Below are positions 1 through 64,000 of a DNA stretch of 64,000 bases, piece after piece; position 1 is the stretch's first letter, and the number at the start of each line of letters is the position of its first letter. The stretch is from Marispirochaeta aestuarii (lineage in GTDB: Bacteria; Spirochaetota; Spirochaetia; JC444; Marispirochaetaceae). The notes below the pieces were generated by a model. The model was not told where the DNA came from and made no database searches. It worked only from the letters and a program-made list of their open reading frames with translations. Made by a program: the position numbers and the translations under genes. The stretch is from NCBI RefSeq assembly GCF_002087085.1, contig NZ_MWQY01000007.1:1-64000 (forward strand), written 5' to 3'.

Positions 1-2917
1 AAGCAAGTACCGCCCCGTTGATGTCCACCGCTCCGGTTCCGCTTATGACGATGTTCCCGCCAGTGCTTGTTATTGGGAATCCAATAGAAATTGGATTATT
101 CGCGATCCCGTTGATATCAACAAGACCGACCGCCTCGATGAACCCTCCTTGAGAAAAACCTGCAGCATCCAAATCGAGGCTCAAAAGGTCGGCTGTCGTA
201 CCCCAGTTACCCGAAGAACTCACCGTTCCTCCAGTTCCCCCGTTTATCGTCAGGCCATAGCCGCCAGTTATTTCGGCAAAAGTCAGGTTCGCTCCGGCGG
301 GATTGCCATTGGACGTAGTATCGATAACGGCGGTGTTCGTCAAGCTCAGGGTAGTAGTGTCCAGATTTATGGCCCCGCCCTCACTCAGGATTGATCCCGC
401 CAGGGATTTTACACCCGACACAGCTGTCAGCCCGTCAACAAAGCTAACAACGTCACCTCCAGCGTTGCCGAAGGAAATCGATCCGGTGTTACCCAAGGTT
501 GTGGCTCCGGCGATGCTGGTTGACTGGGCACCTGTGCTGTCATTGAAGCTCAAATCGAAGGCCACGCCGGCGCCGACGCTCAATCCCGTTGAAATGGTCA
601 GAGCGTCCGGGAAGCTAATGGAACCGGCGGTCTTGTTGAGAACCACGGAATCGAAAGAGTTCCCACCGGAAATGACTGTCTGGCCTCCGTTTCCATCGAA
701 CTCAACGGTGCCGTTGTTGTGAGAGAAGGTGCTCGGGGCAAAATCTCCACCTATATAGGTTATGCCACTGGTGGCGCTATAGGTATCAATACCCAGATCC
801 CCCGAAAAGGTAATATTGCCGCTGCCCGCGGTAATCGACCCTCCGCCGGCGGTATCGTCGCCGACGGATAAGGTTCCCGCGGTTGCAGTGAGGGCACCGT
901 CGACAAACAGTCCCTGATTGAGCGTAAGATTCTGATTGCCGACATCGAAGCTTGCCCCCGCCTCGATAATAAGCTGCCCAACAGTAGGACTGACGCTTCC
1001 ATTATCGAGGTCGGGCCAGACCGGCAGAGCCGGCGACGCCGGGATATAGGCGGAATCAGCTCCCCCCGGAACTCCGACGGGGCTCCAGTTGGCGTTATCA
1101 TTGAATATCGTAGAACCTGCAGCACCGGTCCAGACGTAGCTGTTTGTCAAAGCGGAAACAGTGCTTATCTGGGCGGTATCGACAACATTCCAGCTTAAAC
1201 CGTTGTCATAAGAAAGCTCAAGGTATCCCGCGGTCTCGGTTGCCCCGGCCGTCACCTGTATACCGTCGATGGTCATGATATCACCGACAGAGAATGTCGC
1301 AGATGGTTCTATTGTGATAATACTCCCACCTGCATTCGTGTACGAGGCGGCGCTAATGTCCCCGCCGCCGATGGCAAAGTCCAGGGCGGAGGCAGCGAAG
1401 CTTGCATCCAGCCCGCCAGGGATGCGTAGCTGCAGGGTTTCCGTTCCGCCGGATCTGGTAATAACCGTCGAGCCTCCGGTCTCTGTTATGATTACCCGCG
1501 GCAGAGTTGCCGTGGTGCTGAGATCGATTTCGGTATTGCCGGCGGTCTCCAGACGGGGCTCCGGATCCGTTTCGAAGGAGATCGCAGCTGTCTCATTGGC
1601 GCTCGAAAAGATGTCCACCGTTACATTGACGATTTCAATTGCAGAGCCGACGACACCGACTGTCGCCAGTCCGTCGCTATCTGTTGTAACCGATTGGCTC
1701 TGCGCCGAAGCTACCGCCCCGCCGTTTACATAATCGATCGTCGCGCTGCCACCCACATTGACAGTGATGGACATGGAATACGGAAGAGGTGTCCCGGAAG
1801 AGTCAACGATCTGCAGGGTAACCGTCTCTATGTCGGTCCCGTTGTTCACAGCAATACCGTCTTCGGCGGTAACTGCTACATAATCCGGATTCGTCGATAC
1901 AGGAGATTCAGCCCCGTAAGCCCGTACCACACCGTCATTGGCGTCGAAGGCCGCCGCCGTCGATCCGTTATCCAGGGAGAAAAAGATCTCGGCGGCATCC
2001 TGGTATCCAGAACCGGAGCCCTCGGTGAGTTCCATACGCCAATACCCGTTGGTTTCTATTGTGGTAATCGTATGGTATGCTTCCGTAACGTCGTCCGGAA
2101 AATTTGTCGCGCCTCCATCCAGACTGGTGCCATTGATAACCAGTACAGTGGATTTATTGTACAGATCGGCGGTGTTACCGGTACTGTCGAAGTCCCAGCC
2201 GTGTACTCCCAGATCTTCGCCGTCCATAGCGTTGGATACAAAGGGATAGATCGTCCAGTCCGGTGCTCCGTCACCGGTCTCCGCGTTATAGATGGGCCAG
2301 GAATAAGCAAAGCTCCGCACTCCGCTGATCTGGGTCGGTACCCCGCTGCTGAAACGGGAAAGATCCAGCTGAAACGCATTTTTATAGTTGCCTCCATTGG
2401 TAGCCGCGTCGACGACGACCTTGAAGTAGACCTTGGTTCCGAGCTGTTCCCCGTCGGATAGTTTCACTCCGCCGAAGTAGGTCCAGTGAGAACTCTCGCT
2501 GCCGGTGATGTTATAATTAGCCGTATTGTCGGCAGTAAAGAACCCGAGCTGTCGGCCAGCCTGGGTTTCTCCCAGAGAGCCAAATATTCTTTGCCGGGAA
2601 CTTGCATCGGTCAGAGCTCCGGTTCCTCCGAAAAGGTAATAATCGGTGGAACCTGAATTCTGGTCCGGTACTGCACCGTCGGAGCCAGCGTCGTTAATTC
2701 CGATATAGATAAACTCGTCGTCCGCTACCGCATCGGAGGGAACTTCGAAAAAGACAACGGCAAACAGGTCAGCGCTGCCAGAGCCCAGAGTAGCCGCTTG
2801 CTGCAGCCAGTTGTTGGGTTCCGCAGGGATATTGCTCTGGCTCCAGACAGAAACACAGGGAAAGATTATCGATGCAACCAGGAGAAGAACAATAGATATT
2901 CTGCGGTCAAGCAACAC
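1..2917 (-). CDS. Large secreted repeat-rich surface protein (C-terminus beyond window)
   Basis: The minus-strand frame is open from a GTG at 2917 to the window edge, giving about 972 codons with no stop. A GTG start is chosen because AAAGAGGA lies about five bases upstream; the adjacent TTG at 2914 is an alternative. The N-terminus is a signal peptide: charged LLDRR, a hydrophobic stretch, then a likely cut after VWSQ. The first ~400 residues hold a globular secreted domain. Further on is the motif YVWTGAAGSTIFNDNANWSP followed by GVPGGADSAYIP, typical of large bacterial secreted beta-rich proteins. After it come glycine/threonine-rich strand repeats including HNNGTVEFDGNGGQT and a phrase like NSFDSVVLNKT. 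These suggest a parallel beta-solenoid or adhesin exported to the surface; this is inferred from composition. The C-terminus, where an anchor or autotransporter barrel could sit, is not visible. No specific ligand can be assigned. Confidence 0.85.
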   Translation of the reverse strand, partial: MLLDRRISIVLLLVASIIFPCVSVWSQSNIPAEPNNWLQQAATLGSGSADLFAVVFFEVPSDAVADDEFIYIGINDAGSDGAVPDQNSGSTDYYLFGGTGALTDASSRQRIFGSLGETQAGRQLGFFTADNTANYNITGSESSHWTYFGGVKLSDGEQLGTKVYFKVVVDAATNGGNYKNAFQLDLSRFSSGVPTQISGVRSFAYSWPIYNAETGDGAPDWTIYPFVSNAMDGEDLGVHGWDFDSTGNTADLYNKSTVLVINGTSLDGGATNFPDDVTEAYHTITTIETNGYWRMELTEGSGSGYQDAAEIFFSLDNGSTAAAFDANDGVVRAYGAESPVSTNPDYVAVTAEDGIAVNNGTDIETVTLQIVDSSGTPLPYSMSITVNVGGSATIDYVNGGAVASAQSQSVTTDSDGLATVGVVGSAIEIVNVTVDIFSSANETAAISFETDPEPRLETAGNTEIDLSTTATLPRVIITETGGSTVITRSGGTETLQLRIPGGLDASFAASALDFAIGGGDISAASYTNAGGSIITIEPSATFSVGDIMTIDGIQVTAGATETAGYLELSYDNGLSWNVVDTAQISTVSALTNSYVWTGAAGSTIFNDNANWSPVGVPGGADSAYIPASPALPVWPDLDNGSVSPTVGQLIIEAGASFDVGNQNLTLNQGLFVDGALTATAGTLSVGDDTAGGGSITAGSGNITFSGDLGIDTYSATSGITYIGGDFAPSTFSHNNGTVEFDGNGGQTVISGGNSFDSVVLNKTAGSISFPDALTISTGLSVGAGVAFDLSFNDSTGAQSTSIAGATTLGNTGSISFGNAGGDVVSFVDGLTAVSGVKSLAGSILSEGGAINLDTTTLSLTNTAVIDTTSNGNPAGANLTFAEITGGYGLTINGGTGGTVSSSGNWGTTADLLSLDLDAAGFSQGGFIEAVGLVDINGIANNPISIGFPITSTGGNIVISGTGAVDINGAVLA

Positions 2918-2961
2918 GTTTTTCCTCTTTCTAAATATAGGTAATACAGCGATTTGAATTT

Positions 2962-2991
2962 ATCATACTCTTCGATTTTTTTCTAAAACAA
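2962..2991 (-). promoter_or_regulatory. Putative sigma-70 promoter for the large surface protein
   Basis: On the minus strand TTGTTT (2991-2986) and TATGAT (2967-2962) are separated by 18 bases and lie about 45 bases before the GTG start. The match is moderate; assignment rests on sequence only. Confidence 0.4.
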
Positions 2992-3005
2992 TCTTTTCCA
3001 AATTG

Positions 3006-3035
3006 CAAGTTACCCCTCCATAAAGGGGTAACTTG
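3006..3035 (-). terminator. Perfect 12-bp hairpin downstream of the LruC lipoprotein
   Basis: CAAGTTACCCCT at 3006-3017 and its exact reverse complement at 3024-3035 enclose a six-base loop. It lies about 70 bases after the stop of the lipoprotein gene that ends at 3107 and before the next minus-strand gene. No uridine run follows directly, although an AT-rich stretch with TTTT and AAAAAAA comes within 40 bases, so it may be a terminator or an mRNA-stabilising structure. Confidence 0.6.
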
Positions 3036-3106
3036 AGAAAAGGATTTACATGGGGGTCTAAGGAAGAGGAGTATCGTTGATTCCGGACTCACCTGGAACC
3101 CAATAT

Positions 3107-5404
3107 TCACTCAGCCAGAAAGATGGAGACAGCTTCGGAGACTACATCCGGTTCAAGTACTGTGGCTACTCCATTCTTCCAGACCACCGCTTCAGTCGCA
3201 GCTTCCGTCGTCTGAGTTCCAGCCAGATAAACGTCGGAGCCATCCACGGCAATACCAGTGGCACTGGTGGGAAAACTGGAATCCTCACCAAACAGGTCGG
3301 TCTGGACAGAGCTGTCATCAAGCCACCAGGCCGCCCGTTTGCCGGGGAGGTCCAAATCGAAGTAGGATCCGGCTGCGTACACATTACCCGAATCTACCCA
3401 GATCCCGCTGGCCTGGGCACCGACACTGTTCAGCTGTATTTCCGTCGATACACCTTCCCGCCAGTACGCTGCCGTTCCCGTATTGTAGCGTCCGGCGATG
3501 AAGGCATTGTTTCCATTATGATAGATAGCCTGGGCATTGGAACCGGCTCCTCCGCTGAGTATGCTCAAACCCGTTGCGGTATCGATCCAGTAAACCGCCA
3601 GCTGCGAAGTCGAAACACCCGACACATAGACTCTTCCCGCATCGTCCAGCTGAACATCCGTGCCTCTTGCGTAGCTGCCACGCTGCAACTCGAATTCCGA
3701 AACAGCGCCGTCGTCGCTCCAGTAGACAGCCCCTGTACTCATGGAGCCGTCCCAATAATAGCCTGAGACGTACACCGTGCCCTCGGTATCGACGATAATC
3801 CCTGTGGCCCGCGCATTGACCGCGAGATCACTGCCGGCAATACCGTTCTTCCAGTAAACGGCCACATCACGACCCGAGGAATCCCGATAAAATCCTGATA
3901 CGTAAACATTACCATCGCCGTCGACATGTATGTCAGTAGCTTTGGATGCACTCAAAGGGTGCAAGTCAATTCGATTGACGGTGGTATCTTCTGCGATCCA
4001 GTACGCCGCCACGGAATAGGAGTCTGGCGTATAATTACCTGCAATGTAGGCTTTTAACGCTTCTTCTCCCGGATCATTAGGATCATAGGGATTTTCATAC
4101 CAATCCCTGGCCTCTAAACCTCCGCTTAAGCGCCAATCAGTAAAATCAGGGTAGAGCTCCTCAATGCGCTGACCTTCATCCGGATGTACCCAGTCTATGG
4201 GAATTAACAGAGCCCAGGGAAATCCATCATCGTCGATAAATCGAACTTCCGGGTTTATTGACCTGCTGAGAGATTCAGCATCCGCCAGATGTATATCATG
4301 GCGAGTATCGTACACATACAGATAGGGGTTGAATGGAGGCCGGGAAAGAAGTGCCGTTCCCTCCGGTGCAGCATCATCCAAGAAGTATTGAGGAGAATCA
4401 AAATCCAGTACAAAGTAGGCCTCTTTTCCTAGCGCTTTATCCGTACGTGCGAAAAGCACTATCTCCGCGGGAGCTCCGACCCTGCGGGCCAGCCTGGCTT
4501 CATTGCCGCCGCTATTGATAAATGTTCCACTGAGAGCTGCTTTCCCCTCAAAAGAGTCAATACGGAGCCCGAAAGCATGATTATATCCGGCCAGCTTCTG
4601 CAGCGCTTTCGCCTGGATGATAAGCCGTTTAACCCTGCCTTCGGCATCCAAGATTTCCTGAATATTATAGTTTGCGATAAAATCGTTATAATCAGCGTCT
4701 CCCGCGTTGGCCTGTCCGAAGAGATCTTCGAATGCGATGGTAATATTCTGGTCCGCAGGTATATTCATGACAAAGGCTGAGTCAGGATCGTCAGGAAATT
4801 CGTCATATTTATCGGGAACACCGTCACCATCACTGTCCCGCATAGGTCCGATACCCCTAGCACCTGCTGAAAGGCTTATCGAGTTGCCTGATGAGGACTG
4901 AACCATGGAGACGGTGCGGCGGATATGCGAGAAAGCCGCCATATCATCAATCGATATCGTCCGTGAGACATACCCTTCGGCTTCTATCTTGAGCTGATAC
5001 ACCTTCGGCGCCGCCGGCAGAACCAATTCGGCTTTCACTACCTCGTCGGCTTTTACCGAGGTTGAGTAAAGACGATTCCCTCCCTGATCCCAGAAGCTCA
5101 GGAAAATCAAGGGAATATCATCCGGAAGACTCAAGGAAAAGTCCAAGGGCTGTGGATTTTCACCGCCACTACCTTCGTAAAGCCTGAAATCAAGCTCGAC
5201 CGAGGAGCTCAGCAAGGTTTCGAAAGTAAAATCATCCCGGCCGGTTCGCGCTTCGTCTTCTATCTGGTCCGGCGGAAGAACAAAGACCGTATTCCCCGTT
5301 GCCCCGGCGTCGGAGCTTTCGTCCAGGGGCATCTGGCACGCCACGATTGTAAACAAAACCAATACCAAAGGGAATAATCTAGATATTCTCTTCTTCACAT
5401 ACAT
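3107..5404 (-). CDS. LruC-domain lipoprotein with C-terminal YVSG-type repeats
   Basis: A 765-residue lipoprotein. The signal peptide ends in a lipobox with acylated Cys23 (FTIVAC). Residues ~190-440 match the LruC/DUF4842 domain: a calcium-type DSDGDGVPDKYDEFPDD, then IAFEDLFGQANAGDADYNDF, then HDIHLAD and DDDGFPWALLIP, all hallmarks of that family, first known from a Leptospira outer-membrane lipoprotein. Residues ~450-765 are tandem ~45-residue repeats built on AAYWxxxG and VYVSGxY, probably a beta-propeller. The same repeats make up nearly all of the lipoprotein encoded just upstream (5461-6510), 56 bases away on the same strand, so the two are probably co-transcribed paralogues, one having gained the LruC module. 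Location is likely periplasmic or surface outer leaflet. The function of the repeat part is unknown. Confidence 0.88.
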   Translation of the reverse strand: MYVKKRISRLFPLVLVLFTIVACQMPLDESSDAGATGNTVFVLPPDQIEDEARTGRDDFTFETLLSSSVELDFRLYEGSGGENPQPLDFSLSLPDDIPLIFLSFWDQGGNRLYSTSVKADEVVKAELVLPAAPKVYQLKIEAEGYVSRTISIDDMAAFSHIRRTVSMVQSSSGNSISLSAGARGIGPMRDSDGDGVPDKYDEFPDDPDSAFVMNIPADQNITIAFEDLFGQANAGDADYNDFIANYNIQEILDAEGRVKRLIIQAKALQKLAGYNHAFGLRIDSFEGKAALSGTFINSGGNEARLARRVGAPAEIVLFARTDKALGKEAYFVLDFDSPQYFLDDAAPEGTALLSRPPFNPYLYVYDTRHDIHLADAESLSRSINPEVRFIDDDGFPWALLIPIDWVHPDEGQRIEELYPDFTDWRLSGGLEARDWYENPYDPNDPGEEALKAYIAGNYTPDSYSVAAYWIAEDTTVNRIDLHPLSASKATDIHVDGDGNVYVSGFYRDSSGRDVAVYWKNGIAGSDLAVNARATGIIVDTEGTVYVSGYYWDGSMSTGAVYWSDDGAVSEFELQRGSYARGTDVQLDDAGRVYVSGVSTSQLAVYWIDTATGLSILSGGAGSNAQAIYHNGNNAFIAGRYNTGTAAYWREGVSTEIQLNSVGAQASGIWVDSGNVYAAGSYFDLDLPGKRAAWWLDDSSVQTDLFGEDSSFPTSATGIAVDGSDVYLAGTQTTEAATEAVVWKNGVATVLEPDVVSEAVSIFLAE

Positions 5405-5460
5405 ACTCAGCCTCTTCAGAAAACAACATTGATATTACCATAAATATAGACAAAAGCGGA

Positions 5461-6510
5461 TCATTGCGCCAGATAAATCGCGTTTGCTCTGGATTCGGTT
5501 CCCGACTCCAGGGGGACCACAGCGCCGTTTTTCCAGTAGATGGCTTCGGTAACTGTTGCAGTAGTCTGCGTTCCAGACACATAGATATCGGAGCCGTCTA
5601 CGGTGATGTCATAGGCGGAAGTCGCGTAGTTGGAGTCCTCACCAACAAGCTCGGCCTGCGGTGATGAGTCATCGAGCCACCATGTTGCACGACGATTGCC
5701 ATATGTAAGGCTGACAAAATAGTCCCCAGTCACATAGACACTGCCGTCATCGACCCATATACCGTAGGCATGCCCACCAGGTGAAACAAGATCGGTTCGT
5801 GTCGACGAGTCAGTCTGCCAGTAAGCGGCAGTTCCTGATTGGTATCGCCCTGCTATGAAAACATTGGTTCCATCATGAAAGATTCCCTGGGCAGTCGATG
5901 TAATGGTAGTGTCCAATTCGGCAAGGCCGGATGAATTGTCCAACCAGTAGGCAGCGTAGTTATTCACAGTTTTACCTGAAACATAGACTGAAGATCCGTC
6001 AAGAATAATATCAGTTGCTCTTGCATTAATTCCGCTGCCGAGCACTGTCTCACTTATTGATCCGTCGTCAGTCCAGTATACTGAAGCGTTGTATTCAGAA
6101 AGATTCCAATAGTATCCAGACACATATACTGTCCCTCCGGAATCCACGGTTATCCCCGAAGCCTGGGCAGAATTAGTCATGGGATTACTGAGGTCGCCGC
6201 TCTGCACCCCGTCCTTCCAGTAAACAGCCACCTGTATATCCGATGCGTTGATATAATATCCCGAAATATAGATGCTGCCGCTGTCGGTGATGAAAATGTC
6301 CGTGGCTTGGGAATCTTTCAACGTGGGAACATCCAGATCGACCCGCGTTATGGTCGTCCCGTCGTCGGTCCAGTAGGCGGCAGCCGTATAGCTGAGGCCG
6401 GTATCATAATAACCGGCCACATAAACGGTAATTCCTCCATCATCCGGCGGAGAAGTGTTACACCCGAAAAAAAACAGAAGGATCAGAAGCATATATAGGA
6501 AATTCTTCAC
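5461..6510 (-). CDS. Repeat lipoprotein (YWxDGT / VYVSGYY repeats)
   Basis: A 349-residue lipoprotein with a short signal peptide and lipobox LFFFGC (Cys17). After a short Pro/Asp linker the whole protein is seven or so repeats of about 45 residues, each containing AAYWxxD, a predicted strand, and GSIYISGYY or VYVSG. The pattern suggests a closed beta-propeller. The last two repeats are clearly homologous to the end of the next gene (for example GEDSNYATSAYDITVDGSD against GEDSSFPTSATGIAVDGSD). The gene is first in a two-gene unit behind a good promoter at 6633-6661. Role unknown; no catalytic motif is visible. Confidence 0.85.
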   Translation of the reverse strand: MKNFLYMLLILLFFFGCNTSPPDDGGITVYVAGYYDTGLSYTAAAYWTDDGTTITRVDLDVPTLKDSQATDIFITDSGSIYISGYYINASDIQVAVYWKDGVQSGDLSNPMTNSAQASGITVDSGGTVYVSGYYWNLSEYNASVYWTDDGSISETVLGSGINARATDIILDGSSVYVSGKTVNNYAAYWLDNSSGLAELDTTITSTAQGIFHDGTNVFIAGRYQSGTAAYWQTDSSTRTDLVSPGGHAYGIWVDDGSVYVTGDYFVSLTYGNRRATWWLDDSSPQAELVGEDSNYATSAYDITVDGSDIYVSGTQTTATVTEAIYWKNGAVVPLESGTESRANAIYLAQ

Positions 6511-6632
6511 AAGGCTGCTCCCATTGATCCTGAGAAAGGCACGGTGCTGCCGTCGGTTGATCTAAAGAAGCAGAATCTAATGGCAACTGGATCACGTTTT
6601 ATTTGTATCGACACTTTTTAGTCGACAATGTA

Positions 6633-6661
6633 ATTATAACACTTCAAAATAAAAATACCAA
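6633..6661 (-). promoter_or_regulatory. Sigma-70 promoter for the repeat-lipoprotein operon
   Basis: TTGGTA (6661-6656) and a perfect TATAAT (6638-6633) lie 17 bases apart on the minus strand. Transcription from here would give a leader of roughly 115 bases before the ATG at 6510. The rest of 6511-6632 shows no gene. Confidence 0.65.
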
Positions 6662-6696
6662 TTCACGTTGGTAAAAAGAGTTGCAGGTAAAATTGT

Positions 6697-7060
6697 TCAG
6701 AGAGACAATACGATGAAGTCTAAAGGGATTCCTTCACCATCCAGCACCTAGGAGCGATTCATTTCCCCGGGCTGGTAATAATCCGGCTTTCCGTACTTGC
6801 CCGCCGGTCCCAGACGATAGACCATGATCCAGGGAACCTCGCCGTTAACCAGCCAGTACTCCCGGACTCCGTATTTTTTTTTCATAGAGGTTCAGCTTTG
6901 CGGTCTGGTCTTTATAGCCGGTGGATTCAGACAGCAGCTCCACGGCAGGGTCCGGGGCTCCGTGGGCCCCCCCCGTTCATCCAGACGGCCAGGCGACATA
7001 GTCGGTGTAGGTGTAGGGTCTCTCCTGTGGTTTCGGCACAGCGATGGGTACCTCCTGCAT
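6697..7060 (-). pseudogene. Decayed Uma2-family nuclease gene
   Basis: From ATG 7060 the minus strand reads a typical Uma2/DUF820 N-terminus, including PYTYTDYVAW, and stops at once with TGA after WPSG. In another frame, from about 6960, the family's core reappears: PAVELLSESTGYKDQTAKL then LYEKKYGVREYWLV, corresponding to the conserved EilSpsT...KD..K and YWiV motifs of this PD-(D/E)XK-like family. Intact members have about 190 residues; the region between the N-terminus and the core, with much of the usual middle, is missing. An in-frame TAG at 6750-6748 interrupts the C-terminus, after which VLDGEGIPLDF continues in the same frame to TGA at 6697. Internal deletion, frameshift and nonsense mutation together make this a dead gene. 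Uma2 genes are often multicopy in such genomes. Confidence 0.8.
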
Positions 7061-7121
7061 GTTTACCATAGTATAGCCCCGAATATACAACAGAAAAAGA
7101 GCTGCCCTCAAACAGACCTCT

Positions 7122-7151
7122 TTGACCCTCACACCCCCCCTCTGGTAGAAT
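7122..7151 (+). promoter_or_regulatory. Likely aroA promoter
   Basis: TTGACC at 7122-7127 and TAGAAT at 7146-7151 are 18 bases apart, about 30 bases before the aroA start. The C-rich spacer is unusual. Confidence 0.5.
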
Positions 7152-7181
7152 CGAAGACGCAGATAACAGACGAGGTGGCGG

Positions 7182-8438
7182 ATGATTCAGACAGTTTTTC
7201 CCGTTGAGTCCCTGGAGGGGTCAATCACCATTCCGGGCTCCAAATCCCACACTATCCGGGCGCTGCTGATCGCCTCCCTGGCGGAGGGGGAAAGCCTGCT
7301 CTCGTCGCCCCTGGACTCCTCGGATACCCGCTCCTGCATTGTCCTCTGCCGCGCCCTGGGGGCGGAGATTACCGAGGAGGATTCCGCCTGGCGCGTACAG
7401 GGGACCGGGGGGATTGTAAAACCCGTCGAAGACGAGATTGATGTCGGAAACTCCGGGACATCCCTGTACCTGGGGGCGGGAGCCGCGGCTCTGGGGAAAA
7501 AGAAGATAGTCCTGACCGGGGACGAACAGATCCGCTCCCGGCCTGTTCAGCCCCTGATAAGCTCCCTGAGCGACCTTGGGGCCGATGCGGTCAGCGTAAA
7601 GAAAAACGGGTCCGCCCCTATACGCATAAAGGGCCCCCTGAAGGGGGGAAAAACACGCATTGAATGTCCCACCAGCCAGTATCTCTCCAGTCTTCTCCTG
7701 GCTCTGCCCCTGGCGGAGGGAGATTCTGAGATAGAGGTCCCCCTGCTCCACGAGAAACCCTATGTGGAAATGACCCTGGACTGGCTGGACCGCCAGGGTA
7801 TCCGTTACGAGAACGATGGTTTTGCCAGGTTCAGGATTTTCGGAGGACAACGCTACTCCGCCTTCGAAAGTCTGATTCCCGGGGATTTTTCCACCGCCAC
7901 CTTTTTTCTCTGTGCCGCGGCCATTACCGGATCGACCATAACCCTGGAAAACCTGCACATGAATGATCCCCAGGGCGACAAGGAGGTGGCGGAAATCCTG
8001 GCCCGCATGGGCTGCGCCGTTACAATTCAGAAACGGGCCATCACAATCTCCGGAAAGGCCATGGAAGGGCGGGTCATCGACATGAACGCCATCCCCGATG
8101 CCCTGCCCGCCATGGCGGTAAGCGCCTGCTACGCCCGGGGTACGACGGAACTCGTCAATGTTCCCCAGGCCCGGCTCAAGGAGACCGACCGCATTGCCGT
8201 CATGCGGGAAGAGCTCTCCAAATGCGGCGCCGATATCGAGGAACGTTCCGACGGGCTGGTAATACGGCACTCCCCCCTTAAAGGCGGGACTGTATGGAGT
8301 CATCGGGACCACCGTATCGCCATGGCCATGGCCGTCGGGGCCCTTGGGGCGGAACGTCCCATCGCCATTCGGGATGCCGAGGTTGTGGCGGTTACGGTTC
8401 CCCAGTTTTTTCCCCTCTTACGTTCACTCTACACCTGA
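7182..8438 (+). CDS. aroA: 3-phosphoshikimate 1-carboxyvinyltransferase (EPSP synthase)
   Basis: This cytoplasmic enzyme transfers the enolpyruvyl group of PEP to shikimate 3-phosphate in the chorismate pathway. The 418-residue length is normal. Visible family motifs are PGSKSHTIRALLIAS near the N-terminus, VGNSGTSLYLGAGAAAL (phosphate-binding loop region), SQYLSSLLLALPLA, PGDFSTATFFL, NAIPDALPAMAV, the RLKETDRI signature and HRDHRIAMAMAVGAL near the C-terminus. Several positions differ from the enteric enzyme: SHT where many have S-x-x-x-R-A, and RSRPVQPL where others have RERPI. It may therefore belong to a divergent class; substrate residues seem kept. ltaE follows 19 bases downstream in the same direction and is probably co-transcribed; no other aro gene is nearby. 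Confidence 0.93.
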   Translation: MIQTVFPVESLEGSITIPGSKSHTIRALLIASLAEGESLLSSPLDSSDTRSCIVLCRALGAEITEEDSAWRVQGTGGIVKPVEDEIDVGNSGTSLYLGAGAAALGKKKIVLTGDEQIRSRPVQPLISSLSDLGADAVSVKKNGSAPIRIKGPLKGGKTRIECPTSQYLSSLLLALPLAEGDSEIEVPLLHEKPYVEMTLDWLDRQGIRYENDGFARFRIFGGQRYSAFESLIPGDFSTATFFLCAAAITGSTITLENLHMNDPQGDKEVAEILARMGCAVTIQKRAITISGKAMEGRVIDMNAIPDALPAMAVSACYARGTTELVNVPQARLKETDRIAVMREELSKCGADIEERSDGLVIRHSPLKGGTVWSHRDHRIAMAMAVGALGAERPIAIRDAEVVAVTVPQFFPLLRSLYT

Positions 8439-8457
8439 GATACAAGGAGTTTATGCT

Positions 8458-9480
8458 ATGAAAATCTATGATCTGCGAAGCGACACAATTACCCGTCCCT
8501 CCGGCGAGATGCGCAAGGCCATGCACAAGGCCGAGGTGGGGGACGATGTCTACGGTGAGGATCCCACCGTCAATCTGCTGGAGGAGACCGCCGCAAAAAT
8601 GACCGGAAAAAAGGCGGCCCTATTTGTGCCCTCCGGCTCCATGGGCAACCTGATACCCCTCTACGTACAGTGCGGCCGGGGCAACGAGGTGATCCTTCAC
8701 GAAAACAGCCACATAATGCATTACGAGCTTGCTTCAGCCGCGACTATTGCCGGCGTCATGCCCCGTCCTGTACCGGGGGAACGGGGTATCCTGACACCGG
8801 AAGCGATCCGCCCCCATCTGAGGCCGGACATCTACTATATGGCCCGGACCGGTCTTATCGAGATCGAGAACACCCACAACAAGGAGGGGGGCACCTGCTG
8901 GACGGAGGATGAGCTATCTGCAATTCACCGTTTTGCAAAAAAGCACGACATCCCCGTTCATCTGGACGGCGCCCGGGTATTCAATGCGGCAGTGCATACG
9001 GGAATCCCGGTTAAAAAGATCTGCTCCTACGTGGACACGGTAACCTTCTGCCTCTCCAAGGGACTGGGCGCACCGGTGGGGAGCCTTCTGTGCGGAGATT
9101 CGGAGTTCATCGACGAAGCGCGGCGGATCCGGAAGATGCTGGGCGGCGGTATGCGGCAGGTGGGAATCCTGGCCGCGGCGGGTCTTTATGCCCTGGAGCA
9201 CAACATTGACAGGCTCCGGGAGGATCATCTGAACGCAAAGAAACTGGCGGAGGTCCTGAACAACGTCTCCTGGGCAAAGGTGGATCCTGACAGCGTCGAG
9301 ACGAACATCCTTTTTGCGACGATCCCCGATGGGAACGCCGCGGCGGTCTCGTCGGCGCTGAAAAAGAAGGGCGTCCTCTGTTCCGGCGACGGCAACCGGC
9401 TGCGATTCGTAACCAGCATGGAGGTAAGCTCCCAGGATATCCGGGAAGCCTGCGACATAATAGCGGCATTAAAAATATAA
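8458..9480 (+). CDS. ltaE: Low-specificity L-threonine aldolase (PLP enzyme)
   Basis: It cleaves L-threonine or L-allo-threonine to glycine and acetaldehyde. The frame is open farther upstream, but the start at 8458 gives the family's N-terminus (IYDLRSDTITRP) and is preceded by AAGGAG eight bases away. The 340 residues fit the family. Motifs: DVYGEDPTVNLLEE, the FVPSGSMGNL glycine-rich loop, IENTHNKEGGT, HLDGARVFNAAV, and the PLP-lysine context CLSKGLGAPVGSLLCG. It is the second gene after aroA, with no obvious pathway link apart from amino-acid metabolism. Confidence 0.94.
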   Translation: MKIYDLRSDTITRPSGEMRKAMHKAEVGDDVYGEDPTVNLLEETAAKMTGKKAALFVPSGSMGNLIPLYVQCGRGNEVILHENSHIMHYELASAATIAGVMPRPVPGERGILTPEAIRPHLRPDIYYMARTGLIEIENTHNKEGGTCWTEDELSAIHRFAKKHDIPVHLDGARVFNAAVHTGIPVKKICSYVDTVTFCLSKGLGAPVGSLLCGDSEFIDEARRIRKMLGGGMRQVGILAAAGLYALEHNIDRLREDHLNAKKLAEVLNNVSWAKVDPDSVETNILFATIPDGNAAAVSSALKKKGVLCSGDGNRLRFVTSMEVSSQDIREACDIIAALKI

Positions 9481-9501
9481 TTTTATATTTGGAACAAAGA
9501 T

Positions 9502-9572
9502 AAACAGGATGGGAATGATGAATAGCCGGGATAATATATATCCCGATCTTTAGTATCCTCCCCATCCTGTTT
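9502..9572. terminator. Nested inverted repeat between convergent ltaE and htpG
   Basis: Outer arms AAACAGGATGGG (from 9502) and CCCATCCTGTTT (to 9572) enclose an inner pair CGGGATA (9527-9533) and TATCCCG (9539-9545). A T-rich run, TTCTATTTCTTTTTTC, follows on the plus strand. The position between two convergent stops suggests a bidirectional terminator. The outer arm resembles dispersed repeats of the form AAACAGGAT seen in several bacterial phyla; that link is only a suggestion. Confidence 0.6.
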
Positions 9573-9601
9573 CTATTTCTTTTTTCTTTTTAACAGCTGT
9601 A

Positions 9602-11479
9602 TTACAGAGCCATGTTCATTATCCGGTTGAGGCGTTTTACGAACTCCGCCGGTTTTTTCAGCTCCGCCCCTTCGATCATCATGGCCTGCTCCAGAAGCAG
9701 GGTGGCCACGTCCTCCACCAGGGCTTTGTCGTCCTTTTTTGCCTCCAGCTTTTTAACGATCTCATGGTCCGGGTTGATCTCCAGGATCGGCTTGATCTCC
9801 GGCAGATCCTTCTGCCCCATGGCCTTCAGCATCTGCTGCATCTGCATGGAGGGGTCGGATTCGTCGGCGACGATGCAGGAGGGGGAATCAGAGAGCCGGC
9901 TGGATGCGACTACATCCTTTACCTTGTCTCCCAGGGCGTCCTTGATCTTCTTGATCAGGGGCTTTATCTCCTTCTCCTTCTTCTTGTCGTCCTCGGTCTT
10001 GAGGTCGTCGGAGGAACCGCTCTTGTTGATCGCCTTCAGGTCGATCTCCTCGTACTTGCCGATGGAGGGCACCACGATTTCATCGATCTCATCGTCCATT
10101 ACAAGAACCTCGATGCCCTTGGCCTTATAGGCTTCCAACAGGGGAGAGTTCCGCAGGGTCTCTTCTTTTTCGCCGGTTATGTAGTAGATCCCCTTCTGAT
10201 CCTCCTTCATGCGTTCCTTGTAGGCCTTCAGGCTGGTGTAGCCCTCGACCTCGGTGGACTTGAAACGTACAAGTTCGAGCAAAGTCTCCCGGTTGGCAAA
10301 GTCGGAGTAGAGCCCCTCCTTCAAAGGACGGTTGAACTGCTCGATAAACTCGGTGTACATCTCGGGATTGTTCTCGGCGATCCGCTGAAACTCGGAGAGA
10401 AGCTTCTTGGCGGAAGAACCCGTTATGGATGAGAGGATCCGGTTCTGCTGCAGGATTTCCCTGCTGACGTTCAGGGGCAGGTCTTCGGAGTCGATTATTC
10501 CCCGTACAAAACGCAGGTAAACCGGCAGCAGCTCTTTTTCGTCGTCGGTAATGAATACCCGTTTTACGTAGAGTTTGACGCCGGGCTTGTAGTCAGCCTG
10601 GTACAGGTCGAAGGGCGCCTTCTTGGGTACATAGAAAAGAGTGGTGTATTCCTGGGTCCCCTCGGCCTGGGTGTGGAGCCAGAACAGGGGCTCATCGTAG
10701 TCATGGGTAAGGGTTTTGTAAAACTCCTTGTAATCTTCATCGCTGAGTTCCGACTTGGGACGCTTCCACATGGCGGAGGCGGAGTTGATCTGTTCGACCT
10801 TCTGCTCCTTCTTTTCCTTCCGCTTTTCCCCTTCCCCTTCGTATTCGGTGGCGGTATAGTGAAGGAAAATAGGGAAGGCCACGTGGTTGGAATACTTCTT
10901 GATTACCTGTTCGATCTGCCAGCGGCCGGTATACTCCTTGCCCTCTTCGTTCAGATGCAGGGTAACGGTGGTCCCGAAACTCTCCCGCTCCGCCGGGGTA
11001 ATCTCGTAGGCGCCCTTGCCGTCGGAAACCCATTTATAGGCTGTATCCTCACCGGCTTTGCGGGAGATAACCTCCACCGAGTCGGCTACCATAAAGCTGG
11101 AGTAGAATCCCACTCCGAACTGACCGATCAGGTTGGAATCCTTTTTGGCGTCCCCCGTCAGCTTGCCCAGGAAGTTTTTGGTCCCGGATCGGGCGATGGT
11201 TCCCAGGTTTTCAACCAGGTCCTCTTCGTTCATACCGATTCCGTTATCGGAGACCGTCAAGGTCGGTTTGTCACCCTCGGTATAACTGATGTCCACCCGG
11301 GGATCAAAGGTGAGTTTCTTGAACTCGTCCTGGGTAAGGGTAAGGTATTTCAGTTTGTCCAGTGCGTCCGAAGCGTTGGATATAAGCTCCCGCAGGAATA
11401 TTTCCTTGTGTGAATAGAGCGAGTGAATAATCAGATGCAGAAGCTGGGATACTTCGGTCTGAAACTGGTGTTTCGACAT
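9602..11479 (-). CDS. htpG: Hsp90-family chaperone HtpG
   Basis: A cytosolic ATP-dependent chaperone of 625 residues, normal for bacteria. The N-terminal GHKL ATPase shows LISNASDALDKLKYL, DNGIGM, GTIARSGTKNFL and GQFGVGFYSSFMVAD. The middle domain contains LYVKRVFI and LPVYLRFVRGIIDSEDLPLN followed by SREILQQN, with the catalytic-loop arginine. The C-terminal dimerisation domain ends in NRIMNMAL without an MEEVD tail, as expected in bacteria. It is a single gene with its own promoter at 11534-11562, head-to-head with the FecR lipoprotein gene. Confidence 0.97.
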   Translation of the reverse strand: MSKHQFQTEVSQLLHLIIHSLYSHKEIFLRELISNASDALDKLKYLTLTQDEFKKLTFDPRVDISYTEGDKPTLTVSDNGIGMNEEDLVENLGTIARSGTKNFLGKLTGDAKKDSNLIGQFGVGFYSSFMVADSVEVISRKAGEDTAYKWVSDGKGAYEITPAERESFGTTVTLHLNEEGKEYTGRWQIEQVIKKYSNHVAFPIFLHYTATEYEGEGEKRKEKKEQKVEQINSASAMWKRPKSELSDEDYKEFYKTLTHDYDEPLFWLHTQAEGTQEYTTLFYVPKKAPFDLYQADYKPGVKLYVKRVFITDDEKELLPVYLRFVRGIIDSEDLPLNVSREILQQNRILSSITGSSAKKLLSEFQRIAENNPEMYTEFIEQFNRPLKEGLYSDFANRETLLELVRFKSTEVEGYTSLKAYKERMKEDQKGIYYITGEKEETLRNSPLLEAYKAKGIEVLVMDDEIDEIVVPSIGKYEEIDLKAINKSGSSDDLKTEDDKKKEKEIKPLIKKIKDALGDKVKDVVASSRLSDSPSCIVADESDPSMQMQQMLKAMGQKDLPEIKPILEINPDHEIVKKLEAKKDDKALVEDVATLLLEQAMMIEGAELKKPAEFVKRLNRIMNMAL

Positions 11480-11533
11480 TTCCGTGCTCTCCTCTTGGTG
11501 CAGATAAAAGATATAGATGTTGTGTTTGGCGGA

Positions 11534-11562
11534 AATATACTAGCCGGGGGACAAAAATTCAA
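11534..11562 (-). promoter_or_regulatory. htpG promoter
   Basis: TTGAAT (11562-11557) and TATATT (11539-11534) have exact 17-base spacing on the minus strand, 55 bases before the htpG start. The preceding C makes a CTTGAA heat-shock-like -35, but the CCCCC that follows is too close to form a sigma-32 -10, so housekeeping sigma is preferred. Confidence 0.6.
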
Positions 11563-11567
11563 GAAAA

Positions 11568-11596
11568 TTGAAATGCCCCCCCGCCTGTACTATACT
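11568..11596 (+). promoter_or_regulatory. Promoter of the FecR/PEGA lipoprotein
   Basis: TTGAAA (11568-11573), a 17-base spacer and TATACT (11591-11596) form a near-consensus promoter that would start about 50 bases before the ATG at 11652. It is back-to-back with the htpG promoter, their -35 boxes only 5 bases apart, so polymerases could interfere. Confidence 0.65.
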
Positions 11597-11651
11597 TTTA
11601 TTCGTATACTGGGGATATTTCTGCCTGAAAATCGTCATAACGAGGCGCTGA

Positions 11652-14387
11652 ATGAAAAGAGTACTCTTACCGCTTTCCCTGATCCTGGTTCTGTTAGTTG
11701 CCGGATGCAGCAAAAGGGAACCTGAGCCTAAGACCTCGACAGCAATTGTCCCCTCTCCGACGGTCGTATCTCAGGAGCTCCCTCCGGTTGAAGCTCCTGC
11801 TCTGGATGAGGGAATAATCGCCTACATAAGCGGCGAGGTGGATATAGCCGACGAAAGCGGCTGGTTTCCGGCGGAAATCGGCGACCTGATTACCCCCGCC
11901 GACAGGATCAGAACCGCCGCGGACTCGAGCTGCGAGATACAGTTCGGCAGAATCGCTGTTATCAGCCTTCAGGAAAACACGGAAATCGACATCAGCCGTA
12001 TCAATCTTACACCGGAGTCATCAAAGGTCGGAATCGCCATGGCGGCAGGAACGGTGCTCTCCAAGGTGCAGAAACTTTCAGGCTCGGACAGCTTCAGCGT
12101 TCGGACCCAGTCCGCGGTATGCGGTGTGCGGGGAACCGAATTCAGCGTTAGCACCGATGCCTCCGGGCAGTCGGTCTTCGCAGTCAAGGAGGGGAGCGTT
12201 GCAATCCTCTCCCCCGATATAGATACGGAGGAACTGAAGGATCAGCTTGCCGGTCAGGATGCTGAAACGGAGGAGCTTATCGATCAGCTGCTGGAAACAG
12301 CTCCCCGGGTGGAAGCCAACCAGGAAATAACCCTGGGACCTGACTTTGCCGAGGAGACCAGAGAGGCGGCGGAATCCATAAAGCGGAGCGTAACTGAAAT
12401 TGCAGCGGCGGAGAGCCCTGAAGAGCGGGAGGAAAAAACCCGTGATCTGGCGGCGGCGACGGCGCAGACTGCCCGGATACTCAGAACCGAAAGCTCAGGC
12501 CCCGCGGAAATATCCCCGGAAAAGAGGGAGGTCCTCAAGCAGACCGACAAGATGAGGATCCTGGAGATCCCCGTGGCAGCCGCAAAAGACGGCGGATCTG
12601 AACTGCCGAAAATAAGGCTCCACAAAATTGCCGTCAAGGCAGATCCGGCGGACGTCGAGATTCTGCTGAACGGGGAGAGGGCCGGAAAAGGAAGCTACTC
12701 GGCCCTTTTTGAGGAGGGGAGCAGCCTCTCCTTTACCCTGCGGAGGGACGGATACGCTGAGTACCAGCTTGCCATCTCCGTGAGCTCAGATTCAGCCAGG
12801 CTCTACAACGTCAAGCTGGCCTCACTTTCCTCCCAGGCTCCCACACCGCCGGCGGCCCCCCAGGTACCTCCTGCCTCTTCCGCTCCTGAACCCCAAACCG
12901 AGGCGGCACCGGAGGCGCAGTCTGTGCCTGCACGTTCGGAAGAACCTCAGCCCCGGGCAGAGACAGTGCCCCCTGCCGCAGTGGCAGCCGCCCCTGCACC
13001 TCCAGCTCCTGAATCTCCTCCGCCTGCTCCCGCAGCGGCGAGCCCCCGGACGGAAGTCCCCCGGCAACCCGCCCCCCGGCCACAGCCTGTATCGCAGTCG
13101 GAGCCGACAGCCCGGACCGAAGCGGAAATACCGGCTCAGCCGGAGCCGCCATCGGAACCCAGGCCCGCACCTGCAGGGCCCGAAACAGTCCGGATAAGCC
13201 TTACAGCATCGCCGGCAGACGCCCTGGTTCAGCTTGACAGGGGCATCAGCGGCACCGGCCGGGCAAGCGTCGAAGCCATGCCGGGAGACCGACTTTCCGT
13301 TACCGTAAGCCGCCGGGGTTTTACTGAAGAAAGAATCACCCTGGAGGTCGGAGACAGCCCGGTAAGCAGACATATAGTCCTGCAGGAACAACCTGTACTG
13401 TTCAGCAGTTCAGCCTCTCAGACAATCCTTATCGGGTTGGCAGCTTCTGACGGCCTTTTACTGGCCTCGGACGCCCGGGGGACACTCAGTGCAGTAGACC
13501 TGGACGGAAAAATCCTGTGGAGGACAGAGAGTTCCAATCGGCCCAACGAAAATAACCTCCCGGTAGTTGCAGGCACCAGACTTGTCTTCTCCGGCAGCAG
13601 GGAGCTTTTGATCGCCGATCTTGTAACGGGAAAGGCACTGCAGCGGATCCCCCTCCAGAGCAGCCGCTCCCACCTCTTTGGGCGGAGGGCCGTCCCCTAT
13701 CAGGACAAAATCCTCTACCCCGCCAACAAATCCCTGGACTTCCTCGATCCCGCCACCGGCTCCTTCAGCAGATTTGCCGATCTCGGGACCGCCGGATCCA
13801 GGATGAGCCCCGGGATTTATCGTGACATGATTCTGATTGCGGACCAGGAAGGAACCTTTCTTATGATTGGTGCCGGCGGAAGGCTGGAAACATCTATCCC
13901 CACCGGTGCCCTGCAGCCTCTTGCCCAGGCTGTTTCAGTTCATGGTGACCGTGCCGTATTTTCCGGACGCCGGGGAGATGTGGTCTGCCTGGATCTGCAA
14001 AAAAGAGTTGTGATCTGGGAAAAAAGCCTCGGGGACACCGGCGTAGCCATCGCTACAGATATCGCTGTGGGTGATTCGGGCATCTATCCCTATGGCATGG
14101 ACGGGACCATATACGGACTCGATCCGGATGACGGTACCGAGCTTTTCACCCCAATCCGCGGCGCAGCCACACCTCCCCTGATCCTGGACGGGGGCCGGCA
14201 ATTCGTCTACGGCACCCGGGACCGTAAGCTGATTATCGCTGCGGCAGATACGGGAACAACCAGTAAGAGCCTTGACCTGACGGAACAGGCCTCCACACGG
14301 CCGGTAATAATTCCCGGGGACAGCCTGATTGCCCTGGGGACCAGAGAGGGACACGTTATTCTGATCGAACCCGCGGGTATACGCTAA
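11652..14387 (+). CDS. Lipoprotein with FecR domain, two PEGA domains and C-terminal PQQ-like beta-propeller
   Basis: A 911-residue lipoprotein; lipobox LLVAGC gives acyl-Cys19. Residues ~55-165 are a FecR-type domain (ISGEVDIADESGWFPAEIGD, then CGVRGTEFSV and VKEGSVAI). Residues ~170-310 are charged, helical and rich in Glu/Ala. Two PEGA carbohydrate-binding-like domains follow (~325-390, ending KLAS; and ~515-580, with SPADALVQLDRG and RGFTEERI), joined by a ~110-residue Pro/Ala/Glu linker of low complexity. Residues ~585-911 form PQQ-like propeller blades (for example GTLSAVDLDGKILWRTE and YGLDPDDGTELF). Such proteins span the periplasm or cell wall and bind polymers; no enzyme motif is visible. 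It is monocistronic with its own promoter. FecR here stands alone without TonB or sigma partners, so iron signalling should not be assumed. Confidence 0.88.
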   Translation: MKRVLLPLSLILVLLVAGCSKREPEPKTSTAIVPSPTVVSQELPPVEAPALDEGIIAYISGEVDIADESGWFPAEIGDLITPADRIRTAADSSCEIQFGRIAVISLQENTEIDISRINLTPESSKVGIAMAAGTVLSKVQKLSGSDSFSVRTQSAVCGVRGTEFSVSTDASGQSVFAVKEGSVAILSPDIDTEELKDQLAGQDAETEELIDQLLETAPRVEANQEITLGPDFAEETREAAESIKRSVTEIAAAESPEEREEKTRDLAAATAQTARILRTESSGPAEISPEKREVLKQTDKMRILEIPVAAAKDGGSELPKIRLHKIAVKADPADVEILLNGERAGKGSYSALFEEGSSLSFTLRRDGYAEYQLAISVSSDSARLYNVKLASLSSQAPTPPAAPQVPPASSAPEPQTEAAPEAQSVPARSEEPQPRAETVPPAAVAAAPAPPAPESPPPAPAAASPRTEVPRQPAPRPQPVSQSEPTARTEAEIPAQPEPPSEPRPAPAGPETVRISLTASPADALVQLDRGISGTGRASVEAMPGDRLSVTVSRRGFTEERITLEVGDSPVSRHIVLQEQPVLFSSSASQTILIGLAASDGLLLASDARGTLSAVDLDGKILWRTESSNRPNENNLPVVAGTRLVFSGSRELLIADLVTGKALQRIPLQSSRSHLFGRRAVPYQDKILYPANKSLDFLDPATGSFSRFADLGTAGSRMSPGIYRDMILIADQEGTFLMIGAGGRLETSIPTGALQPLAQAVSVHGDRAVFSGRRGDVVCLDLQKRVVIWEKSLGDTGVAIATDIAVGDSGIYPYGMDGTIYGLDPDDGTELFTPIRGAATPPLILDGGRQFVYGTRDRKLIIAAADTGTTSKSLDLTEQASTRPVIIPGDSLIALGTREGHVILIEPAGIR

Positions 14388-14422
14388 TCTAAACGTAAAC
14401 TTCAGAAGGCAGCAATTCTCAC

Positions 14423-14451
14423 TTGACAGTCGAATAATTATTCGATAATAT
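14423..14451 (+). promoter_or_regulatory. Consensus promoter with operator in the spacer (TetR gene)
   Basis: TTGACA (14423-14428), 17 bases, TAATAT (14446-14451). The spacer is almost filled by the perfect 16-bp palindrome TCGAATAATTATTCGA (14430-14445). A repressor bound there would block polymerase directly. Confidence 0.85.
14430..14445. promoter_or_regulatory. Operator 1, perfect palindrome
   Basis: TCGAATAATTATTCGA is identical to its reverse complement. The half-site TCGAATA is repeated in operator 2. Most likely bound by the TetR-family protein encoded 50 bases downstream. Confidence 0.8.
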
Positions 14452-14463
14452 CGACTCATTCTC

Positions 14464-14479
14464 TCGAATATTTATTCGA
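14464..14479. promoter_or_regulatory. Operator 2, near-perfect palindrome
   Basis: TCGAATATTTATTCGA, same half-sites as operator 1 with one central mismatch pair, 34 bp centre to centre, i.e. roughly three helical turns downstream, between promoter and ribosome site. Confidence 0.75.
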
Positions 14480-14493
14480 CAACAGGAGGAACA

Positions 14494-15108
14494 GTGAAAG
14501 ACCGGATTGTAAGCGCCGCCATTGAACTGCTGAACGAACTCGGCCCTCACAAGGTTACCACGAACCATATTATCGACGCCCTGGGAATCAGTCCCGGTAC
14601 CCTGTATTACCACTACCGGAACAGGGAACAGATCATCCTCTCCATATTCCAGCGGATCACCGAAGATTTCGACGCCCTTTTTGTAGAGAATCCCGTCTCG
14701 GGAGAAATTACGGGGCTTCTTTCGATGATAGAACAGATCTACCGTTTGTATTTCAAATACCGGTTTTTCTATATGAACCTGTCCATGCTTCTGGACCGGG
14801 ACCCGGTCCTCGCGGAGGCATACCGGGAAAACTACCGGATAAAGCGGAAAAAACTGGAGAAACTCTTTTCATCCCTGGAGAAACAGGGACTTATTCGGCC
14901 CTTTGAATCACCGGAGGAGAAGGATATCTTCCTTCAGAATCAGTGGCTCATCAACGATTACTGGCTCGGATTCCAGAAAGCAGTTGGCATAAGGGATGCC
15001 GAAGAAATGATCGGCAAGGGGATCCGTGGCTACCTGGCTTTCATCCGTGAATACTTGACGCCCCGGGGCCGGAGTGCCCTGGTCACCAGACATAACGATA
15101 CAGACTGA
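14494..15108 (+). CDS. TetR-family transcriptional regulator, probably autorepressor
   Basis: A 204-residue protein starting with GTG after AGGAGG four bases upstream. The N-terminal helix-turn-helix is plain: IVSAAIELLNELGPHKVTTN, then ALGISPGTLYYHYRNREQII. The remaining ~150 residues are the helical ligand domain, aromatic-rich (YRLYFKYRFFYMNLSMLLDR), which fits the TetR C-terminal family often seen in Spirochaetes and Bacteroidetes. The ligand is unknown. Two matching palindromes in and just after its own promoter indicate autoregulation. The DUF2271-like gene follows 11 bases after the stop and is presumably controlled with it. Confidence 0.9.
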   Translation: MKDRIVSAAIELLNELGPHKVTTNHIIDALGISPGTLYYHYRNREQIILSIFQRITEDFDALFVENPVSGEITGLLSMIEQIYRLYFKYRFFYMNLSMLLDRDPVLAEAYRENYRIKRKKLEKLFSSLEKQGLIRPFESPEEKDIFLQNQWLINDYWLGFQKAVGIRDAEEMIGKGIRGYLAFIREYLTPRGRSALVTRHNDTD

Positions 15109-15119
15109 GGAGAAAAAAC

Positions 15120-15866
15120 ATGAAACGAATAATACCGGTGCTGATATTCCTGCTCGCTGCAGCAGGGCTGACGGCAGAACCGGATCAGAAAACCGGTCCG
15201 GAGGCAGGCAACGGGATGCTGCAGATCCGCATTGAAGAAGGAGAGCACTACCTGCACAGGGTACCGGTCTTTCTATTTATCGCAGTAAAGGCGCCGACCC
15301 AGCTTGCCCTCTGGCTTGAGGACATGGATGGCAATTTTATACGGACCCTCTTTGTCACCAGCAGGACAGCCCTGTCCGACTGGCGAAAAGCCCCGGGGGA
15401 CAAGACTCAGAAGGAGAATTTACGGCGTCCCGAAAGCCTTCCCCTGTGGACCCACAGGAGCACCGGCAGCACGGCAGATCGATGGGACGGGCCCCTGCCA
15501 GGGGTGGACGCGGTAAGCTCGGCGACACCGAAAAGCGGTTTCAGCATACAGGCAGATCTTCCCGAAGGAGTGTCGCGCTTCAGGATCCTGGCAGAGGTGA
15601 ACGCCTCTCTCGATTTTAACCATTCGTATCCCGAAGAGGCGGAAAAGGGGTCTTCGAGATATTCCGGAGGTCCCTGGGGGAGCGGACAGCCGGCCCTTGT
15701 CTATGCCGCCGAAGTGGATAGATCTGAAACCGGCGCCGGACCGCTTGAACTGGAACTGCAGGGACATTCCAGTCCCGACGGCTCCACCGGCGAACTCTAC
15801 ACGGATATGGACGGGATAACGACAGCGCGTGAGATTATCGGTAAAATTGAAGCGGAGCTTCGATAG
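15120..15866 (+). CDS. Exported DUF2271-like protein
   Basis: A 248-residue protein with a cleavable signal peptide (IPVLIFLLAAAGLTAEP). After it comes a domain with LALWLEDMDGNFIRTLFVT, a WRKAP segment, RPESLPLWTHRST and VDAVSSATPKSG, the order of motifs seen in DUF2271 periplasmic proteins, which often sit near flavin- and haem-linked redox systems. No haem, metal or flavin motif is visible here. Strong SD (GAGGAGAAAA) and the 11-base gap from the TetR gene make it the second gene of a self-regulated operon, so it is the probable physiological target. The family assignment is from memory of its motifs and moderately sure. Confidence 0.65.
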   Translation: MKRIIPVLIFLLAAAGLTAEPDQKTGPEAGNGMLQIRIEEGEHYLHRVPVFLFIAVKAPTQLALWLEDMDGNFIRTLFVTSRTALSDWRKAPGDKTQKENLRRPESLPLWTHRSTGSTADRWDGPLPGVDAVSSATPKSGFSIQADLPEGVSRFRILAEVNASLDFNHSYPEEAEKGSSRYSGGPWGSGQPALVYAAEVDRSETGAGPLELELQGHSSPDGSTGELYTDMDGITTAREIIGKIEAELR

Positions 15867-15875
15867 TCACCGCAG

Positions 15876-16484
15876 CTAAATAAGGATAAAAACCACGGAA
15901 GCTGCGGTCATGCCTCCCAACAGCATCCGCACCCCCCTTGCATAGCGGGCCGAACTCATCAGGCGGCCGAGCAGGGTCCCGAAGCCGGCCCAGACCGATA
16001 TTGCCAGGGGGGTTATTATCAGAAAGAAGAGGATAATGAGAAGGGCAGACGGCAGAAACAGCTCCCCCTGCACGGGGTACACCGACATGGCGGTGATGGA
16101 CATTATGTAGGCCTTGGGATTCAGGTACTGAAAACCCGCCCCTGCCATTAGACCCAGGGGCTGCTCCGCCTCTTTCCCATGTTTTTCCTTGCCGGGAGTA
16201 AAGGCAATCCGGTACGCCAGATACACCAGATACAGGACCCCGAATACCTTCAGCAGCCCCTTCAGGACAGGAATACTCTCAAAGAGGACTCCCAGGCCCA
16301 GGGCGCTTAAAACAAGCTGGCTGATTATCCCCAGGACAATTCCCCCGATCAGGGGAAGGGTTCGCCGGTAGCCGAAGCGTGCTCCCGAAGCTGTGAGCAG
16401 CATGTTGTTGGGCCCGGGGGTTATGGTCATGGAAAGGGTAAATAGAAAAACCGGAAGGATAATAGCGTACATGGAAACCTCCAT
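15876..16484 (-). CDS. LysE/RhtB-family amino-acid exporter
   Basis: A 202-residue inner-membrane protein with six predicted hydrophobic segments. The family signature near the N-terminus, TITPGPNNMLLTASGARFGY, is clear, followed by LPLIGGIVLGI and a later GAGFQYLNPKAY, both standard in LysE/RhtB exporters. It exports amino acids or similar compounds; substrate cannot be read from sequence. It is divergently transcribed from the MocR regulator at 16573 across an 88-bp gap, which suggests that the regulator controls it. Its stop lies only 9 bp from the convergent DUF2271-like gene. Confidence 0.92.
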   Translation of the reverse strand: MEVSMYAIILPVFLFTLSMTITPGPNNMLLTASGARFGYRRTLPLIGGIVLGIISQLVLSALGLGVLFESIPVLKGLLKVFGVLYLVYLAYRIAFTPGKEKHGKEAEQPLGLMAGAGFQYLNPKAYIMSITAMSVYPVQGELFLPSALLIILFFLIITPLAISVWAGFGTLLGRLMSSARYARGVRMLLGGMTAASVVFILI

Positions 16485-16572
16485 ACTCTTTTCGTCAGAG
16501 AATAGAAGATCCGGGAGAACAATAACAGATACAGATATTTGATTTAACGACCATAACAGTTTAAACTTTCCT

Positions 16573-18015
16573 ATGGCTTTTTCCCCGGATTCACGGCGCT
16601 TCCTCTATGAGAAGATAGCCGACAGTATTTCCGATGCAATCGACTCGGGATCAATACATTACGGCGAGAAACTCCCCTCTTTGAGAAAAATGAGCTCCCG
16701 TTTCAGGTGTTCGGTTTCTGTAATAATGCAGGCCTATGAGCAGCTGGAACGTCTGGGAAAAGCATGTTCCATTGAAAGATCAGGGTTTTACGCTACCTGC
16801 CCGCGAAACGGACAAGCTCCGGAGCCGGAAGCCGAAACCTACACCCTGAAACGTGAGGATGCAAAACCGGTCAGCATAATCGGCCGAATCGTCGAGGCAA
16901 GCAACGACACCACGATTCTGCCCCTGGGAGCGGGAATCCCCGATAATGGCCTGCTCCCCTTGCGCAGTCTTCGTCAGTCGATAAACCGGGTCATGCGGGG
17001 GCGCCCCGGCATACTCCGGGAATACAGCAACGAGGCGGGCAGCGCCGCTCTGCGCACCCGGATCGCCCGCAAAATGCTGGACAGAGGTGTAAACGTGCCG
17101 GCAGATGAGATCCTCATCACCAACGGATGCATAGAAGCCCTGAGTCTCGCGCTTCAGGTCTGCACCGGGGTCGGGGATCCCGTGGCCATTGAAAGCCCGG
17201 TTTTTCTGGGAACCCTTCAGCTTCTGAACGAGCTGGGCAGAAAGGTAGTCCCCATACCTACTTCCGCGCGGGACGGAATGGACCTGGAGAGCCTGGAAAC
17301 AGTACTGAAAAAGGGGGAAGCAAAAGCTGTTGTTACCACCGCGATTTTCCAGAATCCCCTGGGGTTTCTTCAGCCGGAGGAAAAACGGAAAAAAATGGCG
17401 GAGATGGCGCACAAATACACAGTTCCGCTCATCGAGGATGATATCTACAGCGACTCATCCTTCAACCATGAAGTCTTTCCGCCAATAAAAAGTTTCGACA
17501 CCCGGGGAAATGTTCTCTACTGCGCCTCCGTCTCCAAGACCCTGGGACCGGGGATGAGAATCGGCTGGCTGATGGGAGGAAGGTTTCACAGCCGCTGCAG
17601 GACCCTTAAAACCGCCCTCAGCCTGGGCGGGAGCCCTCTTCTGCAGGAAGGGCTGGCGGACTTTCTCAGCATGGGATCCTATACACGCCATATCCGGAGG
17701 CTTCAGACAGCGATGGCCGGTCAGGCACGGGAGACCAAACAGCTCCTGTTGGGCGCCCTTCCCCCGGGAACGGCCATAAGTGATCCCCGGGGAGGCTACT
17801 ACTTCTGGGTGGAACTACCCGGAAAAATAGATTCCCTGCAACTCTTCGAAACCGCCCTGAAGGAGGGAATCGGCATTGTTCCCGGCCAGGCCTTCAGTTC
17901 AGGCGACCGCCATAAGAACTGTATCCGCGTCAGCTACGGTTCACCCGTTACCCGGGCAACCCGGGAAGGCATAGAGAAACTCGGATCCGTCATTGAGAAA
18001 GCGATCAGGATGTAG
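16573..18015 (+). CDS. MocR-type GntR regulator with aminotransferase domain
   Basis: A 480-residue fusion of an N-terminal winged helix (residues ~8-75: YEKIADSISDAIDSG, LPSLRKMSSRF, VIMQAYEQLERLG) and a fold-type I aminotransferase domain (~115-480). The latter has ITNGCIEALSLALQ, AVVTTAIFQNPLGF, IEDDIYSD and the PLP-lysine segment ASVSKTLGPGMRIGW. MocR proteins sense PLP, vitamin B6 or amino acids and mostly act on a neighbouring gene; here that is the divergent LysE exporter. No good SD precedes the ATG, only a T/C-rich stretch. Divergent spacing is short enough for one operator to serve both genes. The gap carries AACAGATACAGATA, a possible direct-repeat site. Confidence 0.93.
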   Translation: MAFSPDSRRFLYEKIADSISDAIDSGSIHYGEKLPSLRKMSSRFRCSVSVIMQAYEQLERLGKACSIERSGFYATCPRNGQAPEPEAETYTLKREDAKPVSIIGRIVEASNDTTILPLGAGIPDNGLLPLRSLRQSINRVMRGRPGILREYSNEAGSAALRTRIARKMLDRGVNVPADEILITNGCIEALSLALQVCTGVGDPVAIESPVFLGTLQLLNELGRKVVPIPTSARDGMDLESLETVLKKGEAKAVVTTAIFQNPLGFLQPEEKRKKMAEMAHKYTVPLIEDDIYSDSSFNHEVFPPIKSFDTRGNVLYCASVSKTLGPGMRIGWLMGGRFHSRCRTLKTALSLGGSPLLQEGLADFLSMGSYTRHIRRLQTAMAGQARETKQLLLGALPPGTAISDPRGGYYFWVELPGKIDSLQLFETALKEGIGIVPGQAFSSGDRHKNCIRVSYGSPVTRATREGIEKLGSVIEKAIRM

Positions 18016-18029
18016 TAAAAAGAGAGATC

Positions 18030-18623
18030 ATGTTCGTACCGACCCAATCCCGTGCAGCCGAACTGGAAATAAAAAAGTCACTGTTTCTTGCGGCCGCCCA
18101 TCCGGTCAGCTCCGAGGATGAGGCAAAGGAAATTATCCGCAGAACCAGGGAGGAACACCCCAAAAGCTCCCACGTGGTGTGGGCCTTCGTTCTGGGAGAC
18201 GAAAACACCCAGCATCTGGGAATGTCCGACGACGGGGAACCCAGGGGAACCGCCGGCAAGCCCGCCCTCTCGACCCTGCAGTACAGCGGACTTACAAACA
18301 TCCTGGTATGCATCGTACGCTACTTCGGGGGAACAAAGCTGGGCACCGGCGGGCTGGTCAAGGCCTATACCGACTCCACGAAGGCCGTAATCGACGATAT
18401 TCCCCGGAAACTCCTCGTGGAGGAGACTGTCCTGGGACTGCGCTTTGGATATCACTATTACGAAGGAATCAGGAAGGTGCTGGGGGAATACAAGGCCCGA
18501 ATCGAGGCCGAGGACTTCGGTACGGAAGTGTCCCTGAAGCTCTGTATTGAAACAGAGCACGCCGGGGAGCTGAAGCAGGCCCTTGGAGAACTCACCAGCG
18601 GAAGCGTGGTTATTACAGCCTGA
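18030..18623 (+). CDS. YigZ/IMPACT-family protein
   Basis: A 197-residue cytoplasmic protein. The N-terminal UPF0029 domain shows IKKSLFLAAAHPVSSEDEA, HVVWAFVLG, SDDGEPRGTAGKPAL and VRYFGGTKLGTGGLVKAY, the complete YigZ signature. The C-terminal DUF1949 part (GLRFGYHYYEGIRKVLGEY) follows. The family is linked to translation control in eukaryotes (IMPACT); the bacterial role is not firmly known. It lies 14 bases after the MocR gene and may be co-transcribed. Its end overlaps by 11 bp the convergent end of the lipoprotein gene at 18613. Confidence 0.93.
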   Translation: MFVPTQSRAAELEIKKSLFLAAAHPVSSEDEAKEIIRRTREEHPKSSHVVWAFVLGDENTQHLGMSDDGEPRGTAGKPALSTLQYSGLTNILVCIVRYFGGTKLGTGGLVKAYTDSTKAVIDDIPRKLLVEETVLGLRFGYHYYEGIRKVLGEYKARIEAEDFGTEVSLKLCIETEHAGELKQALGELTSGSVVITA

Positions 18624-19374
18624 TTCCTGATAATGGAAGCATAATCTCGCTGTCTCCGTTATATGCAGTAAAAGAATCAGTCACAGCAGCGGCATCGGGA
18701 ACCGAGGCGTAATCTCCGGCAGTCGGTGTACCGGAAGAGTCCATATCGAGAAAAGCAAAATAGGTGTAGCTCTGCCCCGGGGTGAGGAAAAAGCAGAGAA
18801 TGTTCAGGGCCGCAGGGCTGGTAATCGGGATTGAGATATCCGGATTCATAACCGTAAAATCCATGGTGCCGCTTCCCGCAATTAACTGCAAATAGAGAGG
18901 TCGGTCCGGTGCCGGCAGTTCGGGAATCCGGTAATCAAACCGCAGGAAGCTGCGGCTGTCCGGGCTGAAGGGCACCGACTGGGATGTATCATTCACAAAG
19001 CCGTACAGTTCAAGGGTTTGGCCCTTTTTGGGCGTCAGCTCTATAACCGGCCAGAACTGATCGTTGACAGTGGCCATATTATCGTCCACGGTATCCTCGA
19101 GCACATACAGGTAATAACGATCCAGGGCATCCGACTCAGATACATCCAGCAGAGCAACATCCCGGACGGAAGCCATGGGAACAATCGAAGTCGACAGGTT
19201 TACACTGGCCCCCCAGGTGGGAATAAAGAATTCCGATGACAGGGTCAGAAAAACCTCTCCAGTACCGGCGGAATTATCATAGTCCCTGAGAATAACCTTC
19301 GTTCGCTCCTCCCTGCCACAGCCGGTAAGCAGCACAATAAAGATGAAAAGGAAAAATACAGCAGATCGCTTCAT
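18613..19374 (-). CDS. Lipoprotein of unknown function, last gene of envelope operon
   Basis: A 253-residue lipoprotein; lipobox VLLTGC. The ATG at 19374 overlaps the upstream stop as TGATG, so translation is probably coupled. A GTG three bases earlier is possible. The body is beta-rich with acidic patches, for example VILRDYDNSAGTGEVFLTLS and a calcium-like DMDSSGTPTAGDY. No known domain is recognised. Being last in a chain of five overlapping genes, it likely works with the outer-membrane-like proteins encoded ahead of it. Confidence 0.8.
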   Translation of the reverse strand: MKRSAVFFLFIFIVLLTGCGREERTKVILRDYDNSAGTGEVFLTLSSEFFIPTWGASVNLSTSIVPMASVRDVALLDVSESDALDRYYLYVLEDTVDDNMATVNDQFWPVIELTPKKGQTLELYGFVNDTSQSVPFSPDSRSFLRFDYRIPELPAPDRPLYLQLIAGSGTMDFTVMNPDISIPITSPAALNILCFFLTPGQSYTYFAFLDMDSSGTPTAGDYASVPDAAAVTDSFTAYNGDSEIMLPLSGIRL

Positions 19375-20393
19375 CACCGGGCCTCCCGCACAAATGCCGC
19401 CGGCAGGCTGTAGATCCCGTAGACCCGATCTCCGTCCTCTTCCGACCGATACAGGAAAACCAGCTCCGGGTCAGTGGAGGAGCGGTACCCCAAAAGGCGC
19501 ATACCTTCGAGTTCGTAGTCGGCAAGCTCTTCCCCGGTGGAATTGAAGATTTTCAGGGTCTCCCCATCCATTCCCACAAAGCGGTCCCGGGAGACAAAAT
19601 GGAAATCCCGTTCGGCGCTTAATCGTCGAACAGACAGGCTGTAGTCGGTCTCATCAACGGAAACCAGCATTACCTTTCTCTCCCCGGTACTTCCGTCGCT
19701 ACGGGCAAGGATGAACTTGTGTTTTCCGTTCCAGGAGGCAAGGGTAGCTGGCGCGAAGGCAAGAAAGTCAACCGAAACCGGGCCCCAGGTAGTGTCGGCT
19801 TCGGGGAAGGCGGCACTGACGATATCTGACAATAAAACATCTCCAAGATTCAGCAGGTTCACATTGTATGTCAAAGTCCCCGTACCAGTATCAGCTAACC
19901 ACTCCGCAACCACCGGGTCACCCTGGGTTTGTATGAGATGCATGATATTGTTGTACACAGTTATAGAAGTCGTACCGAATACATACCCGGGCGTCTGGGT
20001 ACCATAATCGTTGAACATCCAGTTCGTAAAATCATACTCCATCAGGGCCAGTCCCTCGTTGGCCCCGCTCTCAAAAAGTTGTACAAACCAGCCTTTCCGG
20101 TCAAGGGAAACAATGCGCCGGTAAAGAGGATCAAAATACGGGAACCAGAGAGAGAAAAGATTCCCATCATCCAGGTAGAACAGCCCGCCCCAGAAGGTAC
20201 ATAGATACACTCCGCTTCCGTCTCCGTTATCAGGAACCCCCCAGGCGAGGTCCCAGTCGGGATTAAAATTATTGTCCCGCAGCTGTCCTTCGTATTCGAA
20301 GGGAAGCTCCAGGAACTCGAGCTTCTCCTCCAGGTAGGCCTCACAGGAACTCAGCAACAAAAGCAGGGCGGCAACAAGAGTCAGATATCTCAT
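19374..20393 (-). CDS. Lipoprotein B2 of a duplicated barrel-lipoprotein pair
   Basis: A 339-residue lipoprotein. The start at 20393 overlaps the stop of the gene ahead as ATGA and gives a compact signal peptide RYLTLVAALLLLLSSCEAY; the frame is open 39 bases farther upstream but that would bury the signal. The body is made of WD- or Kelch-like strands (GVYLCTFWGGLFYLDDGNLF, MLVSVDETDYSLSVRRLS), suggesting a propeller. It is the positional counterpart of the lipoprotein at 21585-22619: same size, same SSCE/ASCEY acylation region, same location just after a barrel-like gene. Function unknown. Confidence 0.82.
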   Translation of the reverse strand: MRYLTLVAALLLLLSSCEAYLEEKLEFLELPFEYEGQLRDNNFNPDWDLAWGVPDNGDGSGVYLCTFWGGLFYLDDGNLFSLWFPYFDPLYRRIVSLDRKGWFVQLFESGANEGLALMEYDFTNWMFNDYGTQTPGYVFGTTSITVYNNIMHLIQTQGDPVVAEWLADTGTGTLTYNVNLLNLGDVLLSDIVSAAFPEADTTWGPVSVDFLAFAPATLASWNGKHKFILARSDGSTGERKVMLVSVDETDYSLSVRRLSAERDFHFVSRDRFVGMDGETLKIFNSTGEELADYELEGMRLLGYRSSTDPELVFLYRSEEDGDRVYGIYSLPAAFVREAR

Positions 20394-21598
20394 AGCTTCC
20401 ACCGTATCCCAAGGTTGACCGGCCCGGACCACTGCAGATGCCAGTGCCCCTCAAGATGCACCGGCTGCCCCTTGCCCGCATGGTAATCCTCGAAGGGATG
20501 GTCGTAAAAGGAGCTGTAAAAGAACCGCGGCGTGTAATCCAGAACAAGGCGCAGGTCATCACGTCTGAAAAAAGCCATATCCAGTCCCATGCTTATATCG
20601 ATACCGGCGGTCAGGGTTTTAGACAGGTACATTCCCTCGTCGCCGAAGACAAGGCGGGTCAGAACCCCGAAGCCCATGTAGGGACGTACAGGGTATTCAG
20701 GTCCGAGCCCGTAACCGCCGATACCGGCCACGGGCTGCAGAAAACCCCGGGAGGGATCGGTCCAGAGGGTAAACATATTTTTCAGGCTCAGGATGTTCTG
20801 TTCCAGGGAGGCATACAGGTAGATCTCCTCATCCAGCAGAAAGCGGATGACACCCGCGGCGGCACCGAACTCCCACAGCCGGGCCTTCAGCTCCACAGCC
20901 CATTCGGCATAGGGTACCAGATCAAGAGATCTGGTTTCATCCTTCTCGCCGAAAAGGAGCTCTCCTTCTGCGGGAACATACCCCGGGGCTTCGGCGCGGT
21001 AGGGAAGTATGGACCCGGGAAGAGCGCGAAGCTCGATGAATCCGTTCTGTTCACTTTTCCGGATTCCCTTGTCAAGGACAAGGATCGTTTCCGGGGGCAG
21101 CTTCAGCTTCAGTGTAACGGGAACAGGTCCGCCTTCAGCTTTCGGTCTGCTGAAGATAATGTCCGCTTTTCCCCCTGCCGCTGCAGCACGGGCGGCTTCC
21201 GCCGCGAGGGGAGGAAAGCCCTTTTTCACGGCCGACAGCACCCGGGGTAAAAAGTCCGTCAGAAGCTCTTCAAGATCGAAATCCTGGAAAATATAGGCAT
21301 CGGTAAAGACCTCCTGGTCGGTATACCGGTCAACGCCCCGCACCCAGAGGCTGGAACGGGAGCCGAACTCAAGGCGCCCGGAATAAATGATCGCGTCGCT
21401 CGCTTCAGGGTTTGCCGCGATTTTCAGGGTATCCAGGTTCAGAAGCTCCGCCTCCAGGTTCTCTGCCAGGAGCATCAGCTGCGGATGCTCCTCTTCAGTG
21501 ATGACGGCAATGCTGCGCTTTACCGCCGAGTTGTCCTGGGACCACAGGAACAGCGGGAAGAGACACAGGAGCAGAAGGAGGCGCTTAATCATAGGCAT
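20390..21598 (-). CDS. Exported protein with PEGA-like domain and C-terminal barrel-like strands (copy B1)
   Basis: A 402-residue protein with a signal peptide ending around LFLWSQ. The first ATG at 21598 is preferred because GGAGGAG lies nine bases ahead; it overlaps the previous gene by 14 bp. Residues ~30-130 resemble the TolB-N-like or periplasmic sensor modules that compute a numeric activity (RSIAVITEEEHPQLMLLAEN); ~150-240 is a PEGA-like domain with LPPETILVLDKG and APGYVPAEGEL; the last ~170 residues alternate hydrophobic and polar residues and end with an aromatic-leucine tail (GIRWKL), as outer-membrane barrels often do. The architecture parallels 22619-23899. No function can be named. 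Confidence 0.8.
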   Translation of the reverse strand: MPMIKRLLLLLCLFPLFLWSQDNSAVKRSIAVITEEEHPQLMLLAENLEAELLNLDTLKIAANPEASDAIIYSGRLEFGSRSSLWVRGVDRYTDQEVFTDAYIFQDFDLEELLTDFLPRVLSAVKKGFPPLAAEAARAAAAGGKADIIFSRPKAEGGPVPVTLKLKLPPETILVLDKGIRKSEQNGFIELRALPGSILPYRAEAPGYVPAEGELLFGEKDETRSLDLVPYAEWAVELKARLWEFGAAAGVIRFLLDEEIYLYASLEQNILSLKNMFTLWTDPSRGFLQPVAGIGGYGLGPEYPVRPYMGFGVLTRLVFGDEGMYLSKTLTAGIDISMGLDMAFFRRDDLRLVLDYTPRFFYSSFYDHPFEDYHAGKGQPVHLEGHWHLQWSGPVNLGIRWKL

Positions 21599-22619
21599 AC
21601 CTGGCCACTCCTCCCCGGATACTCGTTACAAAGATGTCCATTCCCGATTCCGCCAGTTCCGGAAAGGTCTCATTGCCGGGGATATCGGTTTTCAGTTTGC
21701 GCTCCCCGGTCACGTAGTCGTAGATCAGCATGGTCTCTTCGTCTTCAATCGCATCGCCCCAAAGAAGAAGGTACCGGTTGTTGACGGATACGTTGAGCCT
21801 GGATGCCACATAATAGTCGTTCGTACCGTCCGTAAAGAAACGATCATTGAATATCAAATCACTGGTCATCAGAGAGATCCCTGCAGCGGAAATCCAGTCT
21901 GGCGGAGTAATGTTATAAACAGTAAACTGGGCTGAGCCCTTACCGTAGTACCCTGTCCCATTCTGGGCCACAACACGTATCCCAGCACCCTGCGGCATCG
22001 TTCGCAGCGATTGGGAAACAAAGAGTTCTGATGCTGACGCGAGCCTCTCTTGGTCACCCCCGGGATTAACTGCAACATCTGAACTCCAGAAAATACTGTC
22101 AACATGAGTATCAAAGTACGGTATCAATACATAGGCCCTGGAACCAGACTCGGTAATGTGGGAAACCAGAGGTCCGTATGCTGAAATGTCAGCAGGCTCA
22201 AATATCGCCTGTTGTGTATCCTCATCCAGCGTCAGGGTATCGCCATAGCGCAGACCACGGTCCCAGTCTTCGTGCAGAGCGTTAATTACCACCCGCCCGC
22301 TCACGGGATCACGGTAGCAGTTTATCGGCGGAAGACGGTCCTCCCAGAAATCCCTCTCGTATCCCAGGTCCTGGCTGTAAGGGTAATACTGGTAGCTCGA
22401 GAGCCTGCTTGCCCGCAGTACGTAGACCCCCCGGGTTCCCAGCACATAGACCCTGCCGTTGAACTCCCGGGGCCGGGAGACCAGGTGCTGTCCCAGGCTT
22501 ACCGCGTCCGCGAGTTCGTGGTTTATTCCGATCTCTTCGAGCTGATTGATATACCCGTCAAAACCGAGGTATTCACAGGAGGCCAGGAGGAGCGTCAGAA
22601 TCAGCATCGGTATCCGCAT
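21585..22619 (-). CDS. Lipoprotein A2 of a duplicated barrel-lipoprotein pair
   Basis: A 344-residue lipoprotein. Start at 22619 forms TGATG with the preceding stop; an upstream ATG at 22631 would add four residues. Signal RIPMLILTLLLASCEYLGF carries a lipobox. The body reads like a propeller or read-out domain: FNGRVYVLGTRGVYVLRAS, VLIPYFDTHVDS, MLIYDYVTGERKL. Similar in size, signal and position to the lipoprotein at 19374-20393. Unknown function. Confidence 0.82.
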   Translation of the reverse strand: MRIPMLILTLLLASCEYLGFDGYINQLEEIGINHELADAVSLGQHLVSRPREFNGRVYVLGTRGVYVLRASRLSSYQYYPYSQDLGYERDFWEDRLPPINCYRDPVSGRVVINALHEDWDRGLRYGDTLTLDEDTQQAIFEPADISAYGPLVSHITESGSRAYVLIPYFDTHVDSIFWSSDVAVNPGGDQERLASASELFVSQSLRTMPQGAGIRVVAQNGTGYYGKGSAQFTVYNITPPDWISAAGISLMTSDLIFNDRFFTDGTNDYYVASRLNVSVNNRYLLLWGDAIEDEETMLIYDYVTGERKLKTDIPGNETFPELAESGMDIFVTSIRGGVARYAYD

Positions 22620-23899
22620 CAGTTTTTCCATGCCGCCCCCAGGTTTATCAGGACTATACCGCTTTCCCGCACCTTCGCAGGGGTGTAATTCGGGTAATAG
22701 CCCCGGATTCCGATGTGGGCAAGCCAGGTCGGCCGGTTCAGTTCAAAACGAAGCCCTGCTCCGGTCATTAGAGCGCGGAAGGTTCGCCATTCCTGATACG
22801 GGTTGGTGTAGGTATTGATGCGCATGTTGAGTTCCAGTTGAATCCTTCCTTCGGAATCCGGCCGGGAAAAGGGATACCAGCCGAGATGAAACCCAAGCTC
22901 ACTCTCAATAAGAAGATCACCGAAATCGGGAGCAAAGATATGGTCCTCCCAGTAATCCGGCAGGGGAAAAAGCCCCACCGAGGCACCAAGGGTGGCGGAT
23001 TCCCGGAACAGCCTGTAACGCCCCTCGAACAGCAGCCCGAAGGGACGCAGGTAGGAGAAGACAAAGCCCCTGTCCACGGTCATTTCCGGGTAAAGCTCGG
23101 GAATTGATACGGAGACATCCTCGGTACCCGCCAGGCCTTCCACAACCCGGGTATAGTGCCCCGGCTTTTCCACCGTCATGCGGTATCGGCTCTCCGCGGG
23201 GATCTCGAAGCTCAGCTTTCCATCGGCAAGGGTCCCGGGACTTGTGCCGTCATGCAGCAGGAGCTTTGCTTCGGGGTCAGGTTTCGACTGAAGGGTAAAA
23301 AGCACGGTACGGCGAGCCCGTTTTTCGGCCCGTACCTCCCGCAACCTGGCGTCAAGGGCCTGCAGCTCTGCTTCTGAAAGAGGCTCGGTTCTCTCGAGGA
23401 TATCCGCAGCGGCCTGTTGTGCAAGAAGGGGGAAAACAGATTCCAGGTCGTCCATGAAAAATCGCCCCTGGTAGGTCAGGGAGAAGGGCTCCCTGCCCGC
23501 TCCAAAGTCGCTCACCCTGAGAACAAGCCTGCCGAAGAATTCCGAGTTCCGGAGCTGCTCCGCGACAAAAAATCCGTTCACCGCAGCATCTGCCCCCTGG
23601 AGCAGGGCGTATTCCCGTATATCGCCGATCCCGGAATCCCCGGGTTCCCCGAGCTGTGAGGAGCTTCCCAGTCTCTGTACGAGAAGACCGGCGAAATCGG
23701 TACTCAGTCCGTCGGCCCCTTCCAGAGACCCTTCTTCTTCCGTTCCGGCAAGATATTCGGGGGGAAACACCAGAAAACGCCTCTCTGCAGACCCGGCAGC
23801 AGCGTTCTCCTCATGATTTCCCCCGGCATACAGCGAGACAGCCCACAGGAGAAATGCGAGGAGTACTGTAAAGTGGTGTTTCTTCCGGTATATCTTCAT
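22619..23899 (-). CDS. Exported protein with PEGA-like domain and C-terminal barrel-like strands (copy A1)
   Basis: A 426-residue protein, first of five coupled genes. The ATG at 23899 gives a proper signal peptide (MKIYRKKHHFTVLLAFLLW) with cut after SLYA; a longer TTG-started form back to 23956 is less likely. Residues ~40-180 form an alpha/beta module (RFLVFPPEYLAGTEEEG, GADAAVNGFF), a coiled-coil stretch follows (EAELQALDARLREVRAEKRA), then a PEGA-like segment with KPGHYTRVVEGL, and then ~170 residues of alternating strands ending in GAAWKN. The barrel-like end suggests an outer-membrane location. A TATAAT at 23923-23918 could drive the operon with a very short leader; the -35 is poor. 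Confidence 0.8.
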   Translation of the reverse strand: MKIYRKKHHFTVLLAFLLWAVSLYAGGNHEENAAAGSAERRFLVFPPEYLAGTEEEGSLEGADGLSTDFAGLLVQRLGSSSQLGEPGDSGIGDIREYALLQGADAAVNGFFVAEQLRNSEFFGRLVLRVSDFGAGREPFSLTYQGRFFMDDLESVFPLLAQQAAADILERTEPLSEAELQALDARLREVRAEKRARRTVLFTLQSKPDPEAKLLLHDGTSPGTLADGKLSFEIPAESRYRMTVEKPGHYTRVVEGLAGTEDVSVSIPELYPEMTVDRGFVFSYLRPFGLLFEGRYRLFRESATLGASVGLFPLPDYWEDHIFAPDFGDLLIESELGFHLGWYPFSRPDSEGRIQLELNMRINTYTNPYQEWRTFRALMTGAGLRFELNRPTWLAHIGIRGYYPNYTPAKVRESGIVLINLGAAWKN

Positions 23900-23964
23900 T
23901 CTGCCTGTTACGGTCCTATTATAGTTCATCGGCAGGGGGAAGGAAATAATTCGCAAAAAGTGTG

Positions 23965-23993
23965 TTGAAACCTTCTGCCAAGGCGGCTATACT
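23965..23993 (+). promoter_or_regulatory. Promoter of the CorB-like gene
   Basis: TTGAAA (23965-23970), exactly 17 bases, TATACT (23988-23993): near consensus, about 80 bases before the ATG at 24075. Confidence 0.65.
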
Positions 23994-24074
23994 GACTTCG
24001 ATCATGGACGATGACCCCTACCCTCCGTCGCGCAGTTTACCTCTCAATGACAGTTTACCCTCCCCGGAGCCTGT

Positions 24075-25358
24075 ATGCTGAGCAGCATCATCCTGCTTGT
24101 TACCCTGATACTGCTTTCAGGATTTTTCTCCGCCAGTGAAACCGCCTTTACCTCTCTGTCTACCCTTCAGATCCAGCACATGGTTGATAACCACGGCCGC
24201 CGGGGACGACGGGTCAAGGAACTGTCGGGAAAGCCTGATGTCCTGCTGACAACAATCCTGATCGGCAACAACATGGTCAATATCGGGGCCTCCGCCATTG
24301 CCACGGAAATGACAATCCGGCTTTTCGGAAGCCAGGCCATCGGTATCATGACCGGAGTCCTGACCCTGATCATTCTGATATTCTCAGAGGTAACTCCCAA
24401 GCGTATAGCAATAATCCATAACCAGGGGATCGCCCTTGTTACAGCCTTCCCCATACAGGTCCTGTCGGTCATCCTTTTTCCATTCATCCGCATGATCAGC
24501 CTGATAAGCTCCCTGATAACAAGGTTCTTCTCTTCGGAACGCCGGGAACACCTCTCCATGGAGGGAATACTCCACATCGTCAATATGGCGGGAACCATGG
24601 GTGTGGTAAAACAGTACGAACAGGAGATGATCAAGAGCATTTTCCGGCTCAACGACGTCTCCGCCAAGGCAATAATGACCCACCGAACCGAGGTTTTCAG
24701 CCTCGAGAAATCCCTCAGCCTCACCGAAGCCTTTCCGGAGATGATCGAAGAGGGTTTTTCCCGGATTCCGGTCTACGACAGGGACCCGGAAAAGATCGTC
24801 GGCGTGGTCCTTTTCAAGGATGCCGCCCGGGAGATTGCCAACGGCAGGGGAAGCATTCCTCTTCAGGAGCTTATGCTGGAACCGATGTTCATTCCCACGA
24901 CAAAAAAGATCTCCGATATCTATACCGCCTTTAAGGGCGGCAAGCTCAACCTCGCCGTCGTCATGGACGAGTACGGAGGGCTCGCCGGAATCGTAACCCA
25001 GGAGGATGTAATCGAGGAGCTTTTCGGCGAACTCTATGACGAAAACGAGGAGAAGGGACGGGAGCGGATCCACCACATCAAAGGTAACCGATACCGGATA
25101 AAAGGGGACACCTCCCTCAAACAGATCGAGGACAGTCTGGGGATCGAGCTTCCCCACGGCAAGTATGTCCAGACCATTTCCGGTTACATATCGGAGCTCC
25201 TGGACCGGCTTCCCCAGCGCAACGAGACGGTGGAGACCGAATGGGGAGAACTGACCATCGAGGGCATCGTACGTAACCGCATTACCTCGCTGCAGCTTAT
25301 TCTCAAAGAAGGGTCAAAGAGCTCGGAGCAGAATAACAGCCATTCCTCCGCGATGTGA
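24075..25358 (+). CDS. CNNM/CorB-type transporter (DUF21-CBS-CorC domain)
   Basis: A 427-residue inner-membrane protein. Residues ~1-170 are the DUF21 transmembrane domain with LSGFFSASETAFTSLSTLQI and LLTTILIGNNMVNIGASAI. A pair of CBS modules follows (~200-320: IMTHRTEVFSLEK, GFSRIPVYDRDPEKIVGVVL, VVMDEYGGLAGIVTQEDVIE), then a CorC/HlyC domain (~340-420: RIKGDTSLKQIEDSLGIELP). The family takes part in magnesium or divalent-cation efflux and was formerly called hemolysin-like. The CBS pair probably senses Mg-ATP. It is followed closely by a flavoprotein gene, 26 bases on, with no clear functional tie. Confidence 0.93.
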   Translation: MLSSIILLVTLILLSGFFSASETAFTSLSTLQIQHMVDNHGRRGRRVKELSGKPDVLLTTILIGNNMVNIGASAIATEMTIRLFGSQAIGIMTGVLTLIILIFSEVTPKRIAIIHNQGIALVTAFPIQVLSVILFPFIRMISLISSLITRFFSSERREHLSMEGILHIVNMAGTMGVVKQYEQEMIKSIFRLNDVSAKAIMTHRTEVFSLEKSLSLTEAFPEMIEEGFSRIPVYDRDPEKIVGVVLFKDAAREIANGRGSIPLQELMLEPMFIPTTKKISDIYTAFKGGKLNLAVVMDEYGGLAGIVTQEDVIEELFGELYDENEEKGRERIHHIKGNRYRIKGDTSLKQIEDSLGIELPHGKYVQTISGYISELLDRLPQRNETVETEWGELTIEGIVRNRITSLQLILKEGSKSSEQNNSHSSAM

Positions 25359-25384
25359 ACGGATATAACAAAAGGAGCGGGTTT

Positions 25385-25978
25385 ATGCAGGTAACAGCCC
25401 TGGTCGGGAGCAGAAGAAAAAACGGCAATACCGCGTTCATAAGCAGAAAAATTCTGGAAGCCCTGCGCACCGCTCTGCCTTCGGTGGAAACGGAGCTGCT
25501 TTTTCTCGGAGATTTTGACATCCGGGCCTGCACCGGATGCGAAGGCTGTCAAAAAAGCTGGGACTGTATAATACGGGACGATTACGCCGCTATCGTCTCC
25601 CGCATCGATGCAGCCGACGGGCTGATCCTCGCCTCCCCCACCTACTGGTATTCCGTCACCTCGGACATGAAGCGTTTTATCGACCGCAGCTACAGCCTCA
25701 TCCAGTATCCGGTGAGCCGGCGGGAGTGGATCAGCAAATACTCCGGGACCGGCAAGCTCTGCGTGACCGCCGCGGTCTGTGAACAGCATGACGAATCGAT
25801 GATGGGCAGCACCCTGAGCCTCCTGAATGATTTTTCAAGAGATCTGGGAATCGAAGCAGTCGCCTCGGTCAAGGCAATCGGCCACTTTGACGCGGGAAGC
25901 GTCGGCGGGGATTCGGCGGTTATGGAACAGGCAAAAAGAGCAGGAAGGCTGCTGGCGGAACGTCTCGATTCCCCTTGA
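25385..25978 (+). CDS. NADPH-dependent FMN reductase/flavodoxin-like protein
   Basis: A 197-residue cytoplasmic flavoprotein of the flavodoxin fold. The ATG at 25385 is preceded by AAAGGAG; the upstream ATG overlapping the previous stop lacks one. GSRRKNGNTAFISRKILEAL is the FMN-phosphate loop, FDIRACTGCEGCQKSWDCII carries a CxxCxxC cluster-like site found in iron-sulfur flavoproteins, and ILASPTYWYSVTSDMKRFID is the flavin ring loop. It may use the cysteines for an Fe-S cluster, as in archaeal Isf proteins; a simple quinone or azo reductase is the alternative. Confidence 0.88.
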   Translation: MQVTALVGSRRKNGNTAFISRKILEALRTALPSVETELLFLGDFDIRACTGCEGCQKSWDCIIRDDYAAIVSRIDAADGLILASPTYWYSVTSDMKRFIDRSYSLIQYPVSRREWISKYSGTGKLCVTAAVCEQHDESMMGSTLSLLNDFSRDLGIEAVASVKAIGHFDAGSVGGDSAVMEQAKRAGRLLAERLDSP

Positions 25979-25992
25979 ATCCTCCGGAATTC

Positions 25993-26442
25993 TTATTTCA
26001 GGTCATCCCCGCTGTCGGTGACATCCCGTTCGGGTCTGCTCCCGTGCCGGAAAACACCGGAAAAATCGGAGTCCCCCCGCTGAATCATACCGCCGAAACG
26101 GCTCTTCAGCCAATCCCGGAAAAATATCCTGGTAAAGGGAATCAGCAGCAGAAATCCGAGAAAATCGGTAATTACTCCGGGAGTAATCAACACGATTCCC
26201 GCGGCGAATATCAGCAGGCCGTCTATCATGTCATCCGCCGGGAATATCCCCTGCTGCATGGTGTGCTGGATCTTCATCCAGACCTTGAAGCCTTCCTGCC
26301 GCGCCAGGGCAGCTCCCAGAACCCCGGTACCCAGAACGAGAAGCAATGCCATTCCCGCACCGATGTATGAGCCGATCTTTATCAGAAGGTAGAGTTCAAG
26401 AATCGGCAGAAGGGTAAAAAAGGGAAGCAGGCGTATGAACAT
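25993..26442 (-). CDS. FxsA family membrane protein
   Basis: A 149-residue protein with three or four hydrophobic helices. FLLLIPFTR and the ITPGVITDFLGF motif, with an N-terminal LLPILELYLLIKIG, are the FxsA signature. The E. coli protein relieves F-exclusion of phage T7 when overexpressed; its normal role is unknown. The hydrophilic tail after the last helix is Asp/Gly-rich. Convergent with the flavoprotein gene (14 bp between stops). Confidence 0.9.
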   Translation of the reverse strand: MFIRLLPFFTLLPILELYLLIKIGSYIGAGMALLLVLGTGVLGAALARQEGFKVWMKIQHTMQQGIFPADDMIDGLLIFAAGIVLITPGVITDFLGFLLLIPFTRIFFRDWLKSRFGGMIQRGDSDFSGVFRHGSRPERDVTDSGDDLK

Positions 26443-26560
26443 AATCCACTCCTCCTGAAATCAGGGTATCCGGGATCTTCCGGGGGGTCAACGGCCCCGG
26501 GCAGCAAAAAGCTGCCGTAAAGCTTGATAATCGAATACAATTCAATATACTGAAATCGAG

Positions 26561-28257
26561 ATGATAAAAAGGTTTGCCCGGTATACCCTTTCGCATCCCG
26601 CGCTTCCGCTTTTTTTATTCTGTTCTCCTTCACTTTTCGCGGAGGTGCCCCGGAACCTGACGACCTCTCCCTGGATGCTCTCCATGATGATCCTTCTCGG
26701 CGGGATAGGCTTCGGCAGCCTGCTCTTCGTGATTCTCCTGAACCGCGTCATCCGCCGTATTCGCAGGGAGCTGGCGGAGGAGAGCGAAAAATACCGGGCC
26801 CTGGTCAACAATACGGGGCTGATGGTCCTGCTCATAGACCCGGAAACCGCGGAAATCCTGGACGCGAACCCGGCGGCCCTTGAGTTTTACGGATACTCCC
26901 GGGATGAGCTGAAAAGGAAGACCGTATTTGATTTGAACATCGATGATCAGAATACCGTTCAACAGAGGATCCGGCGAGCAGCGGAATCCGATAAATCCAA
27001 TATTCATACCCGCCACCGCCTTGCGTCCGGGGAGATCAGAAACGTGGAACTCTTTATCGGTCCGATTGTTACCGGGGGAAGGCGCTGCAATTTCGCCTTT
27101 ATTCTGGATGAGACGGACAAGATCGAAACCCTCCAGAACCTGGCGGACGAGAAACAGCGCTGAAAATCAAGAATGACTTCCTCGCCAATATCAGCCATGA
27201 GCTTCGGACCCCCCTGAACGGAATAATCGGGATGCTGAGTATCCTGGAAAATCTGGATCTTCAGCAGGAGGAACGCTACTTTCTCTCCCTGGCCCAGGAG
27301 TCGTCGCAGCAGCTTTTTGAAGTGATCCGAGACCTGCTGGACTTCAGTCAGCTCGACTCGGGGGCCCTGGGGCTGAAGAATGAGGTTTTTGACCTTTCCG
27401 AGGCACTGCACATGGGAGCAGGTCTCCTGGCGGCCCAGGCAAAGGAGAAGGGCCTTGAACTGGAGACCAGCATCCATTTTACATATCCCTGGTATCTGGG
27501 AGACAGAAGCAGAATTCTGCAGATTATCGTCAATCTTCTCTCCAACGCCGTTAAATATTCCGATTCGGGAACCATACGCCTGGAAGCCGGAGACCGGGAA
27601 GGGCTGGAAATTCGGGTAATCGATGAAGGGATCGGCATACCGGAATCCCAGCAGGAAGAGATATTCGCATCCTTTCACCAGCTGGAAAGCCCCTACAACA
27701 AACGCGTCAGGGGCGTGGGACTCGGCCTGGCTATTGTCGCGGAACTCCTGAAGCTGATGAAAGGCTCCATATCGGTGGAATCAAAAGAGGGGCAGGGTTC
27801 ATGTTTTACGGTACATCTGCCGGACAATTTCCGGAAGCAGACAACGGAAAGCTTCGTGGAAGAGGGACCGTCAATACCTGCGGACAAAATCGGGGGCAAG
27901 ATTCTTATAGTTGAAGACGAAGCAATCAACCGGATCTACCTTTCGAAAATGCTCTCCGGCCACGGGTTTTCCATAGTGGAAGCAACAGACGGGCATCAGG
28001 CGGTGGAACGCTGTGTAGCCGAATCTCCGGACCTGGTTCTCATGGACATCAGCCTTCCCCGGCTCAACGGTATAGAGGCTACCAGGGAAATCCACGGTAT
28101 GGGAAAATACCGGAACCTGCCGATCATTGCGCTGACAGCCCATGCCCACACCGATGATATTGATACCTTTCTCAAGGCCGGGATGAGCCGGGTAATCACC
28201 AAACCGGTAAAAGAAGCTTCCCTTCTGGAATCCCTTTCAGAATATCTGAAGACGTAA
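26561..28257 (+). pseudogene. Hybrid sensor histidine kinase interrupted by a frameshift
   Basis: The first part (26561-27163) encodes an N-terminal signal or membrane anchor, a second hydrophobic segment (MMILLGGIGFGSLLFVILL) and a PAS domain (YRALVNNTGLMVLLIDPETA). It ends at TGA 27161-27163. The next frame, open before that stop, continues directly with LKIKNDFLANISHELRTPLN, i.e. the phosphoacceptor His box, which lies upstream of the first ATG of that frame (27232). Then follow the HATPase boxes (NLLSNAVKYSDSG, DEGIGIPESQQEEIF, GVGLGLAIVAELLKLM) and a C-terminal receiver (ILIVEDEAINRIYL, phosphoacceptor Asp in LVLMDISLPRLNGI). Shifting one base at about 27155-27163 restores a single ~565-residue kinase. 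It could be a true null mutation, a sequencing error or programmed shifting; no slippery run is evident at the site. Confidence 0.82.
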
Positions 28258-28311
28258 AGCCGGGTTTTTTAACAGAAATTAAACATAACAGCTGTAGGAA
28301 ATGGCCCCTGA

Positions 28312-28989
28312 ATGCATTACCATCCTCCCATGACCGGCAGCAGACATACCGGATTCAACCTGGACAGGATAGAACAGTCCCTCAGCTCCTTTCGCAGCCA
28401 TTTTACCGAAATAAACGCCGCCCTTATTATGAGCAGGGAGGATTTTACCCCCCTGATCGTCTCCCAGCTGATGGAGGCCTACGATTTTGCCAACCATTTA
28501 TGGAAGAACAGCATCAACCTCTTTTCCCCTTCCGGACTCTACCATATGCTGGAACTGAACCATATCGTGTTATGCGGAACCGACAAGAGCCGCCGGCTGG
28601 AGTACTTTGCCCATCTGCAGGAAACCCGGGCGAAGTTTCAGAAAAACATAAAATCAATCCTCGAGTGGTACAGAAAGAAGTATAAAAAGCACACACCCTA
28701 CAGGCTTGCAGCGGGATACTACACCCGGGCCCTGAGTCATCCCCAGCTCTTCGTGGAAGGGAATCATCGTACGGAAAATATCATCATTAATTATTATCTT
28801 ATGGGAGAAGGGCTCGGTCCCTATGTGGTATCCCGGGAAACTGCAGTTGAGTATCTGAACCTTTCGGGTATGATAAAATTCAGTTACAAGGGAGAATGGA
28901 TAACCGACATGAAGCGGGGAAAATACGAGAATGTTTTTGGTGAGTTTCTCCGCAACCATGGTGAATCTGATTTTCTTCTGGAGGGATGA
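28312..28989 (+). CDS. Fic/fido-fold protein with a variant motif
   Basis: A 225-residue cytoplasmic protein. Near residue 143 it reads SHPQLFVEGNHRTENIIINY, followed by YLMGEGLGPYVVS and VEYLNLSG. The order and spacing match a Fic domain core (canonical HxFx[D/E]GNxRxxR), with an AAGYYTRAL helix before it and an earlier LNHIVLCGTDKSRR. Two residues are inserted between the His-Pro and the Phe, and the second glycine is His. Fic proteins transfer AMP or other groups from nucleotides to hydroxyls; whether this variant is active is uncertain. There is no inhibitory [S/T]xxxE[G/N] helix that I can identify. The stop is immediately followed by the ATG of the Na/Pi cotransporter gene, so the two are translationally linked. 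An alternative ATG (28330) would shorten it by six residues. Confidence 0.68.
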   Translation: MHYHPPMTGSRHTGFNLDRIEQSLSSFRSHFTEINAALIMSREDFTPLIVSQLMEAYDFANHLWKNSINLFSPSGLYHMLELNHIVLCGTDKSRRLEYFAHLQETRAKFQKNIKSILEWYRKKYKKHTPYRLAAGYYTRALSHPQLFVEGNHRTENIIINYYLMGEGLGPYVVSRETAVEYLNLSGMIKFSYKGEWITDMKRGKYENVFGEFLRNHGESDFLLEG

Positions 28990-30672
28990 ATGGACTGGTC
29001 TGCACTTCTCTACAATCCTGTTCTGATCCTTCTGCGGGTTCTGGGGGGACTGGGGATTTTTCTTTACGGTATGCAGACCATGAGCGAAGGGATTCACAAG
29101 TGGGCAGGCCCGCGGCTTCACGGCGTTGTTCAGGGGCTTACATCGACCCCGCTGTCGGCGATAGTAACGGGAGCGGGAGTTACCGCCCTTATCCAGTCTT
29201 CCTCCGCCACAACGGTTGTACTCGTATCCATGGTTAACGCAGGACTTATCCCCCTCAGAAACGCCATAGCAGTAGTTATGGGGGCGAATATCGGGACAAC
29301 CTTCACCGCCTGGGCGGTCTCTCTTCTGGGATTCTCCCTGGACATCTCCTCCTTCGCCCTCCCGGCCATCGCCATCAGTCTTCCCTTCCGATTCAGCAGG
29401 CGGGAGAGGAACAAGCGTTTCGCATTGATTCTGCTGGGTTTCGGTCTGCTGTTTCTTGGAATCAACGAGATGAAGACAGGGATGTCCGCCCTCGATCAGA
29501 GTGATTTTATCTCCCGGGTCCTCCTTATTTTTCCCGAGAAGGGATTGGGTACCCGCCTGATCTTTATTCTTGTTGGAGCCGGTTTAAGCGTGGTACTCCA
29601 GTCCTCCAGTGCCGCCATAACCCTTACCCTCACCATGGTCTACCTGGGACAGCTGCCCTTTTCCCTGGCGGCGGCCATCGTACTGGGGGAGAATGTAGGA
29701 ACAACCCTCACTGCATACTTTGCGGCTCTTGAGATGTCCGTGGAGGCCAGGCGCTGCGCCAGATCACATCTGCTCTTCAACATCTTCGGTGTAATCTGGA
29801 TGTTTTTTCTGCTGAACCCCATGATTGTTCTGCTGGATATCCTTGTTCCCGGATCCCTTTCGAACCCCCCGGGAACCACCTTTCACCTGGCGGCTTTTCA
29901 CAGCCTTTTCAACATAGTGAACACCCTGCTCCTGGCGGGATTCATCCCGCAGATAGAGAAACTTGTTATCCGCCTGATTCCCGACAGAAAAACGGATCTC
30001 CCGGAAGGCGGAGCCCTTGCGTGGATCAGCGGCAATCTTCCCGAAGCCCGGGATGCCAACCTGATAATCGCCGGGGGAGCCGTTCTGAAGCTCTCCCGGG
30101 AAGTGCGGATCATGGCAGACTACGTTATCAACTTTTTTGAACCCAGCCTTGATGAAAGGCAGGAGCTATCCGCTCTGATTGAGAAAAAGGAACAAAGCGT
30201 CGACGGTATGGAGGAATCCATCCTTACCCATCTCTCCGAATGTGCGCTGCAGAATCTGAGCGAGGAGCAGGCCCAGTGGGTGGCAGCCCGGATGCGCATA
30301 ATCGGGGAATATGAACGCATAGCCGACGGCCTGGTGAATATCCATAATCTGTCGGAAAAACTGCTGCGGAAAAAAAGCGGAGCCGGAAGCGAATCAGTCG
30401 ACCAGATACTGGAAATAGCCTTCGCAGTCAGGGATTTTCTCGAATATATCTCCACCCTGCTGGACCATGCTGTTGCTGACCGGGAAATGGAACTGGCCCG
30501 AACAATGGAAGAAGAGATTATCCGCTTCAGAAACAAGCTGGACAAGATATCCCGAAAGCGGATAAAGTCCGGTGGCAACCTGAAGGGAGAACTGCTGTTC
30601 ATGGAGATAGTCCGTCGCTTCGAGACAATCGGAGATGACTGCATAAGCATAGCAAAGGACCTTTCCCGATAG
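28990..30672 (+). CDS. Na/Pi cotransporter family protein with PhoU-like domain
   Basis: A 560-residue inner-membrane protein. The transport domain has two inverted NptA/SLC34-type repeats with the QSSSATT (ALIQSSSATTVVLVS) and QSSSAAI (VVLQSSSAAITLTLT) signatures and the GANIGTT and GENVGTT loops that bind phosphate. The last ~200 residues are a PhoU-like helical domain (ERIADGLVNIHNLSEKLL, RFETIGDDCISIAKDL). It imports phosphate with sodium, and the PhoU part may sense or regulate. It starts right after the Fic-like stop and is followed 31 bases later by a response regulator. Confidence 0.93.
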   Translation: MDWSALLYNPVLILLRVLGGLGIFLYGMQTMSEGIHKWAGPRLHGVVQGLTSTPLSAIVTGAGVTALIQSSSATTVVLVSMVNAGLIPLRNAIAVVMGANIGTTFTAWAVSLLGFSLDISSFALPAIAISLPFRFSRRERNKRFALILLGFGLLFLGINEMKTGMSALDQSDFISRVLLIFPEKGLGTRLIFILVGAGLSVVLQSSSAAITLTLTMVYLGQLPFSLAAAIVLGENVGTTLTAYFAALEMSVEARRCARSHLLFNIFGVIWMFFLLNPMIVLLDILVPGSLSNPPGTTFHLAAFHSLFNIVNTLLLAGFIPQIEKLVIRLIPDRKTDLPEGGALAWISGNLPEARDANLIIAGGAVLKLSREVRIMADYVINFFEPSLDERQELSALIEKKEQSVDGMEESILTHLSECALQNLSEEQAQWVAARMRIIGEYERIADGLVNIHNLSEKLLRKKSGAGSESVDQILEIAFAVRDFLEYISTLLDHAVADREMELARTMEEEIIRFRNKLDKISRKRIKSGGNLKGELLFMEIVRRFETIGDDCISIAKDLSR

Positions 30673-30703
30673 GTTTTAACACCGCTTACGAGGAGAAAAG
30701 GGA

Positions 30704-31066
30704 ATGGCATGCATTCTCCTGGTGGAAGACGAGGCCGTAAACCGCCTGTATCTGCGGCATATCCTCAGCAGAAACGGCTTCACGATTATTGAGGCACGGG
30801 ACGGATTTGAAGCTGTGGACGCTGCCCGGACGGAGAAACCCGACTGCATTCTGATGGACATCGGGCTTCCGAGAATGGACGGGATCGAAGCTATCAGGCA
30901 AATCCGGAGCAGGCGGACCGGGAATCGGATACCCATTCTCGCCGTCACTGCCCATGCACAGATGGCCGATCAGAAACACATCATGGAATCCGGTGCCGAC
31001 GATATCCTTTACAAACCCTACAAAGAGAAGGAACTCCTGGAGAAACTGCTGCGTTTACTAGGATGA
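30704..31066 (+). CDS. Single-domain response regulator (CheY-like)
   Basis: A 120-residue receiver with the acidic pair in LLVEDEAVNRLYL, phosphoacceptor Asp in DCILMDIGLPRMDGI, the Thr in AVTAHAQ and the Lys in YKPYKEKEL. It has no output domain. It is closely similar to the receiver at the end of the hybrid kinase at 26561-28257 (both VEDExxNRxYLxxxLS and GIEAxRxI), so it is a likely partner or duplicate. SD GAGGAGAAAAGGG precedes the ATG. Its last 9 bases overlap the convergent yhhN-like gene. Confidence 0.93.
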   Translation: MACILLVEDEAVNRLYLRHILSRNGFTIIEARDGFEAVDAARTEKPDCILMDIGLPRMDGIEAIRQIRSRRTGNRIPILAVTAHAQMADQKHIMESGADDILYKPYKEKELLEKLLRLLG

Positions 31067-31699
31067 AAGCAGGAACCAGCTGCCGATACCGATACTGATC
31101 TGGGCAATGTAATAGGTCGAAAGAATCGACAGTTCATCGTACCTGACGGGACGCACAAACTTGTTCCAGGCAATTATACAATCCGAGAGGGCGATCAGCA
31201 GGGCTCCGACAATGAACAGGGGCTGCCGGGTACCGAAGGCCGCACCGATAACCAGGGCGGAAATCGCCGTGTATCCGCAGACGGCCCAGAAGAGCAGGGG
31301 ATCCTCGATCTTCGGCCTGAGAACCAGCAGAAGGTACAAAAGCAGCGCCAGGGAAAACACCGCCAGAATCGGCAGATTAAAACCCCCGAGAACAAGAAAA
31401 GCGCTCAGATACCCCGCATGGGCGAAGAAGAAACCGATTACTCCGTGTATAAAGGTATCATCGCCGCGGGACAGGAAAAAATCCCCCACCATGGAAGCCC
31501 CCAGGGCGAAGGCCAGGCCCCATACGAACAGAGCCTCCCCGGCTGTCCCCGCGTAGAGGGCATAGCCGACGAGCAGGAGCAGTACGCTGCCTGTTACCGT
31601 CAGTTTTACCTGCGTACGACCTTTTCCCCGGTGAGCGTAACAGATCGATACTATTGCGGTAATCGCAGGAAAAAACCAGAACACATATTTTGTAATCAT
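31058..31699 (-). CDS. YhhN-family membrane protein (lysoplasmalogenase-like)
   Basis: A 213-residue protein of about eight hydrophobic helices. ALGASMVGDFFLSRGDD and HGVIGFFFAHAGYLSAFLV are the YhhN/TMEM86 signatures. Members hydrolyse lysoplasmalogen, and many spirochaetes contain plasmalogens, so the activity is plausible. ALSDCIIAWNKFV near the C-terminus matches the second conserved block with its Asp. It is monocistronic. Confidence 0.88.
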   Translation of the reverse strand: MITKYVFWFFPAITAIVSICYAHRGKGRTQVKLTVTGSVLLLLVGYALYAGTAGEALFVWGLAFALGASMVGDFFLSRGDDTFIHGVIGFFFAHAGYLSAFLVLGGFNLPILAVFSLALLLYLLLVLRPKIEDPLLFWAVCGYTAISALVIGAAFGTRQPLFIVGALLIALSDCIIAWNKFVRPVRYDELSILSTYYIAQISIGIGSWFLLSS

Positions 31700-31803
31700 G
31701 GTAGTATTCTACTATTCTCCTGATCCCGGGGCAAGAATTATCGGGAGGTCCTGTCTGTTGTCATCAGGAATGGAGATTACTGTTCTTTTCAATAAATTGC
31801 TGG

Positions 31804-31809
31804 TATACT
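31804..31809 (+). promoter_or_regulatory. Possible extended -10 element for the chemotaxis receptor
   Basis: TGGTATACT (hexamer TATACT at 31804-31809) forms a TGn-extended -10. There is no good -35. About 43 bases separate it from the GTG start. Confidence 0.35.
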
Positions 31810-31851
31810 GTTTTTTACGGATAAAATATACGAAAAAAGGAGACTTCGCTT

Positions 31852-33783
31852 GTGAATCTTAGAATAAAACTGCTTCTGGCTTTTCTCTGCTTTGCTGTAA
31901 TATTCGCCGGAGTCGTTCAGGTTACGCTCACGAGTTCCCGGGATGTCGTTGAGCTGGCGAATCAGAGCCGTTTTGCAACCGCAGCCCTCTCGGACTGGAA
32001 CAAGCTCAACCTGGTAAATATTAAACTCTTGTCTGTATTGAACTCTCCGGACTACTTCAGTCAGAACTGGCCGGAAGCATACGATTCCTTCGACGAAGGA
32101 ATGACACGGTTGATGGAATCCAGGGAGCTCAACAGCATTCCCCGGATCGCGGATGAGCTGGAGAGCCTTTCAAACCTGTACACCCTGATAAAGCCGAACA
32201 TCGAATCCATAGGAAGCCTGTATACCGACAAGGAAAATACCGGACTTTTGTCGCGGCTGCGGTCTCAGAGTCTCTATCAGCTCCTGGAACAGGTAAAGAA
32301 CAACCGCCAGGAAGCAGGACTCTATATTGAGGCACTGCGCTTCGAAAACCTTATAAACAGCCTTGAGATATCCTCCGATGCCTTTGACAAGCTGCTCACC
32401 CGGATGCCCACCCTGCTGGACGAAGAGATCCGGAGAGTTTCCGAGAGACAGCAGCTTATGGTACTGGCCGCCATTGCCCTGGTGGGACTTGTCTCCGTAC
32501 TGTTCGCGATACTCTTCTCCGGACGCATCAGCAGGCGGATTGTCCGCATCGAAGAGGTCATGAGCGCCGTTTCAAATCGCAACCTTACGGTACAGTCGGG
32601 TATAAAGGTCAGGGATGAAACAGGGCGGCTGGCGGAGCATATAAACACGGTAATCTCAAATCTGAAGAATATCATTGATGAAATCAAGGAGAGCTCCATG
32701 GAGGCGATGCACCTCCAGGAAGAGCTTTCCACCTCCACCGCCGAGTCCTCCGCCGCAATGACCCAGATCGCTGCGAACATCAAGAATATTGAACGCCAGT
32801 TCACCTCCCTGGACGAGGTAATTCAGAACGTTGACAAGTCGGTCAACTCCATCAGCCGCCTCATTAATTCCCAGAACCAGGGCATCGAGCAGCAGTCAGC
32901 GGCGATTGTGCAGTCATCATCCACAATCGAGGAGATGGCCGCCTCAATTCAGAACATATCCCGCCTGGCCCAGGAACGGGCCGAGGGGGTCCATAATCTG
33001 GTTAACGTTACCGCCAGGGGATCGGAGCGGGTGGAAACCACCTCGTCTCTCATCCGGCAGATCTCCAGGGAGATTGAAGGGCTTCTGGAAATAATCGACA
33101 TAATCAACTCCATTGCCGAGCAGACCGACATGCTCAGCATGAACGCCGCCATCGAATCCGCCCACGCCGGAGAGGCCGGCAAGGGATTTGCCGTAGTCGC
33201 AGAAGAGATCCGCAAGCTCGCCGAGTCAACAACGGAAAACGCCCAGATGGTTACCAGATCGCTGAAGTCCATTACCAGCCGTATAACCGAAGCCGATGAA
33301 AGCTCCCAGGAGAGTCTTGCGACCCTGAAGGAGGTAAACACCGAGGTGGACAATACCTCGAGGGCTTTTACGGACATCTCCCAGGCAATGGTGGAGATGG
33401 CAAACGGCACCACCGAAGTAGTCTCCGGTACCACCGAAGTACGGAGTGCCTCCGACGAGATCAAGCAGGGGGCCGGTTCCATTCAGAAAGAAGCGGAACA
33501 GATTTCCCATAACGTGCAGGAAGTACGACAGCTCTCTGCCCAGGTACTGAACGGTATCAGGGAGATAGATGCAGGAGGCGAAGAGGTCATAAAGGCCATA
33601 AGCTCCCTCAACGAAGCCGGTACTGTTACCCGGGAGAATATGGCGAACCTTTCATCCATGGTTTCCGCCTTCATAACCAGCAGCGATGAAGCCGGGGATG
33701 CTCCTGCGACGGAAAAGGCGTCCGGGGCGGAAGAGACGATGGAAGAAGCAGAAGAAGAGACTGCCGTAAGGATTTCAGACTGA
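31852..33783 (+). CDS. Methyl-accepting chemotaxis protein
   Basis: A 643-residue inner-membrane receptor; GTG start eight bases after AAAAAAGGAGA. TM1 is residues ~5-24, a ~175-residue periplasmic helical sensor domain follows ([20 protein letters not shown]), TM2 is at ~203-223 ([20 protein letters not shown]), then HAMP and the signalling domain. The hairpin tip is [20 protein letters not shown] followed by [13 protein letters not shown], which identifies the class. No CheR-binding NWETF-like pentapeptide is at the C-terminus; the tail is instead acidic, Glu/Ala-rich. The ligand is unknown. The following lipoprotein gene is 44 bases away on the same strand. Confidence 0.95.
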
Positions 33784-33827
33784 TTACGCTTGAAGAAGCC
33801 CCGGCGAGGGGATAGACTTTCAGGCGT

Positions 33828-34571
33828 ATGAGAAACGCAACCCCCGTGCTTCTGATCCTCAGTCTGATCCTCGCGGCCCTCAGCTCATGCAGCGTCGCAA
33901 GCTCCATTCAGTTGGAGGACGCTGCAGCAGGGAACGTCAATACACGCATAACCATGGATCCCCTCCTGCGTGAGTATCTGGGCGATCTGGCGGAAGTGCA
34001 GGGGGCCGATGTGGACGAATCCACCAGTTTCTTTGATACCGCCGCCCTGACAGCGGGATTCGCCACTGCCGACGGGATTTCCCTTACCGGACTGATCCTT
34101 GAAGCCCCGGAGACGCTGCGGATTCTCGCCAGCTTCGCCGACATTCAGCATATTTTTCCCGGTAATATCGATACCCGGAGCAACCCGGTTTTCTCCTTCC
34201 GGCGTTCCGGAAATACCGGAACCTTGAATATCCGCATAGATTCCCGTAATGTGGCCTCCATTCTGGAGATGATCCCCATGGGGAGCGACCCCGTTTCCCA
34301 AACGGTAACCGGAGTTTTTCAGAACGGGGGCGACGAAGAGGAGCTCAAGGAGATGCTGATCTGGACCTTTGAGGAGTACGCCCCGGCGGATACCATAGAA
34401 AGAATGATTGATTCCGCCGCCATTCTTCTCCGCATACAGGTACCCGGACGGATTGAAAACATCGAGGGAGGAATACGACATTCGGCGGACACGGCAGAGT
34501 TCCGGATTCCCCTTCTGCGCTTCATGAGCCTGAACCCTCCCCTTGAGTTCGCGGTCAGCTATTCACTGTAG
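33828..34571 (+). CDS. Lipoprotein of unknown function
   Basis: A 247-residue lipoprotein; lipobox AALSSC (Cys21). The mature part alternates predicted strands and helices (DLAEVQGADVDESTSFFDTA, GNTGTLNIRIDSRN) and ends with a strand FAVSYSL. No domain is recognised. Located just after the chemotaxis receptor; it could be a binding-protein partner but nothing shows that. The last 9 bases overlap the convergent HAD gene. Confidence 0.8.
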   Translation: MRNATPVLLILSLILAALSSCSVASSIQLEDAAAGNVNTRITMDPLLREYLGDLAEVQGADVDESTSFFDTAALTAGFATADGISLTGLILEAPETLRILASFADIQHIFPGNIDTRSNPVFSFRRSGNTGTLNIRIDSRNVASILEMIPMGSDPVSQTVTGVFQNGGDEEELKEMLIWTFEEYAPADTIERMIDSAAILLRIQVPGRIENIEGGIRHSADTAEFRIPLLRFMSLNPPLEFAVSYSL

Positions 34572-35228
34572 ATCAAGAAACCGGAGGATTCTCCTGCGTT
34601 CCTTCCGGGAAAAACCGGTAATCTTCAGGTCCGGCTCGAAGGCTGGAGTATTCCAAGATTCCGCTGTTTCAAGACCAATACAGAAAAGCCCCGCACGTCT
34701 GGCGGATTCGATCCCCGAGGGGGAGTCCTCAATCGCCGCTGCACTGCGGAAGGGTACCCCCAGGAGTTCCGTTGCCCTCCGATAGGGTTCAGGATCCGGC
34801 TTGCACCTGTCCACCTCGTCACCGGCAACCCGCACAGGAAAGTATAACGAAAAGCCGGCCGTCTCCAGCACATGATCGACATAGGCCCTGGCCGAGGATG
34901 ACGCTACTGCCGTAAGTATCCCCAGGGAACGAAGCTCCACCAGCAGTTCAGAGACTCCATCCCGGGGAAGAAGGGCCCGGGAAGAGAGTCTTTCCAGGGT
35001 CCGTGCAGCCTGAAGCTTCGCCATGTTCTTTGCCCCGGGGTGCCCGGTCAGCTGGTTTTCACTGATCAGAGTTTCCCACATCTCTTCATCGGACACCCCG
35101 ATAAAGCGGCGCGTCTCTTCCCGGGAAAGGGATATTCCCAGATCCCCGGCCAGGGCAACCAGGGTTTCGGCATGAAAGGGTTCGGAATCCACCAGGACCC
35201 CGTCCAGATCGAAGATAACAGCCTTCAA
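34563..35228 (-). CDS. HAD-family sugar-phosphate phosphatase/beta-phosphoglucomutase-like
   Basis: A 221-residue HAD hydrolase with motif I FDLDGVLVDSEPFH, motif II VASSSARAYVDHVL, motif III Lys in RCKPDPEPYRRATELLG and motif IV AAIEDSPSGIESARRAG. The cap domain with RRFIG after motif I resembles beta-phosphoglucomutases and sugar-alcohol phosphatases. Its ATG overlaps the mtlD stop as ATGA, so it is the last gene of the mannitol operon; removing excess mannitol-1-phosphate or fructose-6-phosphate is a reasonable role but inferred. Confidence 0.9.
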   Translation of the reverse strand: MKAVIFDLDGVLVDSEPFHAETLVALAGDLGISLSREETRRFIGVSDEEMWETLISENQLTGHPGAKNMAKLQAARTLERLSSRALLPRDGVSELLVELRSLGILTAVASSSARAYVDHVLETAGFSLYFPVRVAGDEVDRCKPDPEPYRRATELLGVPFRSAAAIEDSPSGIESARRAGLFCIGLETAESWNTPAFEPDLKITGFSRKERRRILRFLDLQ

Positions 35229-36562
35229 GGAAGAGAGCTCTCCCGTTTCGTCGGAGGCGTTACCGGCGTCAGGCGGACCACCGGTTTCCCCCGGCTGGCC
35301 ACAATGATCTCCCGTCCCGCCATGGCTTCATCCACGAGCTGGGCGAAGTTATCCCTGGCCTCCTTCATTGAGACGATTCTGATCCACTGCCGGACGTAAT
35401 TCCGCACAAGGTCTTCGACTCCCCGGTCCTCGTAGGCGTTTTCAATGGCCGTCAGCACATCCGCATCCTTCAGGGAGGTTACGCGGGGAATCACCTCCCT
35501 GATATCGCTGATTTCAAGCAGCTCCCGCAGGCGTTCTGCCTGGGGATCATCCTCGTTACGGAAATAGAGGGCCGCAGCAATACCGATCAGCAGGTTCTGG
35601 TTCGGGAAACCGTACTCTATGGTTCCCCGCAGGGGCTTGATCAGTCGATCGTCAAATCCGAGCTTCCGCAGCGGCTGCCTTCCGACCCGCTGGACATCGT
35701 CCTTGAGCCAGGGATTTTCAAAACGCCGCAGGATTTTTTCGATGTAGCCCCTGTGTATGTCCCGGTCAAATCCATACCGTCGCACCAGGACCTCGCCGCT
35801 CTCTTCCATGGCCCCCCGGACCACCTGCCGGACCTGTTCATCCCGTATACTCTGGTCTATTGTCCGGTGGCCGTACAGGGAACCGAGATAGGCCGCGATG
35901 GCATGGCCGGTGTTCAGGGTAAAGAGTTTTCGTTCCACGAAGGCAGTCAGAGTGTCGGTCAGCTGCATCCCCTCGATCTCGGGGATGCTGCCGGCGAAGC
36001 CTCGCCGGTCGACAATCCATTCGCTGAACTCCTCCACCCGCACCCGAAGGATGTCTCCGGACTTCTCCATGGGAGGCACTATCCTGTCTACAGCGGAATC
36101 GGGAAATCCCACATGCTCCTTGATGAAGCTTTTTACATCCTTGTCCAGTGAGCCTTCCACCAGTTCCTTCAATCTGCTGGATGCATTAATCATGTTCTCA
36201 CAGGCGATAATATTGAGTGCTCCGGAGACCCCCTTCTGCATACGGTGTTTGAGCCCCGCCGCAATAGGGGGGGCAATATGTTCAAGAACGGCAGGCCCTA
36301 CGGCGGTAGTCACAATCTCCGCCTCGGCGATTGCATCGAGGAGCAGTTGATCACCGGGATAACAGCCGCTTACCGGGGTGATGGTTTCTTCCCTGCGGGT
36401 TTCTCCGACTATTTCAACAGTATACTCTCCCCTTTTCTGCAGTTCGGGAATTATTGAATCGCTTATATCCACAAACAGAACCCGGTATCCTGAGCGGGAC
36501 AGGAGGGCACCGATAAAACCTCTCCCGATATTTCCCGCCCCAAACTGTACCGCCAGTTTCAT
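35225..36562 (-). CDS. mtlD: Mannitol-1-phosphate 5-dehydrogenase fused to a Phd/VapB-like antitoxin tail
   Basis: It oxidises mannitol 1-phosphate to fructose 6-phosphate with NAD. The start at 36562 gives the family N-terminus (AVQFGAGNIGRGFIGALLSR) after AAGGAAAAGGAA; an in-frame ATG at 36580 is also usable. Catalytic-domain motifs include NIIACENMINASSRLKELV, GFPDSAVDRIVPP, FVERKLFTLNTGHAIAAYLG and GTIEYGFPN. MtlD usually ends near residue 380. Here the frame runs on to 445 residues, and the extra segment reads MKEARDNFAQLVDEAMAGRE then IIVASRGKPVVRLTPV, an almost textbook Phd/YefM/VapB antitoxin motif. No stop separates the two and no toxin gene follows. Fifth-to-sixth gene of the mannitol operon; the HAD start overlaps its stop. 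Confidence 0.9.
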   Translation of the reverse strand: MKLAVQFGAGNIGRGFIGALLSRSGYRVLFVDISDSIIPELQKRGEYTVEIVGETRREETITPVSGCYPGDQLLLDAIAEAEIVTTAVGPAVLEHIAPPIAAGLKHRMQKGVSGALNIIACENMINASSRLKELVEGSLDKDVKSFIKEHVGFPDSAVDRIVPPMEKSGDILRVRVEEFSEWIVDRRGFAGSIPEIEGMQLTDTLTAFVERKLFTLNTGHAIAAYLGSLYGHRTIDQSIRDEQVRQVVRGAMEESGEVLVRRYGFDRDIHRGYIEKILRRFENPWLKDDVQRVGRQPLRKLGFDDRLIKPLRGTIEYGFPNQNLLIGIAAALYFRNEDDPQAERLRELLEISDIREVIPRVTSLKDADVLTAIENAYEDRGVEDLVRNYVRQWIRIVSMKEARDNFAQLVDEAMAGREIIVASRGKPVVRLTPVTPPTKRESSLP

Positions 36563-36617
36563 TTCCTTTTCCTTCTGCATTCTTTTCCTCTTTCCTCTGT
36601 AAGTCCTGAACAAGGGA

Positions 36618-38675
36618 TCAGCCGAATTTCTGGCTGAACAGGGTCAGGAGCCGTCCCTGGATATCCCGCCTGCTTCCCCTGGCGAGAACATCAGCAAAGT
36701 CCCCAAAGTCCGTAAGGGCTATGACTATCTCCGAAAGTGCGTGGGTCTGCACCGGGGAAGCGGTCAGCGGAGCCGCCAGGACAAGTACCGTCGGTTCCAT
36801 GGGGACTGTCTGGATGACCCCGGCCCGGGGTTCCGGTACCCCCTCGGTACGGCAATGAAGAATGCGGACATTCAATTCTTCAAAAACAAGGCTTCCGTAG
36901 GATTCCCTGCGTTCAAAATCCCTTCTCAGGATCTCGGTATTACAGTCTCCCCGTTCGGAAAGAGCCAGGACCGCCTGGGACAGAAGATCCGAGCGGGCCT
37001 GGCGTTTCTCGACAAAAAATCCGCTTATCACCGACATGATTACCGGCAGAGACAGATCCTGAGCCTGTCCGCCCAGGGTCACCACATCCCGCTTTCGCTC
37101 CGGTCGTTTCGGCTCATCGTTTTCCGGCCGGACTCCAGGTCTCTCCAGATCCGCCGCAGCCTCCCGGAGCTGGGCCCGAATGTCCTCCGGCGAAGAATCG
37201 ACCCGGATGATCAGATGCCGGCACCCCCGGATTTTTACAGGAAACGAGGAGATCACAAGATCATACTCCCCGGGAACCTGGTTCTCTTCAAAATCGGGAT
37301 CCCACTGGGAATCTATAAGCACTCCCCGGGGCAGAACATCCCGTACAAGGGCGGCAATATAATTCGACATACCCAGACCTTCCAGGCAAAGTATCCTGAC
37401 CCTGAGCTCCGGTGCATGTCTGGACTGAAGAACCTCTATATGGGCCCCCAGGGCGAGAGATGCCTCCTGTATCTCCCTGCGAACCTTGGACGGCGAGATA
37501 TCCGGCAAGCGATCGTCCATTTCCGCCATGAACTGGGTCACCAGCGAGGCGGCCTCCGGGGAGTCCTCCAGCCCGGGATAGGGATGCAGGCCGGTTTCAC
37601 GCCATCCCGGGATCCCCAGATCGATCCGTCGGGCCGCTGCGGAGAGGGTCATGCGCAGATAGTTCAGGAGCAGCCGGTCATCATGGAGCCAGACCCGGCG
37701 GGACCCTTCCAGGCTGCCGAGGGTATGCTCGATGATGGCATTCACCGGTCCCCACAGATCTCCCAGATATTCCTCCACGGATTCCACTGAAGCGGCGGCC
37801 GTTTCCAGGGAAGCCAGAACCCGGGCCAGCAGAAGAACTTCCTCATTGGTATCGGAATCGGAGGATAAAAGTTCCCAGGCATCGACGGTCATCATCCTGC
37901 GGGCGGCCTGGATATATATTTCCGGAATGTTCAAACCCGAGGGACTGAGGCGGCGAAGGTTTCCGGTAAGAGGTATACGACGGGCAAGAAGAAACAGATA
38001 GGAGTAAAGAACCCCGGAGGACGAGGGAGAAAGCCTGTACCCGAGGACATCTTCAGCTTCGCGTATGATCGTAAAAAAACGATCCCGGTAGTCGCGGATT
38101 CCAATGAGCCGGATCATCCGCTCCTCACCGCTTCCGCTGTCTCCATCGTTCTCGCTCCCGTATAACAGATATACCGGTACGAAGTTTGGAAAAGCGGACA
38201 GGAACAGCATCCGTATATCCGTCTCATCCGCCAGCATTCGCACCCCCGTGCCCTTCTGCTTCTCGATAAAAACGGAATCCGGCAGGATCTCCTCCAGGGA
38301 TGAAATGTCGCTGCTTACCGTCGAGTCGCTGACAAAGAGGACATGGGCAATTTCGGAGAGTTTTATCCAGTCTGCGGCAAGAATCATGTAGAGCAGGATC
38401 AGAAGTGGTCGCTGTCCGCTTTCCGCAACAGAGGGTCCCCGCATATGTCCGGCGCTTTCCATAAGCCGCGTCGGTACCGGATCAATGAGCCGTACCCCGA
38501 ATCCCCGCCGCCGCTCCATTCGCACGCCCCGAAGGCTCAGGCTGCGTTCCAGGACCTCCAGGTCCCGATGGATCGTCCTGACCCCCGCTCCGGTCGCTTC
38601 GGCGATCTGCTCAACGGTTGTGTAGTTTGAGCTGCCCGCGAGGAGTTTCAGCACTTCCAGGAGTCGGGAGGTCAT
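36618..38675 (-). CDS. mtlR: BglG/MtlR-type PTS-regulated transcriptional regulator
   Basis: A 685-residue regulator. Order: N-terminal DeoR-like helix-turn-helix (TTVEQIAEATGAGVRTIHRD), second Mga-like helix-turn-helix (LSEIAHVLFVSDSTVSSD), two PRD-type domains, an EIIB-like domain (RVRILCLEGLGMSNYIAALV, Cys kept) and a C-terminal EIIA-like domain (SGFFVEKRQARSDLLSQAVL, His in VRILHCRTEG). In classical MtlR activators, PTS phosphorylation of histidines in PRD2, EIIB and EIIA sets activity. In both PRDs here the expected H-L position appears as Tyr-Leu (LYSYLFLLARRI and LLNYLRMTLSAAARRI). It is a DNA-binding activator rather than an RNA antiterminator. It lies 3 bases after ptsI. Symbol by context. 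Confidence 0.85.
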   Translation of the reverse strand: MTSRLLEVLKLLAGSSNYTTVEQIAEATGAGVRTIHRDLEVLERSLSLRGVRMERRRGFGVRLIDPVPTRLMESAGHMRGPSVAESGQRPLLILLYMILAADWIKLSEIAHVLFVSDSTVSSDISSLEEILPDSVFIEKQKGTGVRMLADETDIRMLFLSAFPNFVPVYLLYGSENDGDSGSGEERMIRLIGIRDYRDRFFTIIREAEDVLGYRLSPSSSGVLYSYLFLLARRIPLTGNLRRLSPSGLNIPEIYIQAARRMMTVDAWELLSSDSDTNEEVLLLARVLASLETAAASVESVEEYLGDLWGPVNAIIEHTLGSLEGSRRVWLHDDRLLLNYLRMTLSAAARRIDLGIPGWRETGLHPYPGLEDSPEAASLVTQFMAEMDDRLPDISPSKVRREIQEASLALGAHIEVLQSRHAPELRVRILCLEGLGMSNYIAALVRDVLPRGVLIDSQWDPDFEENQVPGEYDLVISSFPVKIRGCRHLIIRVDSSPEDIRAQLREAAADLERPGVRPENDEPKRPERKRDVVTLGGQAQDLSLPVIMSVISGFFVEKRQARSDLLSQAVLALSERGDCNTEILRRDFERRESYGSLVFEELNVRILHCRTEGVPEPRAGVIQTVPMEPTVLVLAAPLTASPVQTHALSEIVIALTDFGDFADVLARGSRRDIQGRLLTLFSQKFG

Positions 38676-38678
38676 TGC

Positions 38679-40427
38679 CTATTCCGCCTTCCAGGGGACC
38701 GGATCCCCGGAGATCAGTTTCTTCGCATGCATTCTGGCTTCGTCGGCATCGGCGGCAGTCATGAGGCGGGAAGCAAGCTCGTCCAGAGTCGAAGCCCGGG
38801 TACCTGCAAGGCAGGCCTTGAGCTCCGGTATGGCATTGATCCCCGCGCTGATCTCATCCACCCCGAGGGCCAGGAGAGCCAGGGCTGAATCAGGATGGCT
38901 CGCCATATCCCCGCACACCCCCACGTGGATGCCCGCCTTATGGGCCCCCTCCACAATCCGGGAGATCGCTGCGAGAACCGCCGGATGGAATTCCTGATAA
39001 TAGGCTGAGACCCTGGGGTTTCCCCGATCCACGGTCAGAAGATACTGGACCAGGTCGTTGGTGCCGATGCTGATAAAATCCGCCTTTTCGGCAAGTCGGT
39101 CGACAATCATCACCGAAGCCGGGGTTTCCACCATGATTCCCACGGGCAGAGCTGAAGCTCCTGCCGGGACCAGGGAACGGACGGCGTCTATCTCCGAGGC
39201 GGAAATGACCATGGGTATCATCGCTTTGATCTGGTGGCCCTCTTCGAATACACGGGCAATGGCCTGTATCTGGATCTTCAGCTGGGTCTCCCGGGCAAGG
39301 AGATACCGGATACCCCGCTCCCCCAGGAAGGGATTGTCCTCCGGAGGGTGAGGAGCATAGGGCAGAGGCTTATCCGCACCGCAGTCCAGGAGACGGACGA
39401 TGACAGGGGCAGGAGCCATGGCCCTGCAGACTGCCCGGTACTCATCCGCCTGCTGGTCCAGCCCGGGAAAATCGGAAAAACGCATAAAGAGAAACTCCGT
39501 CCGAAAGAGTCCTATCCCCGCGGCTCCGAAAGAGGCGGCCTGTTCAGCTTCCGCGACTCCTCCGACATTGGCCATAAGGGCGTAGGGCTTTCCGTCCGCA
39601 AGTTCAGGAGCCGCCATTTTCGACCAGGTCCTGCGCTTTTCCTCCTCTTTCCGGGCAGTCTCTTTACGCTTCCGCGCCTCGCTGAGCTTTTTGTGGTCGA
39701 GATCGGTATCCACCGTGCCGGCATCACCGTCCACCAGGACCTGCTGACCGCTGCGAACCGCGGCAATCAGACCTTCCACACCGGTAACGCAGGGGATTGA
39801 GAGGGATCGGGCAAGAATGGCCGCATGGCTGGTTCTGCCGCCTTTTTCCGTAATGATTGCCGCCACCTGTTCGGTATCCAGGCGTGCCGTAGCCGAAGGG
39901 GTAAGCTCTTCGGCCACAATGACGCTGTTCTCCGGCAGTTCCGCAGGATCGCTGATGGACCCGTAGTAGATGGCTTCCGCAAGGCGGCGCCCGATGTCCC
40001 GCAGATCTCCCGCCCGCTGCCTGAAGTAATCCGACTCCAGCTCCTCGAACTCCCGGGCAGTCTCCTCGACAAAATCTATCACCGCCCGTTCCGCTATGGC
40101 CTCACGCTCCATGATGGCCTCTTCCACTGCTTCGGCCATATCTTCTCCGGTAAGAATCTCCAGATGACCTTCGAAGATTTCCGCCTCATCCTCTCCCAGC
40201 TTCTCCCGGATGCGCTCGATCAGGGCAGAGTAGTAGACCGCGGCCACCTTAATGCCCCGGCCGAAGCGTTCCATCTCGCTTTCGCTGCTCCGCCTGGTGT
40301 GAGACCGGGTTCCGCCGTCATTGCGGCTGGAGCTGGGTCCGGTACGTCCCAGGGGCACCTCCCGTTCATGGAGCAGGTAGACCGTACCGGCGCCTATCCC
40401 CGATGAGGAGGGAATTCCCGTCAGCAT
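38679..40427 (-). CDS. ptsI: Phosphoenolpyruvate-protein phosphotransferase (PTS enzyme I)
   Basis: It autophosphorylates from PEP and passes the phosphate to HPr. 582 residues, normal. The active histidine is in TEKGGRTSHAAILARSLSIP; the PEP-binding domain shows GIGLFRTEFLFM, GERGIRYLL, MVETPASVMIVDRLA, ISIGTNDLVQYLLTVDRGNP and the catalytic Cys in GVCGDMA. The N-terminus is unusual in having a Ser/Arg-rich insertion (residues ~25-50: TGPSSSRNDGGTRSH...) next to the HPr-binding domain. ATG at 40427 overlaps the ptsH stop by 7 bases. Confidence 0.96.
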   Translation of the reverse strand: MLTGIPSSSGIGAGTVYLLHEREVPLGRTGPSSSRNDGGTRSHTRRSSESEMERFGRGIKVAAVYYSALIERIREKLGEDEAEIFEGHLEILTGEDMAEAVEEAIMEREAIAERAVIDFVEETAREFEELESDYFRQRAGDLRDIGRRLAEAIYYGSISDPAELPENSVIVAEELTPSATARLDTEQVAAIITEKGGRTSHAAILARSLSIPCVTGVEGLIAAVRSGQQVLVDGDAGTVDTDLDHKKLSEARKRKETARKEEEKRRTWSKMAAPELADGKPYALMANVGGVAEAEQAASFGAAGIGLFRTEFLFMRFSDFPGLDQQADEYRAVCRAMAPAPVIVRLLDCGADKPLPYAPHPPEDNPFLGERGIRYLLARETQLKIQIQAIARVFEEGHQIKAMIPMVISASEIDAVRSLVPAGASALPVGIMVETPASVMIVDRLAEKADFISIGTNDLVQYLLTVDRGNPRVSAYYQEFHPAVLAAISRIVEGAHKAGIHVGVCGDMASHPDSALALLALGVDEISAGINAIPELKACLAGTRASTLDELASRLMTAADADEARMHAKKLISGDPVPWKAE

Positions 40428-40690
40428 TGGGGAGCACCCTCGGGCTGCAGAAGACCTGTCAGGGCTTCAAAAGCCTCCTTTTCGTCCGGCCCCTCGCAGA
40501 TCAGGGTTACCTCATCACCCTGGACAATACCCAGCTTCATGAGCTTGACAAGACTCTTGCCCGGGGCCTCCTTTCCGTTGCGTTTCAGAACAACCTGGGA
40601 CTCGAATTTCCTGACCTCTTTTACAAAACGATTCGCAGGCCGGGTATGAAGTCCCTCTTCATTGGTTACCACCAGGTTCCCTTTAAGCAT
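40421..40690 (-). CDS. ptsH: Phosphocarrier protein HPr
   Basis: An 89-residue HPr. The long open frame begins farther upstream, but ATG 40690 is preceded by AAGGAGG and gives the family N-terminus. The phosphoacceptor His is in EEGLHTRPANRFVKEV; the regulatory Ser is in PGKSLVKLMKLGI, so HPr-kinase control is possible. Sits between the EIIA gene and ptsI in the mannitol operon. Confidence 0.95.
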   Translation of the reverse strand: MLKGNLVVTNEEGLHTRPANRFVKEVRKFESQVVLKRNGKEAPGKSLVKLMKLGIVQGDEVTLICEGPDEKEAFEALTGLLQPEGAPQC

Positions 40691-40712
40691 TGTATCCTCC
40701 TTGCCCTTAGCC

Positions 40713-41198
40713 TCAATCGAATTCCCCGGCTTCGAAGGCAGCTGCAAAATTCTGCAGTACAGAGACAGCTTCGTCGTTGTTTCGGGCGTTCCGAAGGGCG
40801 TACACATACTTTTCGCTGTCGCAGAGTTCGGCGATCTGGGGCACCGCCTCCTGGTTGTGCTCTTCCCGGTTGGCTGCACCGGCGAAGATCAGCACATCCA
40901 CCGGATCATTCTCTTCATCCCCGAACTCAACCGGCGAAGCCAGGGTAACCAGAGCATATCCCGTTTTCAGGACCCCGTTTTCCGGCTTGGCATGGGGCAT
41001 TGCAATGCCGGGAGCGACAATAAAATAGGGACCGATTTCCCTGTGGTTGCTGATCATCGTCTGGACGTAGCGGTCATCGATCAACCCTGCGTCGATCATC
41101 ATCCGGCCGCCGATTCTGACAGCTTCCTCCCAGTCACGTGCCGTACAACCGACCGCGATAGTCTTACTTTCAATCAATCTGTCCACAAAACAGGCCAT
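40713..41198 (-). CDS. PTS mannitol/fructose-type EIIA component
   Basis: A 161-residue PTS_EIIA_2 protein; the phosphohistidine is in VAPGIAMPHAKPENG. Helix DWEEAVRIGGRMMIDAGLID is typical of the mannitol/ascorbate class. It carries phosphate from HPr to the EIIB domain of the transporter. It is a stand-alone subunit, unlike the fused CBA form of enteric MtlA. Located 140 bases behind the EIICB gene, beyond a hairpin at 41276-41312. Confidence 0.92.
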   Translation of the reverse strand: MACFVDRLIESKTIAVGCTARDWEEAVRIGGRMMIDAGLIDDRYVQTMISNHREIGPYFIVAPGIAMPHAKPENGVLKTGYALVTLASPVEFGDEENDPVDVLIFAGAANREEHNQEAVPQIAELCDSEKYVYALRNARNNDEAVSVLQNFAAAFEAGEFD

Positions 41199-41275
41199 AC
41201 AGCCATCTCCTTTACTGATAGGGTGTGCTTCATCTATAATCGCCCACCGGAAAAACAGATCCTTTCCAATATACT

Positions 41276-41312
41276 CCGTCGCAGGCGCCCTGTACTCAAG
41301 GATCTGCGACGG
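41276..41312 (-). other. Intra-operon hairpin between mtlA and EIIA genes
   Basis: CCGTCGCAG (41276-41284) pairs with CTGCGACGG (41304-41312) around a 19-base loop. It lies 27 bases after the mtlA stop. No T-run follows on the minus strand, so it is better read as a processing or stabilising element that could tune transporter against EIIA mRNA. Confidence 0.55.
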
Positions 41313-41338
41313 AAGAAAAACACTTTATGTGCGTCTTA

Positions 41339-42727
41339 TTATACATCCACCGGGGTCTTGCCCGATAGTTCCGCCACAATCTCATCATACTCCGGGGCAT
41401 TCACAAAGTTGGTAATGCTGAAGTGCCTGGCGTTGGGTGCCGACTGGCGGGCACGCTCGGTCAGGTTGACGTGGGAGATAACCAGATCCGCATCCGTCGG
41501 AACTTCATCCACCGGCGCATGCTCCACGTGTACATTCAGCCCTGCGGCCTTGAGTTTTTTCTTCAGCCGGTTTGCCCCCATGGCGCTGGATCCCATTCCG
41601 GCGTCACAGGCAAATACGATCTTGGATACCCTGCCGAGTCCCTTGAAATCCTGGGTCTGCTTCTTTGCTGCCTCGAGTTTGTCACCGGCTTCACGGTTCA
41701 TCCTGTCGAAGCGACGGACAAAGGGCATGGCAACAATAAAGCTCACCGCGGTGGAGACGATAACGGCCATCAGGATTCCCAGGTGGCTGCCTTTCGCCGC
41801 AACGGCCATCAGGGCAAAGATGGACCCTGGCGAGGGGGTCGCGAAGGCTCCGGTGCTCAGAAGTACATTGGTCAGGACCCCGGAGAATCCACCTGCAATG
41901 ACCGCAAGAATAAGAACAGGATTCATCAGTACATAGGGGAAATAGATTTCGTGGATTCCGCCGAAGAAGTGGATGATGATGGCACCGGGAGTCGTGTCCC
42001 GTACGGTACCCTTGGTAAAGACGAGGTAAGCCAGGAGAATACCCAGGCCCGGACCGGGATTGGTTTCGATCAGGAAGAGAATCGACTTGCCGGTTTCCTG
42101 AACCTGCTGAACGCCCAGGGGACCAAAAACTCCGTGGTTGATCGCATTGTTCAGAAAAAGAATCTTACCCGGTTCCACCAGAATGGATGCCAGAGGCAGC
42201 AGACGCATGGAAATAATACTGTCGACACCGGCCATCAGGAAGTGGGAAAGACCATTGATTACCGGACCGATAACAATGAGACCCAGCAGGGAGAGAAGTC
42301 CCCCCATAATTCCGGCGGAAAAGTTATTGATGAGCATCTCGAAACCGACGGGAATGACGGGTTCAACCACTTCGTCCCATTTCTTGATCGCCCAGCCGCC
42401 CAGGGGTCCCATCATCATGGCGCCGAGGAACATGGGAACGTCCGCGCCGACAATTACGCCCATGGTTGCAATGACACCTACAACACCGCCCCGGACTCCC
42501 CAGACCAGTTTTCCACCGGTGTAGGCGATGAGCATCGGCAACATGTAGGTAATCATCGGTCCCACCAGGGCGGCCAGTTTCTCGCTGGGAAGCCAGCCGG
42601 TGGGAATGAAAAGTGCGGTAATGAGAGCCCATGCGAGGAAGGCCCCGATATTGGGCATTACCATACCGCTTAAGAATCTGCCGAACCTCTGAATATGGGC
42701 CCGGGCACCTAACGCAGTACCTTGCAT
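41339..42727 (-). CDS. mtlA: PTS mannitol transporter EIICB
   Basis: A 462-residue inner-membrane permease, residues ~1-340 EIIC and ~375-462 EIIB. EIIC has the family motif FFGGIHEIYFPYVLM and ILFLNNAINHGVFGPLG (both in the mannitol class). EIIB has the phospho-cysteine in IVFACDAGMGSSAMGANRLK. It imports mannitol as mannitol 1-phosphate. There is no C-terminal EIIA; that is separate. First gene of the operon; SD AAAAAAGGAG before ATG. Confidence 0.95.
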   Translation of the reverse strand: MQGTALGARAHIQRFGRFLSGMVMPNIGAFLAWALITALFIPTGWLPSEKLAALVGPMITYMLPMLIAYTGGKLVWGVRGGVVGVIATMGVIVGADVPMFLGAMMMGPLGGWAIKKWDEVVEPVIPVGFEMLINNFSAGIMGGLLSLLGLIVIGPVINGLSHFLMAGVDSIISMRLLPLASILVEPGKILFLNNAINHGVFGPLGVQQVQETGKSILFLIETNPGPGLGILLAYLVFTKGTVRDTTPGAIIIHFFGGIHEIYFPYVLMNPVLILAVIAGGFSGVLTNVLLSTGAFATPSPGSIFALMAVAAKGSHLGILMAVIVSTAVSFIVAMPFVRRFDRMNREAGDKLEAAKKQTQDFKGLGRVSKIVFACDAGMGSSAMGANRLKKKLKAAGLNVHVEHAPVDEVPTDADLVISHVNLTERARQSAPNARHFSITNFVNAPEYDEIVAELSGKTPVDV

Positions 42728-42852
42728 ACAATACTCCTTTTTTCGTGTGCTTGTGAAATCATGCTACGCCCGGTTCCGGAATTCCCGCAACAAAAAGCAC
42801 TGCGATCCTGGCAGGTGGAAACTTGATTTAATTTGGCAGTTATGGTGAAACT

Positions 42853-42872
42853 CGAAAAATCCCGCGAAAAAT
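42853..42872 (-). promoter_or_regulatory. Possible regulator site upstream of mtlA
   Basis: CGAAAAAT occurs twice (42853-42860 and 42865-42872), 12 bases apart, reading ATTTTTCG on the operon strand about 130-145 bases before the mtlA start. Direct repeats at such spacing are common for activator sites. No convincing full -10/-35 pair was found in 42728-42923, apart from a weak TTCTGC-17-TATATT near 42896. Assignment to MtlR is a guess. Confidence 0.3.
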
Positions 42873-42923
42873 GGAAATGGATATTTTTATACCAATATAG
42901 AATTGGATTCCCCGTGGCAGAAG

Positions 42924-42957
42924 ATTCAGGGGCGGCAGTCTTCCGCCGCCCCTGAAT
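42924..42957 (-). terminator. Terminator-like hairpin after ribH
   Basis: ATTCAGGGGCGGC (42924-42936) and its exact complement (42945-42957), 13 bp with an 8-base loop, 16 bases after the ribH stop. Very stable by its GC content but lacking a long U-run. Confidence 0.75.
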
Positions 42958-42972
42958 TATCCTTTGAAGAAA

Positions 42973-43470
42973 CTAAAGATTCCGAAGTTTCTCCGTCAGG
43001 TCCGTCATCTCCAGGGCCGTTTCGGCGGCCTCCCAGCCCTTGTTGCCCGCCTTGGTTCCGGCCCGCTCCACAGCCTGTTCGATGCTCTCGGTGGTAAGGA
43101 CCCCGAACACCACAGGAACACAGCTTTCCAGACTGATCGCGGCGACCCCCTTGCTGACCTCGTTCGCGACATAATCGAAGTGTGGCGTACTCCCCCGGAT
43201 CACCGCCCCCAGGCAGATAACGGCGTCACAGGAGCCGGAAGTCGTACAACGCTTCGCCGCAAGGGGTATCTCCCAGGCCCCCGGAACCCGAACAATAGTC
43301 AGGTTCCCGTTCCGGACCCCATGACGGGACAGACAATCCAGGGCTCCTTCCAACAGACGTTCGGTAATAAAGGAATTGAAACGGCTCACCACCAGGGCGA
43401 AACTTTTACCTTCCCCGTTATGAAGGGACCCCTCCAGGGTTTTTACATCGGAATTGATATTCGCTGTCAT
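42973..43470 (-). CDS. ribH: 6,7-dimethyl-8-ribityllumazine synthase
   Basis: It condenses the ribityl pyrimidine with dihydroxybutanone phosphate in riboflavin synthesis. 165 residues. Motifs: [52 protein letters not shown] and [12 protein letters not shown]. Last gene of the rib operon, its ATG overlapping the ribBA stop (ATGA). A stable hairpin follows. Confidence 0.96.
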
Positions 43471-44708
43471 AGTGCAATCTCCTTGAGTTTCCGGGGCGCA
43501 TAATGCCCCATCTGATCTATCTTGGTTTGTACATACCGCAGGTTATGCCTGTTGGCGCCGTGATAGTGGGAGATTCTTTCCACCACCTCGATGCCCGCCC
43601 GTTCCAGGGCAGCCACTTTCTCAGGATTATTGGTCAGGAGCCGCAGCCTGGTGTAGCCCGCCTTTTTGAGGGCCGCAGCGGCGCTGCCGTACCGACGAAG
43701 ATCGGCCTCGTGCCCCAGAGCAATATTGGCGCTTACGGTATCCAGTCCCCGGTCCTGCAGGGTATAGGCCCGGATCTTTTCAAAGATGCCGATCCCCCGT
43801 CCTTCCTGCTTCAGATAAACCAGGGCGCCCCCTTCGGCGGCAATCCGGCTCAGGGCTGCAGTGAGCTGGGGACCGCAGTCGCAGCGCAGACTGTGAAAAC
43901 CGTCTCCCGTCAGGCACTCCGAATGAAGACGTACCAGGGGGACCTCGCCTCTATCCCTGCTTTCAAGGAGGAGCATCTCGGAGGCAGCAGCGTCTTCACA
44001 GCGGAAGGCCCGGATACGGAACTCGCCATGCTCCGTGGGCATCATTGCAGAGTCCGTCTCCTCCAGAACAATATCCCCCAGGGCTTCCCGGTAGGCGACG
44101 ATATCCTTCACGCTTATCAGGGGCATATCCCATTCCGCTGCCAGCTTTTCCAGCTCGGGGCCCCGGGCCATGCTCCCGTCCTCCTGCATGACCTCGCAGA
44201 TCAGCCCGCTCGGCTCAAGCCCCGCCAGTCGCGCCAGGTCGGCGGAGGCCTCGGTATGCCCCGGCCGGACCAGCACCCCGCCTTTTCTTGCCACCAGGGG
44301 AAACAGATGGCCCGGGCGGGTCAGCTGCTCCGGAACCGACCGGGGATCCGCCAGGATCCGTGCAGTCCGGGCCCTGTCCGCCCCGGAGATTCCGGTGCTG
44401 ATTCCCCGGGCGGCGTCAACGCTCACAGTAAAGGCCGTTCCCATAGCGTCGGTGTTGGAGGGTGTCTGGGGATGGAGCTGCAGACGCCGGGCGGTCTCTT
44501 CGGTGACGGACTGGCAGACCAGGCCCCGGCCATGGACGGCCATAAAGGCAACCATGCTTTCATCCGCCAGGGAGGCGGCTCCCACCAGATCGCCCTCGTT
44601 CTCCCGACCTTCGTCGTCCCGGACAAGGACCAGTCCGCCGGCCTTTATTTTCTCCAGGGCCTCCCGAACCTGTTCAAGTTTTTTTTCTATTCGTATCTTC
44701 CCGTTCAT
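43467..44708 (-). CDS. ribBA: Bifunctional DHBP synthase / GTP cyclohydrolase II
   Basis: 413 residues. The N-terminal half (RibB) has [29 protein letters not shown] and [14 protein letters not shown]. The C-terminal half (RibA) has the zinc site [18 protein letters not shown], then [20 protein letters not shown], and [17 protein letters not shown]. Together they supply both precursors for riboflavin. All catalytic residues I can recognise are present. 29-base gap to ribE. Confidence 0.96.
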
Positions 44709-44737
44709 ACTCTCTGCTCCTCTTGATTACGGGGCAC

Positions 44738-45391
44738 CTAAACATACCCCAGGGATTCGAGCCTTGCGCGGCTCAAGCCCGCTCCGGTTTTTGTCCCGTC
44801 GCCGGAGAATTCCAGCATGCGGGCCACATAGCGTCCAATAATATCCACCTCGATGTTTATACCGTCCCCCGTTTTACGCTCCGACAGAACCGTCTCCCTC
44901 CAGGTAAGGGGAATCACGTTTACCCGTACCCGGGAACCTGAAATCCCGGCAATGGTCAGGCTCACACCGTCCAGGGCGATGGAGCCCTCGGCTACGCAGA
45001 GGGGCAGAAGTTCATCCGGCAGTTTTACCGAAAGAAAGACGTTCTTATCCTCGATTCTGAGTTCTGCAATCCTCCCCACAGCGTCAATATGCCCCTGCAC
45101 GAGATGACCACCCAGCCGGTCCCCCAGGGACATGGCCCGCTCCAGGTTTACTCTGCGCCCCTGCCGGAAATGACCCAGGGTCGTCTTTTTCAGAGTCGCC
45201 GCCAGGGCCTCGACGCAAAACGCTCCATCCCGAATCGCCGTGACCGTCTGGCATACACCGTCCAGGGAAATGGAATCACCCACGGCGCTTCCCTCCAGAA
45301 CCTTCGCACAGGCAATCTCCATATGCTGATACTCGCCCTGACGCCGCAGGGAACGGATAGTCCCGATCTCCTCAACAAGTCCCGTGAACAT
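44738..45391 (-). CDS. ribE: Riboflavin synthase alpha subunit
   Basis: 217 residues forming two lumazine-binding barrels. The frame extends farther upstream inside ribD, but ATG 45391 gives the invariant MFTGLVEEIG start with CAGGAGG before it. Domain 1 ends with LERAMSLGDRLGGHLVQGHI, domain 2 with SIALDGVSLTI. It dismutates lumazine to riboflavin. Start overlaps the ribD end by 20 bp. Confidence 0.95.
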   Translation of the reverse strand: MFTGLVEEIGTIRSLRRQGEYQHMEIACAKVLEGSAVGDSISLDGVCQTVTAIRDGAFCVEALAATLKKTTLGHFRQGRRVNLERAMSLGDRLGGHLVQGHIDAVGRIAELRIEDKNVFLSVKLPDELLPLCVAEGSIALDGVSLTIAGISGSRVRVNVIPLTWRETVLSERKTGDGINIEVDIIGRYVARMLEFSGDGTKTGAGLSRARLESLGYV

Positions 45392-46547
45392 ACGCTGCCT
45401 CCTGTACCGTGAAATTACTTCGCAGCTCTTCGAGCCAGCCGGAACGGTAGGCATCAAAAAGCTGCTGGTCTCCGATCCTGAACCAGTTGACCCCTTCAAA
45501 GGCAAGGCCGTCTCCTGCCCTGGTGATTCCGAGGTCTCCCACGGCCTCCACGCCCGAACCGAGAAGCACGGGAGCGACGAAGGCGCTGAGGCGGTCATAC
45601 AATCGATGCTTCAGGAAGGATGTCAGGAGACCGGAACCTCCTTCCACGAGCAGGGACCCGATCCCCTGCGCATAAAGCAGATCCAGGGCGGACGACAGGT
45701 CTGCCTTTCCTGTCGAATCAGGCTCTGCATACAGAACCCGTACTCCCCGCTGTTCAAGTCTGTGCTTCACGTCAAAAAAGTTTTCCGTCACATCTTCCGA
45801 CGGAACCGCCAGAACAATCAGCTCATCTCCCCGCTCCCTCACCAGTCGGGATTCAAGGGGAATTTTCAGGGAGGAGTCGAATACGACAGGACGGGGACTG
45901 TGTCCTTCAACGAGACGGGTAGAAAGTTCGGGGTCGTCCGCCAGCACGGTGCCGATCCCCACGGCGATGGCATCCCGCTCGGACCGGAACCTGTGCCCAA
46001 CCCGGCGGGCGGACTCATCGCTTATCCAGCGGGAATCCCCCCCGGCTGCGGCGATACGGCCATCCAGGCTCATGGCGCATTTCAGATGAACAAAGGGGCG
46101 GGAGAGGACCATCCTGGTATTGAAGGCGTCATTGAAACGCCAGAAGGCTTCGTTTTCCTCGCTGAGACTCACCCCGATGCCGACCTCCCGCAGGGCCAGA
46201 ACTCCCCTTCCGCTGACCTTCGGATTCGGGTCAGGCTGACCGATGTGTACATGCCGCACCCCGGCGGCGATAATCCGCTCCGTACAGGGAGGCTGAAGCT
46301 TCTCCGGCGATCTGTAGGAGCAGGGTTCAAGGCTGCAGTAGAGTTCCGCTCCCCCGGCTTCGGATCCGGCGGCTTCAAGGGCCGCGGCTTCCGCATGGAG
46401 GTCGCCATGGCGGCGGTGGCAGCCCTCGGCGATGATCCGACCGTCTTTGACCAGGACTGCCCCGACCATGGGATTCGGAGAGGTCCTGCCCCGACCCCTG
46501 GCGGCAAGCTCGAGGGTCCTTTCAAAGAAAAATGAGTCTATGTTCAT
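45372..46547 (-). CDS. ribD: Bifunctional riboflavin deaminase/reductase
   Basis: 391 residues. The N-terminal deaminase has the zinc motif HAEAAALEAAG and YCSLEPCSY (with the second Cys in LQPPCTERII); the C-terminal reductase has VHLKCAMSLDGRIA, DAIAVGIGTVLADDPEL and SLLVEGGSGLLTSFL. First structural gene of the rib operon, 50 bases after the riboswitch terminator. Confidence 0.96.
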   Translation of the reverse strand: MNIDSFFFERTLELAARGRGRTSPNPMVGAVLVKDGRIIAEGCHRRHGDLHAEAAALEAAGSEAGGAELYCSLEPCSYRSPEKLQPPCTERIIAAGVRHVHIGQPDPNPKVSGRGVLALREVGIGVSLSEENEAFWRFNDAFNTRMVLSRPFVHLKCAMSLDGRIAAAGGDSRWISDESARRVGHRFRSERDAIAVGIGTVLADDPELSTRLVEGHSPRPVVFDSSLKIPLESRLVRERGDELIVLAVPSEDVTENFFDVKHRLEQRGVRVLYAEPDSTGKADLSSALDLLYAQGIGSLLVEGGSGLLTSFLKHRLYDRLSAFVAPVLLGSGVEAVGDLGITRAGDGLAFEGVNWFRIGDQQLFDAYRSGWLEELRSNFTVQEAAYVHGTC

Positions 46548-46597
46548 AAACGCTCCCGGTCGGGGCGCACAGGTATGGCGGGAGACCCGTCATGGCA

Positions 46598-46624
46598 CAA
46601 AAAAACCCGGGCATAACGCCCGGG
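46598..46624 (-). terminator. Riboswitch-controlled intrinsic terminator
   Basis: CCCGGGC (46606-46612) pairs with GCCCGGG (46618-46624) around ATAAC, followed on the minus strand by seven T. It sits between the FMN aptamer and ribD, so binding of FMN should favour termination. Confidence 0.9.
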
Positions 46625-46715
46625 GCCTTTTGTTCACGACGGGAGGCAGGACAGGGATACTCACCTGAGACGGCATATACTTATGCCGCGGTACACGGAC
46701 GATCCCCGTTCCACT

Positions 46716-46862
46716 GGTTTTCTCCCATCCGGACTGTACCGTCGGTACCGGAATTTCACCGGTTCAGCTCTCTTTCAGCGAATATCGCCGAGAACTCGCG
46801 GACTTTAACCGCCGGTCGGGAATTGTCGAAGAATCAGATCGACGCACCCTGCCCCGAAAACC
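46716..46862 (-). ncRNA. FMN riboswitch (RFN element) controlling the rib operon
   Basis: The minus strand carries the full conserved pattern: GGGGCAGGGTGC, AATTCCCGACCGGCGGT, AAAGTCCGCGAG, then TGAACCGGTGAAATTCCGGT, ACCGACGGTACAGTCCGGAT and GGGAGA. P1 is closed by GGTTTTC (46862-46856) with GAAAACC (46722-46716). With the terminator at 46598-46624 this is a transcription-attenuating OFF switch for ribD-ribE-ribBA-ribH. Confidence 0.96.
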
Positions 46863-46868
46863 GGGACC

Positions 46869-46898
46869 AGATTACAGAATTTTCCACCAGGGCGTCAA
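46869..46898 (-). promoter_or_regulatory. Promoter of the rib operon
   Basis: TTGACG (46898-46893), 18 bases, TAATCT (46874-46869). The predicted start point falls at the first bases of riboswitch P1, so the aptamer begins the transcript. Confidence 0.65.
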
Positions 46899-46912
46899 GA
46901 CTCCGGTTTTCC

Positions 46913-47188
46913 CTATCGCCGTCCCGTCAGCTTTATTATGTGATGTCCGAACTGGGTGGAAACAACGGGACTGATGCTTCCCACGGACATCTTTTTACAG
47001 GCCTCTTCAAATTTGGGAACCATCTTTCCCGGACCGAACCAGCCCAGGTCTCCCCCCTTCGATTTTGACGGACAGGTGGAAAAATCCCTGGCAAGGGCAG
47101 CGAAATTTCCCCCGGATTTGATTCTCTTTAACAGCTCCTGCGCAAGGGCCCGGTCCTTGACCAGAATGTGACTGGCTCTCCACTCCAC
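46913..47188 (-). CDS. ppiC: Parvulin-type peptidyl-prolyl isomerase
   Basis: A single-domain 91-residue rotamase, cytoplasmic since no signal peptide is present. WRASHILVKDRALAQELLKR, FSTCPSKSKGGDLGWFGPG, MVPKFEEACKKM and TQFGHHIIKL are the parvulin family blocks, as in E. coli PpiC. Same strand as, but promoter-separated from, the rib operon. Confidence 0.95.
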   Translation of the reverse strand: MEWRASHILVKDRALAQELLKRIKSGGNFAALARDFSTCPSKSKGGDLGWFGPGKMVPKFEEACKKMSVGSISPVVSTQFGHHIIKLTGRR

Positions 47189-47259
47189 CCGGCGGCCTCC
47201 TTATCGATTTTGGTTTCTACTATATACGGCATTTTCCGTTTTTCGCAATCCTGGCGGAC

Positions 47260-47742
47260 TCAGTCTCCCCGAATAATCTCCACACTCTCCGGAGAGGGAC
47301 GCTGCCGCAGCTCTTCCCAGGAGCTGAGGGCGAAGCGCAGTACAGCACAGTCGCCGGTACCCAGGGGGGTACTTTTTCCCCCCAGCAGGGAAGCGGTTTC
47401 CTCAAAAGCGGGATTATGCCCCACCAGAAGTACCCTGTCCAGGGAGTTGTCCAGGCCGGTGATAAACTCGATGAGGGAGGAGTCGTCGATATTGTACAGC
47501 TCATCCCGGGCGTCCACAGGTTCGGGATACTCCGTCTCCTGGGCGCAGATTTCCGCCGTTGCCCGGGCCCTGACCGCGGATGAGGTGATTATGCGATCCG
47601 GAACAAGGCCGGTCTTCTTCAGGTATCCTCCGATATGTCTCGCCTGAGTGACTCCCCGTCCCTTGAGTTCCCTGTCCCAGTCACGGGTGTAGCCTCCGCG
47701 ATGGGTTTTTCCATGTCGTAAGAGAAGCAGAGTTTTCAGCAT
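47260..47742 (-). CDS. sixA: SixA-like phosphohistidine phosphatase
   Basis: A 160-residue member of the histidine-phosphatase branch. The catalytic RHG is in LLLLRHGKTH; the family's RxxD/ELxxxG follows as RDWDRELKGRGVTQARHIGG, the second Arg in SSAVRARATAEI and the second His in LLVGHNPAFEETASLL. SixA removes phosphate from phosphohistidine proteins such as ArcB or the PTS protein NPr; with PTS proteins encoded nearby a role there is possible but not shown. Confidence 0.92.
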   Translation of the reverse strand: MLKTLLLLRHGKTHRGGYTRDWDRELKGRGVTQARHIGGYLKKTGLVPDRIITSSAVRARATAEICAQETEYPEPVDARDELYNIDDSSLIEFITGLDNSLDRVLLVGHNPAFEETASLLGGKSTPLGTGDCAVLRFALSSWEELRQRPSPESVEIIRGD

Positions 47743-47838
47743 AGGTGCCTCCTGCCTTAATATTAATACCGATCAACATTTATCGTAAACCGCTAATACC
47801 CTTAACGAAAACAATACTCTGGGGTAATATGGGTCGAA

Positions 47839-48438
47839 ATGAACACAATTCTTCAGGACCTCCATATCCATACCGTCTACTCCGTCGGGGACAGCGCTGT
47901 AGTTCCCCAGATGACCATAGATTTTATCGCCTCCCTGGAACACGCCGATATCCGCGGCATAAGCGACCACTTCGAGTACCTTCAGGGCGAAATTTTCGAG
48001 ACTTACCGGCATGACGTAAGGGCCCACGGGTTTTATCTCGGCTGTGAAATAAACACCGGCGAAGAGACCCGGGAAGCTGTTGAGTACCCTTACGACTATT
48101 TTATCTACCACTGCAGGGACAGAGAAAGCGAATACCGCGGGGCGGAATTTCTGGTCTCCACCGGCAAGCCGGTCATCATCAGCCATCCCATGGCCATGGG
48201 AGCGAACCTCGCCAGGGTGCCCCGGGAGTGTTTTATCGAGATAAATAACCGCTATATCTGGCGGGGAGACTACATGAACTACTTCTCGCCCTGGACGGGG
48301 GAGTTCAATTTTGTTTTCGGTTCAGACGCCCATCAGCCGAACTGGCTGAACCAGACCATCGCCCGAAAAGCGGCAGGGGACCTGGGAATAGAGGAGAGCA
48401 TCCTTTTCCCGAAGCCTACACCTGCAGGGACTCGATGA
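47839..48438 (+). CDS. PHP-domain metal-dependent phosphoesterase-like protein
   Basis: A 199-residue PHP-fold protein. Metal ligands are visible in DLHIHTVYSVGD, RGISDHFEYL, GCEIN, IISHPM and FGSDAHQPNW. These are the four PHP motifs, so it is probably active as a small phosphatase (histidinol-phosphatase-like or 3',5'-nucleoside-bisphosphate-type). Short size and no second domain. The specific substrate cannot be told. Convergent overlap of 23 bases with the PilZ gene. Confidence 0.9.
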   Translation: MNTILQDLHIHTVYSVGDSAVVPQMTIDFIASLEHADIRGISDHFEYLQGEIFETYRHDVRAHGFYLGCEINTGEETREAVEYPYDYFIYHCRDRESEYRGAEFLVSTGKPVIISHPMAMGANLARVPRECFIEINNRYIWRGDYMNYFSPWTGEFNFVFGSDAHQPNWLNQTIARKAAGDLGIEESILFPKPTPAGTR

Positions 48439-49168
48439 AACCCTGCAGGGTCTGGATAATGTAGCGGCGGATCTTCGTCTTTTCTGATGCGGCGGTTTTA
48501 GGAGTGAACAGAATTACGTAGCGTTTGGGTTTCTCTTCGCGAAAGCCCATCACAACGCCGGACAGGTTAATCAGGCTGCTTCGAAGCCGAAGCTGGATCC
48601 CCTCAAGCAGGGTGTTTTTCTGCAGTTCAGGATCAGTATCAAACTGGATCGCCATTCCGATGGAACTGATATCGATGATTTTTCCTGTGACAACAGTGTC
48701 AAAAACCCGCACATTGAACTGTGCGGAGGAATCATGCTCACAGTTTACCCGGACAAACTTTCTCCGCCCCTTGGCCTCGCTCGCCTCGAGGACGGTCAGG
48801 ATGATTTTCGTACTCTCTTTAAGGCCGAGTTTCAGCTGGATAAAACCGCAGGTAATCCCGATATCCATGAGATACTTCTTTTTGAGTTCCTCGTTGTTAT
48901 TGTAGGAGAGAATACCGATACGAATACTGTCCAGGGCGGGGTTCCGTGCGATCCCCCGGATGTACTCCTCCCACTCGCTCTCATCCAGACGTTCGTCAAT
49001 GTTGATAAAGAGGATGGAGTCGGGAAACTTCTCCAGGATTCTCAATGCCCGGTTATGGTCCTTAAGGCGGTACACCTCGTACTCGCTCTGAACCAGGGTA
49101 TAAATAAGGTCGTCCTGGATAACGCTGTGGGGATATAAAAGAAAGACCTTCCGTCCGTTAATACTCAT
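48416..49168 (-). CDS. PilZ-domain protein with N-terminal receiver-like domain
   Basis: A 250-residue cytoplasmic protein. Residues ~1-125 look like a degenerate response-regulator fold (VFLLYPHSVIQDDLIYTLV, ILFINIDERLDESEWEEYI, IGILSYNNNE). The lone Asp of a canonical receiver is replaced by an Asn-Ile-Asp context, so phosphorylation is doubtful. From ~133 a PilZ domain has the c-di-GMP motif RRKFVR and DISSIGMAI (RxxxR and DxSxxG), so it should bind cyclic-di-GMP. It may be a motility or virulence-type effector, as PlzA is in Borrelia, though the architecture is different. Confidence 0.87.
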   Translation of the reverse strand: MSINGRKVFLLYPHSVIQDDLIYTLVQSEYEVYRLKDHNRALRILEKFPDSILFINIDERLDESEWEEYIRGIARNPALDSIRIGILSYNNNEELKKKYLMDIGITCGFIQLKLGLKESTKIILTVLEASEAKGRRKFVRVNCEHDSSAQFNVRVFDTVVTGKIIDISSIGMAIQFDTDPELQKNTLLEGIQLRLRSSLINLSGVVMGFREEKPKRYVILFTPKTAASEKTKIRRYIIQTLQGFIESLQV

Positions 49169-49225
49169 TACCGCCTCAGGGTATACATTCTTACTCCGCC
49201 GGTCAAGAACACATATTGTGGTGTG

Positions 49226-51907
49226 CTAAAGCCGATGAAACTTCCTGAACTCCTCAATCAGCGCCGACGCCGAGGGAAGATTCTCAGGATACGGCTCCTT
49301 CAGACAGTAACAGGGAAGCCCCGCTCGCCCGGCGGCGACAACAGCGTCTTCATGATCGCTGAGAATCATGCAGTTTCTTAAAGGCTCCTCCGCCACGGTG
49401 GCTCCGGTAAAAAAGGGTTCCGGATCGGGGACGTTCTTGACGATCTCCTCCAGGCCGGCAAAAAGAGAAGTATGGGCCTTGAGGGGATGGATTTCCGAAG
49501 CACCGCAGAGTACGGTCCGGATCCCCAGGCTTTCCAGGTTCTCCAGGAGGCGGACGACCTTTTCCCGCGACTTCGGTTCGGGTTCCGCAAGATAGATCAG
49601 CATGCTTTTCAGCTCCGGAACCAGGCTTCGGGAAACCGGGATTCCGGGAACCAGGGTAATGGTTTCGTACTCGTGGCGCAGACTGATTTCCTCTCCCTTT
49701 TCGAGCTCGTAGCGTGCTTCCTTTCTGTCAAAGGAGACGGACACAAGACTCTCCTTCAGCCGGAGCCTGAATTCAAGGCCGTTGATCTCCCTGGGCAGGT
49801 GGGGTTCAAACCAGGCCTCCCCGTTATCGATCTTTAAACCGCCGAAGCCGAAAACAAGGCTCTGCCAGGTTCCCCCCGTCGCCGCCATGTGCAGCCCGTC
49901 CCGGACATTTCCCTGGATATCCTCGAGATCCACATTCAGGTTGCGCTTGAAAAACTTCCAGGCCTCCCGGAGCCGTCCCTCCCTGGCGGAGATGATAGCC
50001 TGTACCGGAGCTCCCAGGGATGAGTCGAAGGTGGTTATGGGGGTATAGAACTCATAGGCCCGCAGGTGTTCGCCGTCGGAAAACTCCTCGGGCAGCAGGA
50101 AGGCTGTCATCAGCATGTCCGGCTGCTTCAGCACCCGATGACGATAGATCACCAGGGGATGAAAATTCAGAAGCAGGGGGTACCGGTCCCTGGGGGTATT
50201 CTCAAAATCCCAGGGCTCCCGGGCAAGGATATCGTCGTCCTGCAGATGGATTCCCAGGTCCGGATCATAGGGAATGTGCATTCCCTCGGCGGCCTTCATC
50301 CAGGTATCCACCTCGTCGGGCTGCAGACCGAGAATCCCGCTGACCCGCTGCAGCTGTTCAAAGTGCTCTTCCGCCATCCAGTAATAAATCTCCCTGGCAT
50401 AGCGCAGGTGGAAGCGGGCCATCATATTGGTATAGCAGTTGTTGTTGACCAGGGCGGTGTACTCATCCGGACCGGTGACGCCGTTAATGCAGAACCTGCC
50501 CCCTTTGGCCTGGTTGAAAAAGCCCAGGGAGACCCAGGCCCTGGCGGTTTCAAAGAGCATCTCCGCCCCTTCGTCCAGCAGGTACTCATAGTCTCCGGTT
50601 ACAGCAACATACTGGCGAATGGCATAGGCGATAGCCGCGTTGATATGATACTGGGCGGTCCCGGCAAGGAAGTAGGCCGAGGCCTCCTGACCGTTTATGG
50701 TCCGCCACGGGAAAAGGGCACCCTTCTCCGCAAGTTCCCTCGCCCGCGCCCGGGCCGCATCGAGCATGCGGTAGCGGTTTCTCAGGATTTCCCTGGCGCA
50801 TTTTTGCTGGGTAAAGGTAAAGAAGGGCATGATAAATATTTCCGTATCCCAGAAGAAGTGGCCCTCGTAACCTTCGCTGGTCAGCCCCTTGGCGGGGACG
50901 CTGCTGTCTATCAGAAAACGTCCCGCCTGGTAAAGCTGAAAAAGACTGTAACGGACTTTACGCTGCACCTCGGGGTTACCGTCAATGCGAACATCGCTGA
51001 CCCGCCAGAACCTGTTCAGGTGCTCCTTGTGCTCGGAGAAAAGGATATCGAAACCCCGTTCAGCAGTGGAGCGCAGATCGTTCATCAGGGCTGTCAGGTC
51101 GGCTTCATCTCCTTCCGGAACCAGCCGGATATAGGCGAACTTTCTGAAGGTAACCGTCTCACCCTCTGAAACCCGGAATATCGTGGCGGTACCCGGCTGC
51201 CTGTCATCCGGCAGGGCTACCAGCTCCTGGGGATCCCGGTCGGCGGAATGGGTTATACCCGATGCGACGGCAATCCTGCTGAGGCGGGTGCGCTCTGTAA
51301 GACCGACGGCATTGCCTTCCCGCTGGAAGCTGATGATCTTCTTGCTCTCCCCGGTGTGGGCGGCGACCCGGGGGTCTCCGAAATCGATACGGTTGGTGGT
51401 TCCTCCGTCAAGATAGGACTCAAAGACCACGGATGAATCGGAATCCAGGGGGGTGATTTCTATCTCCATGGCCATCAAAAAGGGGTCTGCCAGGGATACA
51501 AAGCGGCGGCTCCGATATCGCAGCTTCTGGCGGGAAGGCAGTTCCAGAACCATACTGCGCTCCAGGGTTCCGGTCCTGAAATCGAGACGCCGCCGGTATT
51601 CAAGAAGACGGCACTCCCGACTGCTGAGGAGGGTCCCGTTTACCCTGACTTTTACCAGTTTGGGATTTGCGGTATTCTGTATGGTCTGATGGAATTTTGC
51701 ATAACCGTAGGCGGATTCCCCGTATTCAATGGGCCGTATCTCGTAAAACCCGTTAACATAGGTTCCCGGATGGAAATTCCCATCCCCTTCCTCAAAGTCA
51801 CCGCGTATACCTATGTAACCGTTACTCAGGGCAAAGAGGGTTTCATTGCGGGGAACCAGGTCGGGATCAAATTCGGTTTCCTCAAGGATCCAGGTGTCTG
51901 GTGTCAT
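49226..51907 (-). CDS. Glycoside hydrolase family 65 phosphorylase with vestigial HAD domain
   Basis: 893 residues. Residues ~1-750 are a GH65 enzyme (maltose-, kojibiose- or trehalose-phosphorylase type): NETLFALSNGYIGIRGDFEE, GHFFWDTEIFIMPFFTFTQ, the catalytic Glu in GVTGPDEYTALVNNN and KYSLFQ-like RYSLFQLYQAGR. These cleave alpha-glucobioses by phosphate to beta-glucose 1-phosphate. Residues ~765-893 resemble a beta-phosphoglucomutase HAD domain (GIRTVLCGASE, MILSDHEDAVVAAGRAGLPC) but the catalytic DxDxT is replaced by YLAEPEPKS, so this half should be inactive. The specific disaccharide cannot be read from sequence. Monocistronic. Confidence 0.9.
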   Translation of the reverse strand: MTPDTWILEETEFDPDLVPRNETLFALSNGYIGIRGDFEEGDGNFHPGTYVNGFYEIRPIEYGESAYGYAKFHQTIQNTANPKLVKVRVNGTLLSSRECRLLEYRRRLDFRTGTLERSMVLELPSRQKLRYRSRRFVSLADPFLMAMEIEITPLDSDSSVVFESYLDGGTTNRIDFGDPRVAAHTGESKKIISFQREGNAVGLTERTRLSRIAVASGITHSADRDPQELVALPDDRQPGTATIFRVSEGETVTFRKFAYIRLVPEGDEADLTALMNDLRSTAERGFDILFSEHKEHLNRFWRVSDVRIDGNPEVQRKVRYSLFQLYQAGRFLIDSSVPAKGLTSEGYEGHFFWDTEIFIMPFFTFTQQKCAREILRNRYRMLDAARARARELAEKGALFPWRTINGQEASAYFLAGTAQYHINAAIAYAIRQYVAVTGDYEYLLDEGAEMLFETARAWVSLGFFNQAKGGRFCINGVTGPDEYTALVNNNCYTNMMARFHLRYAREIYYWMAEEHFEQLQRVSGILGLQPDEVDTWMKAAEGMHIPYDPDLGIHLQDDDILAREPWDFENTPRDRYPLLLNFHPLVIYRHRVLKQPDMLMTAFLLPEEFSDGEHLRAYEFYTPITTFDSSLGAPVQAIISAREGRLREAWKFFKRNLNVDLEDIQGNVRDGLHMAATGGTWQSLVFGFGGLKIDNGEAWFEPHLPREINGLEFRLRLKESLVSVSFDRKEARYELEKGEEISLRHEYETITLVPGIPVSRSLVPELKSMLIYLAEPEPKSREKVVRLLENLESLGIRTVLCGASEIHPLKAHTSLFAGLEEIVKNVPDPEPFFTGATVAEEPLRNCMILSDHEDAVVAAGRAGLPCYCLKEPYPENLPSASALIEEFRKFHRL

Positions 51908-51969
51908 GGATACTCCTGCGGATATCAGATTTCAGGCAAAGCCGCCCTGTTTGCATAGTAATACTCTAA

Positions 51970-52551
51970 TTAATTATAGGGAAGCTTACAACCGACCTTT
52001 GCAGCAACCGACAGCAGTACTGTTCTGCCGGCATCCAGGACCTGAAGATTGTTGGAACCGAGGTAAGTCATGATGGAGTCCAGCGGAAGAGGTCTACGGG
52101 TTTTTCTGTTGAGGCGGAAAAAGGCGATCCGCATCCCCGGGAGTGTCCGATAGCTTTCGAACCAGTCCTCCCGCACCAGGACCATGGCGGTAAAACCAAA
52201 GCCTTCGATCAGGTGCCGTTCCTCTTCCAGTACCGAATAAACCCGGTTCTTGAAAAGAGAAAAAGGCTGACCACTGAACTTCTCCCACTGGGAAGCCAGA
52301 GCGTAATCGATAAACAGGTCCGCCAGTACACCGGCGTAGGGTAGTCCCGCGCCGGCAATCCCCCTGCGCAAATCCTTGAATGCCGGGTGCGCATCGGTGG
52401 CGGAATCGATCCTTTCATGCAGGACCAGCCCCTCCCGGAATTCCGGCGGCATGGCATCCGGCTTTATTCGCCTCACCGAATCACCGGCAAGGTTTCCCGC
52501 GAGAATACGGGGTTCAGGGGGAGATAAAAAAGCGTGGGCCAGATAGTTCAT
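51970..52551 (-). CDS. ACP phosphodiesterase-like protein (AcpH family)
   Basis: A 193-residue protein. Starting at 52551 gives MNYLAHAFLSPPEP, the family's N-terminus; the frame also contains a TTG at 52569. The AcpH pattern is visible in RILAGNLAGDSVRRIK, LHERIDSATDAHPAF and YAGVLADLFIDYALASQW with conserved His/Asp metal ligands. Enteric AcpH removes phosphopantetheine from acyl carrier protein; in other phyla the activity is unproven. No acp gene nearby. Confidence 0.85.
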   Translation of the reverse strand: MNYLAHAFLSPPEPRILAGNLAGDSVRRIKPDAMPPEFREGLVLHERIDSATDAHPAFKDLRRGIAGAGLPYAGVLADLFIDYALASQWEKFSGQPFSLFKNRVYSVLEEERHLIEGFGFTAMVLVREDWFESYRTLPGMRIAFFRLNRKTRRPLPLDSIMTYLGSNNLQVLDAGRTVLLSVAAKVGCKLPYN

Positions 52552-52612
52552 CCCTCCCAGTATACCCAATAAGGACCGGCAGGGAAACGTGTTCCGAATT
52601 CGGAGACTTGTT

Positions 52613-52831
52613 TTACTGTCCCGCTACCATGTGCCGGGCCCGATCCACCTGGGATGGGAACAGGTCTGAGGGAACCTTCTCGCTTCCCAGGGCCAGAAAG
52701 ACGATATGCCTGGCACACTCGCTGCTGTCACCAAGGCAATAGCGCTTTTTCATCATACTCGCCAGGGAAGGCATGTTCTGCATCTTGTCGTTAAAGAAGG
52801 GACATCTGGGTAGACATTCACACTCTGCCAT
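52613..52831 (-). CDS. Small cysteine-rich conserved protein
   Basis: 72 residues: AECECLPRCPFFNDKMQNMP then KKRYCLGDSSECARH and VPSDLFPSQVDRARHMV. Cysteines at 4, 6, 10, 32 and 39 may bind a metal or cluster. Similar small proteins with the C-x-C-x3-CPFFND start occur in spirochaetes and some anaerobes; function is unknown to me. SD GGGAGGT precedes the ATG. Confidence 0.72.
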   Translation of the reverse strand: MAECECLPRCPFFNDKMQNMPSLASMMKKRYCLGDSSECARHIVFLALGSEKVPSDLFPSQVDRARHMVAGQ

Positions 52832-52901
52832 TTAAGACCTCCCGATAACTATTCTCAGTACCATTATCGGTTGAAATGAGAATAAAAATCAAAAAAAACG
52901 A

Positions 52902-55900
52902 TCAGTTTTTCTCATGAACAGCAGAGATCAGCTCGTCCAGTGCCTCCGCTTTGAACTCGGAAAGCTCTTCCCGGGGGAGACCTTCCCTCACATAGAGCAG
53001 GAAGGACCGTACCGGTTTTCCGCAGAGTTTTTCCAGAGCCTTCCGATACAGCCACATCTGCATCGCATATTCCCCGGGAATCCGGCTGCGGTTGGTCTTG
53101 AAATCCACACAGATTATCTCTTCCCCAAGATCGGCATAGAGATCGATGACCCCCTCCACCAGGTTCCGGTGTCCTCCGGATTCGAGGGCGAGAGTGAAGG
53201 GAACCTCCGAATGAAGGGGAACACCGTCGGGTATAAGTTTCCGGCGTGAAGGAGAGTTCCAGAAGCGTTCTGCAAGCTCCTCAGCACAGGAAAGGAGGGC
53301 TTCCGTCTCGGGAGCGGTGAAACCCGCAAGCAGGGAATCAATCCCGGCGGGGCTCTTTCCGGTGATAATCCCCTCGAGGACCCGGTGGACCAGGGTACCG
53401 AAGAGCTCCTCCCGTTCACGGATCAGGGGGTCAATCTCCAGGATACCCAGCTCGGTCCCTGCCCGGGGGGAAGAAGCAGCGGTCGTCTGATTCAGCCGGC
53501 TGACGCTCAATACCGGGTGAAAATCCGGCATCTCAAAAAAGGGATCCTGTGTACGGCGATAATACTCCGTAAGGAGCTCTCTCCGGTCACCGACCCCGGG
53601 AGAGTCGGTCCCCAGTCGATGCAGCTCATCCCCCGATACCGGCAAAAAAGGACGAACATACGGGGAATCGGGATTTTCAACAGAACAGCCAAGGCCGGCA
53701 AAAATCAGGTCCAGCAGGGAGGGCAGGTTCGCGCTCTTCCGCTTCGGACTGTAGCCCAGCATCACAAGGTGCTGCTCCGCCCGGGTACAGGCTACGTACA
53801 GGAGCCGCTTCAGTTCGGCGGCCTCCATCTGCCTGGAAAGTTCCAGTCCCCGCTCATAGAAGGGATTCGGCTTAAGGCGCTTTCCGCTTACCGGACTTCC
53901 GGGCACCACCATGTTTACGGTAAGGCCGAATTCGGTATCAACAAAATAGGGAGCCCGCTTACCGGTCTCACTGGATCCCTGGCCCGTGGAGGCAAGCAGG
54001 ACTATGGGAAACTCCAGTCCCTTGGACTTATGGATGGTCATAATACGCACTCCCTGCTCCCGGGTACGCAGGATCTCGATCTCCTCGAGTTTTTTGTAAT
54101 CCCCCAGGTTTTCCCTCAGGAAATCGAGAAACAGGGCCATGGACTCGCCGGCGTCCCAGCTCTTGTCCGCCAGGGCCAGAAGGTATTCGTAGAACTCCAG
54201 GTATCCGTGCCAGGCCGGGTCCCGCAGCAGGTTGTAGCGATACCCTGCCTCGTACCAGAGAAAGCGGAGGACTTCCCTGTGGGGAAGCCGGTCGATCATT
54301 TCCCTCAAGCGGAAATGGATATCCCCTCCCAGGCGGTACTTCTCCGCCTCCTCGGGGGTAAAACCCCCGGAAGGCCCCTCAAAAGGGAGCCTCTCCTCCA
54401 GAAGCTCCGCCAGCAGGGCATCGTCGCTCAGGTTAACAAAGAAGGAACGCAGGTAGACCGCATAGGCCATACGGTCCTCGGGGTATACGCAGCACTGCAG
54501 GGCGGCATAGATATCGTTGACCGGGGCTTCGAGAAAGAGGGTGCGGATGTTTTCGGTGGTATAGGGAATGCCGAAACGACGGAATATCCGTTCGTAGACT
54601 ATCTGGTTCCCCGTTGACCGCAGCAGAAGGGCAAAATCCTCCCAGGCCGGAGCCCTGATTCCCCCGGCATCGGAAAGCTGCAGCCCCCTGCCGTCAACCG
54701 CGTCCCGGATAAGCCGGGCAGCCTCGAAGGCCTCGCTCTCCACAGCGCTCAGATACTCGCCGGCATCTTCCCCGTCATCTCCGGAATCATCGAGATAGTG
54801 GAGCCGGATCTCCGGACTTGTATCCCCTTCCCGGGTTTTTCTTCCCGTCAGGGGACGAAACTCGGCTTCAAAATCCTTCAGTTCCTTTTCGGAACTGAAA
54901 ACCGGAGGAAAAAAGCTGTTGAAAAAGCTAATCAACCCGGGATGGCTCCGGTAGTTGGTGCCCAGTTCAATTCCGTCCCGCCCCAGTTCACGGGAAAGTC
55001 GTTTGAAAACGCTTACGTCGGCCCCCCGGAAACGGTAGATCGACTGCTTCTCATCCCCCACAAAAAAGAGCTTTCCCTCTTCAAGGTCCTCAGGATCAGG
55101 AATCCCCGGGGAGAAACGGTCCGGCTTTTCCGCCAGCAGATACAGAAGCTCCTTCTGGATTTCATTGTTGTCCTGAAACTCGTCGATCATGATATGCCGG
55201 AACTGCGCCTTGTAGTAGCTCCGGAGCTCCCGGCTCTCCTTCAAAAGAGACACCGCCATGGATACCACATCCCCGAAGGAGACGAGTCCCCGGCTCCGTT
55301 TAAGGTTGTTCCAGCCGGCGGTAAACTCGTCCATAAGCCCGGCGATACCACGGTAGACATCTCCGTAGCAGAGTACGGCTGTAAGGGAGGCGGCCTGTTC
55401 CTGAAGGGGGCGCAGCTTTTCAATCAGGTCCCGCAGCAGAACGAGGTCCGGGTTTTTTACGTTGCTCCCGGGTTTTTTCGGCAGTTTTCTACCGGCAAGA
55501 TCAAGCAGATCCTCCCAGGCGCTGCGGGCGATCAGCTCATCAGGATCCGGCCACTCTTCGGCAATTCTTGCGGCCTCCGCCAGGGTCTTCGAGGAAGCTG
55601 CGGCATCCCGGGCGATTTCGCCCATCTGACCGTAGAGAGCATCCAGGCGGGAGAAGATTTCTGCGGCCTGCTGTCGGCAGTACTCCTCCTGCCTGCTGAA
55701 ATCGGCTTCATGATCCGGAGGATCGGCAATCCTGAGTTCCCGGACAGCATAGGAGGCAAAAAACTCCTTCCAGACCGTTTCAAACCCGTTGGCGGCAATC
55801 AGGGTCTTCAGGGCGGGATCAAGACGCTTCTCCAGGATGAACTGAAGAGCAAAGGACTCCGCCCTCTTCCGGAGTCCTTCCTGGTCCACGGAAAATGAGA

Positions 55901-56243
55901 GGGGCAGTCCGAACCGGGGAGCATCGTTCCTTGCCAGGCGGGAGCAGAAGCTGTCCAGGGTCGAAATGCGGGCCTGGTCGAAAAGGGTAAGCTGCTCCCG
56001 TACCACCGGCTCGTCGGCATGCTCCGTCAGGAGCCGGTGGATTCGGACGTGCATCTCCGCCGCGGCCTTACGGGTAAAGGTAAGGGTCAGGATCGAGGGG
56101 ACAGCAGCCCCTTCCCTGACAAGCCGCAGATAGCGCCCGGCGAGTACGGTGGTTTTCCCCGAACCGGCACCCGCGGCGACAACGACGTTTCCGCCGGCCC
56201 CCACGGCCCGGAGCTGGTCATCATCATAAGGATGTTCAGCCAT
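52902..56243 (-). CDS. addA: UvrD-like helicase/nuclease AddA (RecB family)
   Basis: 1113 residues. ATG 56243 overlaps the upstream stop as TAATG and gives YDDDQLRAVGAG next to Walker A VVVAAGAGSGKTTVLAGR; the longer open frame upstream is inside addB. Helicase motifs II-VI: IMIDEFQDNNEIQK, FVGDEKQSIYRFRG, ELGTNYRSHP, IMTIHKSKGLEFPIVLLA and LLYVACTRAEQHLVML. The C-terminal RecB-type nuclease shows VEGVIDLYADLG, CVDFKTNRSRIPGEY and MQMWLYRKALE. With AddB it processes DNA double-strand ends for RecA. Confidence 0.94.
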   Translation of the reverse strand: MAEHPYDDDQLRAVGAGGNVVVAAGAGSGKTTVLAGRYLRLVREGAAVPSILTLTFTRKAAAEMHVRIHRLLTEHADEPVVREQLTLFDQARISTLDSFCSRLARNDAPRFGLPLSFSVDQEGLRKRAESFALQFILEKRLDPALKTLIAANGFETVWKEFFASYAVRELRIADPPDHEADFSRQEEYCRQQAAEIFSRLDALYGQMGEIARDAAASSKTLAEAARIAEEWPDPDELIARSAWEDLLDLAGRKLPKKPGSNVKNPDLVLLRDLIEKLRPLQEQAASLTAVLCYGDVYRGIAGLMDEFTAGWNNLKRSRGLVSFGDVVSMAVSLLKESRELRSYYKAQFRHIMIDEFQDNNEIQKELLYLLAEKPDRFSPGIPDPEDLEEGKLFFVGDEKQSIYRFRGADVSVFKRLSRELGRDGIELGTNYRSHPGLISFFNSFFPPVFSSEKELKDFEAEFRPLTGRKTREGDTSPEIRLHYLDDSGDDGEDAGEYLSAVESEAFEAARLIRDAVDGRGLQLSDAGGIRAPAWEDFALLLRSTGNQIVYERIFRRFGIPYTTENIRTLFLEAPVNDIYAALQCCVYPEDRMAYAVYLRSFFVNLSDDALLAELLEERLPFEGPSGGFTPEEAEKYRLGGDIHFRLREMIDRLPHREVLRFLWYEAGYRYNLLRDPAWHGYLEFYEYLLALADKSWDAGESMALFLDFLRENLGDYKKLEEIEILRTREQGVRIMTIHKSKGLEFPIVLLASTGQGSSETGKRAPYFVDTEFGLTVNMVVPGSPVSGKRLKPNPFYERGLELSRQMEAAELKRLLYVACTRAEQHLVMLGYSPKRKSANLPSLLDLIFAGLGCSVENPDSPYVRPFLPVSGDELHRLGTDSPGVGDRRELLTEYYRRTQDPFFEMPDFHPVLSVSRLNQTTAASSPRAGTELGILEIDPLIREREELFGTLVHRVLEGIITGKSPAGIDSLLAGFTAPETEALLSCAEELAERFWNSPSRRKLIPDGVPLHSEVPFTLALESGGHRNLVEGVIDLYADLGEEIICVDFKTNRSRIPGEYAMQMWLYRKALEKLCGKPVRSFLLYVREGLPREELSEFKAEALDELISAVHEKN

Positions 56244-58927
56244 TATACCGCCCCCCGGACAACGTATTTTCCCCGGCACAGGGCCCTCAGGGTGCATCCT
56301 TCGCATTCCCGGGGATCCATCCGGTAATCCCCCGCCCCGATGCGACGCTGCATGAGGCTCAGACACTCCCGGGTGGTGCGCAGAAGACTGGTAAACTGCT
56401 CATCCTTCAACATGGGCTTGATTCCCCTGATTTCCAGGCTCGAGTAGACAACCCGGTATTTCCCGTCCGAGGCGGAGTAGTAGGCGCAGATCAGGTCATC
56501 CCCCGGATTCCACACCCCGGCCTCCTCCAGAAGCAGCACATAGAGGGGTATCTGCATGGTTGCGGGCAGTCCGTTTCCATCCTCCAGGTCCCCCTTTGTC
56601 AGGCGGAAACTCTTTTTATAGTCCACCACCAGAAGTTCCCCCGCAGGCCCCCGGGAGATGCGGTCAATCCGTCCCACCACCGGAACTCCGTCCAGAACGG
56701 CGGAAACCCGGCGTTCCGTTTGACCCGTGGAGTAGGCGTCGAAGTACTTTGCCTCCGCAACGGGGAAGGCTTCAAGCTGCTGTTTCAGGTTCTCCAGGGA
56801 GGCCTCCCAGGCGGGCTGCACAGGCAGCGGCCCTTTCAGCCGTGCAGCCTCCCGGTCAAGGATCTCCCCGGTTCGTATCCGGTACTCATCCAGCTCGGCA
56901 GAGAGGAAACGCCCCCCCGCAAGACTGGCGCTGAACTTTTCCAGTACCCTGTGCAGAAGGGTCCCCTCCAGCCGGTGGTCCCGTACCAGGGGGCTGTACT
57001 CCTCCTCCTTTAGTCCCAGAACCCGGGTAAACAGAAAAGCGAACGGACAGGCCCAGAAAGCATCCAGATCGGTGGCGGAGATCGCCGCCGACTTTTTTTC
57101 TCCGGATCCGGAGAAATAGCGTTCCCGGAGCACATCGACGAATCCGGCATGACTGATCGGACTGCCAAGCAGATCCAGGCTTCGTCCCTCCGCAGCGGTG
57201 GCATAAAAGCAACCGTATCCCCTTCCCTGCCGGGAAACAAGCGCTTCAGCAGAGGAAATCCCCCCTTTGAAAAAGGCCTCTTCCGCCTCATCCGGGTCTC
57301 CGGCAAGATCCTCCCCGGGAACTGATCTGACAAGGCGGTTCTCCACGAAGAATCCCGGGGGAAGTCCCGGTCCGTCGTAGCCGTTCTCGGCGCAGCTGAC
57401 CCGTACAGCCTTTCCCGACTCCAGATAGAGCCGCAGATACAGCTCCCCGGCGTCATCGTCGCTGATGCCTGCATCCTCCCGCTGTGCCTCGTTTAACGGG
57501 AAGCCTCTGTCCCAGACAACCCGGCTCGAGTCCTGGGTCAGAAAGGGGACAAAATGATACAAGGGATCGATTCCGGCGGAAGCCCGGTAGGGGTAGACGG
57601 AGATTCCCACAGCTGTCTGCTGCTCCACATAGCTCTCTTCCTCGAGAGCGGCGACCCAGACAGCGTACGGTGAAGATACGGAGAGGGACGGAAACTCTTC
57701 TTCAGTCCCTGCAAAGTCATTCAGTACCTCAAGGGCGCGCTGGAAACTCCTCAGCTGCAGGGGGGATTCGGTTCTCCACCTTTCCGTATCAAGAAAGGTT
57801 CCGATAAAGGCCTGCAGCCGGGTTCCCACCTCGGCAAAGCTTCCGGCGCTGACGATTCCCCGGATCCCCGCGGAGAGCCGGCGGTACAGCTGCAGGGATT
57901 CCGTACAGCCCGCCCGGGAAAGCTGTTCCTCCCAGCCGTGAAGCCCCCCGGAATCCCGCCAGTTTCTTATGACATACGCTCCGGTCCCTTCCAGCAGCAT
58001 GCTTCGCAGGGCGGCGGCCTCCTTCCAGGGGACCCCGGCATTCATGATCAGGTTCTTCAGGGCAGCATTCTCGAAGGAGGAGCCGAAGGCCTCGGTAAGC
58101 TCCCGGAAAAAACGGACCGACGCGTATTCCGTCAGGGGTCGCCCTGTCCTGACCTGAAGAGGAATACCGTAGCGTTCGGCGGCCTCCTCCAGGTAGCGTC
58201 TGTTTGTATCGATCTTCGGCAGGGTAATGGCGATCTCCTCCGGGTCCGTGCCCTCCTTGAGAAGGTCACGGATTCTTTTCATCAGTACAGAGGCTTCCAG
58301 ACGCTGGTTTTCAAAAAGATCGATATGCCCCCGTCCTGTCAGTGGAACAGAAACACGCCGGATCTGCGGATGGGCCTCGAGGCCTTCACTGTACTGGGAA
58401 TAGTCCTCCAAAACCTCGGGGAAACAGAGAAGATAATTCTGGGAAAAGCTGTCCAGGGAGGGTTCGAGCATGGATGGTTCGTAGAGGCTGTTTACAGCAA
58501 GAAAGCTGCTGTACCGGCGATGGAGCTCCCTCAGGTCATCGGCAACAGGCCAGCTGCAGCTCTCCAGGCGGGGAACCAGACCCGGCAGGCGGGGAAGGAT
58601 CCTGCTGAGTTCTCCGGCGCCTCCGGAGGACCCCTCGGCTCTGGGCAGAAGACGGGAAAGAAAGGGAGAGTCCCGGTTTTCCTCCGCCAGGGTTTCTGCA
58701 AAAAGCCGGCGGATGCAGCCGTTTACCGGCCGCCGCGACTCTGTCAGACCGAAGGCTATCTCCTTGAAACGGTCCCAGGAAAGAAAGCGACTCCCCCAGA
58801 CGGCATCGCAGAATCCCCGTCGGATCACCGCTCTTCGCCAGTAGCGGGCACTGATTTCAGAAGGAAAAACGAAGTTCCAGGAAACATCGGGCAGGAGGTC
58901 CTGAATTCGGGTCTGAAGATTCTCCAT
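56243..58927 (-). CDS. addB: AddB-like PD-(D/E)XK nuclease subunit
   Basis: 894 residues. The N-terminal part has no Walker A (FVFPSEISARYWRRAVI in its place), as in the AddB subclass outside Firmicutes. The C-terminal nuclease has GRIDRISRGPAGELLVVDYK (catalytic D and DxK), MQIPLYVLLLEEAG, and the Fe-S cluster cysteines: one in ATDLDAFWACPFAFLF and three in CEGCTLRALC. It partners AddA in double-strand-break repair, with coupled translation (1-bp overlap). 7 bases after the HPr-like gene, same strand. Confidence 0.88.
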   Translation of the reverse strand: MENLQTRIQDLLPDVSWNFVFPSEISARYWRRAVIRRGFCDAVWGSRFLSWDRFKEIAFGLTESRRPVNGCIRRLFAETLAEENRDSPFLSRLLPRAEGSSGGAGELSRILPRLPGLVPRLESCSWPVADDLRELHRRYSSFLAVNSLYEPSMLEPSLDSFSQNYLLCFPEVLEDYSQYSEGLEAHPQIRRVSVPLTGRGHIDLFENQRLEASVLMKRIRDLLKEGTDPEEIAITLPKIDTNRRYLEEAAERYGIPLQVRTGRPLTEYASVRFFRELTEAFGSSFENAALKNLIMNAGVPWKEAAALRSMLLEGTGAYVIRNWRDSGGLHGWEEQLSRAGCTESLQLYRRLSAGIRGIVSAGSFAEVGTRLQAFIGTFLDTERWRTESPLQLRSFQRALEVLNDFAGTEEEFPSLSVSSPYAVWVAALEEESYVEQQTAVGISVYPYRASAGIDPLYHFVPFLTQDSSRVVWDRGFPLNEAQREDAGISDDDAGELYLRLYLESGKAVRVSCAENGYDGPGLPPGFFVENRLVRSVPGEDLAGDPDEAEEAFFKGGISSAEALVSRQGRGYGCFYATAAEGRSLDLLGSPISHAGFVDVLRERYFSGSGEKKSAAISATDLDAFWACPFAFLFTRVLGLKEEEYSPLVRDHRLEGTLLHRVLEKFSASLAGGRFLSAELDEYRIRTGEILDREAARLKGPLPVQPAWEASLENLKQQLEAFPVAEAKYFDAYSTGQTERRVSAVLDGVPVVGRIDRISRGPAGELLVVDYKKSFRLTKGDLEDGNGLPATMQIPLYVLLLEEAGVWNPGDDLICAYYSASDGKYRVVYSSLEIRGIKPMLKDEQFTSLLRTTRECLSLMQRRIGAGDYRMDPRECEGCTLRALCRGKYVVRGAV

Positions 58928-58934
58928 GAAGGAA

Positions 58935-60461
58935 TTATCGGCGCAGATAGGAGAGTTCCGCAGGCAGCATTATGTTATTACCGTAATTGTCTTCCCCGTA
59001 CCCGTTCTCCGCCAGGAGCTTGAGATCTGAAAGCACCCGGGTATCACCGGAAAATTCGACGGTAATACCGGTACGGATATCGATGCGTCCCAGGGCAAGC
59101 AGATGGGCAATACCCCGGGTTGCGAATTCCGCCAGGGTCTCTCCCTCGATGTAGGATATCTCCTCCAGGGAAAAATCAGCCTCATACATTACAATCTGAT
59201 GGTTCTCCAGGAGCTTGACAATAAGACGCCGCAGGGCCTTTTTCATGACTCCCTCTTCCCGGGGAACACTGCCCATGGTCTCGGCTATTTCACAGACAAT
59301 ACCCCCCAGGGTTTTGCGCTTGGCCGCATTGATCGCTTCGTTTACCCTGAACAGTTCCAGGGGACTTGCGGCATTGAAGCTCTGTCCGTTCAGCCGGAGG
59401 GTAACATCGCTGCCGTAATGGGTAACGATCTTCGCCACCAGCGTGGAGGGACGTACATGGAAGCCCCTGTACTGGGGAACCGGGACGGATATGGTCCCCT
59501 GGACGGCGTAGGAGTGAATGATGTTCCGGCACAGTTCCCGGGCGGCATTAAAGAAACGGGACGAAAAGGCCAGGATATAGTCGATGAGAATGGACAGAAG
59601 TGTGTCCTCGCCTATCACCACGGCGTCCTGATTCAGCATGTGCCGTTCGTAATAGTGGCTGAGGACGGTCCCCGTCTCCAGCAGATGGAATATGGTGCTT
59701 ACGTGGCCCCGAAGAACAAGAAGGTCTTCATCCCGTTCCTCCGCATCTGAATCCAGAAGATAGGTATCGTAGGTCGATTGAAGGGAGTGAAGGGCATGCT
59801 CCATATTGCGGATCCGGGCTTCCGAAACCGGTTCAGGAACATAATCGAGATATCGCAGATGCTTGTTTCTGTCCCGTATCCCAAACAGTTCCGTATCCTC
59901 TGAAAGATTAAGAAAGGTCGTTGCGAGATTCACAATGGTGGGACCGGGATTCTCCAGATGTCTTCTGGGGCGATCCTGACGCAGGGTCCCCTCAGGAAGA
60001 TGTTCGGAGAAGTCCTGTACGACTTCGCCGGGTTCAAGTCCGTGGTGTTCCGCCTCCTTCAGCAGGTTCTCCATGGAGTTTTTCAGGGCGGCGGTGCTCT
60101 CTTTGAGGGTCTTTTTGGTGGCTGCGAGAAAATCCTCTTTTACCGAGATTATCCTGTAGCAGGGAAAGGAGGCGCTTATATGGGAAATATTATGGACAAT
60201 CTGCGAGAAGGCCTTAACCGCCGCTATGGAACGTCGGAAGGCGTACCAGGACATGTTATGTCGGGCGCCGTACTCGTCCAGGAGCTCCTCGATTATCCGG
60301 CTTTCAAGGTTCAGCCGCCCGAGAAAGGGACGGGTATAATGAAAACCACCGTTTCGCTCTTCCGCTTCTCTCAGCATCGTAATGAGATATTTGGTTTTGG
60401 AAGATATTAATGACAGGAAGGCATCGTCGACGACGATCTGATCTCTACTGTGAAAACCCAT
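58935..60461 (-). CDS. Large protein with embedded HPr-like domain
   Basis: About 508 residues. Starting at 60461 places GGAG nine bases upstream; an ATG at 60479 (with a second at 60476) is possible with a worse site. Residues ~1-310 are mainly helical, no recognised domain (FLSLISSKTKYLITMLREAE; IIEELLDEYGARHNMSWYAF). Residues ~325-390 look like HPr: YRGFHVRPSTLVAKIVTHYG, then VTLRLNGQSFNAASPLELF, with the phosphoacceptor His in GFHVRPS and Ser/Pro at the regulatory position. A ~110-residue C-terminal domain follows. A His-bearing HPr module in a large helical protein suggests a PTS-linked regulator. It stands ahead of addB with a 7-base gap and has its own promoter. Confidence 0.82.
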   Translation of the reverse strand: MGFHSRDQIVVDDAFLSLISSKTKYLITMLREAEERNGGFHYTRPFLGRLNLESRIIEELLDEYGARHNMSWYAFRRSIAAVKAFSQIVHNISHISASFPCYRIISVKEDFLAATKKTLKESTAALKNSMENLLKEAEHHGLEPGEVVQDFSEHLPEGTLRQDRPRRHLENPGPTIVNLATTFLNLSEDTELFGIRDRNKHLRYLDYVPEPVSEARIRNMEHALHSLQSTYDTYLLDSDAEERDEDLLVLRGHVSTIFHLLETGTVLSHYYERHMLNQDAVVIGEDTLLSILIDYILAFSSRFFNAARELCRNIIHSYAVQGTISVPVPQYRGFHVRPSTLVAKIVTHYGSDVTLRLNGQSFNAASPLELFRVNEAINAAKRKTLGGIVCEIAETMGSVPREEGVMKKALRRLIVKLLENHQIVMYEADFSLEEISYIEGETLAEFATRGIAHLLALGRIDIRTGITVEFSGDTRVLSDLKLLAENGYGEDNYGNNIMLPAELSYLRR

Positions 60462-60553
60462 GGAACAAGGCTCCATCATTAAACTCGGATGCTCCGCTGC
60501 GCATACCCGTCTGCATCAGCCTCTGACGGGATTGAGCCGAAGTTCATACATTG

Positions 60554-60582
60554 AATATATCTCCTGAGATATATAAGAACAA
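60554..60582 (-). promoter_or_regulatory. Promoter with palindromic operator, HPr-like/addBA operon
   Basis: TTGTTC (60582-60577), exactly 17 bases, TATATT (60559-60554). ATATATCTC and GAGATATAT (60555-60574) form an inverted repeat nearly filling the spacer and touching the -10, the same arrangement as at the TetR promoter at 14423. A repressor site is likely; its protein is unknown. Confidence 0.55.
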
Positions 60583-60673
60583 GACAATCGGCCAAAAATC
60601 AGTCATAATTCAGTCCCTCAGGTATCCGCCTAGAAATTAGCATTAGCAGAATAAAGAATCAAGCATATATTCC

Positions 60674-60703
60674 TTGACGGTCTGCGGTCTGCCGGTTTTA
60701 AAT
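60674..60703 (+). promoter_or_regulatory. Possible promoter for the cyclase pair
   Basis: TTGACG (60674-60679) with TTTAAA or TTAAAT (60697-60703) after 17-18 bases. If used, its start would lie very near the GTG at 60709, favouring the ATG at 60763 as the real start of the cyclase gene. Confidence 0.4.
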
Positions 60704-60708
60704 AGACT

Positions 60709-61629
60709 GTGCAGATTTCAAAGAGTCTATTACGGATATCAATAAAATCTCTGGTGGAGTCCATGGACCTGCCCACCATGGTCCATATCGCGAAGGACCT
60801 GTTGCCCGGCTACAATCTTCACGAACGGATGGGGATTCGCGAGAGCATGGCCATTCCGAACCTCGATGCCTCCCGCCGTATAATTGACGACCTGATCAGG
60901 GACGACAGGTTTCTCGACTTTGTCTCCTATCTTATCCGTTATGAAGAAGAGGGCGTCATGGGACGGCGCATAAGCGTCGCCTACCTGCGGGATATACTCA
61001 AGGAAGTCTACTCCCAGGGCTACCTCTTCGATAAGGACCAGCGCATGTTCGTGGAAGATCCCCGGATTCGGAAAACCCGAAACTGGGGAGTACTGCGTCC
61101 GGGGAATGAGTACACCATCTGTTTTCTGCGGATCGATATCGCCGGCAACACGGAGCTGGTTAAAAGCAACAGCACCGATACAGTTCACCGTTCCTACGGT
61201 TTTCTGCGGGAGACGGTGCACGCATCGGTGGAACGGCGCAACGGCAGAGTCTGGATGTGGGAGGGAGACGGAGGTGTGGCGGCCTTCTTTTTCGGAAACC
61301 GGAACCAGGCGGCGGCCCTGGCGGCGATGGAGATACTCCATGAACTGTTCCTGTACAACAAAACCAGCTGTCCCCTTTCCACACCGCTGTCCGTACGAAT
61401 CGGAGTCCACTCAGGACTGTGTGAGTATACCGAGGATAATGCGGCGCTGATCAAATCCGAGACCCTCCAGCAGCTGGTGAATCTTGAGAAATCCCACACC
61501 CTCCCCATGCACTGCACCATAAGCATCGTCGTCCGGGAAATGCTGGACCATCTGGTAAGCTCCCAGTTTCTGCCCGTTCGCAGCAACAATCTGATCCATT
61601 ATACCTACAGCCTGGAGCTGGAAGAGTGA
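60709..61629 (+). CDS. Class III nucleotidyl cyclase-like protein
   Basis: 306 residues from GTG 60709 (no SD) or 288 from ATG 60763. The N-terminal ~120 residues are helical (LPTMVHIAKDLLPGYNLHER; KTRNWGVLRPG). The catalytic-type domain has FLRIDIAGNTELVKS (first metal Asp ~142), VWMWEGDGGVAAFFFG (second metal Asp ~188) and LSVRIGVHSGL. These match class III adenylate/guanylate cyclases, but the purine-recognition Lys position is Met and the transition-state Asn-x3-Arg reads NLEKS. It may therefore make another product, or be a nucleotide sensor. Overlaps the next gene by ATGA. Confidence 0.8.
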   Translation: MQISKSLLRISIKSLVESMDLPTMVHIAKDLLPGYNLHERMGIRESMAIPNLDASRRIIDDLIRDDRFLDFVSYLIRYEEEGVMGRRISVAYLRDILKEVYSQGYLFDKDQRMFVEDPRIRKTRNWGVLRPGNEYTICFLRIDIAGNTELVKSNSTDTVHRSYGFLRETVHASVERRNGRVWMWEGDGGVAAFFFGNRNQAAALAAMEILHELFLYNKTSCPLSTPLSVRIGVHSGLCEYTEDNAALIKSETLQQLVNLEKSHTLPMHCTISIVVREMLDHLVSSQFLPVRSNNLIHYTYSLELEE

Positions 61630-62570
61630 AACGACTTGTTCTGATTACCCGCAGGCAGGAATCCCTCAGCTGTTTTGATACCATCAGGCGCTCCAAAAGC
61701 ATCGACCTGGAAGTCAGGGATGACCTGGACTGGAAAAAAACTATCCGTGAAAACGGATCGATGATCTATCTGGACATCGGCTCTCTGAGCCCCCGGGAGA
61801 TTCGCAAGGCCATACGGACCCTTGAATCCCAGGACACCCTCACCTACGGCATTGTCGATCCCGAAGGCCGTATTGACGACCCCGCCGATCTTTTTCACGG
61901 CGGCGCCTCCGACTACATCGGACCGGATTTACTGAATAAACGCCTCTCCTTGAGCAGGATAAACCAGGCGATGAACTTCTATCCCTATGTGGAGGACGAG
62001 GAGGAAGAGAGCGGAGACCTGAGCTGGGAGACCATCAGGGAGGGTGATGAGTACCCCTTCTACCTCCTCTACGCCGAACTGGACATCCTGCCGGAATGGA
62101 AGACAAAATCCGGCAGCAGCTTTATTACCGGACTACTGAAGACCTTTGAATCCCACATGAACCGGGTTTTTCTTCCCCTGGGCGGCCAGCTCTGGATGAA
62201 AAGCGACTACGGCGGGCTTTATCTCTTCCCCTACAGCGAGGGAAGCTCCGATATTATCCCGGCCTGCATGAGACTCATTCTGAACAGGGTACTCATCAGC
62301 ATGGAGGTATTCTCCTACGGAACCCTGCTGCCCTACCACTTTTCCCTGGATACGGGGACTACGGTGTACAGAAAAAAGGGCAACACCGGAACGTTGATTT
62401 CCGAAGCGGTAAATTTTATATTCCATCTGGGACAGCAGTATACTCAGCCGGGGCAATTTGTTATCAGCAGAAGGGCTGCGGAGCATATTCCCGCGGGGCT
62501 TGCGGACTGTTTTGTTCCATGCGGGAACTATCATGACCAGGACATATTGCGCATGAAAGTGCCCAGGTAG
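61626..62570 (+). CDS. Degenerate cyclase paralogue with receiver-like N-terminus
   Basis: 314 residues. Residues ~1-105 look like a pseudo-receiver (KRLVLITRRQESLSCFDTIR; YGIVDPEGRIDDPADLFHGG). Residues ~140-300 align with the cyclase domain of the preceding gene: YLLYAELDILPEW for FLRIDIAGNTEL, GGQLWMKSDYGGLYLF for NGRVWMWEGDGGVAAF, YHFSLDTGTTVYRKKG for VRIGVHSGL, and AVNFIFHLG for the usual VNLAARL. The second metal Asp is displaced and the glycine after the first is Pro, so it is probably catalytically dead. Start overlaps the previous stop; the pair are co-translated and might form a heterodimer. Confidence 0.75.
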   Translation: MKRLVLITRRQESLSCFDTIRRSKSIDLEVRDDLDWKKTIRENGSMIYLDIGSLSPREIRKAIRTLESQDTLTYGIVDPEGRIDDPADLFHGGASDYIGPDLLNKRLSLSRINQAMNFYPYVEDEEEESGDLSWETIREGDEYPFYLLYAELDILPEWKTKSGSSFITGLLKTFESHMNRVFLPLGGQLWMKSDYGGLYLFPYSEGSSDIIPACMRLILNRVLISMEVFSYGTLLPYHFSLDTGTTVYRKKGNTGTLISEAVNFIFHLGQQYTQPGQFVISRRAAEHIPAGLADCFVPCGNYHDQDILRMKVPR

Positions 62571-62599
62571 TTGACATGAGAGGCAAGTATCGGTATCCT
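62571..62599 (+). promoter_or_regulatory. Promoter of tRNA-Ala
   Basis: TTGACA (62571-62576), exactly 17 bases, TATCCT (62594-62599), with the tRNA beginning 12 bases on. The -35 starts directly after the stop of the upstream gene. Confidence 0.75.
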
Positions 62600-62611
62600 A
62601 AGCACGTTTTC

Positions 62612-62685
62612 GGGGGTGTAGCTCAGTTGGCTAGAGCGCGTGAATGGCATTCACGAGGTCATGGGTTCGATTCCCACCACCTCCA
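62612..62685 (+). tRNA. tRNA-Ala (anticodon GGC)
   Basis: 74 bases. Acceptor stem GGGGGTG with CACCTCC and discriminator A (one G-U pair). D arm GCTCAGTTGGCTAGAGC, anticodon stem CGTGA/TCACG with loop ATGGCAT giving anticodon GGC, T loop TTCGATT. CCA is not encoded. It reads GCC and GCU alanine codons. Confidence 0.97.
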
Positions 62686-62697
62686 TACTTTAACGCT

Positions 62698-64000
62698 ATG
62701 AGCGACAACAACAGCACCAAAAGTGATCTTTTCTCCGGGGAACTTGACCCCGATATCGCCGAATTGATGGGCATCGATGACACGCCCTCCGCTCAGGTTC
62801 CCGATTTTGAAGAACTTTTTGAAGACACCTCTTCCGGCACTCCCGCCGAGGCGCACGTAAGCGATATAAGCAAGGACCGTTTTCATCCCGTCAGCCGTCT
62901 CGAACAGGACCCGGCTCCATATTTCCAGGACAAGGATTACTACAAGAAAGCCCTTGCCGGGGAAGGCGAGGTTTCCCAGAGGGTTCACAGTCTCCTTTCG
63001 AAATTTCTGAACACCCAGGACCCCAAGGAGCGATCCGTCTACAGGGGAAAACTCATATCCGCCTACTGGAACCTGGTGGAGAGCATCGGCAGGAAGGTCT
63101 GCTCCAGTCCGCCCCAGCCCAAGGTCCTGCTTCTCAGATACGGCGTCCTGCTGCCGACGCTGCTTTCCAAGGAGCAGCGCTCCATGATCTCCCGGATTGT
63201 GTACAGCAACACCACGGGAGAACCTGTCCACTACGTGGACGAGTGGCTTACCATGGTCGCCCGGGGGACCGTCGGAAACTCGGCCACGGATGAAACCAAG
63301 GCAGTGAGCCGCCGCAAGGAACATAAGGTCAATACCAAACTCGACCGGGTCAAGGGACAGCGGGATTTCCAGCTCAGCGTGCTGACCCGCAAGTTCGGCG
63401 AACAGGAGCGGATGGAAAACCAGCTCAAGGAACTCTCCAGGCTGGTGGCCGACCATGCCGCCCGTCAGGACCTGCCGGGGGTAAAAGAGGTCTATACCCC
63501 GGAGCAGCGGCAGTACCTGAGTACAATTGCCAACCTGGTAAAAGACCTGCAGCGCCTTGATACGGAGCTTGCGAATACCTTTGAGCATTTTCAGGAGAAT
63601 GAAGCTGAATTCCGCAAACTCTCGGAAAGCGCCGGGGGAGCGGAATCCTACCAGGTAAACAATGACGCCCTGCAGACGGAGCTCGCCACGGTACGCCAGA
63701 TGGCCAAGATGTGTGTGGGCAGGCAGGGAAACCACTTCCCCATTGCCATGAAGCAGTATTTCAGGGACAGTATCCGGGACATCTGCACCCGGGAAAACAT
63801 CATCATGCAGATGGCCGCCGTGGAAAGTCTGGATCCCGGATTGTTCCTGCGGACCTTCAAACAGCAGACCAACCGCATCGTGCCCCATGTCGTTATCATT
63901 CCCAGTTACGGCGAACGGGGAATCTGCTGGGAACCCTTCGAAAAATACAACCGTGCCACGAGCCGGGGCAGAATTGCCGTGCCCCTCTTTCCCAAGGACA
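62698..64000 (+). CDS. Conserved cytoplasmic coiled-coil protein (3' end beyond window)
   Basis: ATG 62698 opens 434 codons to the edge without a stop. The N-terminal ~70 residues are acidic and disordered (LDPDIAELMGIDDTPSAQVP). Then comes a helical region with YYKKALAGEGEVSQRVHSLL, and a long coiled coil from ~230 to ~320 (TKLDRVKGQRDFQLSVLTRK; EFRKLSESAG). After it, VVIIPSYGERGICWEPFEKY starts another domain. I know of similar conserved proteins in spirochaetes but not their function. There is no SD; the start lies only 12 bases after the tRNA end, so the mRNA may be produced by tRNA processing. Confidence 0.8.
   Translation, partial: MSDNNSTKSDLFSGELDPDIAELMGIDDTPSAQVPDFEELFEDTSSGTPAEAHVSDISKDRFHPVSRLEQDPAPYFQDKDYYKKALAGEGEVSQRVHSLLSKFLNTQDPKERSVYRGKLISAYWNLVESIGRKVCSSPPQPKVLLLRYGVLLPTLLSKEQRSMISRIVYSNTTGEPVHYVDEWLTMVARGTVGNSATDETKAVSRRKEHKVNTKLDRVKGQRDFQLSVLTRKFGEQERMENQLKELSRLVADHAARQDLPGVKEVYTPEQRQYLSTIANLVKDLQRLDTELANTFEHFQENEAEFRKLSESAGGAESYQVNNDALQTELATVRQMAKMCVGRQGNHFPIAMKQYFRDSIRDICTRENIIMQMAAVESLDPGLFLRTFKQQTNRIVPHVVIIPSYGERGICWEPFEKYNRATSRGRIAVPLFPKD

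Follow-up and report, generated by a model that had tools for sequence, protein, structure and literature searches.

A mannitol-1-phosphate 5-dehydrogenase of marine spirochaetes with a C-terminal domain of the Phd/YefM antitoxin family

The mannitol-1-phosphate 5-dehydrogenase (MtlD) encoded in a 64,000-nucleotide stretch of Marispirochaeta aestuarii DNA (contig NZ_MWQY01000007.1, positions 1 to 64,000; hereafter the window) carries a C-terminal tail that is confirmed to contain a Phd/YefM domain homologous to the VapB/Phd antitoxins. The protein is apparently an undescribed MtlD variant, as searches of the open-licence literature turned up no fusion of Phd to MtlD or to another enzyme, which is weak evidence of absence. 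The gene lies in a minus-strand frame (36613-35225) with a likely start at the ATG at 36562, giving a product of 445 residues; MtlD and tail together span 35225-36562, the frame remaining open from the MtlD core through MKEARDNFAQLVDEAMAGRE...IIVASRGKPVVRLTPV to the stop codon at 35225-35227. Residues 1-376 (35435..36562, minus strand) constitute the enzyme core, which scores 518.7 bits with NF002646 (cut-off 368) and covers profile positions 3-379 of 382. The best solved-structure match of the predicted model is Shigella MtlD (3h2z; TM 0.95 by target). The active site of SaM1PDH, formed by N119, K200, N205 and H208 (PMC6623548), is matched by N123, K212, N217 and H220, which are invariant in alignment A3. 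Thus, the window protein shares its enzyme core, active-site residues and mannitol PTS operon context with MtlD (NF002646; PDB 3h2z, 5jnm), from which it differs by approximately 66 extra C-terminal residues that comprise a helical linker followed by a domain of Phd fold. In E. coli-type, Fusobacterial and other spirochaete MtlDs the C-terminus lies near the motif ENAYE, beyond which these residues extend.

The fusion was found, with the same junction, in five genomes: that of the window (G000), G002 (84% identity to the window fusion), Candidatus Marispirochaeta associata JC231 (68%), a Spirochaetales MAG (L013; 63%) and Candidatus Thalassospirochaeta sargassi (G378, locus L014; 65%). The tail comprises three parts. 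The linker, residues 377-393 (YEDRGVEDLVRNYVRQW; 35384..35434, minus strand), is a predicted extension of the last MtlD helix; every one of the five fusions has it, with invariant R-G, V and W, whereas it is missing from the aligned unfused MtlDs. The latter stop before the linker, which rules out an ordinary C-terminal helix of this MtlD clade. The Phd/YefM-fold domain, residues 394-434 (35261..35383, minus strand), is supported by PF02604 and TIGR01552, AlphaFold, Foldseek/VIA and dN/dS, and the short variable end, residues 435-445 (35228..35260, minus strand), by pLDDT, dN/dS and alignment with stand-alone antitoxins.

The first-pass annotation had placed the DNA-binding and dimerisation part of Phd/YefM antitoxins after the normal end of MtlD and proposed a profile search of residues ~385-445 and a comparison with the MtlDs of relatives. 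Both bear it out: the same tail recurs in five genomes where unfused MtlDs end earlier, and the antitoxin domain exceeds the cut-offs of both Pfam and NCBIfam. For PF02604 the E-value is 9.3e-10 with the 69-residue tail, at 38.6 bits, and 1.8e-8 with the full-length protein, the bit scores ranging from 34.4 to 38.6 over the searches (gathering score 29.8), and TIGR01552 (phd_fam) scores 37.9 bits against a cut-off of 20.8. Across the 4.2 Mb genome, PF02604 at E<=0.001 matches nothing but the tail, which lies over the cut-off. A chance profile match is ruled out by these scores and the genome-wide search. In other genomes PF02604 reaches 37.0 bits in G001 and 34.8 in G002, both above 29.8, and 21.4 in G378, which is below. 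The match on the tail spans profile positions 2-42 of 74 only. A free tail produced from an internal start is unlikely by inspection, because the Met is located inside strand 1 and is placed differently in L013 and L014.

The full-length AlphaFold model (mean pLDDT 89.6) displays a last core helix that runs to residue 389, its segment 367-389 joining the end of the core and the linker, followed by a strand-helix-helix-strand-strand arrangement. Since a fold search with the full-length model was swamped by MtlD structures, the tail was modelled alone, and the same beta-alpha-alpha-beta-beta order was obtained with pLDDT of about 80-93. The nearest solved structure to the tail is the VapB46 N-terminal domain (6jqy; VIA Z 6.0, rmsd 1.9, 43 aligned), followed by the Phd N-terminal domain (Z 5.4, rmsd 3.4, 46 aligned) and then by YefM and its relatives. 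Foldseek E-values for the tail are weak, as expected for a domain of ~40 residues, and nearly every top-ranked row belongs to the Phd/YefM/VapB family. The tail domain is thus predicted to adopt the beta-alpha-alpha-beta-beta N-terminal antitoxin fold. Residues 439-445 have pLDDT under 50, and residues 435-445, in the place of the toxin-binding region of antitoxins, are probably disordered.

Phylogenetic placement shows a single origin of the fused MtlDs: the fused MtlD cores form one clade (support 97/97) and a single change, a gain, is required on the core tree. No further fused MtlD was detected in the phylum sample of 393 genomes, where none of the PF02604 matches listed lies in a frame longer than 171 residues. 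An mtlD of this kind is missing from the other sampled Thalassospirochaeta genomes, so the mtlD locus is patchy. Fusions on plasmids were considered and rejected, the best matches ending at residue 380. Five fused sequences were available in all. Between G000 and G002, dN/dS is 0.012 in the domain, 0.072 in the MtlD core and 0.51 in the final 11 residues, ratios that are rough because synonymous sites are near saturation; the dN values, 0.022, 0.101 and 0.527, respectively, show the same contrast independently of saturation. The Phd domain is under strong purifying selection and the final residues are not. The capture of antitoxin sequence by stop loss, as proposed in the first-pass annotation, therefore stands only in part: homology and predicted fold uphold the capture, whereas a recent stop loss is contradicted by one event shared by five genomes (63-84% identity) and by purifying selection. 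The common junction similarly rules out an assembly error. Antitoxin genes, which are mobile, abound in the phylum, and the tail could in principle be a neutral remnant left when translation ran by accident into an old antitoxin gene; strong selection on the domain, unlike on the final residues, and retention by five genomes belonging to at least two families largely refute this explanation, which we consider very improbable.

The closest stand-alone relatives of the tail, found in other spirochaetes, are VapB-type antitoxins encoded ahead of PIN toxin genes. A profile built from eleven stand-alone antitoxins, mostly of the VapB type, gives 54 bits for the window tail, 43 for L013 and 36 for L014, outscoring PF02604 for the window and for L014. 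As a rule, toxin neutralisation in known antitoxins is the task of the C-terminal half, and DNA binding and dimerisation are those of the N-terminal half (PMC4803016). The closest stand-alone relatives continue after the fold with a further C-terminal stretch of ~30 residues (FFEPLP.EEL.AWE in several, for example), which alignment reveals to be absent from all five fusions; the tail, ending before it, lacks the toxin-neutralising half. Thus, the tail resembles the VapB-type antitoxins of PHD-PIN systems (PF02604, TIGR01552; 6jqy) in N-terminal sequence and predicted fold, but these are separate genes with a toxin-binding C-terminus and an adjacent toxin, all three of which are wanting here: the tail is in frame with mtlD and is followed by the HAD or other genes. 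Similarly, the fold and the DNA-binding/dimerisation half are common to the tail and to Phd (phage P1)/YefM, whereas in the fusions the basic DNA-contact positions are unconserved and the C-terminal half is absent.

Homology to antitoxins leaves the reading that the tail is a working antitoxin for a toxin encoded elsewhere, and the first-pass annotation had pointed to a search for an unpaired toxin. No orphan was found among the Fic, YoeB, ParE and PIN families or on inspection of what lies next to the PIN and ParE genes. The genome holds nine PIN/ParE toxins (eight PIN, one ParE), each preceded by its own small gene, which by eye mostly resembles the ribbon-helix-helix type, so that the tail is not needed to restrain them; there is no YoeB-type toxin in the genome, and its two Fic matches both lie in long proteins. 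With the toxin-binding region missing in all five fusions as well, a working antitoxin is a far-fetched reading. The MtlD tail is not an antitoxin now, because its toxin-binding C-terminus is lost, no toxin follows it and the nine PIN/ParE toxins found have upstream small genes of their own. The eight PIN toxins lie on G000 C46, C3, C4, C38, C12, C15 and C2. Sister genomes hold several Phd-type antitoxins, the window genome seemingly none but the MtlD tail. In G003, the only genome of the same family outside the genus, which has no mtlD, a Phd-PIN pair at about 1600-2100 of L124 (contig 120) is apparently decayed, with a stop within the antitoxin match and a short PIN frame. In L127 (1-1200; G336 contig 6), SPPSRGRGLK / NPRPREGGD repeats beside a VapBC pair look like a translated CRISPR array.

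The fused gene belongs to a mannitol PTS operon whose genes, all on the minus strand, encode in order EIIBC (41339..42727; PTS_EIIC and PTS_IIB), EIIA (40713..41198; PTS_EIIA_2), HPr (40421..40690; PTS-HPr 3.7e-27, start inferred at MLKGNLV), enzyme I (38679..40427; PEP-utilisers N, mobile and C domains), an MtlR-like transcription regulator (36618..38675; HTH_11 and HTH_Mga), MtlD-Phd and a phosphatase-like HAD-family hydrolase (34563..35228; PF13419 1.1e-31). With its own HPr and enzyme I, this operon represents a self-contained PTS. The core of the gene order is kept in relatives with the fusion; in L014 the regulator gene comes after mtlD and its sequence is distant from that of the window regulator. 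The first-pass annotation was right that no toxin lies downstream of mtlD, the next gene being the HAD one, and that the HAD start overlaps the mtlD stop, but the start codon is TTG (TTGA overlap) rather than ATG. Its view that the HAD gene occupies the place of a toxin start is not sustained: the gene follows mtlD in the window, G002 and JC231 (in JC231 directly and TTG-started) and is absent after mtlD in L013 and L014, so that, with two of the five fusions lacking it there, it is no meaningful toxin substitute. The same absence weakens the HAD gene as a functional partner of the tail. Adjoining the HAD gene, also in G002 (L003), is a plus-strand ORF of 247 residues (33828-34571) with a lipoprotein-like N-terminus, for which no Pfam match was obtained at E<=0.001.

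The proposed origin is a single fusion event in marine spirochaetes that joined the N-terminal half of a VapB/Phd-type antitoxin, the half that folds, dimerises and binds DNA, to the C-terminus of an otherwise ordinary MtlD, the toxin-neutralising half having been lost or never included; the domain would now pair (or dock) MtlD molecules and so tune how stable or active the mannitol enzyme is. To our knowledge, MtlD is monomeric elsewhere. We put the chances at about even that the Phd domain pairs or docks MtlD molecules as a co-opted dimerisation module. Pairing is the most likely role because the fold dimerises in known antitoxins, the Phd N-terminal domain being described as a dimerisation domain (PMC4803016), and because the basic DNA-contact residues are unconserved across the fusions. 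The core signature of the fold is kept in all five. YefM cannot bind its operator without R10 and R31 (PMC4803016). The residues at these two positions are R/S in the window and G002, K/R in JC231, E/R in L013 and E/K in L014; position 10, where 21 of the 22 stand-alone homologues have a basic residue, is thus occupied by Glu in two of the five fusions, and JC231 alone is basic at both. Such a reversal of charge, seen in two lineages, speaks against DNA binding as the function that the fused clade has conserved. In Marispirochaeta DNA binding by the tail may persist, since the window tail keeps Arg at position 10 and has a further Arg one residue past position 31. That the tail regulates something, as first suggested, fits its conservation.

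PutA is a proline-catabolic enzyme with a fused antitoxin-like ribbon-helix-helix domain that regulates proline catabolism. Like PutA, MtlD-Phd might be a trigger enzyme whose tail binds DNA, so that MtlD, depending on its catalytic state, would repress or tune the mtl operon to which it belongs. The retained part is the DNA-binding half of the antitoxin, Arg occupies position 10 in the window and G002 with both positions basic in JC231, the gene lies in the mtl operon beside a regulator gene, and solo antitoxin homologues have been proposed as regulators of diverse operons (PMC2701414); against this, Glu replaces in L013 and L014 the Arg that YefM needs (PMC4803016), the three Marispirochaeta genomes share no palindrome upstream of mtlA and contain no TGTACA there, the operon already has its own regulator, and it is the N-terminus of the domain that is attached to the enzyme. 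We regard a trigger enzyme as possible but rather unlikely, and slightly less probable still is the fuller proposal that MtlD-Phd binds operator DNA via the captured domain and adjusts the mannitol genes by catalytic or redox state. A co-opted dimerisation (or docking) module is favoured over a PutA-like DNA-binding switch. Of the inverted repeats in the window, the strongest resembles the terminator of the upstream gene ribH. The Phd fold might instead bind another protein, such as the MtlR-like regulator or a PTS protein from its own operon, and couple flux to regulation. The operon layout kept along with the fusion and the fused-specific invariants on the linker and domain surfaces, e.g. 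W393, are in line with such docking, but the displaced and divergent L014 regulator speaks against it, and we hold this explanation to be unlikely. Pairing of MtlD molecules remains the preferred reading.

Both PutA and the window MtlD combine a central metabolic enzyme with a small domain of a dimeric, DNA-binding type, possibly self-regulating. In contrast, the PutA domain is an N-terminal ribbon-helix-helix with proven DNA binding, and that of MtlD is a C-terminal Phd fold for which binding is hypothetical. The bifunctional Acinetobacter MtlD (NF046057; PDB 7ocn) is also an MtlD with an added domain, there a HAD phosphatase; in the window the HAD protein is encoded by a separate, adjoining gene and the added domain is Phd-like. 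Non-antitoxin uses for solo antitoxin homologues were foreseen by Makarova and colleagues (PMC2701414). MtlD-Phd is a clear case of a part of an addiction module being recruited into a core metabolic enzyme after loss of its toxin-binding half, and being kept by selection. Should the domain bind DNA, a self-regulating enzyme of the PutA kind would have been reached a second time, by an independent route; should it only dimerise, it would show how antitoxin folds are recycled as assembly modules.
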